Shown piece after piece: positions 1 through 64,000 of a stretch of 64,000 bases of DNA. The notes beneath the pieces were generated by a model. That model did no database searches. It was not told the origin of the DNA and saw only the letters and a program-made list of their open reading frames with translations. The first letter of the stretch is position 1. The number at the start of each line of letters is the position of its first letter. This DNA comes from Enterococcus moraviensis ATCC BAA-383 (lineage in GTDB: Bacteria; Bacillota; Bacilli; Lactobacillales; Enterococcaceae), in assembly GCF_000407445.1 (NCBI RefSeq), contig NZ_ASWB01000001.1:744001-808000 (forward strand), written 5' to 3'. The translations under genes were made by a program, and so were the position numbers.

Positions 1-848
1 TCTTTGATGTCTATACCGTTATCAACTAATTGTTTCACTAAAAGTGTTCTTGTATCTTCTTTTAACTCGATTTTTATATAGTTTCCATCTACAGTTGCCG
101 CGTATTCAAGCTCTTTTAAGAAATCTAAAGCCTGTTGCTGCTGATTCGTTTCTAGTAATACTGTCCATTTTTTTTCATCTTCAGGATTGTTCATAGGACC
201 AACATAGGTGATTTCTCCTTTTTGTACAAGGACTAAATCATCACATAATAATTCCATATCGCTTAACTGATGACTTGAAATCAAAACACCTACACCCTGA
301 TTTTTCAGGTTTTGAATCATTTCTCTAAATTCACGCATGCCTTTTGGATCTAGTCCATTCATCGGCTCATCTAAAAGCAATAAATCGGGTTGGTGTAAAA
401 TAGCTTGCGCGACACCTAATCTTTGACGCATTCCTAATGAATATGTTTTGACCTTTTGGTTGATGTTATTTTCTAAATGCACACTACGAATCACTTGGTT
501 TAACGCTTCATCTGTTACAGGTTTTAAGGACATGCGCACATATTGTTTTAAGTTTTCAAGTCCCGTCATGTAATTGTAAAATTCTGGATTTTCTACAATC
601 GCTCCAACATGAGCCATCGCTTCTTTAAAATTGGTTGAAATTGATTGACCGTTGATCTGAATCTTTCCTTCGTCATGGCACATCAATCCCACTAACATCC
701 GAATAATCGTTGTTTTTCCTGCACCATTAGGGCCAAGTAACCCAGTAACTTTTCCACCGTCAACAGTAAATGATGCGTCGTTAATGATGTTTTTTTTTCC
801 TATACGTTTTGAAATAGCTTCAACTTCTAACACTCGCTTACTTTCCAA
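1..848 (-). CDS. ABC transporter ATP-binding protein, 3' end cut by window
   Basis: This is the nucleotide-binding subunit of an ABC exporter. The visible 282 residues hold Walker A (GPNGAGKT, about residues 39-46), a signature YSLGMRQR and Walker B (LLLLDEP), followed by a typical accessory domain. The C-terminus lies beyond base 1. I place the start at a TTG at 848 because a GAAGG ribosome site lies 7 bases upstream and no ATG fits. It begins 4 bases after the stop of the preceding membrane gene, so it is the last visible gene of the YtrA-type operon. ATPases of this kind (BcrA/YtrB-like) often serve cell-envelope stress or antimicrobial peptide export; the actual substrate is unknown. Confidence 0.85.
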   Translation of the reverse strand, partial: MESKRVLEVEAISKRIGKKNIINDASFTVDGGKVTGLLGPNGAGKTTIIRMLVGLMCHDEGKIQINGQSISTNFKEAMAHVGAIVENPEFYNYMTGLENLKQYVRMSLKPVTDEALNQVIRSVHLENNINQKVKTYSLGMRQRLGVAQAILHQPDLLLLDEPMNGLDPKGMREFREMIQNLKNQGVGVLISSHQLSDMELLCDDLVLVQKGEITYVGPMNNPEDEKKWTVLLETNQQQQALDFLKELEYAATVDGNYIKIELKEDTRTLLVKQLVDNGIDIK

Positions 849-852
849 TACT

Positions 853-1584
853 TTACCTTCTTTCTGCTTCAATGTATTTCTTCAAAATCAAAATGCTGCT
901 AATACTACATAGTACAAGTAAAAATATATCAAACATAAAATCACTCAGATAAAAAGGAACATATCCAATTAAGAGTTTAAACTGATAACTTTCAATAAAT
1001 GTAATTTTCCGGTACCCATCCAACAACTGCTCACTCAATCCCACTTCAGCTATAAAGACAATAAGAAAAAGGAGATACTTGGATACTTTTTGATATCTGT
1101 GTGGCACTTTTGCGCTGATTAAACTAGTTAATAAATAGACTAACTGAAGGTAAATCGAAGCTGATAAGAACAAGTAACTTACAACCAAAAGATGTTTCCA
1201 GTACTCTTGAAAATGGATTATATCTACTTGCTTATCCAACAGAAAAATCAATCCGACAAAGCAGGCATAATACCCCACCAAGAAAAGCGTCGTCGAAATC
1301 CAGCCAAATAGAATATTACTAAAATAAAACGTACATTCGGTGATCGGCATTAATCGATAGTGACTTTTTTTCCACACTTTCATTTGTCGATACATCTCCC
1401 AAACAAAGTGAACAAACAAGAAGAAAAACACTACAATTAAAATAAATTGAGGAATCCCTTCAAAATGCACCTGCTGAAACCCTAACTTGTATATGAGAAA
1501 GCCGCTGATAAATAAGAATGCAAAAAAACTAAGTACCCAAAACATGCGGCTCTCTTTTCTGTATTCATTCCATAACTGCACCAT
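853..1584 (-). CDS. ABC transporter membrane subunit, unknown substrate
   Basis: A 243-residue, very hydrophobic protein with about six membrane segments (near residues 14-35, 45-65, 88-115, 130-155, 165-185 and 205-235). It starts with an ATG that overlaps the stop of the preceding membrane gene by one base, and an ATPase gene follows at once. This position, and its length shared with the neighbour, suggest that the two form the membrane part of an exporter driven by one or both ATPases of the operon. No signature identifies a substrate. The sequence family is poorly conserved, so the call rests mainly on hydrophobicity and context. Confidence 0.75.
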   Translation of the reverse strand: MVQLWNEYRKESRMFWVLSFFAFLFISGFLIYKLGFQQVHFEGIPQFILIVVFFFLFVHFVWEMYRQMKVWKKSHYRLMPITECTFYFSNILFGWISTTLFLVGYYACFVGLIFLLDKQVDIIHFQEYWKHLLVVSYLFLSASIYLQLVYLLTSLISAKVPHRYQKVSKYLLFLIVFIAEVGLSEQLLDGYRKITFIESYQFKLLIGYVPFYLSDFMFDIFLLVLCSISSILILKKYIEAERR

Positions 1585-2285
1585 TATTGATCACCTGCTT
1601 CCACATACCGATCGATTACCCAAACGCTTAAATTAAAATAGACAATTCCTGTTATAAGTTGCAGCATCACTCTCACATAGAGTTCGTTTTTCAAGCCAAA
1701 TAGCATCGCTACCGTTTCTAATACTGAACCTAGATCAAAAGCAGACAGATAATTCATCAGACAAATAAAGACAGCAAGTAACAAAATTTCTAGAATCCAT
1801 CGAAACCTTTTTTGTACGAACTGCCTCGTAGCAGAATAGATGCACACTAAAAATTGGATTACTAAAAATAAAACGATAATATCAACAATTGCTGAAACTT
1901 GTACAATCCATGCTTCTTTTAAAGAAAATGGGATATTGAGTAACGAAAAATTCATCACGATTCCAATTATAGTATTCCCTAAGAAGAAACCAATACCAAT
2001 GCTTGTACTGTACAATAAATTATAAAAATAGAGCCTCCGTGTCTTGACGGGAAGTAAACGAATGTTCGCAGTTCGAAAAAATTGATATATCCGATTTGAT
2101 TCTAAGACAAAAAAGAGTATGAAAAAAAGGACAAGTGAAAAAGCAAAAAATGCTGTACTAAACTCTTCAGATCGATAGGTTAAGTTGTATACATTCACAA
2201 GACCCAACAAAAAAGTAAGTATCATACTAATAGCATAAACAAGAATGAGTGTTTTTGAGTAGAACAGTTGAACATACTTGCTCAT
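1584..2285 (-). CDS. ABC transporter membrane subunit, unknown substrate
   Basis: A 233-residue hydrophobic protein with about six membrane spans, similar in size and layout to the next gene downstream. Its start overlaps the stop of the upstream ATPase gene by four bases (ATGA-type coupling), and its own stop overlaps the next start by one base. The arrangement GntR - ATPase - membrane - membrane - ATPase resembles the B. subtilis ytr operon, which is induced by cell-wall antibiotics. Function in this organism is inferred from that layout only. Confidence 0.75.
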   Translation of the reverse strand: MSKYVQLFYSKTLILVYAISMILTFLLGLVNVYNLTYRSEEFSTAFFAFSLVLFFILFFVLESNRIYQFFRTANIRLLPVKTRRLYFYNLLYSTSIGIGFFLGNTIIGIVMNFSLLNIPFSLKEAWIVQVSAIVDIIVLFLVIQFLVCIYSATRQFVQKRFRWILEILLLAVFICLMNYLSAFDLGSVLETVAMLFGLKNELYVRVMLQLITGIVYFNLSVWVIDRYVEAGDQ

Positions 2286-2980
2286 ATTTCATACACCTCA
2301 CGATATAACCCTTCTAAATCTTTATGTTTTGCTTCTTTGATTGTTTCTAAAGATTCATGTAAAATAATCTGACCATCTCTTAAAAACATCACTTCATCAA
2401 TAATATTTTCAATCTCTCTTAACTGATGTGTCGTGATAATGATCGTACTGTCTTCATCAAACCATTGTAATAATGATTGAATGATTTTTTCTCTTGATAA
2501 TAAATCAACACCACTTAATGGCTCATCTAATAAATATAATTTAGCTCTTCTAGCTAAAGTCATACTTAGAGAAAATTTTTCTGCATTACCTTTTGATAAA
2601 TCCCCGATTTTTTCTGTTTCGCTTAAATTCATAAACCGTAACAATTCATACGCTCTTCGTTTGTCAAAATCCGGATAAAAATGTGTGTAAAATACGATCA
2701 CATCCTCTAATTGCTGGTTCGCTTGAAAAGTATTATGGTCTTCTAAATAAGCTACAAATGACTTTGTTTTTGTTCCAACAACACAATTATCGATTTTCAT
2801 TTGACCTTTCCAATTTAGCGCTAAACCTGAAAGTAATCGCATAATTGTTGTTTTTCCCGAACCGTTTTCACCAATCAATGCAATGATTTTTCCAGATGAT
2901 GCAGAAAAACTCAACTGGCTAAAAATTTGCTTCATTCCTTTACGGTAACTTAATTGGTCAACTTTAATTAATTCCTCCAT
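2282..2980 (-). CDS. ABC transporter ATP-binding protein (YtrB-like)
   Basis: A 232-residue ATPase with Walker A (GENGSGKT, near residues 37-44), a signature reading LSKGNAEKFSLS, in which the usual LSGGQ is altered to LSKGN, and Walker B (LYLLDEPLSGVD), followed by the switch histidine in ITTHQ. Such relaxed signatures are common in the YtrB/BcrA group. The gene lies 2 bases after the regulator gene and is the first structural gene of the operon. It probably powers the two membrane subunits downstream. Substrate unknown; a role in envelope stress is inferred from the ytr-like layout. Confidence 0.85.
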   Translation of the reverse strand: MEELIKVDQLSYRKGMKQIFSQLSFSASSGKIIALIGENGSGKTTIMRLLSGLALNWKGQMKIDNCVVGTKTKSFVAYLEDHNTFQANQQLEDVIVFYTHFYPDFDKRRAYELLRFMNLSETEKIGDLSKGNAEKFSLSMTLARRAKLYLLDEPLSGVDLLSREKIIQSLLQWFDEDSTIIITTHQLREIENIIDEVMFLRDGQIILHESLETIKEAKHKDLEGLYREVYEI

Positions 2981-2982
2981 CG

Positions 2983-3345
2983 TTATTTCCCCTTCTCAAT
3001 ATACTCTCCCAATAATTTTTGTGCCTGTTCTTTCGTCCATCCAAAGTTTTCCATTTCTGCTAAAAAGCGTTCAATGACTTGTTCAACTGCTCGATTTTGT
3101 AAGTCATTGATTTTTACGGTATCTTCAGTTACAAAGCGTCCTAACCCACGTTTAGAAAACAATATGTTTTCACGTTCCAATTCCTGTAAAGCACGTTGAA
3201 CAGTATTTGGATTCGTGGCTAACTCGACCGCCAGTTCTCTTACAGCTTTTACTTTATCTCCTGGCTCAAGTTTCCCTGAAACAATTTGTTGAATAATAAA
3301 GCTCATTATCTGTATATAAATTGGTCGATCTGTATGGAAATCCAT
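2983..3345 (-). CDS. GntR-family transcriptional regulator, YtrA subfamily
   Basis: A short 120-residue GntR protein. The N-terminal winged helix begins DRPIYIQIMSFI and includes the family hallmark NPNTVQRALQELE (about residues 45-57); the short helical C-terminal tail (about 50 residues) marks the YtrA subgroup, which has no ligand-binding domain of the FadR or HutC type. It is the first gene of an operon with two ABC ATPases and two membrane proteins, the usual partner set of YtrA regulators. Known members repress their own operon through an AGTGTA...TACACT dyad, and a matching dyad lies over the -10 box just upstream (3375-3404). Confidence 0.9.
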   Translation of the reverse strand: MDFHTDRPIYIQIMSFIIQQIVSGKLEPGDKVKAVRELAVELATNPNTVQRALQELERENILFSKRGLGRFVTEDTVKINDLQNRAVEQVIERFLAEMENFGWTKEQAQKLLGEYIEKGK

Positions 3346-3374
3346 GGCTTTACCTCCAATTGATTTTCACCTTC

Positions 3375-3420
3375 ACTAGTGTTCTAGTTAAATAGTACAC
3401 TAGTCAGAAAAATTTTTCAA
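3375..3420 (-). promoter_or_regulatory. Promoter and operator of the YtrA-type ABC operon
   Basis: On the minus strand a -35 box TTGAAA (3420-3415) is followed after 17 bases by a -10 box TACTAT (3397-3392). A perfect 8-base inverted repeat, ACTAGTGT (3375-3382) and ACACTAGT (3397-3404), brackets the -10 box with a 14-base spacer. The half-site AGTGTAC fits what is known of YtrA operators. Binding there would block RNA polymerase, so autorepression is the likely mode. Confidence 0.75.
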
Positions 3421-3437
3421 TAGTTTTTTGACCGATT

Positions 3438-3500
3438 AAAAATAGAGCCAAAGACAAACGAAATCTATTTTACGGATTCCCTTGTCTTGGCTCTATTTTA
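3438..3500 (-). terminator. Terminator after the thiamine operon
   Basis: Long inverted repeat: AATAGAGCCAAAGACAA (3441-3457) pairs with the segment 3482-3499 with one bulge. On the minus strand it is followed by a short T tract. It lies 14 bases after the thiE stop and just before the promoter of the ABC operon. Confidence 0.75.
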
Positions 3501-3513
3501 ACGATCAATTTTT

Positions 3514-4143
3514 TTACTGTAAGCTTTTGACTGTTTCTCGAATATTTTCTGTGCGCGTGATGGCGGATATCACTGAGACTCCATCAACGTCTGTTGCCAA
3601 TACATCGGAAACATTCTCTGTACTGATCCCACCGATTGCGACTACAGGTTTATTCGCTTCTTTTATCAAATGCTGAAGCGTTTTTATACCAATTGGTTTT
3701 TCAGCATCTGGCTTAGATTGCGTACCATAAACTGGTCCAATTCCATAATAAGTAATTTTTTCTAACTGGTTTGCTACGATGATTTCATGTTGATCATGAC
3801 AAGATAAACCAACGATTTTAGTAGGAAATAACCCAATAACTTCCTGGATATCTTGATTGTCTTGTCCTACATGTATACCATCTGCATCAATTTTCAATGC
3901 CAACTCAACATCATCGTTGATCAGAAATGGGACTTCATATTCCCTACATAAACTTTGACAAATTTTAGCCATGTTCATTTTATCATGAAACTCGGTCAAA
4001 CTCCCTTGCCCTTTTTCTCGATATTGAAAACAAGTGATTCCCGCTTTTAAAGCTTCTTCTAAAATACTAGGCAATGTTCCTTCGATAATATCTTGCGTTC
4101 CTGCAATAAAATACACGGATAACATTTCTTTAGTATTTTTCAC
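3514..4143 (-). CDS. thiE: Thiamine phosphate synthase
   Basis: Joins HMP pyrophosphate to thiazole phosphate to give thiamine phosphate, with release of pyrophosphate. The 209-residue TIM barrel shows the family motifs FQYREKG (near residue 40), a glycine-rich GIGPVYGTQSKP stretch that binds phosphate, and GGIS near the end. I chose a GTG start at 4143, preceded by AAAGG nine bases upstream; it overlaps the thiD stop by 14 bases. A longer reading frame exists but would run deep into thiD. It is the last gene of tenA-thiM-thiD-thiE, which salvages thiamine precursors; no de novo thiC or thiG gene is seen here. Confidence 0.95.
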   Translation of the reverse strand: MKNTKEMLSVYFIAGTQDIIEGTLPSILEEALKAGITCFQYREKGQGSLTEFHDKMNMAKICQSLCREYEVPFLINDDVELALKIDADGIHVGQDNQDIQEVIGLFPTKIVGLSCHDQHEIIVANQLEKITYYGIGPVYGTQSKPDAEKPIGIKTLQHLIKEANKPVVAIGGISTENVSDVLATDVDGVSVISAITRTENIRETVKSLQ

Positions 4144-4951
4144 TATACTCAACCTTTCTAAATGCCCAATGATTGGTTGGGCCATTGCCAAAACCAACTT
4201 GAATCCCATCGGCAATTGCTGCTTGAATAAAACCTTTAGTCGTATGAACAGCCTCTCTTACTGAACGACCTTTAGCCAATTCAGCCGTAATACATGCTGA
4301 AAACGTACAACCGGTACCGTGTGTATTTTTAGTAGCGATCCTTGGAGCAGATAACCAATCGGCTTGACCATCTTCTAATAATAGCAAATCCGTTGATTGT
4401 GTTCCTTCAAGGTGGTGTCCCCCTTTTATAACTACGTTCTTTACACCTAATAATTGGATTTCTTTTGCAGCTGTAAGCATGTCCTCTTTGGTTGAGATCG
4501 TTCTATTTGCAATAACCTCAGCCTCTGGAATATTCGGTGTAATAACCATTGCTTGTGGCAACAGCTCTTCGACCAAGGCTGTCACAGCTGTCTCTTTTAA
4601 TAACGCATGACCACTTTTGGCTATCATTACTGGATCAATGACTAGTGGACCAAAATCCGTATTTCTTAAAAAAGTTGAAACCAATTGAGTGATTTCAGCG
4701 GTAAATAGCATGCCCGTTTTTACAGCAGAAATTTTAAAATCTTCTTTAATGATTTCTAATTGATCTTGAATCGCTTCTATTGGAATATCGTATACTTTTT
4801 TTACACCTTGAGTATTTTGAATCGGTAAAGCAGTCAAAACAGAGGTGCCAAAGACAATTCGTTCTTGAAATGTCTTCAAATCAGCTTGCATTCCAGCACC
4901 GCCGCCACTATCAAAACCTGCAATCGTCAACGCTTGTATTGTTTCATTCAT
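4130..4951 (-). CDS. thiD: Hydroxymethylpyrimidine / phosphomethylpyrimidine kinase
   Basis: Phosphorylates HMP in two steps to HMP pyrophosphate, the pyrimidine half of thiamine. The 273-residue ribokinase-fold protein shows GFDSGGGAGMQADLKTF near the start (substrate and lid region), KGGHH in the middle, and NTHGTGCTFSACI near residue 213, which carries the catalytic Asp-equivalent anion hole region. It overlaps thiM by four bases and thiE by 14, so translation is probably coupled. Length is as expected for ThiD. Confidence 0.95.
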   Translation of the reverse strand: MNETIQALTIAGFDSGGGAGMQADLKTFQERIVFGTSVLTALPIQNTQGVKKVYDIPIEAIQDQLEIIKEDFKISAVKTGMLFTAEITQLVSTFLRNTDFGPLVIDPVMIAKSGHALLKETAVTALVEELLPQAMVITPNIPEAEVIANRTISTKEDMLTAAKEIQLLGVKNVVIKGGHHLEGTQSTDLLLLEDGQADWLSAPRIATKNTHGTGCTFSACITAELAKGRSVREAVHTTKGFIQAAIADGIQVGFGNGPTNHWAFRKVEYSEKY

Positions 4952-5757
4952 TTACCATCCACCCTTTCAATTCGTCCTTTTTCTTTAACCAATTCACTAT
5001 CGATTCCCGATAATTGATCCAACAAATAGGTTCTAAACGATCCCACTAAAACATTTGGCAGTTGTTTTGCGACAATTTCTCCTGCTAAAGCATACATCGT
5101 ACTTGCAAGAGCGATACTTTCTAACGAGTGGGTTTCATCCACGGCTAAAAAGGCTCCGCAAACACAGCCATGCAAACAACCGGCTCCTGTCATCTTCGTA
5201 AAATAAGGAGTTCCGTTTTTTACAAGATAGGTTTTTTTTCCATCTGTTATCGTATCAATTACGCCACTTACTGCGATATATGACTGTGTATCTAGCGCTA
5301 CTTTTTCAGCAATTTCCAGAATATCTCCTGAACCTTCTCCAGCATCCACTCCCTTAGCAGCCCAGGTAATGCCACCTAATGCAGCAATTTCCCCAGCATT
5401 TCCTCGAATGAGAGCGGGTTTGACTTGGTTTAATAGTTCTTTTACTGCTTCTTTACGATACTTCGTCGCACCTACTCCAACAGGATCTATCACAACAGGT
5501 TTCCCTAATTCGTTTGCTTTTTTCCCAACCCTTATCATCGCAGCCAGTTGTTCATCGTTTAACGTCCCTAAATTTAAAACAACGGCATCAGCAATTGAAG
5601 CTACCTCTTCCATTTCGGCTAATGTACTCGACATAAATGGTGACGCACCAATTGCGAGCAACCCATTAGCCGAATCATTTGCGACAACAATATTTGTAAT
5701 ATTATGAACAAGTGGATTTTTTACTCTCAGCTCGTCAACCAGATTATAATTCATCAT
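4948..5757 (-). CDS. thiM: Hydroxyethylthiazole kinase
   Basis: Phosphorylates the thiazole alcohol (THZ), so that salvaged thiazole can be joined by ThiE. The 269-residue sequence has the conserved N-terminal region NPLVHNITNIVVAND and the anion-hole motif GAGCLHG (near residue 192). Two Met codons open the frame; the first is used here and either is possible. It overlaps tenA upstream by 14 bases and thiD downstream by four. The operon combines pyrimidine salvage (TenA, ThiD) with thiazole salvage (ThiM). Confidence 0.95.
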   Translation of the reverse strand: MMNYNLVDELRVKNPLVHNITNIVVANDSANGLLAIGASPFMSSTLAEMEEVASIADAVVLNLGTLNDEQLAAMIRVGKKANELGKPVVIDPVGVGATKYRKEAVKELLNQVKPALIRGNAGEIAALGGITWAAKGVDAGEGSGDILEIAEKVALDTQSYIAVSGVIDTITDGKKTYLVKNGTPYFTKMTGAGCLHGCVCGAFLAVDETHSLESIALASTMYALAGEIVAKQLPNVLVGSFRTYLLDQLSGIDSELVKEKGRIERVDGK

Positions 5758-6421
5758 TTTTTAGCCCCCATTTTTGCTTTATATACGCCATTTCCCAAAA
5801 ATCCAATTCCTCATAACTACTGATGATAAACGCTTCTTTCATACGTATGCGTTCTTGCGGTGACGTTTGTTCCGCTAAATAATCTGTCAATCTTCGTTGC
5901 CTCAAAACGGCTTCTCGATAACTCTCACTTTCATAAGTTTCGATCCAACGCTGATAGAGGGGATTTGGAGAACCGTTTTTCATTAATTCCTCGCCAATTT
6001 CTTGATACAACCAATAGCAAGGTAGTAATGCGGCTGCAATCCGAGCTAAACTGTTGCTTGCAACTTCTCGATACATATGCGAGGTATAATGATACGCAGC
6101 AGGTGCAATCGGGGTTTCCAGAATTTCTTTTTCTGTTACTTTAAGTTCTTTAAAAAATGTATCTCTAACTGATATTTCTGCTACTTCTAAGCTTTTTACA
6201 CCCTCTAAAAAAATCGTTTTTATCGTTTCATCCGTTGCCAATTCTGCCGCCTTAAAATGGATTTTGCTAAACTGTTCCAAATAATACCGATCTTGGATTA
6301 AATAAAAACGAAAAATATCCGGTGCTAATGTCCCTGCTTTTAATTCTACAATAAATGGATGTTCCTTGCTTTGGCACCAGATTTGTTCAACTGCTTTTCT
6401 TGCCTCATCGGTAAATGTCAT
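5744..6421 (-). CDS. tenA: Aminopyrimidine aminohydrolase / thiaminase II
   Basis: Hydrolyses aminomethyl-HMP (a breakdown product of thiamine) to HMP, feeding ThiD. The 225-residue all-helical protein has the family's Cys motif LLPCYWLYQEIG (Cys near residue 135, the catalytic nucleophile in known TenA), an N-terminal FIVELKAGTL region and a C-terminal EELDFWEMAY stretch with the conserved Glu. It is the first gene of the operon and lies about 45 bases downstream of a terminator that a TPP riboswitch controls. Confidence 0.95.
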   Translation of the reverse strand: MTFTDEARKAVEQIWCQSKEHPFIVELKAGTLAPDIFRFYLIQDRYYLEQFSKIHFKAAELATDETIKTIFLEGVKSLEVAEISVRDTFFKELKVTEKEILETPIAPAAYHYTSHMYREVASNSLARIAAALLPCYWLYQEIGEELMKNGSPNPLYQRWIETYESESYREAVLRQRRLTDYLAEQTSPQERIRMKEAFIISSYEELDFWEMAYIKQKWGLKNDEL

Positions 6422-6465
6422 ACAATTCCTCCTCGATTTTTTTGAGAAGAATCTTAAAAAACAGA

Positions 6466-6504
6466 AAAAAACCCCATAAAATGTTAAAGAACCATTTCAT
6501 AGAG
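6466..6504 (-). terminator. Riboswitch-controlled terminator before tenA
   Basis: On the minus strand CTCTATGAAATG (6504-6493) pairs with CATTTTATGGGG (6483-6472), using several G-U pairs, and is followed by seven Ts. The 5' arm overlaps a segment able to pair with the TPP aptamer, so this is the off-state hairpin. Confidence 0.85.
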
Positions 6505-6613
6505 TTGAGTCGTGGTATTCTATTTCTCAGACTACTTCCCTACGCGAGTATCAACTCACAGGTTCAAAGGGTCCGTTCAAACGAACATCTCAGTCAAAGT
6601 GACTCCCCTAGTA
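6502..6613 (-). promoter_or_regulatory. TPP (thiamine pyrophosphate) riboswitch
   Basis: The minus strand shows the full TPP aptamer: ACTAGGGGAGTC (6612-6601), CTGAGA, the invariant GGACCCTTTGAACCTG, and GATACTCGCGTAGGGAAGTAGT, whose ends ACTA/TAGT form P1 (6613-6530). Aptamer sequence GAGTTGA (+ strand 6551-6557 read in reverse) is complementary to TCAACTC (6508-6502), which reaches into the 5' arm of the terminator. Without TPP that pairing would form an antiterminator; TPP binding would lock the aptamer and let the terminator form, shutting off tenA-thiM-thiD-thiE. Confidence 0.95.
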
Positions 6614-6622
6614 CTTATCTAA

Positions 6623-6631
6623 AGTATACCA
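6623..6631 (-). promoter_or_regulatory. Extended -10 promoter of the thiamine operon
   Basis: On the minus strand TGG-TATACT (6631-6623) is an extended -10 box that places the start of transcription about 10 bases before the riboswitch. The -35 region (TTGTCG) is 19 bases away and weak, which fits an extended -10 promoter. Confidence 0.6.
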
Positions 6632-6649
6632 TAGTATTTTTTTTAGTCG

Positions 6650-6694
6650 ACAAAAATAAGACCAAGACATCACGTTAGATCGCATGTCTCAGTC
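6650..6694 (-). terminator. Terminator after the flippase-like gene
   Basis: Minus-strand stem GACTGAGACAT (6694-6684) with ATGTCTTGGTC (6670-6660), followed by TTATTTTTG. It ends the 6743-7789 transcript and abuts the thiamine promoter. Confidence 0.75.
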
Positions 6695-6742
6695 CTATAA
6701 AGATCTCATTTGCTCACCATCTAGACAGTAAAACAGAGACGT

Positions 6743-7789
6743 TTAGTCTTCTATTGATTCTTTTTTTTCTTCTTTAACAGCATGAAGGCCCATTTTTATT
6801 TCTTGCCTTTTTTGGACTAGAACGTAAATAAAACCGATCAAAAATGGTAAAACAAAACTCCCAAATCGATATAAGAGTAATGACGATACTGCATCGACCG
6901 TTCCAACCAACGGTTTAAAAAGTAATAAGTACACAAATTCAAAAGGACCAATCCCAGCAGGTGTTGGAAAAACTCCTGATAAAATAACAGAGAAACTAGT
7001 AAAAGAAAGAACCAAAAGAAAATCAATATTCGGATGATTTTCAACTAATACTACGTAAGGGATCACATACCAAAACAAGAGTTTCAAAACGTTCCAACCG
7101 AAAATGCGAATCATCGCTGAGCGGTCTTTCGTAATAGTCTGAACGGTTTCTCTTAATGAATAAATTTGTAAATTGCATTTATCCACCCAGTCTCTTAATC
7201 TTTTTCGTTTAAAATACTTATTCGCCCAAATTATTAAAAATATTTGAAGATTAATACTGCTCGAAAGAATCAATAATGAAAAGATAATAACAAACGTTAG
7301 TACGACCCCAACTAAAATAAACGGAATCATTTTTGGTGCATGCTCATAAAACAATGAAAATTGAAAAATCAGACCTAACACCGATAGAAAAATAACAGCG
7401 ACTTTATACATGATCATATGCAACGCTGTCACGCCGACACCTTGAGAAACGGCCAATCCTTTTTTCTTATAAAAATAAATTTCCGACAGCAATGTCCCAG
7501 TACCAAATGAAATTACCCGATAAAAGGCAACATAACAAGAAGTAAAGAAACCGTCTTTCGTTGTAAAATCTTTTTGAAAATCAGACGCGATCTCTTTAAT
7601 CGATCGTCCTTCAACTATTTGATAAATTATCCCTAATAAAATGACTAGGGCAACAACGATCCAGCTCGTTTCCATTAATTGAGCAAATATATCACTGAGA
7701 GAATTATCCATCACATAGATAATGACCCCAATAAAAATAGCTAACAAGCCAATATTCAGGAAAACTTTTGTTTTAGAATTGCTTTTCAT
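6743..7789 (-). CDS. Flippase-like membrane protein (MprF N-terminal domain / UPF0104)
   Basis: A 348-residue protein with about eight membrane segments and the family stretch PTPAGIGPFEFVYLLLF near residue 275. This is the lysylphosphatidylglycerol-flippase-like domain seen at the N-terminus of MprF, here as a stand-alone protein without the aminoacyl-transferase domain. Such stand-alone members are thought to move lipids between leaflets or assist glycolipid metabolism; the substrate is not known. The ribosome site GGGGAG precedes the ATG. It has its own terminator and probably its own transcript. Confidence 0.85.
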   Translation of the reverse strand: MKSNSKTKVFLNIGLLAIFIGVIIYVMDNSLSDIFAQLMETSWIVVALVILLGIIYQIVEGRSIKEIASDFQKDFTTKDGFFTSCYVAFYRVISFGTGTLLSEIYFYKKKGLAVSQGVGVTALHMIMYKVAVIFLSVLGLIFQFSLFYEHAPKMIPFILVGVVLTFVIIFSLLILSSSINLQIFLIIWANKYFKRKRLRDWVDKCNLQIYSLRETVQTITKDRSAMIRIFGWNVLKLLFWYVIPYVVLVENHPNIDFLLVLSFTSFSVILSGVFPTPAGIGPFEFVYLLLFKPLVGTVDAVSSLLLYRFGSFVLPFLIGFIYVLVQKRQEIKMGLHAVKEEKKESIED

Positions 7790-7819
7790 AGATTCTCCCC
7801 ACTAGAATTGTATTCACGA

Positions 7820-8098
7820 CTATTTTCTATAACTAAAATAAATAATTGCAATAGCCACAAGTGTACCAAAAACAAAGAAAAAATAAAAGCGAAATTTTCG
7901 CGTTTTATGATGAAAAAGTTGTTGTGCCAGCAAACCGCCGATTCCCCCTCCAATCAATCCTATAACTAAAAGATTGCGTTCGGGAACTCTCCATTTTTTT
8001 CTTATTGCGCGTTGTTTATCAAGGTACATCATATAAAATTCAATCAAATTTACTACGAGCAAATACATCCATGGTATATGCTGTAAAAAATCGACCAT
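7820..8098 (-). CDS. DUF1294 small membrane protein
   Basis: A 92-residue protein with two to three membrane segments and the DUF1294 features YLDKQRA near residue 26, a glycine-rich GLIGGGIGGLLAQQLFHHKT and a final membrane span. Function unknown in the family. A GGAGG site precedes the ATG by 8 bases. It lies about 30 bases before the flippase-like gene and may share its transcript. Confidence 0.85.
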   Translation of the reverse strand: MVDFLQHIPWMYLLVVNLIEFYMMYLDKQRAIRKKWRVPERNLLVIGLIGGGIGGLLAQQLFHHKTRKFRFYFFFVFGTLVAIAIIYFSYRK

Positions 8099-8181
8099 AT
8101 TTCTTCCTCCAAAATCTTACTCTTATTAGAATACCTTGAAAGAGTGTTTGATGTAAAGAAATTCAAGCACTCGTATGCCAT

Positions 8182-9090
8182 CTATTTTTCTGACTTAGGT
8201 ACAAAAACTGTCAAACCATGTTTGATAACAGTCATTTTGACTGGTAAATCCTCACTTGGATCTCCATCGACTCTTGTACCAACTTTCTTTTCATCTGTGC
8301 TTTTTATCATTATTTCAGATGCAGTCATATAGTTGATATTTGGTAATTCATAGATTTTACCTAAAATAATTTTTGGTAAATAAAATGCCATTTTGAAAAA
8401 ATTTAATTTTGGCAAGATCGTCAAATGGAACAATCCATCATCTGGAGAGGCAGAATCATCAAAATTCGTATAGCCCCCAACAGAGTTGGTCATCGTTACA
8501 GTGACTAATTGCGTTTTCCCTTGCCAATGTTCCTTTTCCGTTTTGATTTCTAAACGGTAACGTTTTTTCTTAGCTAATAACTTGAAAAAGTTTTTCACAA
8601 AAATTATTTTCCCGTATTTTTGTTTTTCTTCTTGACTGATTCGAGCAGCAGTATCTGCTAATATCCCAATCGTCATTGTGCTAATGATCACTTTTTCATT
8701 TATCATTCCATAATCGATTTTTTTGGTCGCCCCACCTAAAATTATATCTGCAGCTTCTTCAAATTTTAAAGGTATCCCAAGTACTCTTGCCATGTTATTC
8801 ACTGTTCCACCAGGCAATAAACCAATCGTTAAATGGGGTAATTCTTCTTTAAAATCTTCGACATTATGATTGATGGTCCCATCTCCACCAATGAATATCA
8901 GCGTATCAACATTTTCCGTTTTTGCTTTTTCTACAGTTTTTTTGCTATCACAATCTGGTCCAACTTGTTCTAAAAGAAAATGTGTCTCTGTTTGTCCATG
9001 TTCTTTCGCGTAGTCAACAAACTGCTCAGCTAACTCTTTGCCTTTATCTTTACCAGATGTTTGGTTAAAAAGAATCATTACATTTTCCAT
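8182..9090 (-). CDS. Diacylglycerol kinase / YegS-like lipid kinase
   Basis: A 302-residue member of the DAGK catalytic family, which phosphorylates lipids such as diacylglycerol with ATP. Visible motifs are FNQTSGK near the start, GGDGTINH (about residues 79-86) for nucleotide binding, LPGGTVNNMAR (about 107-117) and a C-terminal DPSEDLP-type turn (GDPSEDL). The ribosome site AAAAGGAG precedes the ATG. B. subtilis DgkB feeds lipoteichoic acid lipid recycling, and BmrU-type paralogues also exist, so the substrate is not certain. Confidence 0.88.
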   Translation of the reverse strand: MENVMILFNQTSGKDKGKELAEQFVDYAKEHGQTETHFLLEQVGPDCDSKKTVEKAKTENVDTLIFIGGDGTINHNVEDFKEELPHLTIGLLPGGTVNNMARVLGIPLKFEEAADIILGGATKKIDYGMINEKVIISTMTIGILADTAARISQEEKQKYGKIIFVKNFFKLLAKKKRYRLEIKTEKEHWQGKTQLVTVTMTNSVGGYTNFDDSASPDDGLFHLTILPKLNFFKMAFYLPKIILGKIYELPNINYMTASEIMIKSTDEKKVGTRVDGDPSEDLPVKMTVIKHGLTVFVPKSEK

Positions 9091-9142
9091 ACTATTTTCT
9101 CCTTTTCTATGCTTGAATGCACTCTTTTCTCTCTGTTTTAAT

Positions 9143-9216
9143 TAAACTCATTAAGTCTGACAGAAAAATAGGAAGTAAGCCACTACCCGTAACTTTACTC
9201 CCTCTTTTCTAATTTT
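9143..9216 (-). repeat. Degenerate copy of the enterococcal hairpin repeat
   Basis: The segment CTGACAGAAAAATAGGAAG matches the core of the hairpin repeats found at 52964-53202, 55983-56099 and 63938-64000, followed by a short variable arm and a decayed second half. It lies between the lipid kinase and pepT, about 50 bases upstream of the kinase start. Confidence 0.5.
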
Positions 9217-9240
9217 ACTATTATTTTCACTAGTTATAAA

Positions 9241-10470
9241 TTATTTAGCGTTTGATTCAGCAATTTTTACGATGACATCTGTTGCTTTTTCCATTGATTG
9301 TAATGAAACGAATTCAAAACGCCCATGCATATTTTCTCCACCAGCAAAAATATTTGGTGTAGGAATACCTAAATAAGAAATCTTAGAACCATCTGTTCCC
9401 CCTCGAACTGGTTCAATCAACGGATCAATATTTAGTTCGATCATCGCATTTTTAGCTAATTCAATAATACTCATGTCTTTTTCGATAACTTCACCCATAT
9501 TATAATATTGATCGAATAAATCGATTTGAACGCGTTCTTGATCAAATGGTTGATTGATGATTTCTTGGATTTTAAGAATCAACGCTTTACGTGCTTCAAA
9601 TTTTTCGCGATCATGGTCACGAATAATATAAGTCATTTTAGCTTCTTCTGGTGTTCCGCTCATTTGTGCTAAGTGGAAGAACCCTTCATAACCATCTGTT
9701 TTTTCTGGTACTTCATTTTGTGGTAACTGATTTTGGAAATCAATTGCCAATTGTATAGCATTGATCATCGTATTTTTAGCTGTTCCAGGATGGACATTTT
9801 TTCCTTGGATCGTAATTTCTGCTTGGGCTGCATTAAATGTTTCATATTGTAACTCCCCAACTGGTCCACCGTCCATTGTATACGCAAAATCGACATTAAA
9901 CTGTTCCACATCAAATTTATCTGCTCCAACACCAATTTCTTCATCTGGACCAAAGGCCACACGAATCGTTCCATGTTTGATCGATGGATCGTTGATCATG
10001 ATTTCCATAGCCGTCATGATTTCAGCAATACCAGACTTATCATCCGCACCTAAAAGTGTTGTTCCATCTGTTGTGATCAACGTTTGATTGGCATAATTTT
10101 TTAGATTAGGGAAATCAGTTGTATTTAAAGTGAATTTTCCGTCACTATCTAATTTGATTGTTGACTCACCATCATAATTTTCAATGATTTGTGGATTCAC
10201 GTTGACTGCATTGAAATCTGCTGTATCCATATGCGCAATAAAGCCGATAGATCGAACGTCTTTTTCTATATTACTTGGTAATGTTGCTATTACAAAACCA
10301 TTCGTTTCGTTATAGATTACATCACTCATACCAAGTTCTTCTAGCTCCTTTTTTAAGGTTTGAGCAAAAGCAACTTGAGTTTGAGTAGATGGTGTTGTTT
10401 CACTATTAGGATTAGAACGTGTTTCTGTTTTTACATAGCGTAAAAAACGTGGCAATAAATTTTCATACAT
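9241..10470 (-). CDS. pepT: Peptidase T (tripeptide aminopeptidase)
   Basis: A zinc-dependent cytosolic M20 peptidase that removes the N-terminal residue of tripeptides. Metal-site motifs are all present: [29 protein letters not shown] and GGTDGSKIS near the C-terminus. The start is the ATG at 10470, preceded by AAGGA 8 bases upstream, giving 409 residues, the usual PepT length; a longer frame reaching 10584 would run into the neighbouring gene and has no ribosome site. It serves peptide nutrition in an amino-acid-requiring bacterium. Confidence 0.95.
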
Positions 10471-10492
10471 TGTTTTATTCCTTCTTTCTAAT

Positions 10493-11611
10493 TTATTTAA
10501 ATTTAAATGGATTTGTATTGACTTCTGATTCAAAAAAAGTGATATCCCAATTATAGTCTTTTTTCCATTGATTGAATAGTTCAACCAATTTAGGTTTGCA
10601 TAATTGCTCGATATAATGTCCTGGATCGATCACAGAAAGACCTTCTGTCAACATATCATGCCCGGTATGATAATAAACATCCCCGGTAATATAAACATCT
10701 GCTTGTTTTTTGATTGCGTCACGGAAAAATGTTTCACCACTACCGCCGCAAATTGCGACTCGTTGGATCATTTGCTCTTCATTATCAGTCACAATCCGTA
10801 ATCCGTCCAAATTAAACTTCTCTTTGATGAGTTGAGTGAATTTACGTAAAGAGACGGGTTCAGCTAACTCACCAATTCGTCCAAGACCATACTCTTTTAC
10901 ATGGTTTTCAATGGTATACACATCATAAGCTGGTTCTTCATATGGGTGGTTTATAATCATAGACGCAATGACTTGCTCTTGAATGGTTTCTGGAAAAATC
11001 ACTTCTATCTTCGCTTCTTGAACCGTCTCTTCTGACCCAATTTTACCAATTGTAGGGTTAGAACCATATTCAGGTGTAAAACGACCTGTACCAACTAGTG
11101 AATAACTTGTATTCCGATAAGCCCCTTGTTGACCTGCTCCTGCCAGACCTAATTGTTCGCGCATTTTTGGCGCATCATCAATAGGGACATATACAGCTAA
11201 TTTTTTATACGCAATCGTATGTGTTTTTGTGAGGTATGTTGTATTTTCAATCGCCAATAGCTCGCAAAACCAATCATTTAGCCCATTTTCAATAATATCC
11301 ATATTTGTATGTGCGGCAAATACTGCAATATCATGCTTTAATAAATCTGCGTACATTTTCGTTTGAGGATCGTCTGTATCTAAACGCTTTACACTACGGA
11401 AAATGGGGGGATGTTTTGCAATAATCAAATCAACTTTTTTTTCGATTGCCTCAGCTACAACTTCTGGACGTACATCTAGTGTTACTAAAACTCGATCAAT
11501 TTTTTTATTTAGCGTACCGATATGAAGTCCGACAGGGTCACCCGTTTCGGCTAACCATTGTGGACAGTATGCCTCAAATCGGTCAATAAATGTTTTGGCA
11601 TCAAGACTCAT
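10493..11611 (-). CDS. Nif3-like dinuclear metal centre protein (YqfO family)
   Basis: A 372-residue Nif3/GCH1-type-1 family protein. It has the two Nif3 halves with metal ligands in AKHPPIF and AHTNMD (N-terminal half) and [10 protein letters not shown] plus DPGHYIEQ (C-terminal half), separated by the insert domain typical of YqfO. Members form toroidal hexamers with a two-metal site; the biochemical role is unsettled. The ATG at 11611 has AGGAGG upstream and overlaps the trmK stop by 11 bases. The trmK-yqfO pairing is conserved in Firmicutes, where it often follows rpoD. Confidence 0.92.
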
Positions 11612-12311
11612 TTGACAGGACCTCCTTGATTTGAGCGATTTCTTTTTCAATTTGGTTGATTCTTTCTTCTTGGGTGTTTTGAGCGCGAGTAAGTTGAGCC
11701 ACAATTCGTTCTCTTTGCTCTAATTCGCTTTGCCATTTTTTATTGAAAGCAGCTGGTCGTCTTTCTAACAATATAGGTCCGAAAAGACATTCTTTTTCTG
11801 AGTAAGCGACTCTATTTGTTTGTCTGAGTGCAACTATGATTTCATAGATTTTAGTATTCTCTTCTAAAATATCTTCTTCAATAATGGTGTAACCATGATC
11901 AGTCAACCAATTTCTCAGGTTTTTTTCACCAATATTGGGTTGTAAAATCAATCGTTCATTCCCTTGTAACCGCTGATTGTTCCATCCAGCTTCTAAAATA
12001 TCACGAATCAAGGTTCCACCCATACCACAAATGGTAACTGCATTGATTGCGTCTGATTGTTCTATCGCAGACAGGCCATCCGCCAAACGAACAACTATTT
12101 GTTCTTCTAAGCCATTTTTTCTAACTTGTTTTCGTGCTGCTTCATAAGGTCCTTCGACTACTTCTCCGGCTACAGCAAAATCTAGTTTATTCTGCAAAAC
12201 TAACGCAACGGGTAAATAGGCATGATCTGATCCGATATCGGCCAAACGGCTTTTATCTGGTACAAAATCACCGACCCGTGCTAAACGTTTTGATAATTGT
12301 TTTTCATTCAT
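11601..12311 (-). CDS. trmK: tRNA (adenine(22)-N1)-methyltransferase
   Basis: Methylates N1 of A22 in the tRNA D-arm with S-adenosylmethionine. The N-terminal Rossmann domain shows LADIGSDHAYLPVAL (SAM motif I, near residue 24) and TICGMGGTLI (near residue 89, part of the active site). The C-terminal third (about residues 190-235) is a coiled coil, as in B. subtilis TrmK. The start at 12311 has GGAGGAG upstream; a frame extending to 12383 lacks one. It is coupled to the downstream Nif3-like gene. Confidence 0.93.
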   Translation of the reverse strand: MNEKQLSKRLARVGDFVPDKSRLADIGSDHAYLPVALVLQNKLDFAVAGEVVEGPYEAARKQVRKNGLEEQIVVRLADGLSAIEQSDAINAVTICGMGGTLIRDILEAGWNNQRLQGNERLILQPNIGEKNLRNWLTDHGYTIIEEDILEENTKIYEIIVALRQTNRVAYSEKECLFGPILLERRPAAFNKKWQSELEQRERIVAQLTRAQNTQEERINQIEKEIAQIKEVLSNES

Positions 12312-12453
12312 CGTCTCGACTCCTCCGTGATTATTATAACATTGAAAATGTGCCTTGAAAACTTGCAAGCCAATGAAAACCAATCTTTTTGAACACCATT
12401 ATCTTGTATGTGTTCTAGCCTTGCTCCCCTCACAGTTCCCTATCAATCCATAC

Positions 12454-12502
12454 AAAAAAACTGTCCCTTGAACGTTTCCGTTCAAAAAACAGTTGTTTTT
12501 TA
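12454..12502 (-). terminator. Terminator after the DUF4173 gene
   Basis: ACTGT...TTGAACG (12460-12473) pairs with CGTTCAA...ACAGT (12479-12493); T tracts on both sides make it usable from either direction. It begins at the stop codon of the 12500-14053 gene. Confidence 0.8.
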
Positions 12503-14053
12503 TTCATGCAGTGCTTGTTTTAATAATTTTTTACTTTGCATCCGTTGTAAGGTAATGGTTGCCGGATTTTTTTCAAGTTGGTCTGCCATTGGTCTCAAGT
12601 ACTCATAATTCAGTAACTCTTTCAAGTCGCTGTCCTTTGTTTGGTCGTAAAACTCAACCACAGCTGGAACGGCTTCGATTCCTATAGTGTAAAATACTTC
12701 AATGTCTAACTCTTCGATCTGGCCTGATTGATATTTTTGGATATTAAATGCTGCAATATCGTTTCCTGTATTTCTAAAACTGATGCCTAAAATACTCAAT
12801 GCCACCACAATAATCGTTATTCTGATGTAATGAAACGGCCGCCACAACGCTACGATAAATAGACAAACACAAATAAATAAGACAATCATGAAACACGATG
12901 TATTGAATCGAAGAATCGTTAAACCAAAGGACGAAATGTACAATTGCATTTTTGCAAAGCCTAAGACAATCAATCCAAGTGTTTCAATGCCAATCATACT
13001 CAGCCCTAATGTAATTATTTTTTGATTATCACTTAATGATTTTATGACCAAAAACATTGTAACATTAATAAGTGAAACGAGTGATAACTGGAAAAATCCT
13101 GTTCGAGCATAGTCGGAAACCGCCATACTTGAAAATGGTTCTTGTCTAAAGTCAAAATAGCCAAGGATTGCTGTTGCAAAGAAAACCAAATATAACAAGA
13201 TAAAACTAACAAGAACAGTCAACAATATGATTGGTTGTCCTTTACGCTTCCGATTTCTCTTCTCATCTTCCGCTTCTTTAAGACTATTTTTATAAACAAA
13301 TAAAAATAGATAGACGCCGATCGGCAATGCAAATAAAAAAGCAATGATTCGTTCTGCCATATTTTCTGAAAGTGTTACTGTAAAAGAATATAGAAATTGT
13401 TCAAACATGCTATCTGCCTTAGATAATAACAGTAAGACAACAATGAATATTGGGAGCGAAATCAACAACCCGATTCCTATATTCTTAATGGTTTTATCCT
13501 TTTTCTGTTCTGATTCTTTAAAGACAAATGTACTCCCTAAATTTTGGAACGGTCGCTTAAATGTTCCGATAATGATATCTGAGATTATAAATTGACTTAG
13601 ATAGGGCACTCTTCTTTTTCCAGTTAAAACCAAGACCCAATAATTCATACTCAATAATAGAAAAATCAAATTCAATCCTAAAAAAACACGATTATCTAAA
13701 AAAGAAAAAGATAATCCCAATAATAAGCTATAGACTAAATAACCGTAATGATTCTTTTTCACTTGTTGATTCGTCACTTTAGCATAAGTAAATACCGTCG
13801 CACAGCTAACTATTGTTAATAAGGACACCCATATACCACCACTGCCATTCATAAATGCCCGAATCATCAAATAACCTAAAAATATACAAGCCCCCATAAA
13901 AATCAATTCTTTACTCGTCAACCACTGGTCGGCTTCTTCCTCATCGTATACTGATTCATCAAACTCATCAAAAAGTGCTTGTTCGTTCTCTCTATCGGTT
14001 GATTCGATTTCTTGTTGGTTATACATACTATCTTTCTGATCCTTTTCATCCAT
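12500..14053 (-). CDS. DUF4173/DUF4153 membrane protein
   Basis: A 517-residue protein with an acidic cytosolic N-terminus (residues 1-45) and about 11-12 membrane segments, ending in a soluble tail (about residues 415-517). The join GNDIAAFNIQKYQSG followed by an alternating acidic segment is typical of DUF4173 proteins. Function unknown. It is the last gene of a three-gene operon after a DUF2975 protein and a small XRE regulator, overlapping the regulator by 8 bases. The pairing suggests that the regulator controls a membrane-associated response; nothing more specific is supported. Confidence 0.8.
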   Translation of the reverse strand: MDEKDQKDSMYNQQEIESTDRENEQALFDEFDESVYDEEEADQWLTSKELIFMGACIFLGYLMIRAFMNGSGGIWVSLLTIVSCATVFTYAKVTNQQVKKNHYGYLVYSLLLGLSFSFLDNRVFLGLNLIFLLLSMNYWVLVLTGKRRVPYLSQFIISDIIIGTFKRPFQNLGSTFVFKESEQKKDKTIKNIGIGLLISLPIFIVVLLLLSKADSMFEQFLYSFTVTLSENMAERIIAFLFALPIGVYLFLFVYKNSLKEAEDEKRNRKRKGQPIILLTVLVSFILLYLVFFATAILGYFDFRQEPFSSMAVSDYARTGFFQLSLVSLINVTMFLVIKSLSDNQKIITLGLSMIGIETLGLIVLGFAKMQLYISSFGLTILRFNTSCFMIVLFICVCLFIVALWRPFHYIRITIIVVALSILGISFRNTGNDIAAFNIQKYQSGQIEELDIEVFYTIGIEAVPAVVEFYDQTKDSDLKELLNYEYLRPMADQLEKNPATITLQRMQSKKLLKQALHE

Positions 14054-14267
14054 CTAGCTTATCATCCTCTCGGTACTCCAATAAATCTGCTGGTTGGCAA
14101 TCTAACGCTTTGCAGAGTGCTTCTAATGTACTAAAACGGATTGCTTTTGCTTTATTATTTTTTAAAATAGAAAGATTTGCAGGCGTTAAATTAATTTTTT
14201 CTGCCAATTCCCCTGCACTCATCTTTCTTTTTGCCATCATGACATCGATATTAACAATAATTGCCAT
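14046..14267 (-). CDS. Small XRE-family regulator (YozG-like)
   Basis: A 73-residue protein made almost only of one helix-turn-helix (MSAGELAEKINLTPANLSILKN, split here as MSAGELAEK and LTPANLSILK, residues 16-37) followed by a short helix. Such YozG-like proteins usually sit next to DUF2975 membrane proteins, as here: its ATG overlaps the DUF2975 stop and its stop overlaps the DUF4173 start. The AT-rich palindrome at 14781-14803 just upstream of the operon promoter is a plausible binding site; this is an inference. Confidence 0.9.
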   Translation of the reverse strand: MAIIVNIDVMMAKRKMSAGELAEKINLTPANLSILKNNKAKAIRFSTLEALCKALDCQPADLLEYREDDKLDG

Positions 14268-14716
14268 CAGATCGTAAAATCATTCTCTGTTTTAATTAAA
14301 AGTGCTTGGCAGAACACATTTTTAATTACTCGAACAACTAACCCAACAAAACCAGCTACACCAGCTAAGACAATCCAAGGAAAATAATAACTAGCCGATA
14401 GCAACAAAATCAACGCTTCCAAAAAGCATAACCAACTTGCTAGCCTAAGTATTTCGATATTTCGCTCACTAAATGTTTCATTATTATCGATATTTTTTAT
14501 GAGACGCTGTAATAAAAAAAGAATCACTAAGCCTACAGCTAAACAACTTTCTAACGTAATCATAAACCAATGTTGATTTTTGAGTGATACAGCATCTAAT
14601 GGGACAATCATCTCAATTACTTTTGGCATGAAGATCATCGTTAAAAGCAACATGCCTCCTACTATATATATACACCAGTGTGACAATTTCACTGACTTTT
14701 TTTCTGTCCATTCCAT
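14267..14716 (-). CDS. DUF2975 membrane protein
   Basis: A 149-residue protein with four membrane segments (near residues 13-33, 48-70, 90-112 and 118-138), the DUF2975 pattern. I chose the ATG at 14716 because GGGGGAG lies 8 bases upstream; a longer frame would start upstream of the promoter. Known DUF2975 genes are nearly always followed by an XRE regulator, and this one is, with a one-base overlap. Function of the family is unknown. Confidence 0.85.
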   Translation of the reverse strand: MEWTEKKSVKLSHWCIYIVGGMLLLTMIFMPKVIEMIVPLDAVSLKNQHWFMITLESCLAVGLVILFLLQRLIKNIDNNETFSERNIEILRLASWLCFLEALILLLSASYYFPWIVLAGVAGFVGLVVRVIKNVFCQALLIKTENDFTI

Positions 14717-14747
14717 CTTTGTTACTCCCCCTTTTTTTGATAAATCT

Positions 14748-14803
14748 AGCATAAGGGAGTTATTTTTGAATGTCAATAAATTTTTATCGATTATCGATAA
14801 AAA
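14748..14803 (-). promoter_or_regulatory. Promoter with upstream palindrome, DUF2975-XRE-DUF4173 operon
   Basis: Minus strand: TTGACA (14776-14771), 17-base spacer, TATGCT (14753-14748), a near-consensus promoter. Four bases upstream of the -35 box lies a perfect palindrome TTTTTATCGAT-T-ATCGATAAAAA (14781-14803), a likely operator for the XRE protein of the operon. Confidence 0.8.
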
Positions 14804-14895
14804 AATATCGTTTACCATTTTAGAATCCATGCAAAATAGAGCGTTTCAAACACTTTTTTGGTTTCTTAAAATTTACTAAAGGGTCTTACTTTCGA

Positions 14896-14944
14896 CAAAA
14901 AAAAGTATAAGACAAAACGACATACTCGTTTTGTCTTATACTTT
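14896..14944 (-). terminator. Terminator after the MutS2-like gene
   Basis: Perfect 19-base stem AAAGTATAAGACAAAACGA (14902-14920) with its complement at 14926-14944, followed on the minus strand by eight Ts. Confidence 0.9.
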
Positions 14945-14977
14945 AGATCAACTCAAAATGTGTGATTATTTTTTAGT

Positions 14978-16897
14978 TCAGCGACTTGTATCTTCCGTCT
15001 CTCTTTCTATTTTTCTTGCTTGCATCTCTTTTCTTAATTTTTTATGTGCTTTTTTCGATCCTCGTTCTAAATCTCTGATTTTTTTTCGATCCTGATAGTT
15101 TTCAAAAAGAGAGTCCAAATCATAATTCAAAGGATAAAGTTCTTTTGCACTGCGATCTAGCTTTAATTGCCGTTTGTGAACCGTCACTTTTTCATTGTCC
15201 ACATAAATCACTACGTCATCTGTCATTTCAATAGGTTCATAAACTAAACCAATCTTTTTCTTCTCGGTCCAAAAGATGCGGTCTCCTTTTGTATATTTTG
15301 GAAAAATGGTTTGCTCTTTTGCTTTTTTGATTTTATAAAGTTTCTCTTCTTTTTTTGTTGAATAGTGTCGATTGTGTAAATAATATTGTGCTTGTTTCAC
15401 AACCTGTTTATCCAGATTCATCTTATTTGCGATCCAAAATGCATTACTTTCTCCCGTTTCACCTAGAATTAACTGATACTTAGGCATTAAGTTTTCGGAA
15501 TCAAAGGCCATTGCTGCAGTTAAAAAATCCTCATGTTCTTCAGAAAAGCGTTTGATTTCGCCATAGTGGGTCGTTGTAATAATTATACTGCCTTTTTTAT
15601 AGAATGCTTCCATGATCGCAATCGCTAAAGCGGCCCCTTCATTCGGTTCCGTCCCACTACCAATTTCATCTAATAAAATCAAACTGTTGCGCTTGGTTTT
15701 AGCAAGAATTTCAGAGATATTATGCATATGACCTGAAAAGGTACTTAAGGCATTTTCGATACTTTGTTGGTCACCGATATCAACAAAAATCTGATCAAAA
15801 ATAGCAATATTTGTTCCAGAATCTGCGATAATTTGTACTCCTAACATTGTCTGCAAGGTAATCAGCCCCACTGTTTTTAACACAACCGTTTTTCCACCAG
15901 CATTGGGTCCCGTGATTGTTAATCCCCGATATTCTTGTCCTAAAGAGAGATTCAATGGTACAGCATTTTCTCCTAGCAACGTGTGTTTTACGTTGACAAA
16001 TTTAACGATTCCGTCTTGATTGATTTTTGGTTCGATCCCATTGATTTCTCTACTATATTTCGCTTTCGCAAAAATCATATCGTATTGTGCCACTACTTCG
16101 ATGTTTGATTGAATCAAAACCATTTGTTCTGCAATCAACCCTGTTAAAGTAGAGAGTATTTGATATATTTCTGTGGCTTCTTCCATTTTCAGCTGGTACA
16201 GTTTGTCATTTAGCTTCGCTACTGTCGCAGGTTCAACAAAAACAGTTGTTCCTTTTGAAGAAGCTTCTATGATACTGCCAGGAATTTGGTTTTTATATGT
16301 TGCTTTGATCGGTATTGTAAAACGATCATTCTTCTTTACAACAATTGCTTCTTGGATTTTTGGTTTATTTTGTGTGTTTCGAAGAAATGCATTTAATTTC
16401 ATTTCAATTTCTTTCTCACACTCTTGAATTGCTCTACGAACTTTTCTTAGCTCACGGCTAGCATCATTTTCCACTTGATTGTTTCGAATCGTCTGGTAAA
16501 TTTCATTTTCAATCTCAGAAAACAATTGTAAGGATTCACTATATTTCGATAAAAGCGGTGCAATAAATTGATTTTTTTCCATGAATGAACGAATCAATCG
16601 ACTGCTTCTAAGGAAATCAGCATAGCTAACTAATTCATTTGGTTCTAAAATAAACCCTTTTTCTACTTGTTTAGTCAAGTGTTCAATATTATTTAATCCC
16701 ATGAATGGAACATGGAGATTGGCTTCAAGCAGAGCTTTTGCTTCAGCCGTTTCTTGTAATCTTTTCTTGACGACAGCCAAATTGCTGCTAGGTTGTAAGT
16801 TTTTTATCCGTTCTTTTCCGTAGTAGCTGATCGAATAAGTCATTAGTTTTTCTTTGATTACGTTAAATTGTGTTTTACTATAAGTTTCTTGATTCAT
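14978..16897 (-). CDS. MutS2-like ATPase lacking the Smr domain
   Basis: A 639-residue MutS-family protein. In order: MutS-III-like lever and clamp helices (about 1-300), the ABC-type ATPase with Walker A GPNAGGKT (about 330-337), the STFSGHMHNI signature (near 380), Walker B LILLDEIGSGTEP (near 405) and ITTTHYGEIKRF, then a KOW-like segment (about 536-580) and a basic tail. Typical MutS2 is near 785 residues and ends in an Smr nuclease domain, absent here. Bacillus MutS2 splits collided ribosomes and limits recombination; mismatch recognition domain I is missing, so a repair role is unlikely. The leader described at 16898-17249 suggests expression tied to translation. Confidence 0.85.
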   Translation of the reverse strand: MNQETYSKTQFNVIKEKLMTYSISYYGKERIKNLQPSSNLAVVKKRLQETAEAKALLEANLHVPFMGLNNIEHLTKQVEKGFILEPNELVSYADFLRSSRLIRSFMEKNQFIAPLLSKYSESLQLFSEIENEIYQTIRNNQVENDASRELRKVRRAIQECEKEIEMKLNAFLRNTQNKPKIQEAIVVKKNDRFTIPIKATYKNQIPGSIIEASSKGTTVFVEPATVAKLNDKLYQLKMEEATEIYQILSTLTGLIAEQMVLIQSNIEVVAQYDMIFAKAKYSREINGIEPKINQDGIVKFVNVKHTLLGENAVPLNLSLGQEYRGLTITGPNAGGKTVVLKTVGLITLQTMLGVQIIADSGTNIAIFDQIFVDIGDQQSIENALSTFSGHMHNISEILAKTKRNSLILLDEIGSGTEPNEGAALAIAIMEAFYKKGSIIITTTHYGEIKRFSEEHEDFLTAAMAFDSENLMPKYQLILGETGESNAFWIANKMNLDKQVVKQAQYYLHNRHYSTKKEEKLYKIKKAKEQTIFPKYTKGDRIFWTEKKKIGLVYEPIEMTDDVVIYVDNEKVTVHKRQLKLDRSAKELYPLNYDLDSLFENYQDRKKIRDLERGSKKAHKKLRKEMQARKIERETEDTSR

Positions 16898-16990
16898 TTG
16901 TATCTCCTTTTCATTTGAGAGATACCTATCGTTTAGAATAGGTCAAAGGTATTCCTGTATAGATGCCTTATTTCTATCATTGAGGGGACA

Positions 16991-17020
16991 AAAAAAGGGA
17001 TGAAGCTTCCCTTCATCCCT
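16991..17020 (-). terminator. Intrinsic terminator inside the MutS2-like leader
   Basis: Minus-strand AGGGATGAAG (17020-17011), 5-base loop, CTTCATCCCT (17005-16996), then TTTTTT. It lies about 200 bases downstream of the leader promoter and 95 bases before the coding start. It may also end glycogen-operon transcripts, which have no closer terminator. Confidence 0.85.
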
Positions 17021-17157
17021 CAAAAATTAGTAAATAAAGATAGAATATACTGCAATCTATCAGGTATTTTTTATGAGTTAAGATAGGTATCAACTTAGGT
17101 ATGCTAAAGAAGCCATCAAAAATGGTCAATTATTCTTCAGCTATTCATTTCCTGTTG

Positions 17158-17175
17158 TTAGATACTTACACTCAC
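17158..17175 (-). CDS. Candidate 5-codon leader peptide
   Basis: Short frame GTG-AGT-GTA-AGT-ATC-TAA (MSVSI) on the minus strand, preceded by AGAGGTG at 5 bases. It begins about 40 bases after the predicted transcription start. Its size matches leader peptides of antibiotic-responsive attenuators, but nothing shows that it is translated. Confidence 0.35.
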   Translation of the reverse strand: MSVSI

Positions 17176-17220
17176 AAAAACACCTCTATGGCTTTCTTTG
17201 ACTATTCATTTCTCGATAAA

Positions 17221-17249
17221 AGTATACCTTGATTTTTCTAACACGTCAA
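17221..17249 (-). promoter_or_regulatory. Promoter of the MutS2-like transcript
   Basis: Minus strand: TTGACG (17249-17244), 17-base spacer, TATACT (17226-17221). It lies only 23 bases past the glgA stop, so the MutS2-like gene has its own start of transcription. Confidence 0.8.
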
Positions 17250-17271
17250 TCAAAATTTGGGGTTCAACGAA

Positions 17272-18714
17272 TCAGCTCGTTTCATAAACAACTAATTTAT
17301 AGAGTTCTAAATACAACTGCCCTGATTTTTCCCAGCTAAAGTCTGTTTCCATCGCCACTTTCATCAATGATCTCCACGTTTGCTGATCCTGTTCGTACAC
17401 TTCGATTGCTTCTAAGAGAGTTTCCATAAAACACTCAGAGTTAAATCTAGTAAAACTAAACCCAGTACCTGTTTTTGCGACTGGCTTGTATGGACGGACG
17501 GTATCTTTTAAACCACCAATTTCATGCACGACTGGTAAAGTCCCATAACGCATCGCAATCATTTGAGATAAACCGCACGGTTCTGTAACAGATGGCATTA
17601 AAAACAAATCCGCTCCAGCATAGATCCATTGCGCTAGTGATACATCAAATAAAATATTGGCACTGAATTTTTCTGGGTAACGTCTGGCAAATTCCTTGAG
17701 AGTTTGTTCAATGTCATTCTCTCCTGTTCCTAATAAAATCAATTGAACATCTTGTTGGAGCAGCTCATTTAATTTATCTACTAATAATTGAAATCCTTTT
17801 TGATTGGTTAATCGACTAACAATAGCAATTAATGGTATATCTGGTTTAACTGGTAATTTAAGTCTTTGTTGAAGTGCTTGTTTATCTTGTTTTTTTCCTA
17901 TTAAATTTGTTGATGAAAAATTAGCTGAAATGAGCTTATCCGTCTCAGGATCGTTCATTTCATAGTCGATTCCATTAACGATACCACTCAACTTCTCTTG
18001 TTTCTCCCGTAACACTTCATCTAGCCCAAACCCAAATTCTGCGGTTTTAATTTCCTCTGCGTAAGTTGGACTTACCGTATTTATACGATCTGCATAGACT
18101 ATTCCTGTCTTCAAATAATTGATTCCGTCGCGAAAATAAGTACTATTTTCATTAAATCGTTCTGGTTCTAATCCAAACAAATCTGATAATACTTCTTTAG
18201 CATACGCCCCTTGAAATTCGATATTGTGGATCGTCAATATTGTTTTGATAGAAGTATATTTCTCCACTGATTGCTTGCTTTCCTTCAACAAAAATGGAAC
18301 CATTGCCGTATGGAAATCATTGACATGGATAACGTCAGGGATCAGTTCAATCTTTTCTAACATCTTTATGATCGCCAAAGAAAAAAAAGCAAATCGTTCA
18401 TTGTCATCCGAATAGCCATACAAATTATCACGATCAAAATAATACAAATTATCAATAAAATAATAGGTTACTTCCTGTAAGATCAACCGTTTAATCCCGC
18501 AATACTGATGCCGCCACCCCACTTCAACAGAAAACTCAACCAAATCCTCGCATTGTTTTTTATACAGATCGGGCATTTTCGTAAAATAAGGTAAAACAAC
18601 GGACATCTCCATTCCCTTTTTACTTAATTCCTTAGGTAACGCCCCAGCCACGTCGCCCAGCCCACCCGTTTTAAAAAATGGCACACATTCAGCTGATGCA
18701 AACAATACCTTCAT
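17272..18714 (-). CDS. glgA: Glycogen synthase
   Basis: Transfers glucose from ADP-glucose to the non-reducing end of alpha-1,4-glucan. The 480-residue GT-B glycosyltransferase of family GT5 has the ADP-glucose loop KTGGLGDVAGALP at residue 16, the hinge VSRLTNQKGFQLL near residue 301, and the C-terminal SVTEPCGLSQMIAMRYGTLP block with the catalytic Glu. It overlaps glgD by four bases and is last in glgB-C-D-A. No glgP (phosphorylase) follows; the next gene has its own promoter. Confidence 0.96.
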   Translation of the reverse strand: MKVLFASAECVPFFKTGGLGDVAGALPKELSKKGMEMSVVLPYFTKMPDLYKKQCEDLVEFSVEVGWRHQYCGIKRLILQEVTYYFIDNLYYFDRDNLYGYSDDNERFAFFSLAIIKMLEKIELIPDVIHVNDFHTAMVPFLLKESKQSVEKYTSIKTILTIHNIEFQGAYAKEVLSDLFGLEPERFNENSTYFRDGINYLKTGIVYADRINTVSPTYAEEIKTAEFGFGLDEVLREKQEKLSGIVNGIDYEMNDPETDKLISANFSSTNLIGKKQDKQALQQRLKLPVKPDIPLIAIVSRLTNQKGFQLLVDKLNELLQQDVQLILLGTGENDIEQTLKEFARRYPEKFSANILFDVSLAQWIYAGADLFLMPSVTEPCGLSQMIAMRYGTLPVVHEIGGLKDTVRPYKPVAKTGTGFSFTRFNSECFMETLLEAIEVYEQDQQTWRSLMKVAMETDFSWEKSGQLYLELYKLVVYETS

Positions 18715-19865
18715 TTCGCTTCGCCTCCATAAACATCTGCTGAAACAACTTGATCTTTTTTAATTACAACTGGTTGTTCCGCGGTTCCAGAGATTTTAAT
18801 CCCCGCCTCAACTGATACGTTTTTATCCAATATTGCATATTCAATCACCGCATCTTCCGCAATAGTAGCATTTGACATAATGATTGAGTGACTAACTTTA
18901 CTGCCTTTTTTAATGATTGCCCTTCTTGAGATCAAACTATTTTCAATATGTCCCTCAATAATGCACCCTGTAGCACACTGACTATTCTTAACGAGAGAAT
19001 CTTTAGAATAGTAGGTTGGTACTTCATTTTTTAGTTTTGTGTAGATTTTTTGTTTTGAATAAAGCAATGCGTTAAATTTAGTTGAATCTAGCATATCCAT
19101 ATTCGCTTGATAATAAGAGGCTACATCATGGATGTTACTTAAATAGCCTGTGTATTCATACGCAGTAGTTGTTTCTTCTGCTATTTTATGTTGAAGGAAC
19201 GTGTGGAGATTAGGCGACGTATCATTTTGTTGACCCATTTCCAATTGCTGGATCAGCCATTTTGTCTGAACGATGTAAATATCCATGCATAAATTCAATT
19301 GTTCTTTTGTTTCTTCATCAGGTTTAAACTCATAGAAACTAATTGCTCTTCCTTCTTCATCAACTTGAATAATCCCCTCATTCACCATAATTTTTTCACG
19401 TTCTACTCGCTTATAAACAACCGTCAATTGATTCTTTTGTTTACGATGGCTCTTTAAAACTGCGTGTAAGTCAATATTACACAACATGTTGCTTCCCATA
19501 AAAACAGTATACTCTGCTTCTGATTTTTCAAGATAATCAATCACAGCATCGTAATAGGGGAATCCTTGCTTTTTTCGTTTTAAAAAATCCTGATAAAAAT
19601 ATACAAAGTAACGATTTTGTAATGAGTCTAGATTCCATTCTTTCCCACCACCGATATGATCAAATAAAGAACGGGTTTGTCCTTCGTTAAAAACCATAAA
19701 AATCGAATTGATATTTGCATTTGCAATACTTGAAAGCGGAAAATCAATCAAACGATACTTACAATCAAAAGGCAATGTATCTAGCGGTCGGTTCTCTGTT
19801 AAAGGCAATAACCCTTGAAACTTCGATACATTTCCTAAAATGGCACACATTTTTTTAGTTTTCAT
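18711..19865 (-). CDS. glgD: GlgD subunit of ADP-glucose pyrophosphorylase
   Basis: A 384-residue paralogue of GlgC with an N-terminal nucleotidyltransferase-like fold and a C-terminal left-handed beta-helix of hexapeptide repeats (about residues 285-370). The catalytic GGxGTRL loop of GlgC is replaced by [19 protein letters not shown], so it is almost certainly inactive itself. In Firmicutes GlgD joins GlgC and raises its activity. Start chosen at 19865, behind GGGGTG; it overlaps the glgC stop by 11 bases. Confidence 0.93.
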
Positions 19866-21018
19866 CGCTTTGCACCCCAATCACTTCTGAATAACCGATC
19901 ACTTCAATCTCCTCTTCGTTAAAAATCATGGCATTATCACCGATGATGGCATTTTCACCAATGATCGCATTTTTAATTGTGACATTCTTTCCAATCTTAG
20001 CGCCTGGCATGATCACGCTTTGCTCAATCGTCGAACCCGCTTTCACCTGAACATCTGTCGACAAGATACTATCTGTTACATGTCCAGCCACATAACAACC
20101 ATCCACAATCAATGAATTTTTAACTGAAGCTGTCTCAGTAATAAAATGCGGTGGCGAGATGGTATTCTTAGAAAATATCCGCCAGCTTTTATCCCGCATC
20201 TTTAGATCATTTTCTGAACGGATAAACTCCATATTCGCCTCCCATAACGAGTCGATTGTTCCAACATCTTTCCAGTAGCCATCAAAACGGTAAGCATACA
20301 CATTTTCACCTGCTTCAAGATAAGTTGGGATAACGTGTTTGCCAAAATCAAGCATTTGACCATCTTTTGAATAACTATTAAGCAAAACATTTCGCAGTCG
20401 CCCCCAATTAAAGATGTAGATTCCCATTGAAGCGAGGTTACTTTTAGGTTCAGCTGGTTTTTCATCAAATTCGATGATTCGATCATTTTCATCCGTATTC
20501 ATAATGCCAAAACGGGAGGCTTCTTTTAAAGGGACTTCAATGACTGCAACGGTTAAAGAGGCATTATTGGCGATATGTTCGTCAAGCATTGATTCATAAT
20601 TCATTTTATAAATATGGTCACCTGATAAAATCAACACATACTGCGGATCCATTTGATCAATAAAAGAAATATTTTGATAAATTGCATGTGCCGTTCCTTC
20701 AAACCACTTCTCACCGTCAGAACTAGAATAAGGTTGTAAAATCGTCACACCTGAATCGATACCATCCAGGCCCCAGCTTGACCCATTTCCAATATGGCTA
20801 TTTAATGCAAGTGGTTGATACTGCGTGACCACCCCAACATTTTTAATTCCTGAATTGATACAGTTACTTAATGTAAAATCAATAATTCGATAACGGCCAC
20901 CAAAAGGCACGGCGGGTTTAGCGATATTTTTGGTCAGTTTTCCTAATCGAGTTCCTTGACCACCGGCTAAAATCATTGCTAGCATTTCTGTTCTCATCTG
21001 ATACGGGTGAAAATCCAC
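19855..21018 (-). CDS. glgC: Glucose-1-phosphate adenylyltransferase
   Basis: Makes ADP-glucose from ATP and glucose 1-phosphate, the committed step of glycogen synthesis. The nucleotide loop [13 protein letters not shown] lies near the N-terminus, [14 protein letters not shown] and [10 protein letters not shown] follow, and the C-terminal third is a hexapeptide beta-helix. I prefer a GTG start at 21018, preceded by AAAGGGGG, giving 387 residues; an ATG at 20997 also fits homologues but lacks a good ribosome site. It is paired with glgD, so the enzyme is probably a GlgC/GlgD heteromer. Confidence 0.93.
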
Positions 21019-21070
21019 CCTGCCCCCTTTCAAAATTCAACATGGTATTTTGCTTTCTTACATAAATAAC

Positions 21071-22960
21071 CTAGCTACTTGTATTGATTTTTTTAGGTTT
21101 CAAAATAATGGCCCCAAGTGCTGGAACAATTGTTTTGATTTGGTACTTAAAGTTTTTAAAGGATTCTGACTTCGTCTCGCTGATTTGATTATGGCGAACC
21201 CAAGTCCCACCAAATTCACGCATCTCTGTATTTAATACTTCCTCATAACTTCCAGGAAAAGGTACACCTATCGCAAAATTTTGCCTTTCAACCGGTGAAA
21301 AATTCAATACGATAATCAAAAAATCATTTGTACGTTTGCCTTTACGAATGAAACTCAGCACTGTCTCCTCACTATTATCTGCATCGATGATCTCCAATGT
21401 TTCTTGAGTATGCTCCATTTCCCAAAGTGCTTTTTCACTGTGGTAAAAGTGATGAAGTGTTTGGGTAAAATGCTGCATACTTCGATTCATTTCATCCTCC
21501 AAATCAACCCATTCTAAGCCTTGATTTGACTTCCATTCTAGAAACTGCCCCCATTCACTCCCCATAAATAACAACTTTCCACCAGGATGGGTCATCCAAT
21601 ATACATAAAGATTACGTAATTGGGCAAACTGCTTATAGCGATCGCCCCACATTTTGTGCAGCAAACTTCTTTTACCATGAACCACCTCATCATGTGACAA
21701 GGGCAATATATACTGCTCTTTCATCCTATACATAAATGAGAACGTCACCAACTTAAAATGGAACTTTCGAAAAGCAGCATCCATTTCATAAAAACTCAAT
21801 GTGTCATTCATCCAACCAAGATTCCATTTATAATCAAAGCCTAATGCACCACTTTCGATTGAACCTGTAATTTTCGTTTCAGCTGAACTTTCTTCTGCAA
21901 TCATTAGGATAGCAGGGTGCGCTCGTTTCACTACAGCATTTAATTTTTGTAAGAAGTAAAAACCAGCCCAGTTCCGATTGCTTCCATCTGCGTTAAGTAA
22001 ATATGGCCCTTCATCGTAATCCAAATAAAGCATGTTCGATACAGCATCAACACGAATCCCATCAATATGGAAAAAATCGATCCAATATAATGCACTTGAG
22101 ATCAAAAAACTTTGAACCTGTGGCTTACTTAAATCAAAATTTAAAGAACCCCAACGACTATTTTGAGCTTGAATCGGGTCCTTATACTCAAACTGAGCCG
22201 TCCCATCATAACTGGCTAGACCATCATCATTAATACAAAAATGTCCCGGGACCCAATCTACTAAAACTCCTATATTATTTATGTGGCACGCTTCGACAAA
22301 CTCTTGAAACTCTTCAGGAGTTCCATAATAGGAACATAGGGCAAAATAGCCAATCAACTGATACCCCCAAGATTCACCTAGAGGATGTTCCATCAACGGC
22401 ATAAATTCAATATGAGTAAACCCCATTTTTTTCACATAAGGAATCAATGTTTCTTTGAGTTTTTTAAATGTATAAGGCTTTCCATCTTCTTCTGACTTCC
22501 AAGAACTGGCATGTACTTCATAGATCGTCAATGGTTGTTGGAGATCATTTAAATCGTGACGACGTTCTTGCCACACTGTATCTCGCCATTTCCGTTTTGG
22601 TATCGTTTGGATGACTGCTGCATTATTCGGGCGTTTTTCAAAAATTGTTGCATAGGGATCAATTTTATAGACGTTTCTTCCATCTGCTTGCTTTACCAAA
22701 TATTTATATAAGTGCCCTTCTTTTGGTATTATTGTAAAAATTTCCCACACACCAGAATGTTCCTCTTTGACTAAGGGTAATGAATGCTCCCAGTTATTAA
22801 AATCACCTACCAGCCAAACCGATTGAGCATTTGGCGCCCACATTCGAAAAATATAGCCTTTCTGCTGTTTTCTCTCTTTCTCGTGAACACCAAAGTAATC
22901 TTGACTATAGAAATTTTCACCCGTTTCAAAAAGGGCTCCTGCACTTTTCGTCTTAGTCAT
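21071..22960 (-). CDS. glgB: 1,4-alpha-glucan branching enzyme
   Basis: Cuts alpha-1,4 chains and rejoins them as alpha-1,6 branches. The 629-residue protein has an N-terminal CBM48 module (about residues 25-115, [18 protein letters not shown] split over the module), the GH13 barrel with [12 protein letters not shown] (nucleophile Asp) and [10 protein letters not shown], and a C-terminal beta domain. GGAAGAGG precedes the ATG. It is the first gene of glgB-C-D-A and reads from an unmarked promoter in the 372-base gap upstream. Confidence 0.96.
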
Positions 22961-23332
22961 CTATCCTCTTCCTTTCACGAAACGAATCCTTATATTTCAT
23001 GGTAAATGAAAAAAGTTGCAGAATATTTTCTTTTCTTTCCGACTTTTCCAAAAGAAAACACAATAAATTTTCTGAAACGATTGCTATTTTTGAGATTTTA
23101 TCTTACTAAAAGCAGTAATGACAGCTAAAATAATCGTCATTGTTTTCGTGTTATCTTCTTGCTATTCAGCCGTTACATTAGATAAATATGTGTAATGTTA
23201 CCCTAAATCTAACAACAAAATGAAAAAAAAGAAAGAATTAGCACTTCATATCGCAAATAAAAAGAGTATAAAACAAAACGAAGCACTCGTTTTGTTTTAG
23301 ACTCTCTCATCAGTTTAATGTATTTGAAACGT
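22961..23332. other. Gap between glgB and alaS
   Basis: 372 bases without a gene. The right end holds the alaS terminator (23267-23311). The rest must contain the glg promoter, which reads leftward, but no clear -35/-10 pair with 16-18 base spacing stands out; weak AT-rich boxes only. I could not find a convincing catabolite (cre) site. Confidence 0.5.
23267..23311 (-). terminator. Terminator after alaS
   Basis: Stem GAGTATAAAACAAAACGA (23273-23290) with TCGTTTTGTTTTAGACTC (23297-23314 region), one mismatch, T tract on the minus strand. It resembles the terminator at 14896-14944 in its AAACAAAACGA core. Confidence 0.8.
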
Positions 23333-25972
23333 TTAGTTTGCTAACCAATTTGCCACTTCTACTAATGCATCATTGATTCCAGCAGGGTTTTTCCCACCAG
23401 CTTGTGCCATATCTGGACGGCCACCACCACCGCCGCCAACTTTAGGCGCAATTGTTTTGATCAAATCTCCTGCTTTTAAGCCCTTTTCGTTTGCAGCTTT
23501 TGTCATTGCAGCTAACAAACTAACTTTTTCATCTTGTGCAGTTGCTAAAACTAACACATCCGAAAGTTCTTTTTGTTTCCATTGATCTGCTAATTGACGT
23601 AATTGGTTCATATCTTTTACATTTACTTGAGCAGCAATGTACGTTGTGCCATTTACTTCTTTAATATCTTTGAAAATATCTCCAGCTTGTTGATTTGCTA
23701 ATTTTCCAGCCAGTTGTTCATTTTCTTTTTGTAAATCACGCAATTGTTGTTGTAATTGTTCCGTTTTTGAAACAACTTCTTTCAATTGTGGTGACTTCAC
23801 GATTCCAGCAATTGTTTTTAATTGTTTTTCTTCTTCGTTCATAAGTTCATAAGCTTCTTTACTTGTGACAGCTTCAATACGACGAACGCCTGCACCAATC
23901 CCAGATTCAGAAACAATTTTGAAAACACCGATATCTTCAGTATTTTTCACATGAGTTCCCCCACATAGTTCGATTGAGTAACCACCGATATTTACAACAC
24001 GAACTTCTTTACCATATTTCTCACCGAATAGAGCCATTGCCCCCATATTTTTTGCTGTATCAATATCTGTTTCGATGGTATCAACTGGCAATGCTTCCCA
24101 AATTTTTTCGTTTACGATTGCTTCCATTTGAACCAATTCTTCTGGTGTAACTTGTCCAAAGTGTGTAAAGTCAAAACGTAAATGGCCAGGAGCAACTAAT
24201 GAGCCCGCTTGATTGGCATGATCGCCTAAAATATCTTTCAATGCGCGATGCAATAAATGCGTTGCTGTATGATTTTTCAAAATACGATTACGCATTTTTT
24301 CATCAACATGAAGCTCATATGTTGCACCTTCTGCTAATTTTCCAGTTATTTGAACTGTGTGTAGGAATTGTCCATTTGGCGCTTTTAAAACATTTTCCAC
24401 ATGGGCTACGATTGTCCCATTTTGATCCTTGATTGTTCCATGGTCCGCTACTTGTCCACCCATTTCAGCATAGAAAGGTGTTTCAGCAAAAATCAATTGT
24501 GCTGTACCATCTGAAAGTTCGCTTAAAATTTCTTCGTCTTTTAAAATGATCAACAGTTTGCTTGTCGCATTTAAATCACTGTAACCGACAAATTCACTGT
24601 CCACTTTAATATCTGTCAATACTGCTGATTGCACACCCATTGATGTTTCTTTCGTACGAGCAGAACGTGCGCGTTCTCTTTGTGCTTCCATTTCTTTTTC
24701 AAAACCAGCATGGTCGACTTTTAATCCTTCATCTTCGGCAACCTCTTCGGTTAATTCAACTGGGAATCCGTAAGTATCATATAATTTAAAGATCTCTTTC
24801 CCATTTAAAGTCTCTTCGTTAGCTGTTTTTACTTTCGTGATCAGTTCATTTAAAATATCTAACCCTTCATTAATTGTCTCATGGAAACGTTCTTCTTCCG
24901 TACGTACTACTTTTTCAATAAAGTCTTTTTGTTGTAGGACTTCTGGATAATAACTTACCATTACTTCGCCGACTACTGGCACTAATTTATATAAGAAAGC
25001 TTCGTTGATTCCTAATTTTTTACCATGCATAACCGCACGGCGCAATAGGCGACGTAACACATAGCCACGGCCTTCATTTGATGGTAACGCGCCATCACCG
25101 ATTGCAAATGACAATGCACGGATATGATCAGCAATCACTTTAAATGAAATATCTGTTTGAGGTGACTGACTATACGTTACTTGACCACTTAGTTTTTCTA
25201 CCGCATGTATGATAGGCATAAATAAATCTGTTTCAAAGTTGGTCGGTGCATTTTGAACGATAGAAACCATACGTTCTAAGCCCATACCCGTATCAATATT
25301 TTTATGTGGTAACGGTTCATAGCTATCATCTGCTTGATGATTGAATTCAGAAAATACTAAGTTCCATATTTCTAAATAACGTTCATTTTCACCACCAGGG
25401 TAATTTTCTGGATCATCTTCTGCAACATCATTAAAAGATTCACCACGGTCATAAAAAATTTCTGAATCAGGGCCACATGGACCTGCACCAATATCCCAAA
25501 AGTTATCTTCGATATCAATAATATGATCCATTGTTAATCCAACTTCTTCATGCCAAATCCGTTTTGCTTCGGTATCTTTTGGATACACCGTAACATATAA
25601 CTTTTCAGGATCAAATGCCATCCACTCAGGAGATGTCAAAAATTCCCACGCCCAGTGGATCGCTTCTTTTTTAAAATAGTCTCCAATAGAAAAGTTTCCT
25701 AACATTTCAAACATCGTATGATGACGAGCTGTTTTACCAACATTCTCAATATCATTCGTACGAATTGATTTTTGCGCATTCGTAATTCTTGGATTTTCTG
25801 GAACTACTGACCCATCAAAATATTTTTTTAATGTGGCAACACCAGAGTTGATCCAGAGTAAAGTTGGATCATTAACTGGAACTAATGACGCACTCGGTTC
25901 TACAGAGTGCCCTTTTGATTTAAAAAAGTCTAAATACATTTGACGAACTTGACTACTTGATAATTGTTTCAT
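23333..25972 (-). CDS. alaS: Alanyl-tRNA synthetase
   Basis: Charges tRNA-Ala. The 879-residue class II synthetase begins with the catalytic domain (residues 1-360, including [14 protein letters not shown] and [13 protein letters not shown]), then the editing domain with zinc-binding [11 protein letters not shown] and CGGTHV, and the C-Ala domain with [17 protein letters not shown] near the end. The start at 25972 has AGGA 8 bases upstream; a longer frame runs back into the T-box leader and is not real. Regulation is by an alanine T-box. Confidence 0.97.
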
Positions 25973-26016
25973 TGTTTCATTCCTACTTTCCTCAGTGTAT
26001 TCCTTAATTTTGTGCA

Positions 26017-26250
26017 ATAAAAAAAGCGATATCCACTGCAATACAAGGACGAAAAATCGCGGTACCACCTTGTTTGCAATGAACTCGCTTGAACCATTCA
26101 TTACCTCTTAACCTCTATAACGCAGAGTAGCGTTGATATTTCTATCAAAAATTAGCCAACGGGAGCAATTACATCATGGTGTTGTTCTTCTTTCAACAAA
26201 TAAAGAACTTTCTTTGAACACGAATAAATGAATCATATCCTTTGGTTTCC
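26017..26250 (-). promoter_or_regulatory. T-box riboswitch (alanine) upstream of alaS
   Basis: The minus strand carries the T-box core AAGGTGGTACCGCG (26071-26058), which pairs with the 3' end of uncharged tRNA, followed by a terminator stem GCGAT/ATCGC and seven Ts (26025-26018). The upstream stem I contains AACGCTACTC; GCT (26131-26129) is the likely alanine specifier, though the exact specifier loop was not folded. Uncharged tRNA-Ala would stabilise the antiterminator and switch alaS on. Confidence 0.93.
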
Positions 26251-26256
26251 TTACAA

Positions 26257-26285
26257 ATTATAATGAAGTTCCCAAAAAATGTCAA
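26257..26285 (-). promoter_or_regulatory. Consensus promoter of the alaS T-box transcript
   Basis: Minus strand TTGACA (26285-26280), 17-base spacer, TATAAT (26262-26257): a perfect sigma-A promoter. Transcription starts near 26250. Confidence 0.92.
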
Positions 26286-26435
26286 TGGGTTCTTCTTTTT
26301 ACTCTACTTTATTTTATTCTCTATTCATTGTTGTAGTTCAGCTATTTAATCAGTTGCTACGTAAATTGATTCGTTTAAAGCAGTTCACTTTTTTGGAAGC
26401 TTTTTCAATAATTTATAGATAAGTCTGATGTCACA

Positions 26436-26444
26436 TGGTATACT
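26436..26444 (+). promoter_or_regulatory. Extended -10 promoter before the lipoprotein gene
   Basis: TGG-TATACT is an extended -10 box 40 bases before the ATG. No good -35 box lies upstream. Confidence 0.5.
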
Positions 26445-26484
26445 CAATTAGTTACAAATATACTAGATGAAACGGGGAGTTCAA

Positions 26485-27360
26485 ATGAAAAAAAGTATTT
26501 TATTAACGGTTGGGGTTAGTCTCTTTTTAGTAACAGGATGTAATGCAGCAAAGAAAGAAGATACTAGCAAGTCCAGTGGTTCAAAAGCTTCAACAGAAGT
26601 GACTAGTTCCACAAAAAAAGAAACTCAAACAACACCAAAATCAATTGATATAGTCGCTAAAGGTACGTATTCAGTGGGAACGGATATAAATCCTGGTAGC
26701 TACTATTTCGTTTTAACAGAACTAAGCCATGGCGATAAAGATACCGATAAAAATGCATATGTCACAATAGAAGTGACTGGAAAAGATTATCTGTTCGAAA
26801 CATTTTATGATGTTAATGCTAAACAGAGGTTTAAGTTAGAAGAAGGTCAAGAGGTTCGCTTTAATGACAATTATTCGCCAAAATCATGGAAAGTGAGCCT
26901 ACTGACTGACTCAGATTTCCAAAAATATATGGACAATTCTGCAAAAGACTCATCTGAAAGCACAAGTTCTAGCTCTAAAGAAACACCGCCTTCTACTTCT
27001 AAAGAAGAAACAAAAGCATCAGAAAACACAGACTCTACAGCCTTTAAGCCTACTGATGTATCCGATGAAACGATAAAATCAATCAAAACATATGACGATT
27101 ACTTAACTATGTATCAGTCAATAATCAACAATTATTTAGCTGAGTATGAGAGTGCAATCAAAGACACAGTATTATATGATCAAGCCGCATTTGAAGAACA
27201 AAAGAAACAGTATGAACAATCTTTTGATAGCCAGAAAAAACAATACGGTGATTTAGGAAATAAAAAATTAGTTGGAAAAGATTCCTTAGTTGAATTTTTG
27301 ATCAGCTATCGTGATGGCCTTGCTCAAACAACAGCGAGCCTAAAAGAATCATTACAATAA
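26485..27360 (+). CDS. Secreted lipoprotein of unknown function
   Basis: A 291-residue protein with a lipoprotein signal (KKSILLTVG core and lipobox LVTGC, Cys at residue 19). A Ser/Thr/Lys-rich linker follows, then a beta-rich module (about residues 55-150) containing GTYSVGTDINPGSYYFV, a pattern seen in several Firmicutes surface proteins. A second Ser-rich linker leads to a helical C-terminal domain (about 200-291). The start at 26485 is preceded by GGGGAG; an in-frame ATG 18 bases earlier lies before that site. It is a single-gene unit with its own promoter and terminator. I do not recognise a function. Confidence 0.85.
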   Translation: MKKSILLTVGVSLFLVTGCNAAKKEDTSKSSGSKASTEVTSSTKKETQTTPKSIDIVAKGTYSVGTDINPGSYYFVLTELSHGDKDTDKNAYVTIEVTGKDYLFETFYDVNAKQRFKLEEGQEVRFNDNYSPKSWKVSLLTDSDFQKYMDNSAKDSSESTSSSSKETPPSTSKEETKASENTDSTAFKPTDVSDETIKSIKTYDDYLTMYQSIINNYLAEYESAIKDTVLYDQAAFEEQKKQYEQSFDSQKKQYGDLGNKKLVGKDSLVEFLISYRDGLAQTTASLKESLQ

Positions 27361-27370
27361 ACCTCTACTA

Positions 27371-27412
27371 AAAATAAGGAATCATCCTCAATGAAGGACG
27401 ATTCCTTATTTT
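27371..27412. terminator. Bidirectional terminator
   Basis: AAAATAAGGAAT (27371-27382) pairs with ATTCCTTATTTT (27401-27412) around a second short stem. It follows the lipoprotein gene and could also serve the convergent minus-strand gene. Confidence 0.85.
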
Positions 27413-27473
27413 GATTGGTTTTTCACCGATTACTTTTTCACTGAAACAACACTCACTCTATTCGGGAAAATAA

Positions 27474-28580
27474 TTACCTTTCAACTTTGATTACTTTTCG
27501 ATAGAGATAGTCATTAGGATCTAGTTTTTGATTGGCAGACACGGCATGAAATGAATGAAAATAACTTGATAAAGGCAACATCTTCTCAATTAAATGCATT
27601 TTCTCACCTGTCTCCTTTGTTAGTTTCACAATTGTTCTATCCTCCGTTAACTCAAAACGAGTTTTTTCCGTATCAATCATTAAACCAAACATATTTGCGC
27701 CTTCTATTTTATTTTTGATTTGACGTCCAGATTCATTTTCTTTGATCACCAATTCATTGCCCCATCGAAAAAGGCGTCGTGTTCCCGCGCCTACAGCAAA
27801 TTCCCATTGATCTTCCGACAATAAACTAAACCCTTCTCGTTTAAGTGCTAATTTCAGTTCCTCATGAGTATAATCTGAATGACTATAAACAAAGTAATAG
27901 TCAGACTCAGGTAAAAATTCTAAATAAAATTTATTTTTTTCTAAAAGAGAGCGAGGGAATGTCCAAGTTAGACTTTCAGAAGCCGATAAAACTGGAAATA
28001 GCCTGTCACAGATTTGTTTCTCATATGGCATAAATTGTTCTATTTCCCCTTCAAAAGTTCCTGAAACAGTATCAAAAATCCCTAAAAACTCTGTCCCCGC
28101 TGGTAATGCATATTTTTGAACAAACATTGCTGGGACGCTGACTTTTCTTAGATCCGTAGTATAATCATTTATATAATCAGAAATGCCTTCTAAGGAAGTG
28201 AAGTCATAACTCGTTTCTTCTTCATTCCAATTCTCAACCGAATCAATTGTCTCATTTGTCAAAGTGGTTTTAAACGTAGTATTTGCCAATTGGTTCACAT
28301 CAAAGTCCATTAACTCATGAGCACGTAACCCTTCCGCTCCTAAATCCCATCCAAGGATTGCTTCAGTATTACCCGGAATAAAGACAAATAATTCACCATC
28401 AAACTCTAACTCAAACGTACGGCACTTGATTCCATATAGTTCAAAGTCCACTAACTCGATCGTATTCACCTCAATTGTTGGCGGAACAAAATACATCAAT
28501 AACTGGTGTAAAAGAGCTTCTTTTTCAGCATCTTTCAAGTTCTTCCAATGCGCCCATTCAATTTGTTCAAATAGGTCCAC
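27474..28580 (-). CDS. Unknown protein with a formylglycine-generating-enzyme-like region
   Basis: A 368-residue soluble protein with no signal peptide. The stretch SEDQWEFAVGAGTRRLFRWGNE (given here in two parts, SEDQWEFAVGAG and TRRLFRWGNE, near residues 260-280) resembles the EAEWEYAARGG...WGNE motif of FGE-sulfatase (SUMF1) domains, but the later GNVWEW-type motif is replaced by GANMFGLMI and no catalytic cysteine pair is evident. So the domain is probably non-catalytic or only distantly related. The first 200 residues match nothing I know. It is flanked by a terminator and a divergent acetyltransferase gene. Confidence 0.6.
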   Translation of the reverse strand: MDLFEQIEWAHWKNLKDAEKEALLHQLLMYFVPPTIEVNTIELVDFELYGIKCRTFELEFDGELFVFIPGNTEAILGWDLGAEGLRAHELMDFDVNQLANTTFKTTLTNETIDSVENWNEEETSYDFTSLEGISDYINDYTTDLRKVSVPAMFVQKYALPAGTEFLGIFDTVSGTFEGEIEQFMPYEKQICDRLFPVLSASESLTWTFPRSLLEKNKFYLEFLPESDYYFVYSHSDYTHEELKLALKREGFSLLSEDQWEFAVGAGTRRLFRWGNELVIKENESGRQIKNKIEGANMFGLMIDTEKTRFELTEDRTIVKLTKETGEKMHLIEKMLPLSSYFHSFHAVSANQKLDPNDYLYRKVIKVER

Positions 28581-28674
28581 GTCAACCCCTCCTCGTCTAT
28601 TTCAAAAATATCTGCTATGATTAAGTATACCATTGAATGATTCTTTCATTAAGAAAATTATTTGGAGGCACAAT

Positions 28675-29109
28675 ATGCATACTCACTTTGGTTGTGAACG
28701 CTGGCATCAAGCCGCAGCCTTCGCATTACGCTATGACGTTTTTGTTTTAGAACAAGGAATTACCTTACAAGATGAATTTGATGACTTAGATACAAATGAT
28801 CGATTTTATTTTGTTGTCTATGAGCAGTCTTTCGCTCTTGCAACCATTCGCTATCAGAAAAAAGATACCTACACGATTCAGCCAGACCGTTTTTGCGTAA
28901 GAAAAGACGCACGTGGAAAAGGGATCGGGAAACAATTACTTTTGACATTAGAAGAAAAAGCTGTTGCAGATGGCTTTAGCTTTAGTTGTGTCTCTGCTGA
29001 AAAATCAGCTTTAACCTTTTATGAATCGTTAGGCTATTCTGTCACTTCTGATGAATACATCGAAGATGGCATCCTCTGTGTTGAAATGCTCAAAAAAATA
29101 AGCAGCTAG
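28675..29109 (+). CDS. GNAT-family N-acetyltransferase (ElaA/YjcF-like)
   Basis: A 144-residue acetyltransferase with the ElaA/YjcF-type start (RYDVFVLEQGI near residue 20) and acetyl-CoA loop RKDARGKGIGKQLL near residue 78, followed by the final strand pair containing YESLGYSVT. The substrate is not known. The ATG at 28675 lies behind GGAGG; an earlier in-frame ATG at 28633 has no ribosome site. It is transcribed away from the FGE-like gene and ends in a shared bidirectional terminator. Confidence 0.85.
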   Translation: MHTHFGCERWHQAAAFALRYDVFVLEQGITLQDEFDDLDTNDRFYFVVYEQSFALATIRYQKKDTYTIQPDRFCVRKDARGKGIGKQLLLTLEEKAVADGFSFSCVSAEKSALTFYESLGYSVTSDEYIEDGILCVEMLKKISS

Positions 29110-29140
29110 AATGAACGATTCATCTAGCTGCTTATTTTTA
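29092..29140. terminator. Bidirectional terminator between acetyltransferase and cshB
   Basis: AATAAGCAGCTAGA (29097-29110) pairs with TCTAGCTGCTTATT (29123-29136), with A and T tracts on both sides. It serves two converging genes. Confidence 0.88.
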
Positions 29141-30490
29141 TTTGTAACTATTCTTTTTAGCTTTTTTAGCCGTTCTTGTTTGTTGACGACGTTCAACTTT
29201 ACGTTTTTGTTTGTTACTTGCTGAAATCGCCCATTCAATTTTTTTCTTGTATCCTGGTTTGATTTTTTTCTTTTTCTTTTTAACCAAACCAATCAAAGTT
29301 GGATCTTCTAAAGCATCTTTGGTTTTTTCACGTTTTGTACGACGATTTCGGTCATAAGTGTCGACCAATTCACCATTTTTGATTTCCTTAGGCTGAAACT
29401 TGATACCGATTTGCTCAACTTCGGAAATTGCTTCCTCATCAGCTGGAGAATACAATGTGATCGCAGTACCATCTAACCCATTTCTGCCTGTTCGACCAAC
29501 ACGGTGAATAAAGAAATCCAAATCACTTGGTACTTCCGCATTGATCACATGAGAAACGCCTTCAATATCGATTCCTCGTGCAGCCAAATCAGTTGCTACG
29601 ACATATTGAAATTCAAGATCTTGCACTTGACGCATTACACGTTTACGTTCTCTTGGAGAGATATCGCCATGAATTTTTGCTACTTTCAGCCCTTGATCTT
29701 TTAAATAATCCGTAATTTCATCTACGCGTTGTTTGGTATTAGCAAACACGATCACTAGATACGGATGACCAATCGTCAATAATTGGTAAATTAGACGATT
29801 TTTGTCTTTCCCTTTAGTTGAAATCAACCAATTATCAATCGTTTCAGAAATAATATTCTTTGGTTGAATATGCTCTATAACTGGATTCTCCATATACTTC
29901 TTCAAGAATGGTTTTAATTTTTCAGGAATTGTCGCAGAGAAAACCAACATTTGCAGCTTATCAGGCAAACGTCCAGCAATCTGATCGACTTCTTCTAAAA
30001 AGCCCATGTCGAGTGTCATATCCGCTTCATCGACAACAAACGCAAAAGCAGTATGGGCTTTTAATGCTTGTTCATTCATCAAATCTAAAATACGACCTGG
30101 CGTTCCAATTACCACATGAGGTTGTTGATTCTTTAATTTTGCGATTTGACGTTGTTTGTCTGTTCCTCCGACAAAGTTCGTCACACGCATTTCAGGTTGA
30201 CTGAATTTTGCGATTTGAATTGCTTCTTGATAAATTTGATTTGCTAACTCACGACTTGGTGCCGTGATCAAGATTTGTACCTCATCTAATTGAGGGTTAA
30301 CTTTATTCATCAATGGTAATAAAAATGTATGGGTCTTGCCGCTTCCTGTTTGGGATTGACCGATGACACTTTTGCCTTTTTTAATCACTGGGATCAATTT
30401 TTCTTGTACTTCTGTTGGTTGTTCAAACCCTTTATCCGCTAGTGCTTCCATGATAAAATCGTTGAATTGAAATTGTTTAAATGAACTCAT
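29138..30490 (-). CDS. cshB: DEAD-box RNA helicase
   Basis: ATP-dependent RNA helicase of 450 residues. Visible motifs in order: Q motif (GFEQPTEVQ), motif I (QTGSGKT, near residue 46), PSRELA, TPGR, DEAD box (VVDEADMTLD, near residue 150), SAT, and in the second RecA domain RGIDIEG and HRVGRTGR. The Lys/Arg-rich C-terminal tail (about 380-450) is typical of CshB, which works in cold shock and RNA turnover in Bacillus. GAGGTGAGG precedes the ATG. Assignment to CshB rather than CshA rests on the shorter length and tail. Confidence 0.88.
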   Translation of the reverse strand: MSSFKQFQFNDFIMEALADKGFEQPTEVQEKLIPVIKKGKSVIGQSQTGSGKTHTFLLPLMNKVNPQLDEVQILITAPSRELANQIYQEAIQIAKFSQPEMRVTNFVGGTDKQRQIAKLKNQQPHVVIGTPGRILDLMNEQALKAHTAFAFVVDEADMTLDMGFLEEVDQIAGRLPDKLQMLVFSATIPEKLKPFLKKYMENPVIEHIQPKNIISETIDNWLISTKGKDKNRLIYQLLTIGHPYLVIVFANTKQRVDEITDYLKDQGLKVAKIHGDISPRERKRVMRQVQDLEFQYVVATDLAARGIDIEGVSHVINAEVPSDLDFFIHRVGRTGRNGLDGTAITLYSPADEEAISEVEQIGIKFQPKEIKNGELVDTYDRNRRTKREKTKDALEDPTLIGLVKKKKKKIKPGYKKKIEWAISASNKQKRKVERRQQTRTAKKAKKNSYK

Positions 30491-30556
30491 TTACCTCACC
30501 TCTTTCAAACTTGTTGTGTAAGTCCTCATGCATTATACCACAAAAAGTGCGATTCC

Positions 30557-31732
30557 TTATTGATTTTCTACATTTTCCTCTCTTTTTATCGTGCTGATCG
30601 TATAGGTATGGCTCGCCTTTTCATAAAATAATCGACGCTTCTTTCTAACCAATACATACAGAACATTAATGAAAAATAGTAATAACAGAAACGAGCAAAA
30701 TAGAAACAACATAAAACTCACTAACTGCAACATCCGATTACTAGAATTGAGTAAATCAGCTAAACTCGTCATGTAAGAACTGATCAAACCATAAACAACA
30801 TACAAATAACCATACCGGATAAATAACGCTCTGAAACGAATTTTTTCATGCCCTTCTTCTACAACTTGAATACGCACAACTTTCTTGCCGATTGTTTCCC
30901 CATTCGTAACTTTAGGTAGCAACATAAACACTATAAACACTATAGCGAAAAACCAGACTCGTCCTTCTAATGCAGGATATCCCACAAACCATTGTTTGTA
31001 TTCTGGGATTAAATTGAGCGTAAACATCCCAATCGCTTGCACAATCGAAATCACAAACCAATCGATCAAAAAAGCCACAAAACGCCGAAATAAACTAACG
31101 GATTGCCCTTTTTCATAGGCGGCTTCATCCAACTCGTCTCTTGTTGGAAATAAAAAGGTCAACATCGGTGTAATCGCATAACCGACAATTCCACCAAACG
31201 TATTATTGATCAAATCATTCACGTCCGCTAACCGATAAGGTCTAGGATAAATAAAATACAACCCGCTCAACTGCGTTAACTCAAAAAACAGTGACAAGAG
31301 AAAACTTGCGAGAACTACTTTTTTGAATGAAAGTTTGTAATAATAACGTAAATACACCCCAAAAGGAACGAGCAACAGAACGTTGAAAACCGGCTCCAAC
31401 ACGACGCCTTGCCTTAACGCTGGGATAAAGGTACTTGGATCATGAATATTCAAGACCGTCTCTTGCATAAAACGGTTAACAAAATAAAACGGCCGCAATT
31501 CTAACATTTGGCTCGTATATTGCGCTACCTCAGCTCGAGGCGGCAGTGGTAAAATAATTAAAAAATAAGCGCATAGTAAATAGAAAACAAATGAATAAAG
31601 TATTAGTGCTCTTCTGAATAAAAATGTTCCGTATTTCCGGTATTCACGAATCACAAGCACAAATGAAATCGCAAAGGCTAAAAAAGGAAAAACGATTATC
31701 GCAGTTTTGATTGGTGCTGCATAAGCTGACAT
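30557..31732 (-). CDS. VanZ-RDD fusion membrane protein
   Basis: A 391-residue membrane protein with two modules. Residues 1-195 form a VanZ-like domain with conserved ILPLPPR and the PYRLADVNDLINNTFGG block; residues 205-370 form an RDD domain starting RRFVAFLIDW, with WFVGYPALEG and GETIGKKVVRIQVV. VanZ proteins give low-level teicoplanin resistance in Tn1546, but chromosomal relatives are of unknown role, and resistance should not be assumed. GGAGTGAG precedes the ATG. It is a single gene. Confidence 0.88.
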   Translation of the reverse strand: MSAYAAPIKTAIIVFPFLAFAISFVLVIREYRKYGTFLFRRALILYSFVFYLLCAYFLIILPLPPRAEVAQYTSQMLELRPFYFVNRFMQETVLNIHDPSTFIPALRQGVVLEPVFNVLLLVPFGVYLRYYYKLSFKKVVLASFLLSLFFELTQLSGLYFIYPRPYRLADVNDLINNTFGGIVGYAITPMLTFLFPTRDELDEAAYEKGQSVSLFRRFVAFLIDWFVISIVQAIGMFTLNLIPEYKQWFVGYPALEGRVWFFAIVFIVFMLLPKVTNGETIGKKVVRIQVVEEGHEKIRFRALFIRYGYLYVVYGLISSYMTSLADLLNSSNRMLQLVSFMLFLFCSFLLLLFFINVLYVLVRKKRRLFYEKASHTYTISTIKREENVENQ

Positions 31733-31920
31733 TTAGAACTCACTCCTTCTTCTTTAGTTTAGTAGAAAATAAACACTTTGTCATTTGTAATAACTATAGC
31801 TTTAACAAAAAATATATTTTGCAAATTGAAAAAATTGCAGTATGATTGAGTCATGGAACAACGGATAGTTGTATTTCTAACAAATTATATTATTCAATTT
31901 TTACATACGGAGGCTTTTCT

Positions 31921-32244
31921 ATGTTAAATCCATACTTTGCTTTTGGCGTCCCCATCTTTCTACTTTTTTTATATGTTGTATTTGCTATTATTAGAAAAAA
32001 AAGCAAGCTGCATTATATCGGATTCGTTCTTTTACTGATCTCATCCTTTATGATGGCGTTTAGTTTTCAGGTGCTACAAGGGTTATGGACTTTGGAAGAC
32101 AGTCATGCTACTGAACAACTAGAAACATTAGGCTATGCACCAGAAATACTGTGGCTTCCACTCATTTTAGGTGCAATATTGGCACTTCTCAACCTTTGGA
32201 GAGGTGTAAAAAGAGTGAAATCTTTTCGGGAAGAATCCAATTAA
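31921..32244 (+). CDS. Small membrane protein, unknown function
   Basis: A 107-residue protein with three membrane segments (near residues 5-25, 35-55 and 80-97) and a basic C-terminus. The start at 31921 follows CGGAGG; a longer frame from 31846 has no ribosome site. I do not recognise a family with confidence. A terminator follows. It is divergent from the VanZ-RDD gene, with 188 bases between them. Confidence 0.7.
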   Translation: MLNPYFAFGVPIFLLFLYVVFAIIRKKSKLHYIGFVLLLISSFMMAFSFQVLQGLWTLEDSHATEQLETLGYAPEILWLPLILGAILALLNLWRGVKRVKSFREESN

Positions 32245-32264
32245 AAAGCAAATAAAGAGCATGT

Positions 32265-32303
32265 AGCTGGAATGAGGATACTTCTTCACTCCAGCATTTT
32301 TTA
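32265..32303 (+). terminator. Terminator after the small membrane protein gene
   Basis: AGCTGGAATGA (32265-32275) pairs with TCACTCCAGC (32286-32295), followed by ATTTTTTAA. Confidence 0.82.
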
Positions 32304-32379
32304 ATTACAAACGTTCATTGTCTTTTACAGTAGCCACTTGCTATAATTAAGACCATCATTAAATAACGGAGGTACATTT

Positions 32380-32802
32380 ATGGATATCTGGGAAACATTG
32401 TATGAAAAAGCGAAAAAAGAATATTATCCCACAGAAGTCACGCCATTTATTTATGCACACCATGTAGTCAGTGCTTTAGAAAGTGAAAACGGCGAAATTT
32501 ACACTGGTTTTTGTATTGAAAGTTGCAGTGGCGTAATGGATTTATGTGCTGAACGGACAGCCGCTTTAAATATGTATATGAATAGTGGTCAAACCGTTAT
32601 AAAACGTATCATCACCTTTCGCAGTGAAGCACCTGAAGGACTGGGCGGAATGCCCTGTGGCGCTTGTAGAGAACTATTGCTACAGTTTTCACCTAAAAAT
32701 AAAGATACAGAAATCATGGTTGATTATCAGAAACGAGAAACGATTACGCTTGAAGAGCTAGTTCCAAATTGGTGGGGTTGGTCGAGGTATGAAAATCAAT
32801 AG
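32380..32802 (+). CDS. Cytidine deaminase-like protein
   Basis: A 140-residue zinc-dependent deaminase. It has the catalytic CAERTA (Cys-Ala-Glu, near residue 56) and the paired zinc ligands in PCGACRELL (near residue 92). Its length and sequence resemble the blasticidin-S-deaminase side of the cytidine deaminase family as much as Cdd, so the substrate is uncertain. CGGAGG precedes the ATG. It stands alone, upstream of a promoter for the tandem RNA region. Confidence 0.85.
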   Translation: MDIWETLYEKAKKEYYPTEVTPFIYAHHVVSALESENGEIYTGFCIESCSGVMDLCAERTAALNMYMNSGQTVIKRIITFRSEAPEGLGGMPCGACRELLLQFSPKNKDTEIMVDYQKRETITLEELVPNWWGWSRYENQ

Positions 32803-32928
32803 GTTCTAACATTTGCGAAAAAGGGCTAAAAAAACGTGAAACAATACGCTCTCACTTTCTCTTATTAATTACGCACTATTTAGGTTTTTTTCATGAAAAT
32901 AAAGTTCAAAAAATTTCTTCTGTTCCCG

Positions 32929-32957
32929 TTGAGCTAGCATATTCAATTCGGTATACT
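32929..32957 (+). promoter_or_regulatory. Promoter of the tandem structured RNA region
   Basis: TTGAGC (32929-32934), 17-base spacer, TATACT (32952-32957). Transcription would start near 32964, about 60 bases before RNA unit 1. Confidence 0.75.
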
Positions 32958-33024
32958 TAAGTCGTAGAATAGAAATGAAACGAAGGAAACTTTTCCTAGT
33001 TTAAACGATAATTAAATAATCATT

Positions 33025-33220
33025 GGCACTTTTTCAATGGACTGCCAATCCAATGAAAAAGAACATTGTAATGACAGCCCAAACTGCCGGAACAACTTGC
33101 CATAGTGCGAGAAACAAACTCGCTTGTTTTGTTGTATCTGACTTCTTTTTAGATACAACAGACAGGTTTATTTGTTGGACTATTGTCAACGGTATTGGTG
33201 GAAACTGATATCGTTTTTTT
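33025..33220 (+). ncRNA. Structured RNA unit 1 with terminator, unrecognised family
   Basis: A closing stem GGCA (33025-33028) with TGCC (33098-33101) holds a long hairpin CTTTTTCAATGGA / TCCAATGAAAAAG (33029-33041 / 33049-33061, one mismatch) and an unpaired ACAGCCCAAACT (33074-33085). Then come hairpins GCGAG/CTCGC (33107-33123) and TGTTGTATCT/AGATACAACA (33130-33160), and a terminator CGGTAT/ATATCG with seven Ts (33190-33220). Unit 2 repeats the same order with different, compensating stem bases, which is strong evidence for RNA structure. It fits no riboswitch or sRNA family I know. Confidence 0.65.
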
Positions 33221-33288
33221 CTATTCTGCTACTCTTACATGGGAGGTGAATAGTTTACACATCGTACAAGCATAAAACAGAAAAAATA

Positions 33289-33511
33289 GGCACTTTATCA
33301 ATTGGCGCCAACCGATTGATAAAGTCCTGCATAGACAGCCCAAACTATCTATACAAGTTGCCCATTGCTAGTTCCGAAGTTCTAGCTTCTTTATTGTACC
33401 GAACTTTTGTCTGAATTTCTAGACATGATTGTTATTTTTCGGTCGTTTAGCTAAACTTTTCTCGCATTGGAAACGATATTGGTAGTTGTACGCTGCTTGT
33501 ATCGTTTTTTT
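33289..33511 (+). ncRNA. Structured RNA unit 2 with terminator, paralogue of unit 1
   Basis: Same layout as unit 1: GGCA (33289-33292) / TGCC (33359-33362), hairpin CTTTATCAAT / ATTGATAAAG (33293-33302 / 33315-33324), the identical 12-base ACAGCCCAAACT (33335-33346), hairpin GCTAG/CTAGC (33367-33386), a third hairpin GTCT/AGAC (33409-33424) and a terminator AACGATA/TATCGTT with Ts (33472-33511). It ends 46 bases before the next gene. The pair could be tandem cis-regulators of that gene or two separate small RNAs. Confidence 0.65.
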
Positions 33512-33557
33512 GTATCGTTTCTCACATTATTTTGAACAAAAGAAAGGAAGATTTTTT

Positions 33558-33836
33558 ATGAAAAAACCAGTAAAATGTGTTAAAGCAATTCCTTATCAGG
33601 ATATTTTAGATATAAAAGAAGTCTTAGAAAGAATGAAATCTTTGGAAAAAGCGTTGTTATTATTGAATGATTTTTTCAGTGACCAAAATATACCTGTGAA
33701 CAAAAAGAAAATCATTCGTGACTATTATGCTTGTGGGAAAATTTATCACAGCTATTTTAAGGAAATGGAAAACATGTTGAATATTTTAGAGAAACAGATT
33801 TGTGTTCTTACTGAGAAACAGTCGATTTCTTGCTGA
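33558..33836 (+). CDS. Small protein of unknown function behind tandem structured RNAs
   Basis: A 92-residue, mostly helical, soluble protein with four cysteines (near residues 7, 59, 82 and 92) and a likely coiled-coil C-terminal half. The start at 33558 follows AAAGGAAG at 7 bases; a longer frame to 33486 would begin inside the terminator hairpin. I recognise no domain. It lies directly downstream of RNA unit 2, so those RNAs may control it. A weak hairpin at 33909-33949 could end its transcript. Confidence 0.65.
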   Translation: MKKPVKCVKAIPYQDILDIKEVLERMKSLEKALLLLNDFFSDQNIPVNKKKIIRDYYACGKIYHSYFKEMENMLNILEKQICVLTEKQSISC

Positions 33837-34130
33837 TTAAATAGCAATCAATAGAATCGAAATAAAGCTTACGAACCATTTGTGCGGTAATCATTTAGTT
33901 AGATTCATTGAGGCTGGTATATGATTCGTAGAATTATTGCTCAGCCTCAAATGGGTTTTAACTTGAAAAATTATAGGGCAAGCTAACCTTACAAATGATA
34001 TTCGATGATACTTCCGTGTTAAATGAAGCCAAAATGTAATGGTTATTCCACTGACAATTATCACTTTCCTAGAGTTTTTTCTTAGAATTTTTAGTATTAT
34101 CAATTGACAAAACCACTCATTAGTTTTGCA
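33837..34130. other. Gap between the small gene and the importer operon
   Basis: 294 bases with no gene. A stem GAGGCTG (33910-33916) / CAGCCTC (33942-33948) around a 25-base loop, followed by AAATGGGTTTT, could be a weak terminator for the small gene. Nothing else stands out. Confidence 0.4.
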
Positions 34131-34781
34131 CTAATGTTCTAACCAAAATGTATTATCACAACATTCATTTACTAACTTTTTATTATGAGAAATAAAAAGT
34201 ACACTCATTTCCTGCTGTTTTTTTAGTAAATGAATAATTCTCAATTCATTGATTTTATCCAAACTTGCTGTTGCCTCATCACAAATCAGTAACTTAGGTT
34301 TTACTAATAACGACAATGCAATACAAACTCGCTGATATTGACCACCGCTAAGTTCTCTAGGGCGCTTTATTAATAATGATTTTGGCAAATGACAGTCATC
34401 TAAAACTTGCTTAATACGTAAATTTTCATTTGATTTATCTACTAATCTAAATTTTCTCAATGGTTCCTGAAGGATTTTTTCAATTTTTTGGGTAGGATCA
34501 AGTGCATTTCGGGTATATTGAGCGACCAATTGAATGTTTTGCATCCATTGACGCAACTCATATTGCTCTTGCTTTTGTCCGTTTAAATAAATTTCCCCTT
34601 CAGAATATGTTTCCAAACCTAAAATAATTTTAGTCAACGTGGATTTCCCCGAACCATTTTTTCCTATGACACCTACCCACTCACCTTGATTTATGACAAG
34701 GTCAAGATTTTGAAAAACAATTTGTTCTTTATAGGTTTTGCTTAATTTATCAATCTTTAATAAACTAGAATTCTTATTCAA
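34131..34781 (-). CDS. ABC importer ATPase (OppF/NikE-like)
   Basis: A 216-residue ATPase with Walker A GKNGSGKS (near residue 40), signature LSGGQYQRV, Walker B LLICDEATASLD and the switch His in FISHNKK. It is short for the OppF group: the C-terminal oligopeptide-binding extension with the iron-sulfur cysteines is missing. It is last in a six-gene operon and overlaps the other ATPase by 8 bases. The pair would power the two permeases for metal-complex or peptide uptake. Confidence 0.88.
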   Translation of the reverse strand: MNKNSSLLKIDKLSKTYKEQIVFQNLDLVINQGEWVGVIGKNGSGKSTLTKIILGLETYSEGEIYLNGQKQEQYELRQWMQNIQLVAQYTRNALDPTQKIEKILQEPLRKFRLVDKSNENLRIKQVLDDCHLPKSLLIKRPRELSGGQYQRVCIALSLLVKPKLLICDEATASLDKINELRIIHLLKKQQEMSVLFISHNKKLVNECCDNTFWLEH

Positions 34782-35481
34782 ATATCTGAATCAACTCCTT
34801 CGTATACTTTTCACTAGGATTGCTAATAACTTGCTGGGTCTCTCCAACCTCGATAAGCTGCCCATCTTTCATAATACCTACATGTGTGCTAAATTCTTTG
34901 ACGATGGTCAGATCATGTGTAATAAAAATAATCGTTAAGTTTTTTTCTTGGTAAATCTTCCACAAAAGAGCCAAAATCATTTTCTGACTTACTTCATCTA
35001 GCGCACTTGTTGGTTCATCTACTATCAAAATCTCAGGTTCGGTAAGTAACGCACTCGCAATGGCAACTCTTTGACACATCCCACCACTCAACTCAAATGT
35101 GCGTTTATCTAAAATAGAATCAACCGAATCAAAACCAACCCACTTTAAAAGTTGCTCAATTCGCACTTGCCTAACTTCTTTATTTTCTATGCCTTTTGAT
35201 TTTAATAGTTGATGCAGCTGGGTTCGTATCGGTATATTCCTTTGCATACTGCCTATTGGATCCTGTAAAACCAAATCCATTTTTTCTCTATCTGCCTTAA
35301 TTTTACCCGTTACGCGAAAATTAGCAGGCAGTAAATTCAAGATCATCCGACTCAAAAGGGTTTTCCCCCCACCACTTTCTCCAATAATTGTAAAAAATGC
35401 TCCTTTGGGAATTTTTAAAGAAATTCCTTTTACTATTTCTTGATTTTTCAAAAAAGCAGAACAGTCAATTAATTCAATCAT
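34774..35481 (-). CDS. ABC importer ATPase (OppD/NikD-like)
   Basis: A 235-residue ATPase with Walker A GESGGGKT (near residue 36), signature LSGGMCQRVAIA and Walker B ILIVDEPTSALDE. Like its partner it lacks the long C-terminal tail of true OppD proteins, as in nickel and metallophore importers (NikD/CntD type). It overlaps both neighbours by 8 bases. The operon's Fur box points to a metal-linked substrate; this is an inference. Confidence 0.88.
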   Translation of the reverse strand: MIELIDCSAFLKNQEIVKGISLKIPKGAFFTIIGESGGGKTLLSRMILNLLPANFRVTGKIKADREKMDLVLQDPIGSMQRNIPIRTQLHQLLKSKGIENKEVRQVRIEQLLKWVGFDSVDSILDKRTFELSGGMCQRVAIASALLTEPEILIVDEPTSALDEVSQKMILALLWKIYQEKNLTIIFITHDLTIVKEFSTHVGIMKDGQLIEVGETQQVISNPSEKYTKELIQIFE

Positions 35482-36256
35482 AAACTACACCCCATTTTTG
35501 ATTGATCTTTTTGCTGATTCTTTGCGTTAGTAAAACAATGCCGCTTAACAAAATACCAGGAAAAATAAAAACCCAAGGTGCAACGAAAAAGTAAGTTTTC
35601 CCATCAAAAAGAATTGTACCAAGTTCAGGTGTTGGTGGCTGTATGCCGATACCTAGAAAGGACAAACCAGAAATACTTATCAGTATTTTGCCTAAATCCG
35701 TCGTAAACAAAGACATTAATTCTGCCACTAAATTAGGTAAAATATGATAAAACAACGTATGAAATGTAAATGAACCTCTTAATGGCGCTAGAAGAACAAA
35801 CTCTTCCGTTTTTATATTCAACACTAAATTTCGAATGTAGCGAATATATTTTCCAGAGCCACTGATAATTAAAGCTGCCATTACAGTGAAAATCGAATTA
35901 GAAAAAAGGCCTGCAAAAACGAGAGCGAGAATCATCGAGGGAATACTTATCATCATGTCCGCAACTATTGTAATGACTAAATCAATAAACCCACCAATCA
36001 AGCCTGCACTACCACCTAAGAGAAGACTGATTAAAACAATGCCAATTAGAACCAGAAGAGCGATACTCAATGAATAAAAACATCCATAAATAACGCGACT
36101 AAACAAATCTCTACCTAAGTAATCTGTTCCAAACCAATGTTGCCAACTAATTCCTTGTAAGCGACACTCTTTATCAATCAGGTAAGGATTTTTTAAATTC
36201 AAAAAGACAACTAGACTAACAATGATAAAACAGATTAATTGAACAATCCTTTTCAT
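35474..36256 (-). CDS. ABC importer permease (OppC/NikC-like)
   Basis: A 260-residue permease with about six membrane segments. The N-terminal WQHWFGTDYLGRDLFSRV is the hallmark of the DppC/NikC group, and the EAA-type cytoplasmic loop follows near residue 150. GGGGGGAAAG precedes the ATG, which overlaps the preceding permease stop by four bases. It would pair with the NikB-like subunit to form the channel. Confidence 0.9.
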   Translation of the reverse strand: MKRIVQLICFIIVSLVVFLNLKNPYLIDKECRLQGISWQHWFGTDYLGRDLFSRVIYGCFYSLSIALLVLIGIVLISLLLGGSAGLIGGFIDLVITIVADMMISIPSMILALVFAGLFSNSIFTVMAALIISGSGKYIRYIRNLVLNIKTEEFVLLAPLRGSFTFHTLFYHILPNLVAELMSLFTTDLGKILISISGLSFLGIGIQPPTPELGTILFDGKTYFFVAPWVFIFPGILLSGIVLLTQRISKKINQKWGVVYD

Positions 36257-37191
36257 TCTTTCCCCCCTTGATTTATAACGACTCTACTATCTACTTTTTG
36301 AATAGCAAGATCAATCAAGTAATTCAGTATAAATGTTCCACAAGCAACAACTAAAGTGATTCCTTGAATGACCGGATAATCCCGAGTTGAAATAGCATCC
36401 ATCAGTAGCTTTCCAAATCCAGAAATACTAAAAATAATTTCTATCATCACACAGCTACCAAACAAGTGAACCAAACTTGTTCCATACAGAGATATTAATG
36501 CTACAAATAACTCATTCAACTGGTAATAATACCGGTAGTACCACTTGATCCCTCTAAATTTGGCCAAAACTTGCCGTTCACTTTTAGCCACAGTCGCAAC
36601 TAAATCGCTGACCATTTTTGTTAAATAACTCCCTTCAGCAAAACTAATAACTAAAACAGGTAGAATCAAATGACGAATAGAGCGACTGCCAACAAAGGGA
36701 AACCAATTCAGCTGAACACCAAAAATAAAGATAGCTAAAATTGCTATCCAATAAATTGGAAAAGATAACAAAATCGAAAGTATCTGTTTCGTCCACTGAT
36801 ATGACGAACTATTCCCAATAACTCCACCAATTAAAAGCGAAAGAACAATACAAAGAATAAAAGAACTACTCATTAATCTAAAAGTAACGAAGAATTTTTC
36901 TAGAAGTAGTGTTTTCACAGGAAGATTATTCATAAATGAATGACCTAAATCACCTCTTAGAGTATTTAGCAACCAGTGAACGTATTGATCAAAAAAATCC
37001 CCCTCGATCCCAAGTTTTGTTCGCGTTTCTATAATTACTTCGGGTGATAAGGTTTGAACGCCAAGTTTTCTTAGCACACTTAATGCCGGGTCACCTGTTG
37101 ACAAATAAAGTAATCCATAAAGTATAAAGGTAAAGAGCAACATACTTATAAGTAACCGTAGGGTTTTCTTCAAAAAAATGTACGTAGACAT
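36253..37191 (-). CDS. ABC importer permease (OppB/NikB-like)
   Basis: A 312-residue permease with six membrane segments and the OppB/NikB features TGDPALSVLRKLG near residue 32, GDLGHSFMNNLPV near 95 and the cytoplasmic EAA loop with AKFRGIKWYYRYYYQLNE near 210. The start follows the binding-protein stop directly. It forms the transmembrane channel with the next gene product. Confidence 0.9.
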   Translation of the reverse strand: MSTYIFLKKTLRLLISMLLFTFILYGLLYLSTGDPALSVLRKLGVQTLSPEVIIETRTKLGIEGDFFDQYVHWLLNTLRGDLGHSFMNNLPVKTLLLEKFFVTFRLMSSSFILCIVLSLLIGGVIGNSSSYQWTKQILSILLSFPIYWIAILAIFIFGVQLNWFPFVGSRSIRHLILPVLVISFAEGSYLTKMVSDLVATVAKSERQVLAKFRGIKWYYRYYYQLNELFVALISLYGTSLVHLFGSCVMIEIIFSISGFGKLLMDAISTRDYPVIQGITLVVACGTFILNYLIDLAIQKVDSRVVINQGGKE

Positions 37192-38757
37192 TTAGTTCAC
37201 CGCTAATCTCTTGAAATCAATCGGCGCATCAGATAAACCTGAATACTCAAATGTAGAAATTTTTTCAGATGTTACAAAGTTTTCATCCTTGTATTCAATT
37301 GGTATTGCTAGAGTTTCTTCAGATAGACGAGCAAAAATGTTATTAAAAATGTCTTGTTGTTTTTCTTTATCGTTGGTTGTTGCATAATCATTTAATAAAT
37401 TAGTCAGTTTTTCATCATTTGCCAAAACACCGTGCGTTCCTGCTTGGTTTTGAAATAATGAGTTCAAAAAGTTATATGGAAGCAGCGCATCTGTATACGT
37501 TCGATAAAAAATCAAATCATATTTTTTAGTTTTCCATAAAACATCATAATAGCTTTCTTTATCTAAAATCTGAATATTTAACTTAACACCAGCATTTTTA
37601 AGTTCGCTTTCAATAACTTCTGCCTTTTCTTTCCATTCGGGAAATTCAGTTGTTTGTATAACTAAGGTAAATTGTAGCGTCTCATTTCCTTTCTCATAAT
37701 AGTTATTTTGATTGAGCTTATAACCTTGGCTTTCAAAAATTTGTTTTGCTTTATCTAAATCATACGAAGTATTGTGCTGATTTTCTTCCGTTACATATTG
37801 TACATTCTCGCGAAATAATCCGGCTAACTTTTTATCAGATAGCTCAGATTTGTTGATTGCTGCTTCTATCCCATTACGAATGGTGGCACTTAGCTGAGAA
37901 TTATCTGGATTAAAGGCTAAAAAATGTGACATCGTTCCAGTAAATTCATGAACATTGTATTTTTTATCTTTTTTTAAAGAGGAAATTTCACTATCAGTAA
38001 TATCCCCTAATGTCCCTCCAGCAATATCTATTTCACCACTTTTGAGTGCTAATGAGCGAGAGCTACCATCTTCAATTGTCTGAAATGTTACATTATAGTT
38101 GACTGGGGTTTCATGATTAAAATATGGATTGGCTTTCATTACCGTCTGTTCATCTGAACTTTCTTCCACGACAAAAGGTCCAGAACCAATTGCTTTTTTA
38201 AACTCTCCATCAATTTTCTGATTCTCTACCGCATTTGGGCTCATAATTCTTAGTGGTCGTGTTTGACACAACTCTGAGAGAACTTGATTCGATACTTTCG
38301 TAAATAGCATCTCGACTGTATTTTCATCAATTACCGTGATTTTTTCAAGATTTGTTAAAGTTTGTAATGAGGTTGTTTCATTGTTATATTTCGCGCGCTC
38401 AATCGTAAATTTCACAGCTTCAGCGTCTACTTTACTTCCATCAGAGAACTTGCTATTCTTTTTTAAATGAAACGTATATTTTTTCCCATCCTCAGAAATA
38501 TCCCACGATTCGGACAATCCAGCTTTGAATTCCCCTTTCCCTGCATACTCAATCAGTGGCTCATACACTGCTCCATATAATGCCATAGCTGCATCATAAG
38601 ATGTGGCATCTAATAAATCTGCTTTCCCTTCATTGGATATAGCAATATTAACCGTTTTTAGTGCTTGATTGTCGTTATTTTTATCAGTTATAGCCGTACA
38701 ACCAACTAGACAGACTAACCCTAACAATAGACCCATCATTTTAACTCTTTTCTTCAT
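37192..38757 (-). CDS. Substrate-binding lipoprotein (peptide/nickel family SBP_bac_5)
   Basis: A 521-residue lipoprotein with lipobox CLVGC (Cys near residue 20). The rest is the SBP_bac_5 fold: LSESWDISEDGKKYTFHLKK near residue 75, SDGSKVDAEAVKFTIERAK near 107 and the C-terminal lobe ending near 515. This family binds di/oligopeptides, nickel or metallophore complexes; which one cannot be told from the sequence. Its start overlaps the methyltransferase stop by four bases. The Fur box upstream favours a metal or metallophore over peptides. Confidence 0.88.
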   Translation of the reverse strand: MKKRVKMMGLLLGLVCLVGCTAITDKNNDNQALKTVNIAISNEGKADLLDATSYDAAMALYGAVYEPLIEYAGKGEFKAGLSESWDISEDGKKYTFHLKKNSKFSDGSKVDAEAVKFTIERAKYNNETTSLQTLTNLEKITVIDENTVEMLFTKVSNQVLSELCQTRPLRIMSPNAVENQKIDGEFKKAIGSGPFVVEESSDEQTVMKANPYFNHETPVNYNVTFQTIEDGSSRSLALKSGEIDIAGGTLGDITDSEISSLKKDKKYNVHEFTGTMSHFLAFNPDNSQLSATIRNGIEAAINKSELSDKKLAGLFRENVQYVTEENQHNTSYDLDKAKQIFESQGYKLNQNNYYEKGNETLQFTLVIQTTEFPEWKEKAEVIESELKNAGVKLNIQILDKESYYDVLWKTKKYDLIFYRTYTDALLPYNFLNSLFQNQAGTHGVLANDEKLTNLLNDYATTNDKEKQQDIFNNIFARLSEETLAIPIEYKDENFVTSEKISTFEYSGLSDAPIDFKRLAVN

Positions 38758-39437
38758 TGCTTTTCTCCTTTTTTTGTAGCTTTAATCAAGTAAGAATTCT
38801 CACAAGACAAAATATAATCATCCACTGATAGGTAAAATTCTCTGTAATGTGTAACTTGATAGATTGGTTCTCTATATTCTTTTATCAATTCTACTGAAAA
38901 GCCTTGCTTTACAAGACTATCTACAACTTCTGTCAACGTCTTGTTTTGCATTTTGGTTGCACCATATTTATCTATTTTTTCCTTCATATACTGCATACTA
39001 GGATTTTTGGATTGGTCAGAAAATGAAGCATAGTAAACACCTTCATTTTTTAAAACAGCTGATATTGTCTCGAAATGTGAATCTAAATCTTCGATTAAGT
39101 ATAAAACAGATGTACTAATTGCAGTATCAAACTTGGTGTCTAAAGTTGTGACATCGTCTGTGTTGATATAATGGATTGGGTAGTCTGCCACTCGACTTTT
39201 TGCTACTTCAATTGCTTTTTTTGCCAAATCCACTCCATAAGCATTACTAAATGGAATTCGATCATGTAAATGCCGCAAAAAACCACCTTGATTACATCCA
39301 AAATCTAAAATAGTTCTATTCTGTATATCCTTTTTGTCAATTAAATCAATTACGTTTTGCCAACCTTCATAGTGACTATTTTCCATTTCCTGATCCCCAT
39401 GACTTCCCTCTTGCCACCAATTTTCATACGTTTCCAT
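38754..39437 (-). CDS. Class I SAM-dependent methyltransferase
   Basis: A 227-residue methyltransferase with motif I ILDFGCNQGGFLRHL (near residues 43-57), an acidic loop GVDLAKKAIE that binds the ribose, and ISTSVLYLIEDL (motif post II). The substrate is not apparent. It is the first gene of a Fur-boxed operon and overlaps the binding-protein gene by four bases, so it likely acts on the imported compound, its metal carrier, or a precursor. AGGAGGAG lies 5 bases before the ATG. Confidence 0.85.
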   Translation of the reverse strand: METYENWWQEGSHGDQEMENSHYEGWQNVIDLIDKKDIQNRTILDFGCNQGGFLRHLHDRIPFSNAYGVDLAKKAIEVAKSRVADYPIHYINTDDVTTLDTKFDTAISTSVLYLIEDLDSHFETISAVLKNEGVYYASFSDQSKNPSMQYMKEKIDKYGATKMQNKTLTEVVDSLVKQGFSVELIKEYREPIYQVTHYREFYLSVDDYILSCENSYLIKATKKGEKQ

Positions 39438-39455
39438 AAAAACTCCTCCTTCAAT

Positions 39456-39470
39456 TGAGAATGATTCTCA
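39456..39470 (-). promoter_or_regulatory. Fur/PerR-type operator (7-1-7 box)
   Basis: TGAGAATGATTCTCA is a perfect 7-1-7 inverted repeat that matches the Bacillus Fur-family consensus TGATAATNATTATCA at most positions; the flanking ATTATC extends it. It lies over the predicted transcription start of the operon, where binding would repress. Fur, PerR or Zur cannot be told apart by sequence alone; the iron-type Fur box fits best. Confidence 0.8.
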
Positions 39471-39476
39471 TTATCA

Positions 39477-39505
39477 ATTATTGCATAACACAAATTTACT
39501 TTCAA
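39477..39505 (-). promoter_or_regulatory. Promoter of the methyltransferase/importer operon
   Basis: Minus strand TTGAAA (39505-39500), 17-base spacer, AATAAT (39482-39477). The start of transcription would fall in the Fur-type box. Confidence 0.7.
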
Positions 39506-39678
39506 GATATAATTTTATGATGTACCTATTTTATATAAACAACAAAACTCTGTCTTTATATTGAACTATTTTTATACTTTCATACTCTTTCTCCTTTCGA
39601 TTAAACAAACACAAAACGTAATGAGTGCGATTTGATCCAAAAAAATATATCAGTTGTTCAGAATAAAGTCAAGCCTCG

Positions 39679-39721
39679 AAAAAAAAAAACGTAAAAAAAT
39701 CTAAATGATTTTTCTACGTTC
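39679..39721 (-). terminator. Terminator after yjdM
   Basis: AACGTAGAAAAATC (39720-39707) pairs with GATTTTTTTACGTT (39701-39688) on the minus strand, followed by a ten-T tract. Confidence 0.85.
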
Positions 39722-39740
39722 TCTTTGAAAATAGTGATAA

Positions 39741-40085
39741 TTATATTTTTTTTACAAACTCAGATTTCAATTTCATCGGACCAAACCCATCAACTTTACA
39801 ATCGATATTATGTCCATCTGCCGCATCAACCACTAAACGAATACCTTTCACTTTCGTTCCTTGTTTGATTGCACCACTTGCCCCTTTGACTTTTAGGTCT
39901 TTAATAACTGTCACGTTATCGCCATCAGCTAACACATTGCCATTTGAATCTTTAATAACAGCTGCTGTCTCTTCTGTAGCATCTGTTGCCGACCATTCAT
40001 GTGCGCATTCTGGACAAATCATCATGCCACGATCCTCATAAGTATATGTTGAGCCGCATTCAGGGCAACTTGGTAAATTTTCCAT
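39741..40085 (-). CDS. yjdM: Zinc ribbon protein YjdM (PhnA family)
   Basis: A 114-residue protein with an N-terminal zinc ribbon (CPECGSTY and CPECAHEW, four Cys near residues 7, 10, 24 and 27) and a C-terminal beta domain with [15 protein letters not shown]. Homologues are named PhnA or YjdM; despite the old name there is no good evidence for a direct phosphonate role. It stands alone behind GAAGGAG and has its own terminator. Confidence 0.92.
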
Positions 40086-40197
40086 TTAAATTCTCCTTCA
40101 TTATCGTTCTCTTTTAAAGTGTTATCACTTCATTTTAGCGTACTTCTAAACGAAAGAAAAGAACCATTATATTTACAAATAGTAAAGTTAATTGGAT

Positions 40198-41040
40198 TTA
40201 TTTACTTTCTTTGCCTTTTTCAACGTAAGAAAGATCATTGACACTATCAATCGTGTATTTACCGTCTTTATAGGTTACTTTTGACACACTCGCATTTTTC
40301 AATCCGCCATCAGGCAACTCAGCATTGGCATCTAATTCACCTAATAACGTAATAATGCTCATGCCATGAGAAACGACTAAAACATTGTTCGCTCCCTCTT
40401 TTTCAGCATCTTTCACAATATCATCTAATCCAGCTTTTAAACGAGTGACGATTGTTTTACTATCTTCTGCTGGCCAATTCACGCCTTCTTCTACATTTTT
40501 CTTATCTAAATCAGATAACACATCGGCAAATTCGATAATACCTTTATAAAAACCGACTTCTTTCATCCACTCATTGTATTCTTCATAAGTTTTTCCTTGT
40601 TCTTTTGCCACTGCTGTCAGCATGTCTTCGTTCATTAAGCCTTCATACGTCCCAAAATTATATTCTCTTAAACGTTTGTCTTTCGTCATTTCCTTCATCA
40701 TTTTTTCTTGACCATTATTTTTTAAGACTAACTCAGCCGTTTCGATTGCTCGTCCACTATCACTTGTCACGACTTTATCAAACGTAACATCAGACAGCCC
40801 TTTACCCAACTGCTCCGCCACTTCAACGCCAGCCGGTGTTAATGGTGCATCGATCCAACCTTGGGAACGATCGACCGTATTCAACATTGTTTTACCATGA
40901 CGAGCAAGGTAAATCACGACTTCCGAGTTGTCTTTTTCTTTTGCGTCAGCTTTCTTTTCTTCTTTCGCAGTCCCATTACTGCACCCTGCTAAAACCATTG
41001 ATAATAACGCCATACCAACCAACATCTTTTTCAATTTCAT
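40198..41040 (-). CDS. Histidine phosphatase family lipoprotein
   Basis: A 280-residue exported lipoprotein: signal with lipobox VLAGC (Cys near residue 20), a short Lys/Glu-rich linker, then a phosphoglycerate-mutase-like domain with the catalytic RHG motif in LARHGKTML (near residue 49) and the second catalytic His in VVSHGMS (near residue 225). It should remove phosphate from small molecules at the cell surface; the substrate is unknown. GGAGGAG precedes the ATG. Confidence 0.88.
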   Translation of the reverse strand: MKLKKMLVGMALLSMVLAGCSNGTAKEEKKADAKEKDNSEVVIYLARHGKTMLNTVDRSQGWIDAPLTPAGVEVAEQLGKGLSDVTFDKVVTSDSGRAIETAELVLKNNGQEKMMKEMTKDKRLREYNFGTYEGLMNEDMLTAVAKEQGKTYEEYNEWMKEVGFYKGIIEFADVLSDLDKKNVEEGVNWPAEDSKTIVTRLKAGLDDIVKDAEKEGANNVLVVSHGMSIITLLGELDANAELPDGGLKNASVSKVTYKDGKYTIDSVNDLSYVEKGKESK

Positions 41041-41105
41041 TATTTTTTCTCCTCCGTAACATGTTATTTTTTGTTAAAAGAACGAGATAGGTTTGTTCTA
41101 AAAAA

Positions 41106-41153
41106 GAAAAAACCCAACTATACCAAAGAAATTCTTTGGCACAATTAGGTTTA
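41106..41153 (-). terminator. Terminator after nrnA
   Basis: Minus-strand AACCTAATTGTGCCAAAG pairs with CTTTGGTATAGTTGGGTT (loop AATTT), followed by TTTTCTTTTT. It lies between nrnA and the phosphatase gene. Confidence 0.82.
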
Positions 41154-41228
41154 GCTTGTCATAAACAATCACTATCCGCTATTCAACTACTCTTAGTATA
41201 GCGGATAAGAATCGAAATGTAAATGCTT

Positions 41229-42185
41229 TCATCCTTTATTTTTATACGTTTTGCATAACTGTTGGATCTCGGTATAAATTTCATCAACTTCTTTTTGATT
41301 TTTGGCATTGGCACCACTTGCTAATGGGTGACCACCACCATGATGTTTTTTAGCTAACTCATTTATGACAGGTCCTTTTGAACGTAACCGGACACGATAA
41401 TATCCTTCTGGCTGTTCCACAAAAATCCCCCAAGCTACTACGTTCTCAATGGCGCCTGGTAACGAAACAATGGCTGCTGTTTCTGAATCGACAATGCCAT
41501 ATTCGTTAAGTAAAGATTGCGGTAACATAATTTTAGCTGCACCAAATTCGTCAACATAAATGTTTTGATAAACATATCCAGCCAATTTAGCTACACGCAT
41601 CGGCATTTTTTCTAATTCACGATTTAGGTCTGCAGCGCTAAAATCATATGCCATTAATTCAGCTGCTACTTCCAGTGTATGCGCTGTTGTTGCAGGATAT
41701 AAAAATCTACCTGTATCCCCAACAATACCCGCATACAATAAACGAGCCGCATTATTGTTCATCGTCAGTTCATCTTCATTAAGATGATAGAAATCAGCAA
41801 TAATTTCACTGCAACTACTTGCTTTTGTATTGACCCAAACTAAATCACCATATGGATCATCGTTTGGATGATGATCGATTTTGATCAATTCGGCTCCTAA
41901 ATTATAGCGCTCATCACTGATTCTAGGTGAATTCGCTGTATCTGTAACAATAACTAATGCATTTTGGTAGGTTGCATCCGTTACATCATCCATTTTTGCT
42001 AAAAACTCTAAGCCCTCAACAGAACCACCTACCTGATAAACTTTCTTGTCTGGAAAACTCGCTCTTACTATTTCCGCTAAACCAACTTGTGAACCGATTG
42101 CATCTGGATCTGGTCGTTGATGGCGATGAATAATAATGGTTTGATACGCTTTTATTTTAGTTAAAATTTCTTTTGCAACATCCAT
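41229..42185 (-). CDS. nrnA: Bifunctional oligoribonuclease / pAp phosphatase
   Basis: Degrades 2-5 base RNA fragments and hydrolyses 3'-phosphoadenosine 5'-phosphate. The 318-residue DHH/DHHA1 protein has HRHQRPDPDAIGSQ (DxD near residue 23), VTDTAN, the DHH motif in KIDHHPND, GIVGDTGRF, and the C-terminal GGGHPLASGA RNA-binding motif. GGAGG precedes the ATG. It follows the YtoI-like gene by 13 bases, a pair also adjacent in Bacillus (ytqI-ytoI), so co-transcription is likely. Confidence 0.93.
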   Translation of the reverse strand: MDVAKEILTKIKAYQTIIIHRHQRPDPDAIGSQVGLAEIVRASFPDKKVYQVGGSVEGLEFLAKMDDVTDATYQNALVIVTDTANSPRISDERYNLGAELIKIDHHPNDDPYGDLVWVNTKASSCSEIIADFYHLNEDELTMNNNAARLLYAGIVGDTGRFLYPATTAHTLEVAAELMAYDFSAADLNRELEKMPMRVAKLAGYVYQNIYVDEFGAAKIMLPQSLLNEYGIVDSETAAIVSLPGAIENVVAWGIFVEQPEGYYRVRLRSKGPVINELAKKHHGGGHPLASGANAKNQKEVDEIYTEIQQLCKTYKNKG

Positions 42186-42198
42186 ATTCTACTTCCTC

Positions 42199-43521
42199 CT
42201 AAGTCCGTTCCATCACTTGGCAGACCACAATTGCTTTAGCTACAAGAGCATTCTCTAAGTACACTTCAATATCTAATTTAGCGGATCGACGTCCGATTTC
42301 TAACACTCTTGGTCGGATGTCTAACTCGCTTTCTAATTGAATCAAACGTAAATAGTGTAAACTCATCTGTTCGATCAAGACATTTCTTCTCTGATTTGTA
42401 ATCATCGTTCGCTGTGTTACGTTTGCAATAATTTCACTTAATACACCAAATGAAATCGTTCCGACACTGTTGACCATTTGAGGCGCAACTGAAAATTTAA
42501 ATTGTAGTTCCCCCGATTTATTTCCATCTTCAACTGGCATGACTTCCCCAGAAATTTGGTCAGAAATCGTATCTGCAATTTGTGGTTGACGCTGAACAAG
42601 TTGCATAGCTTTCATCACGTCTTGCCTAGAGACAAATCCAACTAAAGACAAATCATCCTCAACGACTGGCATCACTTCTAGCCCATCCCAAATCATTTGA
42701 TGACTGACACTGGCTACACTCATCATTTTTTTCACAACGATTGGGTCTTTTGTCATCACTTTGTCCATCGCCAAGGTCTCTGCTTTTCCTAAAACATCCT
42801 TAGCTGTAATAATCCCTACTAAACGCAGGCTCTTATTCACTACTGGAAAACGGGAATGATGCGTCTTTTCAGAAAGCTTTTGATAATCAGCTATCGTGTT
42901 TGTTGAAAAGAGATAATTGGTTTTTTCCAACGTTGTATAGATATCACTAACGAGCATAATATCTTTTTTGATCAGTTGATCACTTAATGCGCGATTGATC
43001 ATTGTCGCCACAGTAAAAGTATCATAGGTTGTTCTTAACACAGGCATTTCCAATTCATCTGCTAGTTCAGCAATTTCATTTTCCGTATCAAAACCACCAG
43101 TGATCAAAACAGCAGCTCCATTTTCTAAAGCTAATTTTTGAACACCTTGACGATTCCCCACAATCATCAATGAACCAGGCGTTATGTAGCGAGTCATTGC
43201 ATTTTCAGTCATTGCTCCAATGACAAATTTATTCAAAACCTTATCTAAACCGGCAGATCCGCCTAAGACATCTCCTTCGATAATTCGAACAACTTCACCA
43301 AAGGTCAGTTTCTCGATATGTTTTTTTAATTTACGTTCGATCCTAATCGTGCCAACCCGTTGAATAGTTGAAACCAACCCAATATTTTCAGCATCTTTGA
43401 TTGCGCGATAAGCTGTTCCTTCACTAACGCCTAAATTCTTTGCGATGCTTCTAACAGAGATACGGTCACCAATTGGCAGCCCTTCAATATACTTTAATAT
43501 TTGATCATGTTTTGTAGCCAT
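42199..43521 (-). CDS. HTH-DRTGG-CBS-hotdog regulatory protein (YtoI-like)
   Basis: A 440-residue multidomain protein: an N-terminal winged helix (residues 5-65, GVSEGTAYRAIKDAENIGL), a DRTGG domain (about 70-185), two CBS domains (about 195-315, including VMTKDPIVVKKM and GFVSRQDVMKAM) and a C-terminal hotdog-fold domain (about 330-440). This is the architecture of B. subtilis YtoI, whose function is unknown; CBS pairs usually sense adenine nucleotides, so a nucleotide-linked regulatory role beside NrnA is plausible. GAGGAGG precedes the ATG. Confidence 0.88.
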   Translation of the reverse strand: MATKHDQILKYIEGLPIGDRISVRSIAKNLGVSEGTAYRAIKDAENIGLVSTIQRVGTIRIERKLKKHIEKLTFGEVVRIIEGDVLGGSAGLDKVLNKFVIGAMTENAMTRYITPGSLMIVGNRQGVQKLALENGAAVLITGGFDTENEIAELADELEMPVLRTTYDTFTVATMINRALSDQLIKKDIMLVSDIYTTLEKTNYLFSTNTIADYQKLSEKTHHSRFPVVNKSLRLVGIITAKDVLGKAETLAMDKVMTKDPIVVKKMMSVASVSHQMIWDGLEVMPVVEDDLSLVGFVSRQDVMKAMQLVQRQPQIADTISDQISGEVMPVEDGNKSGELQFKFSVAPQMVNSVGTISFGVLSEIIANVTQRTMITNQRRNVLIEQMSLHYLRLIQLESELDIRPRVLEIGRRSAKLDIEVYLENALVAKAIVVCQVMERT

Positions 43522-44055
43522 AATATCCTCCTCAATTGAACATTTAGTGTCTGATCTAACTCGATTGAACTTAAAAATAATATTTTTTCAATGCGCTTAG
43601 TATGAAAAAATTGCACAAAAAACGATAGAACGTTTTCTTATTAAACTCATCAATCTGTTTCGTTGGTTGGAAATTTATGTCTCAATTATTAATACATCGC
43701 TCTACTGTTACGCCTCATTTGCACAGGTCTAACTTTGTACTTGATCTGTTTTAATTCACTCTAGGTGAATAATGAAACAGATTTAACTTTTCCAATGATA
43801 GACTTCACTTAAAAAGTATAACAAAAAAACACAGATTTTAGTACAGTTATTATACTTTTATTGTAACAGAAGTTAAAAATAATCAAATAGAAACGTTCCT
43901 TCACTTTTGATTTTCCAATACAAGCTCTAAAAATGCTTAGCTTACGCTAGTACGCAACTTGATAATGACTTTTCAGTAATTTTCCACTCCCGTTTTTTCA
44001 TAAAAAGGAGTATGATAGTAAAGGAATCGTTACATTTTTTTGAGGAGATGGATAA
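43522..44055. other. 534-base gap between the YtoI-like gene and the MFS gene
   Basis: No gene. A hairpin CTGTTT-TA-ATTCAC-TCTAG-GTGAAT-AATG-AAACAG (43746-43780) stands out, with a perfect ATTCAC/GTGAAT core. Leftward AT boxes near 43820-43880 (TATAAT and TATACT on the minus strand) may serve the YtoI-like gene. No clear promoter for the MFS gene was found apart from a TATGAT box near 44011. Confidence 0.5.
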
Positions 44056-45495
44056 ATGGAATCAGTAAATAGTTTTCAAGAAGATACAGAGGTACAAAAA
44101 AATCGCTGGTGGATTTTAGTTTCCGTAGCCATGTTTACGTTTATGTCTACACTTGATGCCAGTATTGTCAATATTGCTTTACCAACAATTTCTAAAGATA
44201 TGAATGTACCGATGAATCAATCAGAATGGATCGTTTCGATTTACTTGATGATTGTCTGTGCGTGTTTATTACTTTTTGGAAAAATTGGTGATAGTTTCGG
44301 TAAGATCAAAGTTTACCGTATCGGTACTGTGATTTTTACCATTGGTTCGTTGTTATGTGGCTTTAATCATTCATTGGAATTTCTTTTATTTGCGCGAATT
44401 GTGCAAGGAATCGGGTCAAGCATGACTATGGCAACAAATTCTGGCATCATTACGGAAGTTTTTCCGTTTAAAGAACGTGGTCGAGCATTAGGTTCGATTG
44501 GAGCGTTTGTTTCGTTAGGCTCGATTGCGGGTCCTGGAATCGGTGGGTTGATTCTTTCACAATTTTCATGGCCATATATTTTTTGGATCAATGTTCCTGT
44601 TGGTATCATCACGATTATGATTGGCGAGAAGTTCCTACCTAAAGATATTATTAAAAGCGGAAAAAAAGTTGATATGCTTGGGTTTGGTTTATTTGCTGCG
44701 TTTATTATGACATTCTTTGGCGGGATTTTTATCGGCCAAGAAATTGGCTTCAATGCGATTATGTCATTGGTTTTATTTGCTTGTGCCTTCCTCTCATTTA
44801 TTATTTTTATTCGAGTAGAGAAACGTGTCAGCCAACCATTGATCACATTTTCGATTTTTAAAAACAAGATTTTTACAATGAGCTTGATCACGGCTGTTTT
44901 AATTTTCTCCTCTAACTTCTTTGTGAATGTTGTTATCCCTTTTTATTTACAAAATTCTCGCGGCTTGCCTGCTAGTAAAGCGGGATTATTAATGATGGTA
45001 TTCCCTTTACTGATGGTCGTGGGCTCTCCCATCAGTGGCTTTTTGACAGATAAAATCGGTACAAAACTTTTAACTTTTTCTGGGTTGATTTTACTTTCGA
45101 TCACCTCTTTGATGTACATGTTTTTAAACCAAGGTACACCACTTTGGTACTATATTTTAGCTACTGGTATTATGGGCTTAGGAAACGCACTTTTCCAATC
45201 GCCAAATAATACAACGGTTATGAGTAGTGTGGCCAAAGAAGATTTGGGGGTTGCCGGAAGTATGAACTCTTTTGCTCGGAATTTGGGCATGGTTTTAGGT
45301 ATTGCTTTAGCAACAACTATTTTGTATAACGCAATGAGCGCTGCATATGGTCAAAGAGTCACTACCTATATCAGTGAACGCCCAGATATCTTTATCTTTG
45401 GAATGAGAATTACATTTTTAGGTTCTTTTCTTTTATGCATAACAGCTTTAGGGTTAACTCTATTCCGCTCATTAAAAGCTAGAAAAAGTAAATAA
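44056..45495 (+). CDS. MFS drug transporter, DHA2 family
   Basis: A 479-residue major facilitator with about 14 membrane segments. It shows the DHA2 motif LDASIVNIALPTI at residue 34, GDSFGKIKVYRIG (motif A, between segments 2 and 3) and the antiporter motif C region GSIAGPGIGGLI near 156. Members export drugs, dyes or organic compounds using the proton gradient; the substrate is unknown. GAGGAGATGG precedes the ATG. It is a single gene with a terminator after it. Confidence 0.9.
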   Translation: MESVNSFQEDTEVQKNRWWILVSVAMFTFMSTLDASIVNIALPTISKDMNVPMNQSEWIVSIYLMIVCACLLLFGKIGDSFGKIKVYRIGTVIFTIGSLLCGFNHSLEFLLFARIVQGIGSSMTMATNSGIITEVFPFKERGRALGSIGAFVSLGSIAGPGIGGLILSQFSWPYIFWINVPVGIITIMIGEKFLPKDIIKSGKKVDMLGFGLFAAFIMTFFGGIFIGQEIGFNAIMSLVLFACAFLSFIIFIRVEKRVSQPLITFSIFKNKIFTMSLITAVLIFSSNFFVNVVIPFYLQNSRGLPASKAGLLMMVFPLLMVVGSPISGFLTDKIGTKLLTFSGLILLSITSLMYMFLNQGTPLWYYILATGIMGLGNALFQSPNNTTVMSSVAKEDLGVAGSMNSFARNLGMVLGIALATTILYNAMSAAYGQRVTTYISERPDIFIFGMRITFLGSFLLCITALGLTLFRSLKARKSK

Positions 45496-45496
45496 A

Positions 45497-45543
45497 AAAA
45501 TGAAACTGAACGCAGATTTTACTGCTTCAGTTTCATTTTTTTT
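45497..45543. terminator. Bidirectional terminator between MFS and holin genes
   Basis: AAAAATGAAACTGA (45496-45509) pairs with TCAGTTTCATTTTT (45527-45540). Converging genes share it. Confidence 0.88.
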
Positions 45544-45565
45544 ATTCGAGAACAGAATTTTTGAT

Positions 45566-45955
45566 CTATTCCTCGTCTTTGTCATTTTTGATACTCTTGA
45601 TAAAATTTTCAAACAGTTCTGTGCCGATCCCCATTTTTTTATAATTCTCAAGAATCGACTTTAATTCCATCAATAAGTAGCCGACATATAAAACGTATAT
45701 TAGACCCACACCCGTTCCACCTGGAATCAACGGTGCTAATGGAATAAAAAACATAAGTAACACCATACTCGCAACTTTTCGTAGTATTCCATTGATCCCT
45801 ACTTTACTTAAAAAATTAATTGTCGGATTAATTTTTGCGGCTAAACTTCCACTCAAAAAATCGATGATCATTGCTATGCAAATTAGTGTTAAAACATAAA
45901 TTGCTTTATGGTCTGCATCCACTAAAAAACGATCTAGAAACTCAAACATCTTCAT
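45566..45955 (-). CDS. Phage-type holin (Phage_holin_4 / TcdE-like family)
   Basis: A 129-residue protein with three membrane segments (near residues 18-37, 60-80 and 85-105), a charged C-terminus and the family stretch IDFLSGSLAAKI. Holins of this family (as in TcdE) open the membrane for endolysin or toxin release. The ATG at 45955 follows AAGGTGG. It lies in a reduced prophage-like cluster with ArpU upstream, but no endolysin gene is next to it, which is unusual. Confidence 0.82.
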   Translation of the reverse strand: MKMFEFLDRFLVDADHKAIYVLTLICIAMIIDFLSGSLAAKINPTINFLSKVGINGILRKVASMVLLMFFIPLAPLIPGGTGVGLIYVLYVGYLLMELKSILENYKKMGIGTELFENFIKSIKNDKDEE

Positions 45956-46128
45956 AATTACCACCTTTTCATTATTTATTTCAATTATTGTTGTTTTTGG
46001 TGCTCATTCGACTGGCTCAATTTAAATGTCTATTCTCCTCATTTGGCAACCATTTTTTTACCAGTGGAATAAGAATAGTTTACATTATTTTAGGCGAACA
46101 AAACTGGCAGTTCTCTCCCATAATAATG

Positions 46129-46551
46129 TCATTTTTCCATCAAAAGTTTCCCACTCTCATAGGATTCAGCAAAACGGATCATTGCTTTATCAAGTTCACG
46201 ATAAAATTTACTTTCACTCATATGATGCTTCATGTAAATGGCAATATTTGTTGTAAAATTTCGATCCATATATTTATCATATAATAATTGTCTATCATAC
46301 TCGTCCAACTGGTTCATCGCGTTTGTAATTTTTATTAGTTCAATTTCAGCAAGATCTTTTCGATCCACTAGTTGTCCACTTTTTTGCGAAAATCGTCCGC
46401 TGCCATTTTTCATTTCAAAAGTGTACGCTGTCGTTACTTTTGGTGAACCATTCTCTCCAGCAATTCGGACTAATGCTCGATATTTACCTAGTAAATCATG
46501 AACCTTCTTTTTTGTTTTTTTTCGATCAATTTCGGGAAATAATAACATCAT
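46129..46551 (-). CDS. ArpU-family phage transcriptional regulator
   Basis: A 140-residue protein of the ArpU family: FPEIDRKKTKKKVHDLLGKYR at the start (quoted in parts), then the helical RNA-polymerase sigma-like body with RQLLYDKYMD and FYRELDKAM near the C-terminus. ArpU controls late genes of enterococcal phages; in E. hirae it was named as an autolysin (muramidase-2) regulator. AAAGGAG lies before the tandem ATGs. It reads with the holin gene from a promoter in the divergent region at 46855-46883. Confidence 0.85.
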   Translation of the reverse strand: MMLLFPEIDRKKTKKKVHDLLGKYRALVRIAGENGSPKVTTAYTFEMKNGSGRFSQKSGQLVDRKDLAEIELIKITNAMNQLDEYDRQLLYDKYMDRNFTTNIAIYMKHHMSESKFYRELDKAMIRFAESYESGKLLMEK

Positions 46552-46941
46552 TCATCTTCTCCTTTACCTAACGATTTTGTATTTTTATTGTTTCTTATTT
46601 ACAAGTAAGTAACGCTAAAAAGCCATTACAGTGAATTATTAAGTAGCTATCGCGAATCAACCTTTTTCATACGTTTCATTTAAATTTAGTAAATTTGCTA
46701 ATATGCGACAAAACAATTGACTAAAAATAGCATTTACGCTATTATATAAATATAGTTAAATAAGCTCTATTCTATTTCCGTCGCTTTCTTTCTTTGAAAG
46801 AACTGCTAGAATGGCTTTGCCTAACTATTCACTGATAAATTAGCTTATAAGAACATATTAATAGTTCAAAAGCTAATTGTCAACTAAAAATAGCTTAAAA
46901 GCTAATGTTTTTTTCATTAAGCTTATGAAAGGTTGAAAAAC
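46552..46941. promoter_or_regulatory. Divergent operator-promoter region of the phage-like switch
   Basis: On the minus strand TTGACA (46883-46878), a 17-base spacer and TAATAT (46860-46855) form a strong promoter toward ArpU and the holin. Around it lie repeated half-sites: AATTAGCTT (46838-46846) and AAGCTAATT (46870-46878, inside the spacer) as a perfect 9-base inverted repeat, TAGCTT-AA-AAGCTA (46891-46904) and a further AAGCTTA near 46919. These look like repressor operators arranged as in a lambdoid switch. The remaining 280 bases before ArpU hold no recognisable gene. Confidence 0.7.
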
Positions 46942-47319
46942 ATGAGTTTAACTTACAGAATTAAAGAGCTGGCTGACAAGAAAAAAGTTACTTTTGCCGA
47001 AATCGAGCGAAATACAGGTATTTCTAATGGACAAATTCGCCGCTGGGATACTTCTTCTCCTAAAATAGAAAATATCCAAAAAGTAGCTGATTATTTTGAT
47101 GTTTCTACTGACTATTTACTAGGTAGGTCTGAAATCCCAGCTATCAAACAGGCGGATCAGGAAGAAACGCTCTCTTCTCAAATCATGTTTCGAATGAATA
47201 CAGAAGGTTTGTCCGAAACTGAAGTTGATGAATTGAAAGATGAAGTGAATCGCTTTTTGCGTTTCAGAAGATCTGAAATCGAACGTGAGCGAGAACTAAA
47301 ACAAGACGACAAGGCGTGA
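46942..47319 (+). CDS. XRE-family phage-like repressor
   Basis: A 125-residue regulator: N-terminal helix-turn-helix (residues 5-60, TFAEIERNTGISNGQIRRW quoted around the recognition helix) and a charged helical C-terminus without a protease or oligomer domain. The ATG at 46942 has AAAGG 9 bases upstream; a TTG start at 46933 is too close to that site. The ImmA-type protease gene follows within 5 bases. As in ICEBs1-type ImmR/ImmA pairs, it probably represses the leftward promoter until cleaved. Confidence 0.88.
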   Translation: MSLTYRIKELADKKKVTFAEIERNTGISNGQIRRWDTSSPKIENIQKVADYFDVSTDYLLGRSEIPAIKQADQEETLSSQIMFRMNTEGLSETEVDELKDEVNRFLRFRRSEIERERELKQDDKA

Positions 47320-47323
47320 TTGG

Positions 47324-48001
47324 ATGACAGAGCAAATTGATGAATATCTTAGTTTTTCAGATAAAATAAACGATTATATCTCGGCGTTGATGGTCGCAAA
47401 TAATATCGGTTATGAAAATTACGACTGTTCTTATCTTTGGGATTTCGTAAAGTCTAAGGGCGTTTCAATGCGCAGTTTCCCATTCGATGGCGTAGCAAGA
47501 GATCGTATTTCTGGTATGATTGTAAAAGACTCTTTAGAGACAACAATTGGTTATAATCAAAACATGAGTGAAAAAAGAAAAAACTTTACCATCAGTCATG
47601 AAATTACCCATTATTTATTTCATATGACTGAACAAGACACAATTTTTACTGATACAGACCGGAGTCTACATTATTCTTATAATGAAGTCCTTCATGAATT
47701 TCAAGCAAATATCGGCGCTTCTGCAATTCTTGTACCGGATGTTGTGTTTTTCCGTTTCTTAAAAGAGGGGTGGAATTTATCACAATTATCAACTCATTTT
47801 GGTATATCCGAAAGTGCACTTTATATTCGTTTGATTCATACGATGCAAGCTAATTTTGGGGTTTCGTATATTGCTGCTAAAACGAATGCAGATACGATTC
47901 GGTATAAGTTTGCTAGTAAAGGACAACGTGCGGCGGTTGAACTAGGAACGAATTTAGAAACACGATTATTTAGAACGAATCGATTTATTGAAGCATTGTA
48001 G
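47324..48001 (+). CDS. ImmA/IrrE-family metallopeptidase
   Basis: A 225-residue zinc protease with the catalytic HEITHYLFH motif (HExxH, near residue 90) and a downstream FQANIGASAIL stretch that supplies the third ligand. ImmA proteases cleave the partner XRE repressor after a DNA-damage or cell-density signal, turning on the mobile element. The gene starts 4 bases after the repressor stop. A terminator follows. Confidence 0.9.
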   Translation: MTEQIDEYLSFSDKINDYISALMVANNIGYENYDCSYLWDFVKSKGVSMRSFPFDGVARDRISGMIVKDSLETTIGYNQNMSEKRKNFTISHEITHYLFHMTEQDTIFTDTDRSLHYSYNEVLHEFQANIGASAILVPDVVFFRFLKEGWNLSQLSTHFGISESALYIRLIHTMQANFGVSYIAAKTNADTIRYKFASKGQRAAVELGTNLETRLFRTNRFIEAL

Positions 48002-48534
48002 CTATAATAGAGGAATACAAATAGGACTACCATCCGTGTAATGATGGAGGTCTTATTTTATGTAGTAATAAAATCAAAAAACCACCATGACCGTCGTCTA
48101 TGGTGGAAATGAAGGTTGTTATTTACTCTTGGTAGGAGTAAGTATGAAAAACCAATTCGGGATAATTGGCATGAAGACATACTACCATCCTTACTTAAAA
48201 TAAAAATGAATGCCTATTTTGTATTTCATAAAAAATCCATGAGTAAACCCTCATATTGAGAACTTCTTATGATTCTATTTCATCTATCTTCTTTCAAACC
48301 ATATTAGTTCCAACATTTTTATGCCTGTGCTACACTTTTATTAGTACAAAGAAATGTTACCGATGTATTATTTAGCTTTTTGAGCTTGTCTCATTCAGCT
48401 TTTAATTATATCTAGCTGCTCAAATCTTACCTTAGGAAAGAGAGTAACGTTCAATAGAATAAAGAACGCTTATCTCCCCATTTCCAATAGGTTAAACGGA
48501 TTTGATCTGCTTTTAAATTTAGGAGGAATGTATT
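48002..48534. other. 533-base gap with several hairpins
   Basis: No sure gene. After the ImmA terminator come a hairpin CCACCAT (48082-48088) / ATGGTGG (48100-48106) that on the minus strand ends in TTTTTT like a terminator, and a nested pair AGTATG/CATACT (48141-48146 / 48178-48183) around CCAATT/AATTGG. ACTACCATCC is repeated at 48026 and 48181. A 19-codon plus-strand frame from the ATG at 48143 has AGGAG 5 bases upstream; a 39-codon minus-strand frame overlaps it. Neither is convincing. The right half is AT-rich. Confidence 0.45.
48019..48060 (+). terminator. Terminator after the ImmA gene
   Basis: AATAGGAC / GTCTTATT and CCATC / GATGG form a stacked hairpin (48020-48057), followed by TTTTA. 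Confidence 0.78.
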
Positions 48535-49665
48535 ATGTTAGATCAAGAAAAAGACAACTTAGCTGTTCTATTCTCTGACGAAGTCCAAGGTCCCTTTGTA
48601 ACATTTATTCTAAATACTCATGTCGCGCATCAAGATGTCGAAAAAGATTCTTTAGCATTGAAAAATTTTGCTAAAGCAGCTAAAGTACGTTTTGAGAAAA
48701 AATATACTCATTTATCTTGGGCTCCTTTTCAAGATAAGATCGACGCTTTACTTGCGGACGCCTCTTTTTGGCGTAATGCTACACAAAGTGTATCGATTAT
48801 TATTAGTGAAAAAGATATTTTCATTCATCGATTAAATGTGCTTGTTGACAACCAATATTACGTTGATGACCGGCCTTATCTTCTAGGTATCATCAAAAAT
48901 AATCAATTTAACTATCGCTATTATCTAATGGCTTTAAATCGTGATTCTATGCAACTTTATTTAGTTGAAAATAATCAAATCAAAAAAGTTGATTTACCTA
49001 GTGATGCACCAACTGATCTTGTTGGCACTTTAGGTGACGAGTTAACTGGCGGTAGTATGAACTACTCTATTCAAGGTGGTGCAGGTTATAATGGCTCTTC
49101 TAAAGAGGGCGTTGCTTATCACGGCGTTAATACGAAAGATGAAGAAGTAAAAATCGATTGGACAAACTATTATCAAGCAATCGATAATTTCTTGAAAGAC
49201 TCATTTGTAAACACTGATAACTTACCTATTCGCTTATATGCTCTACCTGAAAATCAAACACTCTTCAAAAAAATCGCTAAAAATCCTTATCTTGTGACAG
49301 ACGCTTCTGTTGCACTTTCTCCTGCTCAAGTTTCTTTTCAAGATATTGAAAAAGGCGCACGGAAAATCAATGAAGAATTAGAAACACTCGAAACCGCGGC
49401 TTACAATGCTCTGTTAGATAAAAAGTATGTCGATCAACTAGATGATATTGTCCCTGCCTCTGAAGAAGGAAAAATATCTCATTTCTTCATTTCTACTGCA
49501 AACTTAGTGAATGAAACAACTGAAATGTCCACAGAAGAATTCGATCGTCGAAAAGCATTGAATAACATTACTGATAATGTTCTTAAAACAGGTGGAACAG
49601 TTTTTGTATTAGATCAAAAAGCTGCCCCTGACGAAAAAACATTGCTCGCTATTCTACGTTATTAA
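48535..49665 (+). CDS. BaeRF-family protein (bacterial archaeo-eukaryotic release-factor-like)
   Basis: A 376-residue soluble protein of the BaeRF group, distant relatives of eRF1/aRF1. The N-terminal lobe begins FVTFILNTHVAHQDVEKD; the middle holds a Gly/Ser-rich loop GGAGYNGSSKEGVAYHG (near residues 180-196) in the place of the GGQ-bearing domain; the C-terminal half is helical and ends in VFVLDQKAAPDEKTLLAILRY. A GGQ itself is not seen. BaeRFs are predicted to act on ribosomes or tRNA but are not characterised. AGGAGG precedes the ATG, and a terminator follows. Confidence 0.75.
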   Translation: MLDQEKDNLAVLFSDEVQGPFVTFILNTHVAHQDVEKDSLALKNFAKAAKVRFEKKYTHLSWAPFQDKIDALLADASFWRNATQSVSIIISEKDIFIHRLNVLVDNQYYVDDRPYLLGIIKNNQFNYRYYLMALNRDSMQLYLVENNQIKKVDLPSDAPTDLVGTLGDELTGGSMNYSIQGGAGYNGSSKEGVAYHGVNTKDEEVKIDWTNYYQAIDNFLKDSFVNTDNLPIRLYALPENQTLFKKIAKNPYLVTDASVALSPAQVSFQDIEKGARKINEELETLETAAYNALLDKKYVDQLDDIVPASEEGKISHFFISTANLVNETTEMSTEEFDRRKALNNITDNVLKTGGTVFVLDQKAAPDEKTLLAILRY

Positions 49666-49691
49666 ACATTATCTTTAGCGATACAATGGAC

Positions 49692-49728
49692 AAGAGCCAC
49701 TCAACCTAGTTGTTGAGTGGCTCTTTAA
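49692..49728 (+). terminator. Terminator after the BaeRF gene
   Basis: AAGAGCCACTCAAC (49692-49705) pairs with GTTGAGTGGCTCTT (49712-49725), then TAATT. Confidence 0.88.
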
Positions 49729-50146
49729 TTAAGTTGATTAAATATTTTGTTAGCTATAAAACCATGTAAAAACTATCTATTAGTAAGGATAACCTTATTC
49801 TCATCTAAACAATCTGAACCCTTCCTACTTTCAAATCTATGCAGCTCCAAGGCTGCGCCTTCGGAATAGATTTCTACGATATAACTCTATCATTACTTTC
49901 ATATTTAACGCTCAATACCTCTATACTATAACAGAAATAAATTTTTTTTGACAATTAATCTTCATTTCTTAACAAATTTTTATTTTTAAGAGAGATATTA
50001 CTGGTCAAGTGACGTTAAATATGCTATATTAAGAGTGTAGTTTTTGTTCGGTAATATATGTGTAGCTGTTTCAAATAAACATCTTCCACATTTTCACCTT
50101 TCAAGTAATTGCAAAATATGTGTATATCACAAGGAGGATTTTTATT
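49729..50146. other. Gap and long 5' leader of the cold shock gene
   Basis: 418 bases without a gene. The left half is AT-rich with nothing recognised. From 50002 it holds the csp promoter and an untranslated leader of about 110 bases, as is usual for cold shock genes. Confidence 0.6.
50002..50030 (+). promoter_or_regulatory. Promoter of the cold shock gene
   Basis: TGGTCA (50002-50007), 17-base spacer ending TGC, TATATT (50025-50030), an extended -10 promoter. The leader from about 50037 to 50146 could act as an RNA thermosensor, as in other csp genes. Confidence 0.65.
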
Positions 50147-50347
50147 ATGGAAACAGGTACAGTAAAATGGTTTAACTCAGACAAAGGTTTTGGATTTATC
50201 ACTGCAGAAAACGGTAACGATGTATTCGTACATTTCTCAGCTATCCAAGGCGACGGATTCAAAACTTTAGAAGAAGGTCAAGCAGTGACTTTCGACGTTG
50301 AAGAAGGCCAACGTGGTCCTCAAGCTACTAACGTTAACAAAGCTTAA
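50147..50347 (+). CDS. Cold shock protein (CspA family)
   Basis: A 66-residue single-strand nucleic-acid binding protein that melts RNA structure. RNP1 (KGFGFITAE, near residues 13-21) and RNP2 (DVFVHFSAI, near 27-35) are both present, and the start [14 protein letters not shown] is typical. The ATG at 50147 has AGGAGG 9 bases upstream; an ATG at 50120 lies before that site. Which csp paralogue this is cannot be told. A strong terminator follows. Confidence 0.96.
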
Positions 50348-50370
50348 TTAACTTAACATTAGTAAATTCA

Positions 50371-50401
50371 AAACCTGACGATTTTTCGTCAGGTTTTTTT
50401 A
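50371..50401 (+). terminator. Terminator after the cold shock gene
   Basis: AAACCTGACG (50371-50380) pairs with CGTCAGGTTT (50387-50396), followed by TTTTT. Confidence 0.93.
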
Positions 50402-50404
50402 TAC

Positions 50405-50449
50405 AAAAAAATAGAACGCAGAATGTTTTCATTCTGCGTTCTATTTTTA
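50405..50449 (-). terminator. Terminator after icd
   Basis: AATAGAACGCAGAATG (50410-50425) pairs with CATTCTGCGTTCTATT (50430-50445), with A and T tracts, so it works in both directions. Confidence 0.9.
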
Positions 50450-51724
50450 GCTATTTTCAATTAGTCGAACCAACTCTTCTCCAAATCCAGAACAACTCAA
50501 TAATGTTGCTCCCTCCATTTGTTCTGCAAAATCCTTCGTGACGGTTTTATTCACCAAAGCATCTTCGATACTTTTCGTAATCAGCTGACTAGCCTCGGTC
50601 CAGCCTAAATAATCAAACATTAATACGCCAGAGAGCAGCAATGATGATGGGTTAAGCTGATTCAATCCTGCAAACTCTGGTGCTGTTCCATGTGTTGCTT
50701 CAAAAATCCCGTGGCCTGTTTCTAAGTTTAAATTAGCTCCTGGTGCAATCCCGATTCCCCCAACTTGAGCTGCTAACGCATCAGAAATATAATCCCCATT
50801 TAAATTCAAGGTCGCAATCACATCATAATTTTCAGGGTGTAATAAAATCTCTTGTAAGAAAATATCAGCAATTCGATCTTTAATGATCAATTTACCTGAC
50901 ACCTCAGCTTCCACCAGTTGTTGATCTGCGGCCGCCTTCCCATCTTTAGATTTAATATCTAAATACGTTTCCCAGGTAAAAACTTTATCGCCAAATTCAG
51001 CTGTAGCCAACGCATAACCCCAGTTTTTAAAGCCGCCCTCAGTAAATTTCATGATATTTCCTTTGTGTACTAAGGTGACAGATTTTCGCTGGTTTTTCAA
51101 TGCATGTTCAATTGCTCCTCTAACTAAGCGCTCGGTTCCTTCTTTTGACACAGGCTTAATTCCGATGGCAGATGTTTCTGGGAAGCGAATCTTATTGACA
51201 CCAAATTCAGTTATTAAATAAGAAATCAGTTTCTCTGCTTCTGGACTTTTTGATGGAAATTCGATTCCTGCATAAATATCTTCCGTATTTTCTCTAAAAA
51301 TCATCATATCTGTCTTTTCAGGATGTTTTAAAGGCGATGGTACACCTTTAAAATAACGAACTGGTCGATAACATATATACAAATCTAATTCTTGCCGCAA
51401 CGCCACATTCAATGACCGGATACCTCCACCAATAGGCGTTGTCAACGGTCCTTTGATCGCCACAAGATGGCTTTTTATCGTCTCTAATGTTTCATCTGGC
51501 AACCAACTACCTGTTTTATTAAATGCTTTCTCTCCAGCTAACACTTCTTGCCAAATTACTTTCCGCGTTCCTTTATAGGCCTTATTTACAGCTACATCAA
51601 ATACATTCTTAGCAGCTTGCCAAATTTCTGGCCCAATTCCATCTCCTTCAATAAAAGGAATAATCGGAAAATCAGGAACGACTATAGCTCCATTTTCCAA
51701 CCCAATTTTCTCTCCACTTGTCAT
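50447..51724 (-). CDS. icd: Isocitrate dehydrogenase, probably NAD-dependent
   Basis: Oxidatively decarboxylates isocitrate to 2-oxoglutarate. The 425-residue protein has the substrate loop [13 protein letters not shown] (Ser equivalent to the phosphorylated Ser113 of E. coli) and HGTAPEFAG. At the cofactor site the E. coli NADP residues Lys344, Tyr345, Tyr391 and Arg395 are replaced by Glu350, Phe351, Lys397 and Glu401, which should disfavour the 2'-phosphate; NAD use is therefore predicted. It is last in acnA-gltA-icd and overlaps gltA by four bases. Confidence 0.95.
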
Positions 51725-52866
51725 GCTTCCATGCCTCCTGAATGTAATGTTGTATTTAAATCACCATATTTTAACTGCTTAGGACCTACATAATGTGAGC
51801 GCGGTCTGATTAAGCAATCTTCTTTTTTCTGTTCATCAATATGACCTAGCCAGCCAGAAACTCGACTCATCGCAAAAATCAGTGTAAATAAATCACTATC
51901 AATATCTAGACAATGATAAACCGTAGCAGAATAAAAATCTACATTTGGAATCAAGCCTTTGGTCTCTTTTAAATAATGTTCGACTTGGCAAGATAAAAAA
52001 TACCATTGTTCTTTTTGCGTTATCGCAGTCAACTCTTTTGCTAGTTTCTTTAAATGTTTTTTTCTTGGATCTTCGGTTTTATATACGCGATGACCAAAGC
52101 CCATAACTTTTTCTTTACGATCCAGTTTTTGGTTGAGATACTCTTCTACATTTAGATTTTCAGAATCAATTTCTTTAAGCATATCAAATACTTTTTCGTT
52201 GGCCCCACCGTGAAGTGGGCCTTTTAAAGAACCGATTGCAGCCGTTATACAAGAATAAACATCTGACAACGTAGAAGCACAGACACGAGCGGTAAAAGTA
52301 CTGGCATTTAAATCATGATCTGCGTGTAAAACCAAGGCTTGATTCATAGCTGATACCTGTACTTGATCTGCTTCAATTCCTGTTAACATATAAAGAAAAT
52401 TTGCTGCAATTGATAAGTCACTTCGTGGTGGAATTGGGTCAAGCCCTTTTCTCAAACGAGCATATGCGGCAATAATCGTGGGCATTTTTGCTTGTAGAGA
52501 AATACTTTGCTGATACGCTGAAATTTCATCTGTTGCTTCAGCATTTGGATCAAATACGCCTAATAATGAAATCGTTGAACGCAACACACTCATTGGATGA
52601 AGGTTCTGACGTGTTTGAATTTTTAAGCACGTAATGATCGTATCAGATATTGGCATCTGTGTAGATAGTTCTTGTTTGAATTTTAGTAACTCTGTTTTTG
52701 TTGGTATTTTCAAAAACCATAGCAGGTAGATTACTTCTTCAAACTGAACATTCTCAGCAACTAGATCGTCAATATTAAAACCGGCAAAGAGCAATTGATT
52801 TTCCACGATCGAACTAATTTTTGTTTCAGAGACAACGACACCTTCTAACCCTTTGTGAATCTCCAT
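51721..52866 (-). CDS. gltA: Citrate synthase
   Basis: Condenses acetyl-CoA with oxaloacetate to give citrate. The 381-residue protein carries the catalytic-site signature: [11 protein letters not shown] (His near residue 217), MGFGHRVYK (His near 256) and the Asp-containing [15 protein letters not shown]. The length is that of the short type I/methylcitrate-like enzymes of Firmicutes (CitZ). AGGAGG precedes the ATG. It lies between acnA and icd; three repeat copies separate it from acnA. Confidence 0.95.
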
Positions 52867-52881
52867 CCAATTCCTCCTGAC

Positions 52882-52963
52882 TCTAAAAGCGGAACAAATC
52901 GTTTAATCCTGTAGAAAATACAATTTATCTATTTTCCTAAGGATTGATTTGTGCAGCTAGATA
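52882..52963 (-). repeat. Degenerate hairpin repeat, copy R0
   Basis: Starts AAAAGCGGAACAAATCGTTTAA and ends with ...GTGCAGCTAG, so both ends match the full copies that follow, but the inner variable arm is lost. It begins 6 bases upstream of the gltA ribosome site. Confidence 0.65.
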
Positions 52964-53081
52964 ATTTAAAAGCGTAGCGGGCTCGTTCAGCTCTGACAGA
53001 AAAATAGGAAAATATGTTTGTGGCGCTTTTTGCCACAGGCAGATTTTATCTTTTTTCCGAAGAGCTAGCCCGTGTAGCTAG
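52964..53081 (-). repeat. Hairpin repeat, copy R1
   Basis: About 118 bases: a conserved start (AAAAGCGTAGCGGGCTCG), a core CTGACAGAAAAATAGGAAA, a variable arm pair AAAATATGTTTGTGG / CCACAGGCAGATTTT around a GCGCTTTTTG loop, then ATCTTTTTTCCGAAGAGCTAGCCCG. The two halves form one long imperfect hairpin. It is in tandem with R0 and R2. Confidence 0.85.
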
Positions 53082-53202
53082 ATAATTTAAAAGCGTAGTA
53101 GGCTCGTTTAGCTTCGACTGAAAAATAGGAAAAACTAACTGAGGTGCTTTTTGCCTCATTTAGTTTTTATCTTTTTTCCGAGAAGCTAGCCTACATAGCT
53201 AG
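53082..53202 (-). repeat. Hairpin repeat, copy R2
   Basis: Same frame as R1, with different inner arms: AAAAACTAACTGAGG (53130-53144) / CCTCATTTAGTTTTT around TGCTTTTTG. The outer arms GGCTCG...GCTTC and GAAGCTAGCC also pair. The arms differ from R1 but still pair, so the structure is under constraint or was copied as a hairpin. No protein gene overlaps it. Confidence 0.85.
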
Positions 53203-53261
53203 AGAAAATAAACTAACAAGCTTCGTGTCGTTTTATCTCAAATTTTTTCACTTATCCCGAA

Positions 53262-55970
53262 CTAACCTTGAAGTTTCTTCCGAATCACCATCGGTAAAAT
53301 GCCGCCATGTTGATAATAAGTGATATCAACGGCTGAATCGAAACGAAGGATCGTATCAAATTCAATCCTTTCTCCATCAGGTTTTATTGCCGTAACAGTT
53401 ACAGTATCTAAAATACCTTTCGTTTCATCAATCGCAATGTCAAATAACTCGGTTCCTATTAGTCCTAAGCTATCCGCATCTTCACCCGGCTTGAACTGTA
53501 ATGGTAAAACACCCATCATAACTAAGTTAGAGCGGTGGATTCGTTCATAACTTTTTGCAATAACGGCCTCAACGCCTAATAGTTGAACACCTTTAGCTGC
53601 CCAGTCTCTTGATGAACCCATTCCGTAGTCATCACCTGCTAAAATCACGAGCTTTGTATCTTGTTTTTGATACCTCATTGCTGCATCATAAATGGCCATC
53701 TTTTCTTGCGTTGGTGCAAAAATAGTATAGCCGCCCTCAACATCAGGCACTAGTTGATTTCGAATCCGAATATTAGCTAAAGTTCCTCTCATCATCACTT
53801 CATGATGACCACGTCTGGCCCCATAAGAGTTAAATTCACGAACTGGCACGCCTCGATCCATCAAATAGTGCCCCGCTGGACTATTTTTTTGAATACTTCC
53901 AGCAGGTGAAATGTGATCAGTTGTCACAGAATCACCGAATTTTGCTAAAACTGCTAATTGTTTTAAGGGGTTTCGTGGTTCTCTTTCCTTTTTCATCCCT
54001 GAAAAATAAGGTGGATTCGCAATATAAGTAGATGCTTCTTCCCAGCCGTATAGTGGCTTGTCATCCGTTTCAATACGATTCCACTCTTCATTGTCGCTAA
54101 AGACTCGTGCGTATTCTTGTTTATACAGTTCAGGTGTCACACAGTCATCAATCAATGTTTGAATTTCATCACGAGTTGGCCATAAATCATTAAAGTAAAC
54201 TGGGATATCATTTTCACCAAACCCAATTGGTTCATGTAATACATCAAGGTCTACTGTTCCAGCCAATGCATACAGAACAACAAGTGGTGGTGAAGCTAAA
54301 TAATTTGCTTTGACTAACGGATGAATACGTCCCTCAAAGTTACGATTTCCACTTAAAACACCTGACATTAGAAGATCATTTTCTTTGATGACTTCTTCCA
54401 CTTCTGGCTTCAATGAGCCTGAGTTACCAATACATGTTGTACAACCATACCCTACCAAATGAAAACCTAGTTCTTCTAAATAAGGCAATAATCCAGCTTT
54501 TTCTAAATAAGCTGTTACGACTTTTGAACCTGGTGCCAAAGAAGTTTTTACATAATTTGGTACCTTTAAACCAAGTTGAGCAGCTTTTTTAGCCACTAAT
54601 CCCGCACTTAACATCACAAATGGATTCGATGTATTCGTGCATGAGGTGATTGCCGCAATGGCTACGGCTCCAGGTTTTAGTTCATGGTGAACACCTTCTA
54701 AATCTAGCCCAACACTTTGTTTCTGTTGTTTTTCAGATAATCCATATCCTTGTAGACCTTCTGGCGTATTTATTGCTTGTTCAAATGCTGTTTTCATTTC
54801 TGATAAGGGAACGAGATCTTGTGGTCTTTTTGGTCCAGCAAGGTTTGCTTCAATTTCACTTAAATCGATTTCAATGACCTTAGTATAATTTGGCTCTAAA
54901 TCATTTAAAGGATCATAAAACAATTGATTTTCCTTCAAATAACGTTCCGTAACGGATACAGCCTCTTCTTCCCTTCCTGTTAGCCGTAAATAACGAATCG
55001 TTTCATCATCTACAGGAAAGAAGCCGCACGTTGCGCCATATTCAGGTGCCATATTGGCGACAGTTGCTCGATCAGCCAAACTCAAACTAACTAACCCTGC
55101 TCCAAAAAATTCAACAAATTTTCCGACAACTTTTTGTTGCCTTAATACCTGTGTTACTTTTAAGGCCAAATCGGTTGCCGTTGCACCTTGGGATAATTCA
55201 TTGATAAAACGGACACCGACAACTTCTGGAATTGGAAAATAAGAGGGCTCGCCAAGCATACTTGCTTCAGCCTCAATTCCACCTACGCCCCAACCTAATA
55301 CACCTAATCCATTGACCATCGTTGTATGTGAATCCGTTCCAACTAAAGTATCAGGATAGAGTAAAATAGTACCATCTTCTAATTTTTTCTGCGTCACAAC
55401 AGATGCTAAGTATTCGATATTGACTTGATGAACAATTCCCGTTGCAGGTGGCACGACCCGATAATTATCAAAAACTTTTTGAGCCCAACTCAAAAACCGA
55501 TATCGCTCTTGGTTGCGTTGGAATTCCATTTTCATATTTAACTGCAGCGCTTGTTTAACGCCAGCTACATCGACTTGAACAGAATGATCCACAACCAAAT
55601 CCACTGGAACCTCAGGATTGATTGTCGTAGGATCTCCACCAAAATCAGCAATTGTTTTTCTTAATGAAGCTAAATCAACAACTGCCGGAACACCTGTAAA
55701 ATCTTGTAGAATCACTCGGGCAGGTTTAAATGGTACTTCACCTTTGTTCTCATGATCTGAAGACCATCGCGCTAAATTTTCAATATGTTCTTGCGTAATC
55801 CCGACACCATTTTCTTGCCGCAATAAAGATTCCAGTAACACACGAATACTAAACGGTAACGTTGAAATAAACTGATGTTGTTCTGTTTCTAATGAAGCTA
55901 ATGAATAATACTGATACTTCTGATCCTTCATTTCAAAAACTTTCTCTGAAGATTGCTTACTCGTAATCAA
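53262..55970 (-). CDS. acnA: Aconitate hydratase
   Basis: Interconverts citrate and isocitrate with a 4Fe-4S cluster. The 902-residue AcnA/IRP-type protein carries the cluster cysteines in SCTNTSNP and [12 protein letters not shown], and the substrate-binding [16 protein letters not shown] in the swivel domain. Start: a TTG at 55970 has AGGAGG 6 bases upstream; an ATG at 55976 is too close to it, but either gives the usual N-terminus ([10 protein letters not shown] near residue 20). Promoter and repeat R3 lie upstream. IRP-type aconitases can also bind RNA. Confidence 0.95.
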
Positions 55971-55982
55971 AAACATCCCTCC

Positions 55983-56099
55983 TAATTTAAAAGCGAAGCG
56001 GGCTCGTTTAGTCTCGACTGAAAAATAGGAAATTAGAACTGAGGTGCTTTTTACCTCATTTCTAATTTATCTTTCCCCCGAGGCGCTAGCCCATATAAT
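55983..56099 (-). repeat. Hairpin repeat, copy R3
   Basis: Full copy: AAAAGCGAAGCGGGCTCG start, CTGAAAAATAGGAAATT core, inner arms AAATTAGAACTGAGG / CCTCATTTCTAATTT around TGCTTTTTA, and a GGCGCTAGCCC end. It starts 5 bases upstream of the acnA ribosome site, so it is in the untranslated leader. Same orientation as R0-R2 and R4. Confidence 0.85.
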
Positions 56100-56169
56100 C
56101 AACCATCTCAATTCATAACTATGTACAGTATCAAAACAGTGTCCCAAATATATGACTTGATTTTAGCCA

Positions 56170-56207
56170 TTATAACGGCATTATAATTAAATGTAAACCT
56201 TTATAAC
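56170..56207 (-). promoter_or_regulatory. acnA promoter with three phased TTATAA motifs
   Basis: Minus strand TTTACA (56198-56193), 17-base spacer, TATAAT (56175-56170). Three copies of the self-complementary TTATAA lie at 56171, 56182 and 56202, spaced 11 and 20 bases, i.e. on one face of the helix. They suggest a regulator site over the promoter. The known CcpC signature ATAA-N7-TTAT is not matched (the dyad here has N5). Confidence 0.65.
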
Positions 56208-56499
56208 GATGAGAAAAGTCATATTAATTACCACTATTACGTCACATTCATGTCATATAATAAAACCTTTTAAATAAAAGCTTTATCTCCATCTATACAA
56301 TTTTAGGCAGCATAAAATTAGCTTTATTGCATCTTTTCCACATTATATTCTAATTTAAAACTCATAATAAAAAACCAAAAAACCCGCTCTGAACAAATAA
56401 CATTTACTAGGCCATTTTCACTCTATTAATAGCGATTTTTACCGCTTTCATGTAAGACAAAAATATTTTATATTCGTTAATAGATTCTTTAAGAAATAG

Positions 56500-56541
56500 C
56501 AAAAAGCGTTATAAAATCGACTGATTTTACAACGCTTTTCT
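56500..56541 (-). terminator. Terminator after oadA
   Basis: AAAAGCGTTGTAAAATC pairs with GATTTTATAACGCTTTT on the minus strand (56538-56502), ending in a T-rich tail. Confidence 0.85.
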
Positions 56542-56546
56542 TTTCA

Positions 56547-57938
56547 TTAGATATCTATCGTAACGTTCACTTCTTGTAACGGAACATCATAAAATCGATC
56601 TTCTCTTCTTCCTAAGAAATCTTTTCCTTGTTGTGGGAATAAAGCATACATCAATACATCTTCAGTTGATTTTGCATACTCTTCAATTTCTTTTTTGTAT
56701 ATAGGAAGCTCTGGTGTTAATAGATCTGCTGGTCTAACTGTGATTACTTCTTCTTCACCAATAATCAGTTTGGTCATTTCTTCTGAAATTGCCACAGGTG
56801 GTTTTCCATACAGGCCTTTAACATAGTCTTTGATTTCTTTTGGGACTATTTTGTAGCGTTCTCCACTGATTACGTTCATTACTGCTTGAGTTCCTACCAT
56901 TTGGGATAATGGCGTTACAAGTGGTGGATAGCCTAAATCCGCACGAACTTTCGGTACTTCTCTTAGAACCTCTTCATATTTATCTGCTAAGCCTTGTTCT
57001 GTTAATTGGCTCAATAAATTCGATAGCATTCCACCAGGTACTTTATAGATCAACGTTTTAGGCTCTGTATCTTTTACTTTAGGATTCAATAACCCTTCTT
57101 CTCTAAATTTATCGCGAATTGGGTTAAAATAGTCAGCTGCTTCGGCTACTTTTTTCATATCTAAATGAGTGTTATAGCCTAAATTTTCTAAAGCTAGCGC
57201 CATTGATTCTGTAGCAGGTTGACTTGTTCCACCAGAAAACGATGAAATGGCTGTGTCGATGATATCCGCACCTGCTTCAATTGCTTTCAAATAGGTCATT
57301 TCAGAAATGCCGCTTGTTGCATGCGTATGGACTTCCAAAGGAACTTGGATTTTATTTTTGATTTCTGTTACTAAACGATAGGCATCATCTGGTGTTAGAA
57401 TTCCTGCCATATCTTTAATACAGATAGAATCGGCACCCATTTTTTCAAGTTCTGTCGTTAATCCGACAAAATAATCGATCGTGTGAAAATCACTTGTTGT
57501 ATAGGAAATAGCTGGTTGACAGTGTCCACCAAATTTTTTCGTTGCTTCAATTGACGTTTGTAGATTTCTAGTATCATTTAACGCATCAAAAACACGAATA
57601 ATATCGATCCCATTTTCGATTGATTTTTGAACAAATGCTTCGACAACATCATCCGCATAATTTTTGTACCCCAGTAGATTTTGTCCTCGTAAAAGCATTT
57701 GTAGCTTTGTATTTTTAGTTGCTTTTCGAATCGCTCTTAATCGTTCCCATGGATCTTCATTTAAAAAACGAATACATGCATCAAACGTTGCACCGCCCCA
57801 CACTTCTAAAGCATGATAACCTGCTTCATCTAATGTTTGGATGATTGGCAACATATCACTTGTCGGCATACGTGTAGCGATTTGGCTTTGTTGACCGTCA
57901 CGCAGCACAGTTTCGGTAAAAAGGATTTCTTTTGTCAT
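56547..57938 (-). CDS. oadA: Oxaloacetate decarboxylase alpha subunit (carboxyltransferase only)
   Basis: Moves the carboxyl group of oxaloacetate to biotin, giving pyruvate. The 463-residue TIM-barrel protein shows ETVLRDGQQSQIATRM at residue 8, IKDMAGILTP (metal and carboxybiotin Lys region) and HTHATSG. The C-terminal biotin domain of long OadA proteins is absent, and the separate carrier gene oadD (63526-63924) fills that role. It follows citX by one base, at the end of the visible cluster. Confidence 0.95.
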   Translation of the reverse strand: MTKEILFTETVLRDGQQSQIATRMPTSDMLPIIQTLDEAGYHALEVWGGATFDACIRFLNEDPWERLRAIRKATKNTKLQMLLRGQNLLGYKNYADDVVEAFVQKSIENGIDIIRVFDALNDTRNLQTSIEATKKFGGHCQPAISYTTSDFHTIDYFVGLTTELEKMGADSICIKDMAGILTPDDAYRLVTEIKNKIQVPLEVHTHATSGISEMTYLKAIEAGADIIDTAISSFSGGTSQPATESMALALENLGYNTHLDMKKVAEAADYFNPIRDKFREEGLLNPKVKDTEPKTLIYKVPGGMLSNLLSQLTEQGLADKYEEVLREVPKVRADLGYPPLVTPLSQMVGTQAVMNVISGERYKIVPKEIKDYVKGLYGKPPVAISEEMTKLIIGEEEVITVRPADLLTPELPIYKKEIEEYAKSTEDVLMYALFPQQGKDFLGRREDRFYDVPLQEVNVTIDI

Positions 57939-57939
57939 T

Positions 57940-58476
57940 TCATCCTTCCTTTCTCAATAAGTTCGTTATTGTCTCTTGCATTTCTTCTACGCTGTGATGT
58001 CTTTGTCTACCGCAAACCTTTGCTTCTTCATTACAAATAAAACAAGTTCTTGGTTTGTGATTTAGTTCGATACGACTGACAGAATGAAGGATTTGATCTT
58101 TTAGATAAACGACATCTAAATCCATCAAACGACCATAGACATGCGTTTCTTCAATTTCAATTAATTTTTTCTTCAGTTTTTCAGGTGTTTCATCAAGGAC
58201 TAGATAATATTCTGAACCTGTTTTCAACTCTCGGTGTTTGCGAGCAACTATTTTTTCAGGAGGAAAAAGAGCATTGGTCTCTTTAATGACAGTTAAAAAA
58301 GCATGTCTTAGTTGCTCATTTGTTTTTATAGGTCCTGGAATATTCATCGTAGCGCTTAATAAAGTACACCTAGGATGCTTTGTTAAAAGTTCTTGCTGAA
58401 TCGTTGCTCGCTTTTCTCGAGCGTTCAGCATGTCTATTAGTGTAACTGATTCTCCCTTTAAGCGGGTTTTAGACAT
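57940..58476 (-). CDS. citX: Citrate lyase holo-ACP synthase
   Basis: Transfers the prosthetic group precursor from 2'-(5''-triphosphoribosyl)-3'-dephospho-CoA to apo-CitD. The 178-residue protein has the CitX core motif VYGRLMDLDVVY and a C-terminal CxxC-like region with RTCFICNEEAKVCGRQ. The start at 58476 overlaps the citF stop by 8 bases; a longer frame to 58506 would overlap more and has no better ribosome site. No citG is seen in the window; it may lie outside. Confidence 0.9.
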   Translation of the reverse strand: MSKTRLKGESVTLIDMLNAREKRATIQQELLTKHPRCTLLSATMNIPGPIKTNEQLRHAFLTVIKETNALFPPEKIVARKHRELKTGSEYYLVLDETPEKLKKKLIEIEETHVYGRLMDLDVVYLKDQILHSVSRIELNHKPRTCFICNEEAKVCGRQRHHSVEEMQETITNLLRKEG

Positions 58477-59998
58477 TTTTGACCACATCGATAATTGAAC
58501 CATCACGATATTCGATCAATGCAACGACTTTATCACCATATTGTATAGCATCTGGTCGATCTACGATGCTATAAGCTTTTTCTTGTAGTTCTTTCATTGT
58601 TAGTTGTGGAACATCTAGTGCTTTAAAGTGTTCTATTAGGTCTTGGCGTTCTGGGTTGATCGCAATGCCGACCTCAGTTACCACAACATCGATGCTACTA
58701 CCTGGTGTTACAACTGTATTAACTTCTTCAACGATTGTTGGAATGCGTCCTCTGATCAATGGTGCAATAACTAAGCTCATCTTACAAGCCGCACTTGTAT
58801 CTGAATGTCCGCCTGATGCCCCACGGATTACACCATCTGATCCTGTAATAACGTTCACATTAAAATTCGTATCGATTTCTAATGCAGAAAGAATTGCAGT
58901 ATCTAATTGATTGATGACAGACCCTTTGCTTAATGGTGAAGCATACATATTTGCGTCAATTTCGTAATGATTTTCATTCTTTCCTAACGAAACGGCAGAA
59001 GGATGATCAAAATCTTGGACATCAATGATTTTTTCAACGAGTCCTTCTTCTAATAAGTCAACCATGGCATTTGTAATGCCACCTAAAGCAAAACTAGCGG
59101 TAATGCCATCTTTGATCATGGCTTCCTTCAAAAACCTAGACACAGCTAATGCCGCCCCACCTGTTCCAGTTTGGAAAGAAAAACCATTTTTATAATACGG
59201 TGAATGCGTGATTACTTTCGCTGCATATTCTGCAATCAGTAGCTCTTTCGGATTCTTAGTAAAACGAGTAGCTCCTTTAGCGATCCCCTCTGGATCACCG
59301 ATCGCATCAACTTCTACGACAAAATCTACATCTGTTTGCGGAATACTGATTGGTGTATTGGGATAGGGCATCAAGCTATCTGTGATAATCACGACTTGAT
59401 TGGCATATTTCGCATCGATCATCGCATAACCCAACGAGCCGCATGTGGCTTTGCCTTTGGTCCCATTTACATTGCCGTATGCATCTGAACTTGGTGCGCC
59501 TAAAAAGGCCACATCAATATGGATATCCCCTGCAGCAATCGCTCTCGCACGACCACCATGAGAACGGATCACAACTGGATTTTCCATGATTCCTTCAGAA
59601 ATCGCAGCACCAACTTTATCTCGTAATCCACTAGAGGTAATATTCGTGACCACACCATTTTTGATATGCTCGATCAATGGTTCATGAACATTTGCGATGG
59701 AACTAGGCGCAATCGATAAATTCTTGATTCCTAGTGCAGCAATTTCTTTTAAAACCATATTCATTACAAAATCGCCTTCACGGAAATGATGGTGGAATGA
59801 AATGGTCATGCCGTCTTTTAGGCCTGTTTTTTCAATCGCTTCTCTTAAACTACCTAATAGTTTCGTATCTCTCGGTCTAACAGGATTGATCGTACGGCTA
59901 GATTCTTTATACTCACGAATATTCGCTAGTTCTCCTTTAAATAAACCGTATTGTTCAGCATAATTATCTGGAATTTCTTTGCCTACATTATTTTTCAT
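58469..59998 (-). CDS. citF: Citrate lyase alpha subunit (citrate CoA-transferase)
   Basis: Swaps the acetyl group on the CitD carrier for citrate. The 509-residue CoA-transferase shows GMTISFHHHFREGDFVMNMV near residue 60, SHGGRARAIAAGDI, and the C-terminal GGHSDTSAACKMS block. It starts one base after citE and overlaps citX. It works in a complex with CitE and CitD in the cytosol. Confidence 0.95.
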   Translation of the reverse strand: MKNNVGKEIPDNYAEQYGLFKGELANIREYKESSRTINPVRPRDTKLLGSLREAIEKTGLKDGMTISFHHHFREGDFVMNMVLKEIAALGIKNLSIAPSSIANVHEPLIEHIKNGVVTNITSSGLRDKVGAAISEGIMENPVVIRSHGGRARAIAAGDIHIDVAFLGAPSSDAYGNVNGTKGKATCGSLGYAMIDAKYANQVVIITDSLMPYPNTPISIPQTDVDFVVEVDAIGDPEGIAKGATRFTKNPKELLIAEYAAKVITHSPYYKNGFSFQTGTGGAALAVSRFLKEAMIKDGITASFALGGITNAMVDLLEEGLVEKIIDVQDFDHPSAVSLGKNENHYEIDANMYASPLSKGSVINQLDTAILSALEIDTNFNVNVITGSDGVIRGASGGHSDTSAACKMSLVIAPLIRGRIPTIVEEVNTVVTPGSSIDVVVTEVGIAINPERQDLIEHFKALDVPQLTMKELQEKAYSIVDRPDAIQYGDKVVALIEYRDGSIIDVVKNV

Positions 59999-59999
59999 T

Positions 60000-60887
60000 T
60001 TAGACTTCCTCCTCAGAAATTAATTTTGCTGCAATCGCTAGCGCAATCACTCGCTCTGCTCGTTCAACAATCGGTTTATCCACCATTTTTCCATTCACTG
60101 AAATTACACCTGATCCTTTGGCTTCGGCTTCACGAATGCCCCAAATCACTTCTTTAGCATTTTGGATTTCTTTTTCTGTTGGTTCATAGACACTGTTTAC
60201 TAAAGGAATTTGACGTGGATTGATCACAGACTTACCATCAAATCCTAATTGTTTAATCAACTCCACTTCAGCTAAGAAGCCTTCCGTGTTATCGACATCT
60301 GAATAGACGGTATCGATTGCGGCAATTCCTGCTGCTCTAGCAGAATGCAGAATAAAACTACGTGCGAAAAATAATTCTTGTCCATTTGGATAACGATGCG
60401 TTTTCATATTGGTGACATAATCTTCTGCTCCCAGTGCGATTCCAATCAAGCGATCACTTGCTTGTGCAATTTCTCGCGCATTTAAAACACCTTCAGCCGA
60501 TTCGATTGCGGCCATCATTTTTGTTGTCCCAACGCTTACGCCATATTTGGTTTCCATTTCAGTAATAACAGCCGCCACATCCACAATATCTTGAGCTGTT
60601 TCTGTTTTAGGTAAGCGGATCACATCAACACCTGCTAAAACCATTGCTTCAACATCTTGACGCCCCACTGTATCTAAGCCGTTGATTCGAACGACCGTTT
60701 CGACAGTCGAGTAATCAAATGTTCGTAACGCATTATAGACAAGTAAACGAGCACTATCTTTTTCTTTTAAAGAAACAGCATCTTCTAAGTCAAACATCAA
60801 CGAATCGGCGCCGTATAACGTCGCATCTCTTAGCATTGAAGCATTCGCTCCAGGTACAAACATCATCGTTCTTCTTAAACGTTCCAT
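60000..60887 (-). CDS. citE: Citrate lyase beta subunit (citryl-ACP lyase)
   Basis: Cleaves citryl-CitD to oxaloacetate and acetyl-CitD. The 295-residue TIM-barrel protein begins [18 protein letters not shown] and has the CitE/HpcH motifs [14 protein letters not shown] (metal-binding Asp/Glu) and [13 protein letters not shown]. It overlaps citD by 13 bases and precedes citF by one base. Confidence 0.96.
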
Positions 60888-61183
60888 GTATTTAACACCT
60901 GCCAGTCTACATTTTCTTCACCAGCAGCGCGATAAACAGCTGCCACTGTTCGAGCTTGGATGGTGCAATCCAATGCACCTTTATCGATTGCCTGAACTTT
61001 TGCATCCGTAACAGACAGATTATTTAAGGTTTCTTGTATTTTTTCACGAATTTGACGTCCAAATTGCTTTTCAACACTACTATCCAGTTCAATTAGAATT
61101 CCTTGTCCGCTGTTTTTTCCAATCGTAATCATAATATCACTTGATTCAGTTGTACCAGCAGATGCGTTTTGTTTGATTTCCAA
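60875..61183 (-). CDS. citD: Citrate lyase gamma subunit (acyl carrier)
   Basis: The acyl carrier of citrate lyase. The 102-residue protein begins [20 protein letters not shown]; the Ser in TTESSD is the likely attachment site for the phosphoribosyl-dephospho-CoA group. I prefer a TTG start at 61183, 6 bases after AGGTG, because it matches the usual N-terminus; a GTG at 61192 would add three residues but overlaps the ribosome site. It lies between citC and citE. Confidence 0.92.
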
Positions 61184-61196
61184 CGTATACACCTCG

Positions 61197-62192
61197 TTAC
61201 TTATTATTTTGTTTCATTATTTCTACAAACGTTTTTAGCGGAACAAGTGGCTTGATTGCTGCATAATTTTCTTGTTCCATTAAAGCGCGAACTTTTGTGG
61301 CACTAATTGCTTCTCCATTGATTTTTTTTCTTGGTAAAACAACTAGTTCAAGCTCAGAACCAAACGTTTTTTTCATCGCCTGATTATAAATCTCTGTTAC
61401 TGCTGAAAACGGTTCTTCTCCAACAAATCTCGTTGAAATTGATAGAACAGAAGCAATCTTTTCTTTAAATAAAGTGGCATCCAAAACAGCCTGGACCTCC
61501 GCAATACTAGCCTTGGCCTGATCTTTCAAAAAATAAGATGGAAAGGTTGCACTGGATACCATGTATTCTCCTGTTGGTAAAACCACTACATTTGCTAAAT
61601 GACGAACGCCTTCTCGGACTAGTTCAAAACGTGTCTTAGCATCAAATAGCGATCGTTCCTCAGACAAAACAAACAGATACACCGTTTCAGAACGTTTAGC
61701 GGCTTCTGTCACTAAATATAAATGACCCTTGGTAAATGGATTGGCATTCATTACAATTGCAGCATTTTGTTTTGTCCCTCGTTCATGCTTTTTAAGTTCC
61801 ACTAAATAATCTTTAAAATCAGGAAATCCTTGTTCCATAAAAACCAGTTCAGCCGTTGCCACAATTTCTGTAAAACCTAAAGAGTGAAACAACTTGCTGT
61901 TTTTTGGTTTTGTATACAAAAAATAATGCTGATAGCCTATTTCCTGCAACTTTTCTCGTAAGGCTTGAACAATTTGAGAAAGCAGATTTTCATTTTGGTA
62001 AGAAGGATCGATTGCGATACATTTTAAGATATTCCTAAAAATCGATCCTGTTCCAATCAGTTTTTCCTGATCATAGAGACCAATCGTATAATCTAACTGG
62101 TCATCTGGTATAAGATCGGCGTTCATCAAAAACTCTGACCACTGCTGTTTTACGCCCAAATCTCGCTCAAGCCACATTCTTCTGATGTTCAT
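61197..62192 (-). CDS. citC: [Citrate (pro-3S)-lyase] ligase
   Basis: Acetylates the CitD prosthetic group with acetate and ATP, which switches citrate lyase on. The 331-residue protein has an N-terminal GNAT-like domain (about residues 1-130, with [15 protein letters not shown]) and a C-terminal nucleotidyltransferase domain starting [16 protein letters not shown], the HxGH-type ATP site, and ending [10 protein letters not shown]. It follows the small oadH gene by 13 bases. Confidence 0.95.
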
Positions 62193-62205
62193 TGTTTAAC
62201 ACTTC

Positions 62206-62331
62206 CTAGCTTTTCGGTGGGAATAATTTATTTAACATAAACGACGCAAAGTAAATCACGAAAATGACCACAAACACGCCACCCCAACCAAAAACCAATA
62301 GCTCTAATGATTTTAATAAATCAGCTGACAT
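62206..62331 (-). CDS. oadH: Small oxaloacetate decarboxylase subunit (OadG-like, OadH)
   Basis: A 41-residue membrane peptide with one span (about residues 10-34) and the reading MSADLLKSLELLVFGWGG at the N-terminus. It is too short for the usual gene finders but sits between oadB and citC with AAGGAG 7 bases upstream. A similar small protein (OadH) belongs to the E. faecalis oxaloacetate decarboxylase operon, where it takes the place of the gamma subunit that holds the alpha and beta subunits together. The name rests on that resemblance. Confidence 0.82.
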   Translation of the reverse strand: MSADLLKSLELLVFGWGGVFVVIFVIYFASFMLNKLFPPKS

Positions 62332-62366
62332 AACCAAGCTCCTTTCCCTTTCTTCTATTCAAAACA

Positions 62367-63491
62367 CTACGCAAGCAACGCTAACAATAAGCCACCCGCA
62401 ATAACAGAGGCAATCTGTCCAGATACATTGGCACCTGCTGCATGCATTAAAATAAAGTTCTGTGGATCTTCATCTGTTGCCATTTTTTGAATCACTCGAC
62501 TAGACATTGGGAATGCTGAAATTCCTGCTGCTCCAATCATTGGATTGATTTTTTCTTTTCTAAATAGATTCAATAGTTTAGCAAATAACACGCCACCAAC
62601 GGAATCCATTACAAAGGCTACTAGCCCAAGCCCAATTACCATTAACGTATCAACTTGTAAAAATTCTTCGTATTGCATTTTCACTGAAATTGCTAATCCT
62701 AGCACAATACTGATGATGTTTACTAACTCATTTTGCGCTGTTACAGATAAACGATCTAAAACGCCACATTCACGTAGTAAATTCCCAAACATTAAGAACC
62801 CAACTAACGGAAGAGAAACTGGCGCTACCAATCCCGCAACAACTGTAATTACGATTGGGAATAAAATTTTAGCTGTTTGTGATACTTCGCCAGCACGATA
62901 TGTCATACGGATTTGGCGTTCTTTTTTCGTTGTAACAGCTTTGATTGCCACTGGTTGAATGATAGGAACCAATGCCATATAAGAATAAGCCGCAACCATG
63001 ATTGCACCCATATATTTTGAATTCAACGTGTTCGCAACGAAGATAGACGTTGGCCCATCGGCTGCTCCGATAATTCCGATAGAAGCTGCATCATTTAAGT
63101 CAAAACCTAATAAAACGGCTGCAATAATCGTAAAGAAAATCCCAAACTGAGCGGCTGCACCAAACAATAATAAAAATGGATTTTGTAATAATGGCCCAAA
63201 ATCGATCATAGCGCCAATTCCGATAAATAGTAACAATGGAAATAACTCTGTTGAAATCCCCATGTCAAACAACACTTGAAACGGACCAGCTTCTCCGCCG
63301 GCACTCAGTACACCTGAATTGGGAAAATTGACTAAAATCGTTCCTAATCCCATTGGCACAAGTAAAGTGGGTTCGTACTCTTTTTTAATCCCCAAGTACA
63401 TCAGGATACCACCGATCACCATCATTACGATACGACCTGGCTCCTGCCCCATTCCTACTACGCCTTCAATTAATGTCTCCACAAACGTCAC
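62367..63491 (-). CDS. oadB: Oxaloacetate decarboxylase beta subunit (sodium pump)
   Basis: Decarboxylates carboxybiotin and exports sodium ions. The 374-residue membrane protein has about nine membrane segments and the family blocks GIGAMIDFGPLLQNP, GAADGPTSIFVANT (the conserved Asp is part of the sodium path) and NFILMHAAGANVSGQI near the C-terminus. It lies after the biotin carrier gene and before oadH. Energy saved by the pump supports citrate fermentation. Confidence 0.95.
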   Translation of the reverse strand: MTFVETLIEGVVGMGQEPGRIVMMVIGGILMYLGIKKEYEPTLLVPMGLGTILVNFPNSGVLSAGGEAGPFQVLFDMGISTELFPLLLFIGIGAMIDFGPLLQNPFLLLFGAAAQFGIFFTIIAAVLLGFDLNDAASIGIIGAADGPTSIFVANTLNSKYMGAIMVAAYSYMALVPIIQPVAIKAVTTKKERQIRMTYRAGEVSQTAKILFPIVITVVAGLVAPVSLPLVGFLMFGNLLRECGVLDRLSVTAQNELVNIISIVLGLAISVKMQYEEFLQVDTLMVIGLGLVAFVMDSVGGVLFAKLLNLFRKEKINPMIGAAGISAFPMSSRVIQKMATDEDPQNFILMHAAGANVSGQIASVIAGGLLLALLA

Positions 63492-63525
63492 TTCCTCTTT
63501 TAAAATTAAACTACTTTTTTCTTAT

Positions 63526-63924
63526 TTAACCGATTGTAATTAATGGTTCCCCAGGATTGACCATATCCCCTTGTTGAACATGAATCCCTGTAACTGTCCC
63601 CGCTTTACCAGCTACAATTTCATTTTCCATTTTCATGGCTTCAAGAATCATCAATGGCTGATTTTCCTGTACGGTATCACCAACATTTACCAAAATTTTC
63701 AAGATTGTTCCAGGCATAGGAGATGGCATTGCATCATTTCCAGCTGGCGTGCTTGCTACAGGAGCTGTTGGCTCAGCTGCCACAGGCGTTGTTGGTGCCG
63801 CTTCTACAACAGGAACGGCTGGTGCAACTGGTGCTGCGCTTGGTGCTTGTGGCACGCCACCAATTTCTTCCATTTCTACTAAATACTCTTTTCCATCAAT
63901 TGAGATTTTAAACTTACGTAACAT
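63526..63924 (-). CDS. oadD: Biotin carrier subunit of oxaloacetate decarboxylase
   Basis: Carries the carboxybiotin between OadA and OadB. The 132-residue protein has a short N-terminal beta segment, an Ala/Pro/Val-rich flexible linker (about residues 22-62) and a C-terminal biotinyl domain (63-132) with the AMKM motif, in which Lys98 is the biotin site. It replaces the biotin domain missing from OadA. AGGAGG lies before the ATG at 63924, and repeat R4 starts just upstream of it. Confidence 0.93.
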   Translation of the reverse strand: MLRKFKISIDGKEYLVEMEEIGGVPQAPSAAPVAPAVPVVEAAPTTPVAAEPTAPVASTPAGNDAMPSPMPGTILKILVNVGDTVQENQPLMILEAMKMENEIVAGKAGTVTGIHVQQGDMVNPGEPLITIG

Positions 63925-63937
63925 TTCTTTTCCTCCT

Positions 63938-64000
63938 AAAATTAAAAGTGTAATGGGCTCGTTCAGGTTCGACTGAAAAATAGGAAATTATGACTGAGGT
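63938..64000 (-). repeat. Hairpin repeat, copy R4 (cut by window edge)
   Basis: Starts AAAATTAAAAGTGTAATGGG, then GGCTCGTTCAGGTTCGACTG and the core GAAAAATAGGAAATTA, ending inside the inner arm (ATGACTGAGGT). It begins at the oadD ribosome site, in the same orientation as R0-R3. The second half lies outside the window. Confidence 0.75.

Follow-up and report, generated by a model that had tools for sequence, protein, structure and literature searches.

What are the two structured repeats that lie between a single promoter and a small gene without named relatives in Enterococcus moraviensis ATCC BAA-383? The window, that is, the whole stretch of 64,000 nt analyzed here, corresponds to positions 744001-808000 of contig C1 of this genome (G000:C1 in our numbering). 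A first-pass annotation had described the repeats as two tandem copies of an unrecognized structured RNA, each with its own terminator, and had offered tandem riboswitch-like switches or two small RNAs as possible identities. Its description of the parts agrees with our reading of the sequence: two tandem units are present, with GGCA/TGCC closing stems, long inner hairpins, small hairpins GCGAG/CTCGC and GCTAG/CTAGC, one promoter ahead of both, a terminator of the form CG.TAT..TATCG plus T-run behind each, and a 92-codon open reading frame after the second terminator. The reported 12-base identity (ACAGCCCAAACT at 33074 and 33335) is real but is not a conserved sequence, since its middle six letters vary by locus. 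The plus-strand features of the locus are as follows.

32929 to 32957, plus strand: promoter of the sense transcript, TTGAGC-N17-TATACT, read in the sequence, with a predicted start near 32965
33020 to 33139, plus strand: unit 1 in sense orientation, match to covariance model R1 (G000:C1:777020-777139, 82.7 bits, E = 1.6e-14)
33078 to 33083, no strand assigned: hexaloop code of unit 1, CCCAAA on the plus strand and UUUGGG in the antisense RNA
33189 to 33220, plus strand: sense terminator 1, hairpin and T-run
33284 to 33401, plus strand: unit 2 in sense orientation, match to covariance model R1 (G000:C1:777284-777401, 116.3 bits, E = 5.2e-22)
33339 to 33344, no strand assigned: hexaloop code of unit 2, CCCAAA on the plus strand, the same as in unit 1
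33473 to 33511, plus strand: sense terminator 2, hairpin and T-run
33558 to 33836, plus strand: open reading frame for a 92-aa protein, of a family without a named relative

Read on the plus strand, stem P1 (GGCA/TGCC) encloses the long hairpin P2 and a long stem, P3-P4, which is capped by the hexaloop; P5 comes next, followed by the block TTTATTGTACC, a spacer, and the terminator about 100 nt further on. The plus-strand fold has a z-score of -7.07 for unit 1 with its flanks and of -3.40 for unit 2. A covariance model with 34 base pairs was built from 64 aligned units, and 20 of these pairs have changed on both sides, in agreement with the earlier suggestion that compensating changes reflect selection for RNA shape. 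Across the 64 units 83.2% of cells pair, compared with 25 to 40% when partners are slid by one to three columns, and none of 500 shuffles reached the pairing level of the real alignment.

Relatives of the units are confined to one bacterial order in the genomes searched. A DNA search found them in 23 of 41 genomes, including all 22 of the genus, and covariance matches occur in 61 of 105 Enterococcaceae genomes, in 65 of 395 genomes of the order and, at E ≤ 1e-4, in 3 of 398 genomes of a class sample, all three within the order. In the window's own genome the model matches 30 times at E ≤ 0.01, counting one reverse-strand echo; of the overall set of 403 matches, 360 were left after removal of minus-strand model echoes and of matches failing a start-motif filter. 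The tandem arrangement of two units recurs at 83 distinct loci, where, outside the loop, the mean identity of units 1 and 2 is 68% (38 nonredundant loci with matched codes). The search returned many further copies with covarying stems, mostly upstream of one gene family, which is what the annotation had named as support for its reading. It had also been unable to place the units in a known family, and in line with this no Rfam 15 family overlaps them at gathering score on either strand, in the window and 39 other loci; matches to rli28, rli117, the TPP riboswitch, cspA and group II introns fall outside the units. Within the window, a TPP riboswitch aptamer lies at 6520-6619 on the minus strand (65.3 bits) and a cspA thermoregulator match at 50015-50400 on the plus strand (98.9 bits). 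The titles and abstract openings surveyed in the literature contain no description of this RNA family. Plasmid and phage records gave no match to unit 2 or to one of the small proteins encoded downstream, and plasmid records none to the window's protein, while a unit from a toxin array (see below) partly matched records from E. raffinosus, from Listeria, and from Listeria phages. Sequence comparison supports an RNA family that has no Rfam counterpart and is under selection for its shape.

Several features point to the minus strand as the one that folds. Mismatches in the helices of the 64 units are far more often A·C on the plus strand, equivalent to G·U on the minus strand, than G·U on the plus strand (215 versus 45), and the same bias appeared in three further alignments that share part of these units (168/72, 379/64, and 49/9); by arithmetic, 91% of cells pair on the minus strand versus 83% on the plus strand. 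Of 217 units, 199 fold more stably on the minus strand than on the plus strand, with mean energies of -41.8 versus -28.5 kcal/mol, a wider strand gap than in 120 shuffled units (-24.9 versus -19.1 kcal/mol). Among these units, 148 have an exact ATTGTA, which reads TACAAT on the minus strand, within their final 24 nt (2.3 in shuffled sequence), a share biased upward because the search model itself contains that block; a looser -10 block is present in 199 of 233 units. A TAGAAA-like -35 element with at least five of six letters lies exactly 17 bp from the -10 in 132 of these 199 (11.7 in shuffled sequence with spacers of 16 to 18), but TAGAAA is remote from the usual TTGACA, and this counts against the explanation that we prefer. 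The A-run ahead of GGCA on the plus strand corresponds to a terminator U-run on the minus strand, which, scored as at least five T in eight and counted without a shuffled control, accompanies 96 of 96 second units, 72 of 83 first units, and 67 of 69 single units. The corresponding minus-strand features of the window are listed here.

33016 to 33126, minus strand: predicted antisense small RNA 1, ends approximate; minus fold z -3.48, -35.8 kcal/mol, against -26.5 kcal/mol on the plus strand
33281 to 33386, minus strand: predicted antisense small RNA 2, with a U-run at its end and a length of about 106 nt; -44.7 kcal/mol, z -6.52, against -30.9 kcal/mol, z -5.05, on the plus strand
33393 to 33398, minus strand: -10 element TACAAT of antisense RNA 2, read in the sequence
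33416 to 33421, minus strand: -35-like element TAGAAA, 17 bp from the -10, read in the sequence

The copy in unit 1 is the less regular of the two, a point against the explanation that we prefer: its promoter is degenerate (TACAAC at 33136-33131, with no -35 at 17 bp), and its minimum-energy minus fold differs from the family fold. A scan of the inter-unit spacer for an antisense promoter scored 7.6, below the 7.9 of shuffled sequence. Taken together, wobble pattern, fold, promoter, and U-run indicate that the conserved element is a complete putative small-RNA gene on the minus strand, and the structured strand reads as the minus strand. The annotation's second suggestion, two small RNAs, therefore came near the reading that we favor but placed them on the opposite strand.

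Signals for a sense transcript are present as well. Promoters similar to that of the window, often TTGCGN-N17-TATACT or TATAAT, stand ahead of unit 1 at many of 51 loci, not including most of class K5, with a mean score that barely exceeds the shuffled value (8.84 versus 8.27). A terminator lies within 130 nt after unit 1 in all 81 distinct stretches (shuffled, 6.6), after unit 2 in 60 of 92 (shuffled, 5.8), and after single units in 37 of 57. Solitary units in another genus of Enterococcaceae have a sense terminator 99 to 110 nt behind the unit. A GGAGG resembling a ribosome-binding site was seen by eye between terminator 1 and unit 2 in classes K1, K4, K5, and K6, without a conserved start codon.

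The gene behind the second terminator belongs to a family that had no match above the curated cutoffs of Pfam or NCBIfam, the closest being weak hits in PADLOC (E = 0.0068, for another member) and the PDB (E = 0.052); by eye, the protein has no hydrophobic segment. With a profile built from 18 such downstream proteins, a family member of about 82 to 103 aa was found downstream of 81 of 96 tandem-kind loci (the 83 pairs, 12 K3 loci whose unit 1 was lost to the filter, and L133, with a single matched unit); some could have been missed, since some loci end soon after unit 2. The loci without it are concentrated in K10 (4 of 4) and the unclassed group (8 of 9), with 2 of 15 in K5 and 1 of 8 in K2. 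Of 105 Enterococcaceae genomes, 39 have matches to the protein family, with as many as 17 in one genome, and at one locus of the window's genome both units are kept while the frame of the small protein is broken by a stop. That broken frame and the 15 loci with no small protein suggest that the RNAs may act without it. A second subfamily, with frames of about 106 to 127 aa, was seen near an opposite-strand HTH regulator at L074, L077, L079, and L080.

The apical hexaloop has 42 distinct codes across loci yet is common to both units of a locus. Under a strict rule, 62 of 83 pairs have the hexamer of their unit 2 in unit 1 as well; counting one locus per class and code, the match holds in 40 of 51, while 2,000 shuffles of the pairing gave a mean of 1.3 and a maximum of 6. 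The 21 mismatched pairs comprise 12 from K6, 6 from K8, 2 from K2, and 1 from K7. Those of K6 mostly have a common string of 5 to 8 nt at a shifted place, and in K8 the loops of the two units differ in 6 of 10 loci. Among the 11 unit-1 entries listed for K3, two of which are one locus, nine equal unit 2 by eye, the exceptions being L200, off by one C/T, and L193, unmatched. Over the six letters 3' of the code, identity between the units is just 64%, and conversion of a longer tract thus fails to account for the match.

The code also changes quickly. Ortholog comparison was made for exactly matched codes in classes K1, K2, K4, and K5, giving 157 locus pairs, 26 of which are less than 6% diverged outside the code. 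The code differs in 16 of the 26, by a mean of 2.9 of its six letters against 4.1% divergence elsewhere, and is unchanged in the other 10; orthologous loci only 3 to 4% diverged can differ by 2 to 5 of the six letters, in both units. At a K4 locus compared between G018 and the window's genome, AGCAAA stands against TGGTAT, a change of four of six letters in both units with 2.9% divergence elsewhere, and the small proteins differ by one residue. Since such near-identical proteins go with different codes, the small protein does not read the code, and recognition of the loop by this protein was ruled out as a candidate.

What, then, does the loop pair with? Complements of a locus's own loop on the sense strand numbered 38 at 40 loci (46.8 expected), 59 pairs showed no positional peak of hexamer complements, and five-letter strings flagged three distant bins (-700, -1050, and -1425). 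Loop complements in other tandem loci of the same genome were not in excess over chance (162 versus 150.6). A local partner on the sense strand was dropped as a candidate, and the puzzle of the missing partner resolves because the strand test puts the complement on the opposite strand. Because antisense RNA and leader of a unit come from opposite strands of the same DNA, they are necessarily complementary, and no further partner has to be invoked for the loop. A match between units is needed only if the antisense RNA of one unit acts on the leader of the other, or if both face a common outside target.

We hypothesize that each unit is a sense/antisense RNA pair and that tandem copies keep one code to silence the mRNA of the small protein through loop kissing, a model drawn from sequence that we hold to be evenly balanced between right and wrong. 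On the minus strand, the promoter TAGAAA-N17-TACAAT would drive an antisense RNA of about 106 nt (A) that ends in a U-run. Facing it on the plus strand would lie the leader (S) of a transcript that starts from a separate promoter. Since each unit is followed at about 100 nt by a terminator, this plus-strand transcript would have to pass both terminators to reach the small-protein gene, barring a missed promoter. If both RNAs are made, pairing of A and S would begin at the complementary hexaloops on hairpin P4, and since tandem units keep one loop, A1 and A2 could each meet S1 and S2. The outcome may be silencing by duplex formation and decay, by a stop at terminators 1 and 2, or by both. In three loci picked by eye whose loops are one or two letters apart (L200, L048, and L210), A2 pairs with S1 at six of six positions by way of G·U, and A1 with S2 does not. 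This asymmetry fits an action of A2 on S1, but the trace would be the same if the partner lay outside the locus; L222 (K8, CAGGAA/CAACGA), a fourth pair of equal length, goes against the pattern and pairs in neither direction, with four of six each way by hand. We therefore favor silencing private to the locus, at the even weight just given.

A broader proposal is tentative, and on balance we doubt it: chromosomes of this group may use the loops as addresses, with each genome containing dozens of sense/antisense modules on a common scaffold and every locus having a private six-letter kissing-loop address that is the same in both tandem copies and that a concerted process would rewrite in both far faster than the flanks. 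Weak insulation counts against locus-private silencing: one genome carries CACAAC, CACAAA, and CACAAT, and the finding of equal codes within one genome in 0 of 205 comparisons, where 1.0 would be expected, is not significant (P = 0.32). What we believe to be new here is the large number of chromosomal loci, their tandem layout, and a loop code that is matched and changes fast.

The reading that competes best with locus-private silencing takes A1 and A2, or S1 and S2, for sibling trans-acting small RNAs that use one seed loop against the same distant mRNA, the small protein being a bystander or a second product. Matched loops are expected of such redundant siblings, an outside partner would also fit the wobble pattern at L200, L048, and L210, and the persistence of the RNAs at loci where no small-protein gene was found, like the sense terminators kept by solitary units in the other genus, would follow naturally. 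It is harder to reconcile with the differing codes at orthologous loci of close species, a change that a conserved target would resist unless it changed too. The G/U-rich loops of A and the A/C-rich loops of S also differ from the C-rich seeds through which an RNA would contact ribosome-binding sites. We judge this explanation rather doubtful.

The annotation's first suggestion, sense-strand tandem riboswitches or attenuators bound by a protein, seems improbable to us. The conserved sense terminators, the leader position before a gene family, and the need for read-through all speak for it. So does a short element near the predicted sense start, TAGAATAG/TAGGATAG, which complements CTATTCT/CTATCCT directly behind the T-run of terminator 1; its variable letters fit the complement in 32 of the 33 loci (of 83) that have both. 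Against this, the wobble, folding energy, inner promoter, and U-run favor the minus strand, and the most exposed loop is hypervariable while the downstream protein barely varies. We found neither a conserved ligand core nor mutually exclusive folds on the sense strand. In 93 leaders, forming the terminator hairpin costs a mean of 0.4 (unit 1) and 0.9 (unit 2) kcal/mol, no more in the free leader than with a shuffled leader, in a purely thermodynamic model of the leader from the unit onward; because of this, classical attenuation by an alternative fold that hides the terminator is not supported.

Single units occur in a different setting that bears on two further explanations. Some stand in toxin-immunity arrays of the type VII secretion kind, with pre-toxin TG, EndoU, Fic, and KptA-like proteins (Pfam, five arrays); weaker matches, to LXG in L031 and to DUF3130 in L164, fall below the cutoffs. 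In 16 of 56 single units, an upstream frame has its stop codon -1 to 6 nt from the start of the unit, and within arrays the loop mostly differs from unit to unit, some neighbors being alike. L164 (G009:C23:129000-144500) holds pre-toxin TG cassettes with immunity-like genes, one protein in the immunity position being a KptA-like RNA 2'-phosphotransferase, and four distinct single units there start -1 to 15 nt from the upstream stop codon. Some units adjoin HicAB-like genes (by eye). The RNA rli28, whose sequence reads by eye as a gene for a holin-like toxin peptide, lies divergently beside units in two genera (L174, 1526-1708, and L149, 1191-1373, both minus strand), and rli117 recurs in the single-unit loci L175, L166, L167, and L169, several of which are toxin arrays.

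These neighbors, namely HicAB-like genes, rli28, and the toxin arrays, could be taken to suggest a module of the type I toxin-antitoxin kind, in which the small protein would be harmful and A its RNA antitoxin, and A would indeed lie over the leader of the small open reading frame. The lack of a hydrophobic segment or family match in the protein, and the presence of the RNAs where the protein is missing, make this very improbable. Slighter still are the prospects of a single-stranded DNA site, such as an integron attC-like element or a recombinase core with a central hexamer identical in recombining copies, which would suit identical spacers in direct repeats between inverted arms and the units set close to upstream stop codons, many of them in toxin-immunity cassette arrays, but not the differing hexamers of most array neighbors, the strand-specific wobble, or the transcription signals on both strands.

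If locus-private silencing is borne out, antisense-loop recognition of the kind used in plasmid copy control would exist as a multilocus chromosomal system in enterococci and their relatives, spanning small-protein loci as well as toxin arrays of the kind tied to type VII secretion. Its matched, fast-changing loops would amount to a natural experiment on change in an RNA code with several co-changing partners and would supply natural sets of candidate orthogonal RNA regulators, while an unannotated small-protein family would gain a testable control system.

Among known RNAs, the Listeria elements rli28 (RF01492) and rli117 (RF02909) adjoin some units but are separate, with matches that do not overlap. 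Tandem T-boxes and tandem riboswitches are leader elements that each have a terminator and whose specificity letters are alike in the copies. The units resemble them in all three respects and differ in having the structured strand opposite, no Rfam match, a six-letter variable loop and, by eye, no tRNA pairing pattern of the T-box type. In sense/antisense pairs of the par/fst RNAI/RNAII type, pairing starts loop-first. The par/fst locus of E. faecalis (mentioned in PMC3166299), a type I toxin-antitoxin system, likewise has overlapping sense and antisense RNAs in enterococci; unlike it, the units precede a product of 82 to 103 aa that matches no known small toxin, come in tandem with matched codes, and place the predicted antisense RNA opposite the leader, separated from the gene by a sense terminator.

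The closest parallel is RNAIII of plasmid pIP501 (Inc18 copy control, RF00235), an antisense RNA of 136 nt within the repR leader (PMC4981023). The units have in common with it a predicted antisense RNA of similar size in the leader of the controlled gene, convergent promoters, and the place for premature termination between leader and gene, and their sequence signals include an antisense promoter and terminator opposite the leader as in RF00235. In contrast to pIP501, they are chromosomal, occur at many loci per genome, and are tandem with the code matched between copies; they precede a small protein rather than Rep, and folding does not support attenuation in them. Kinship with RF00235 itself was considered and rejected, at 17.6 bits (E = 4.8) against a gathering threshold of 60 and with no match for a narrower stretch. 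Although by score they are not members of RF00235, the units would, by analogy, operate in the way closest to that of RNAIII on the repR leader of pIP501.
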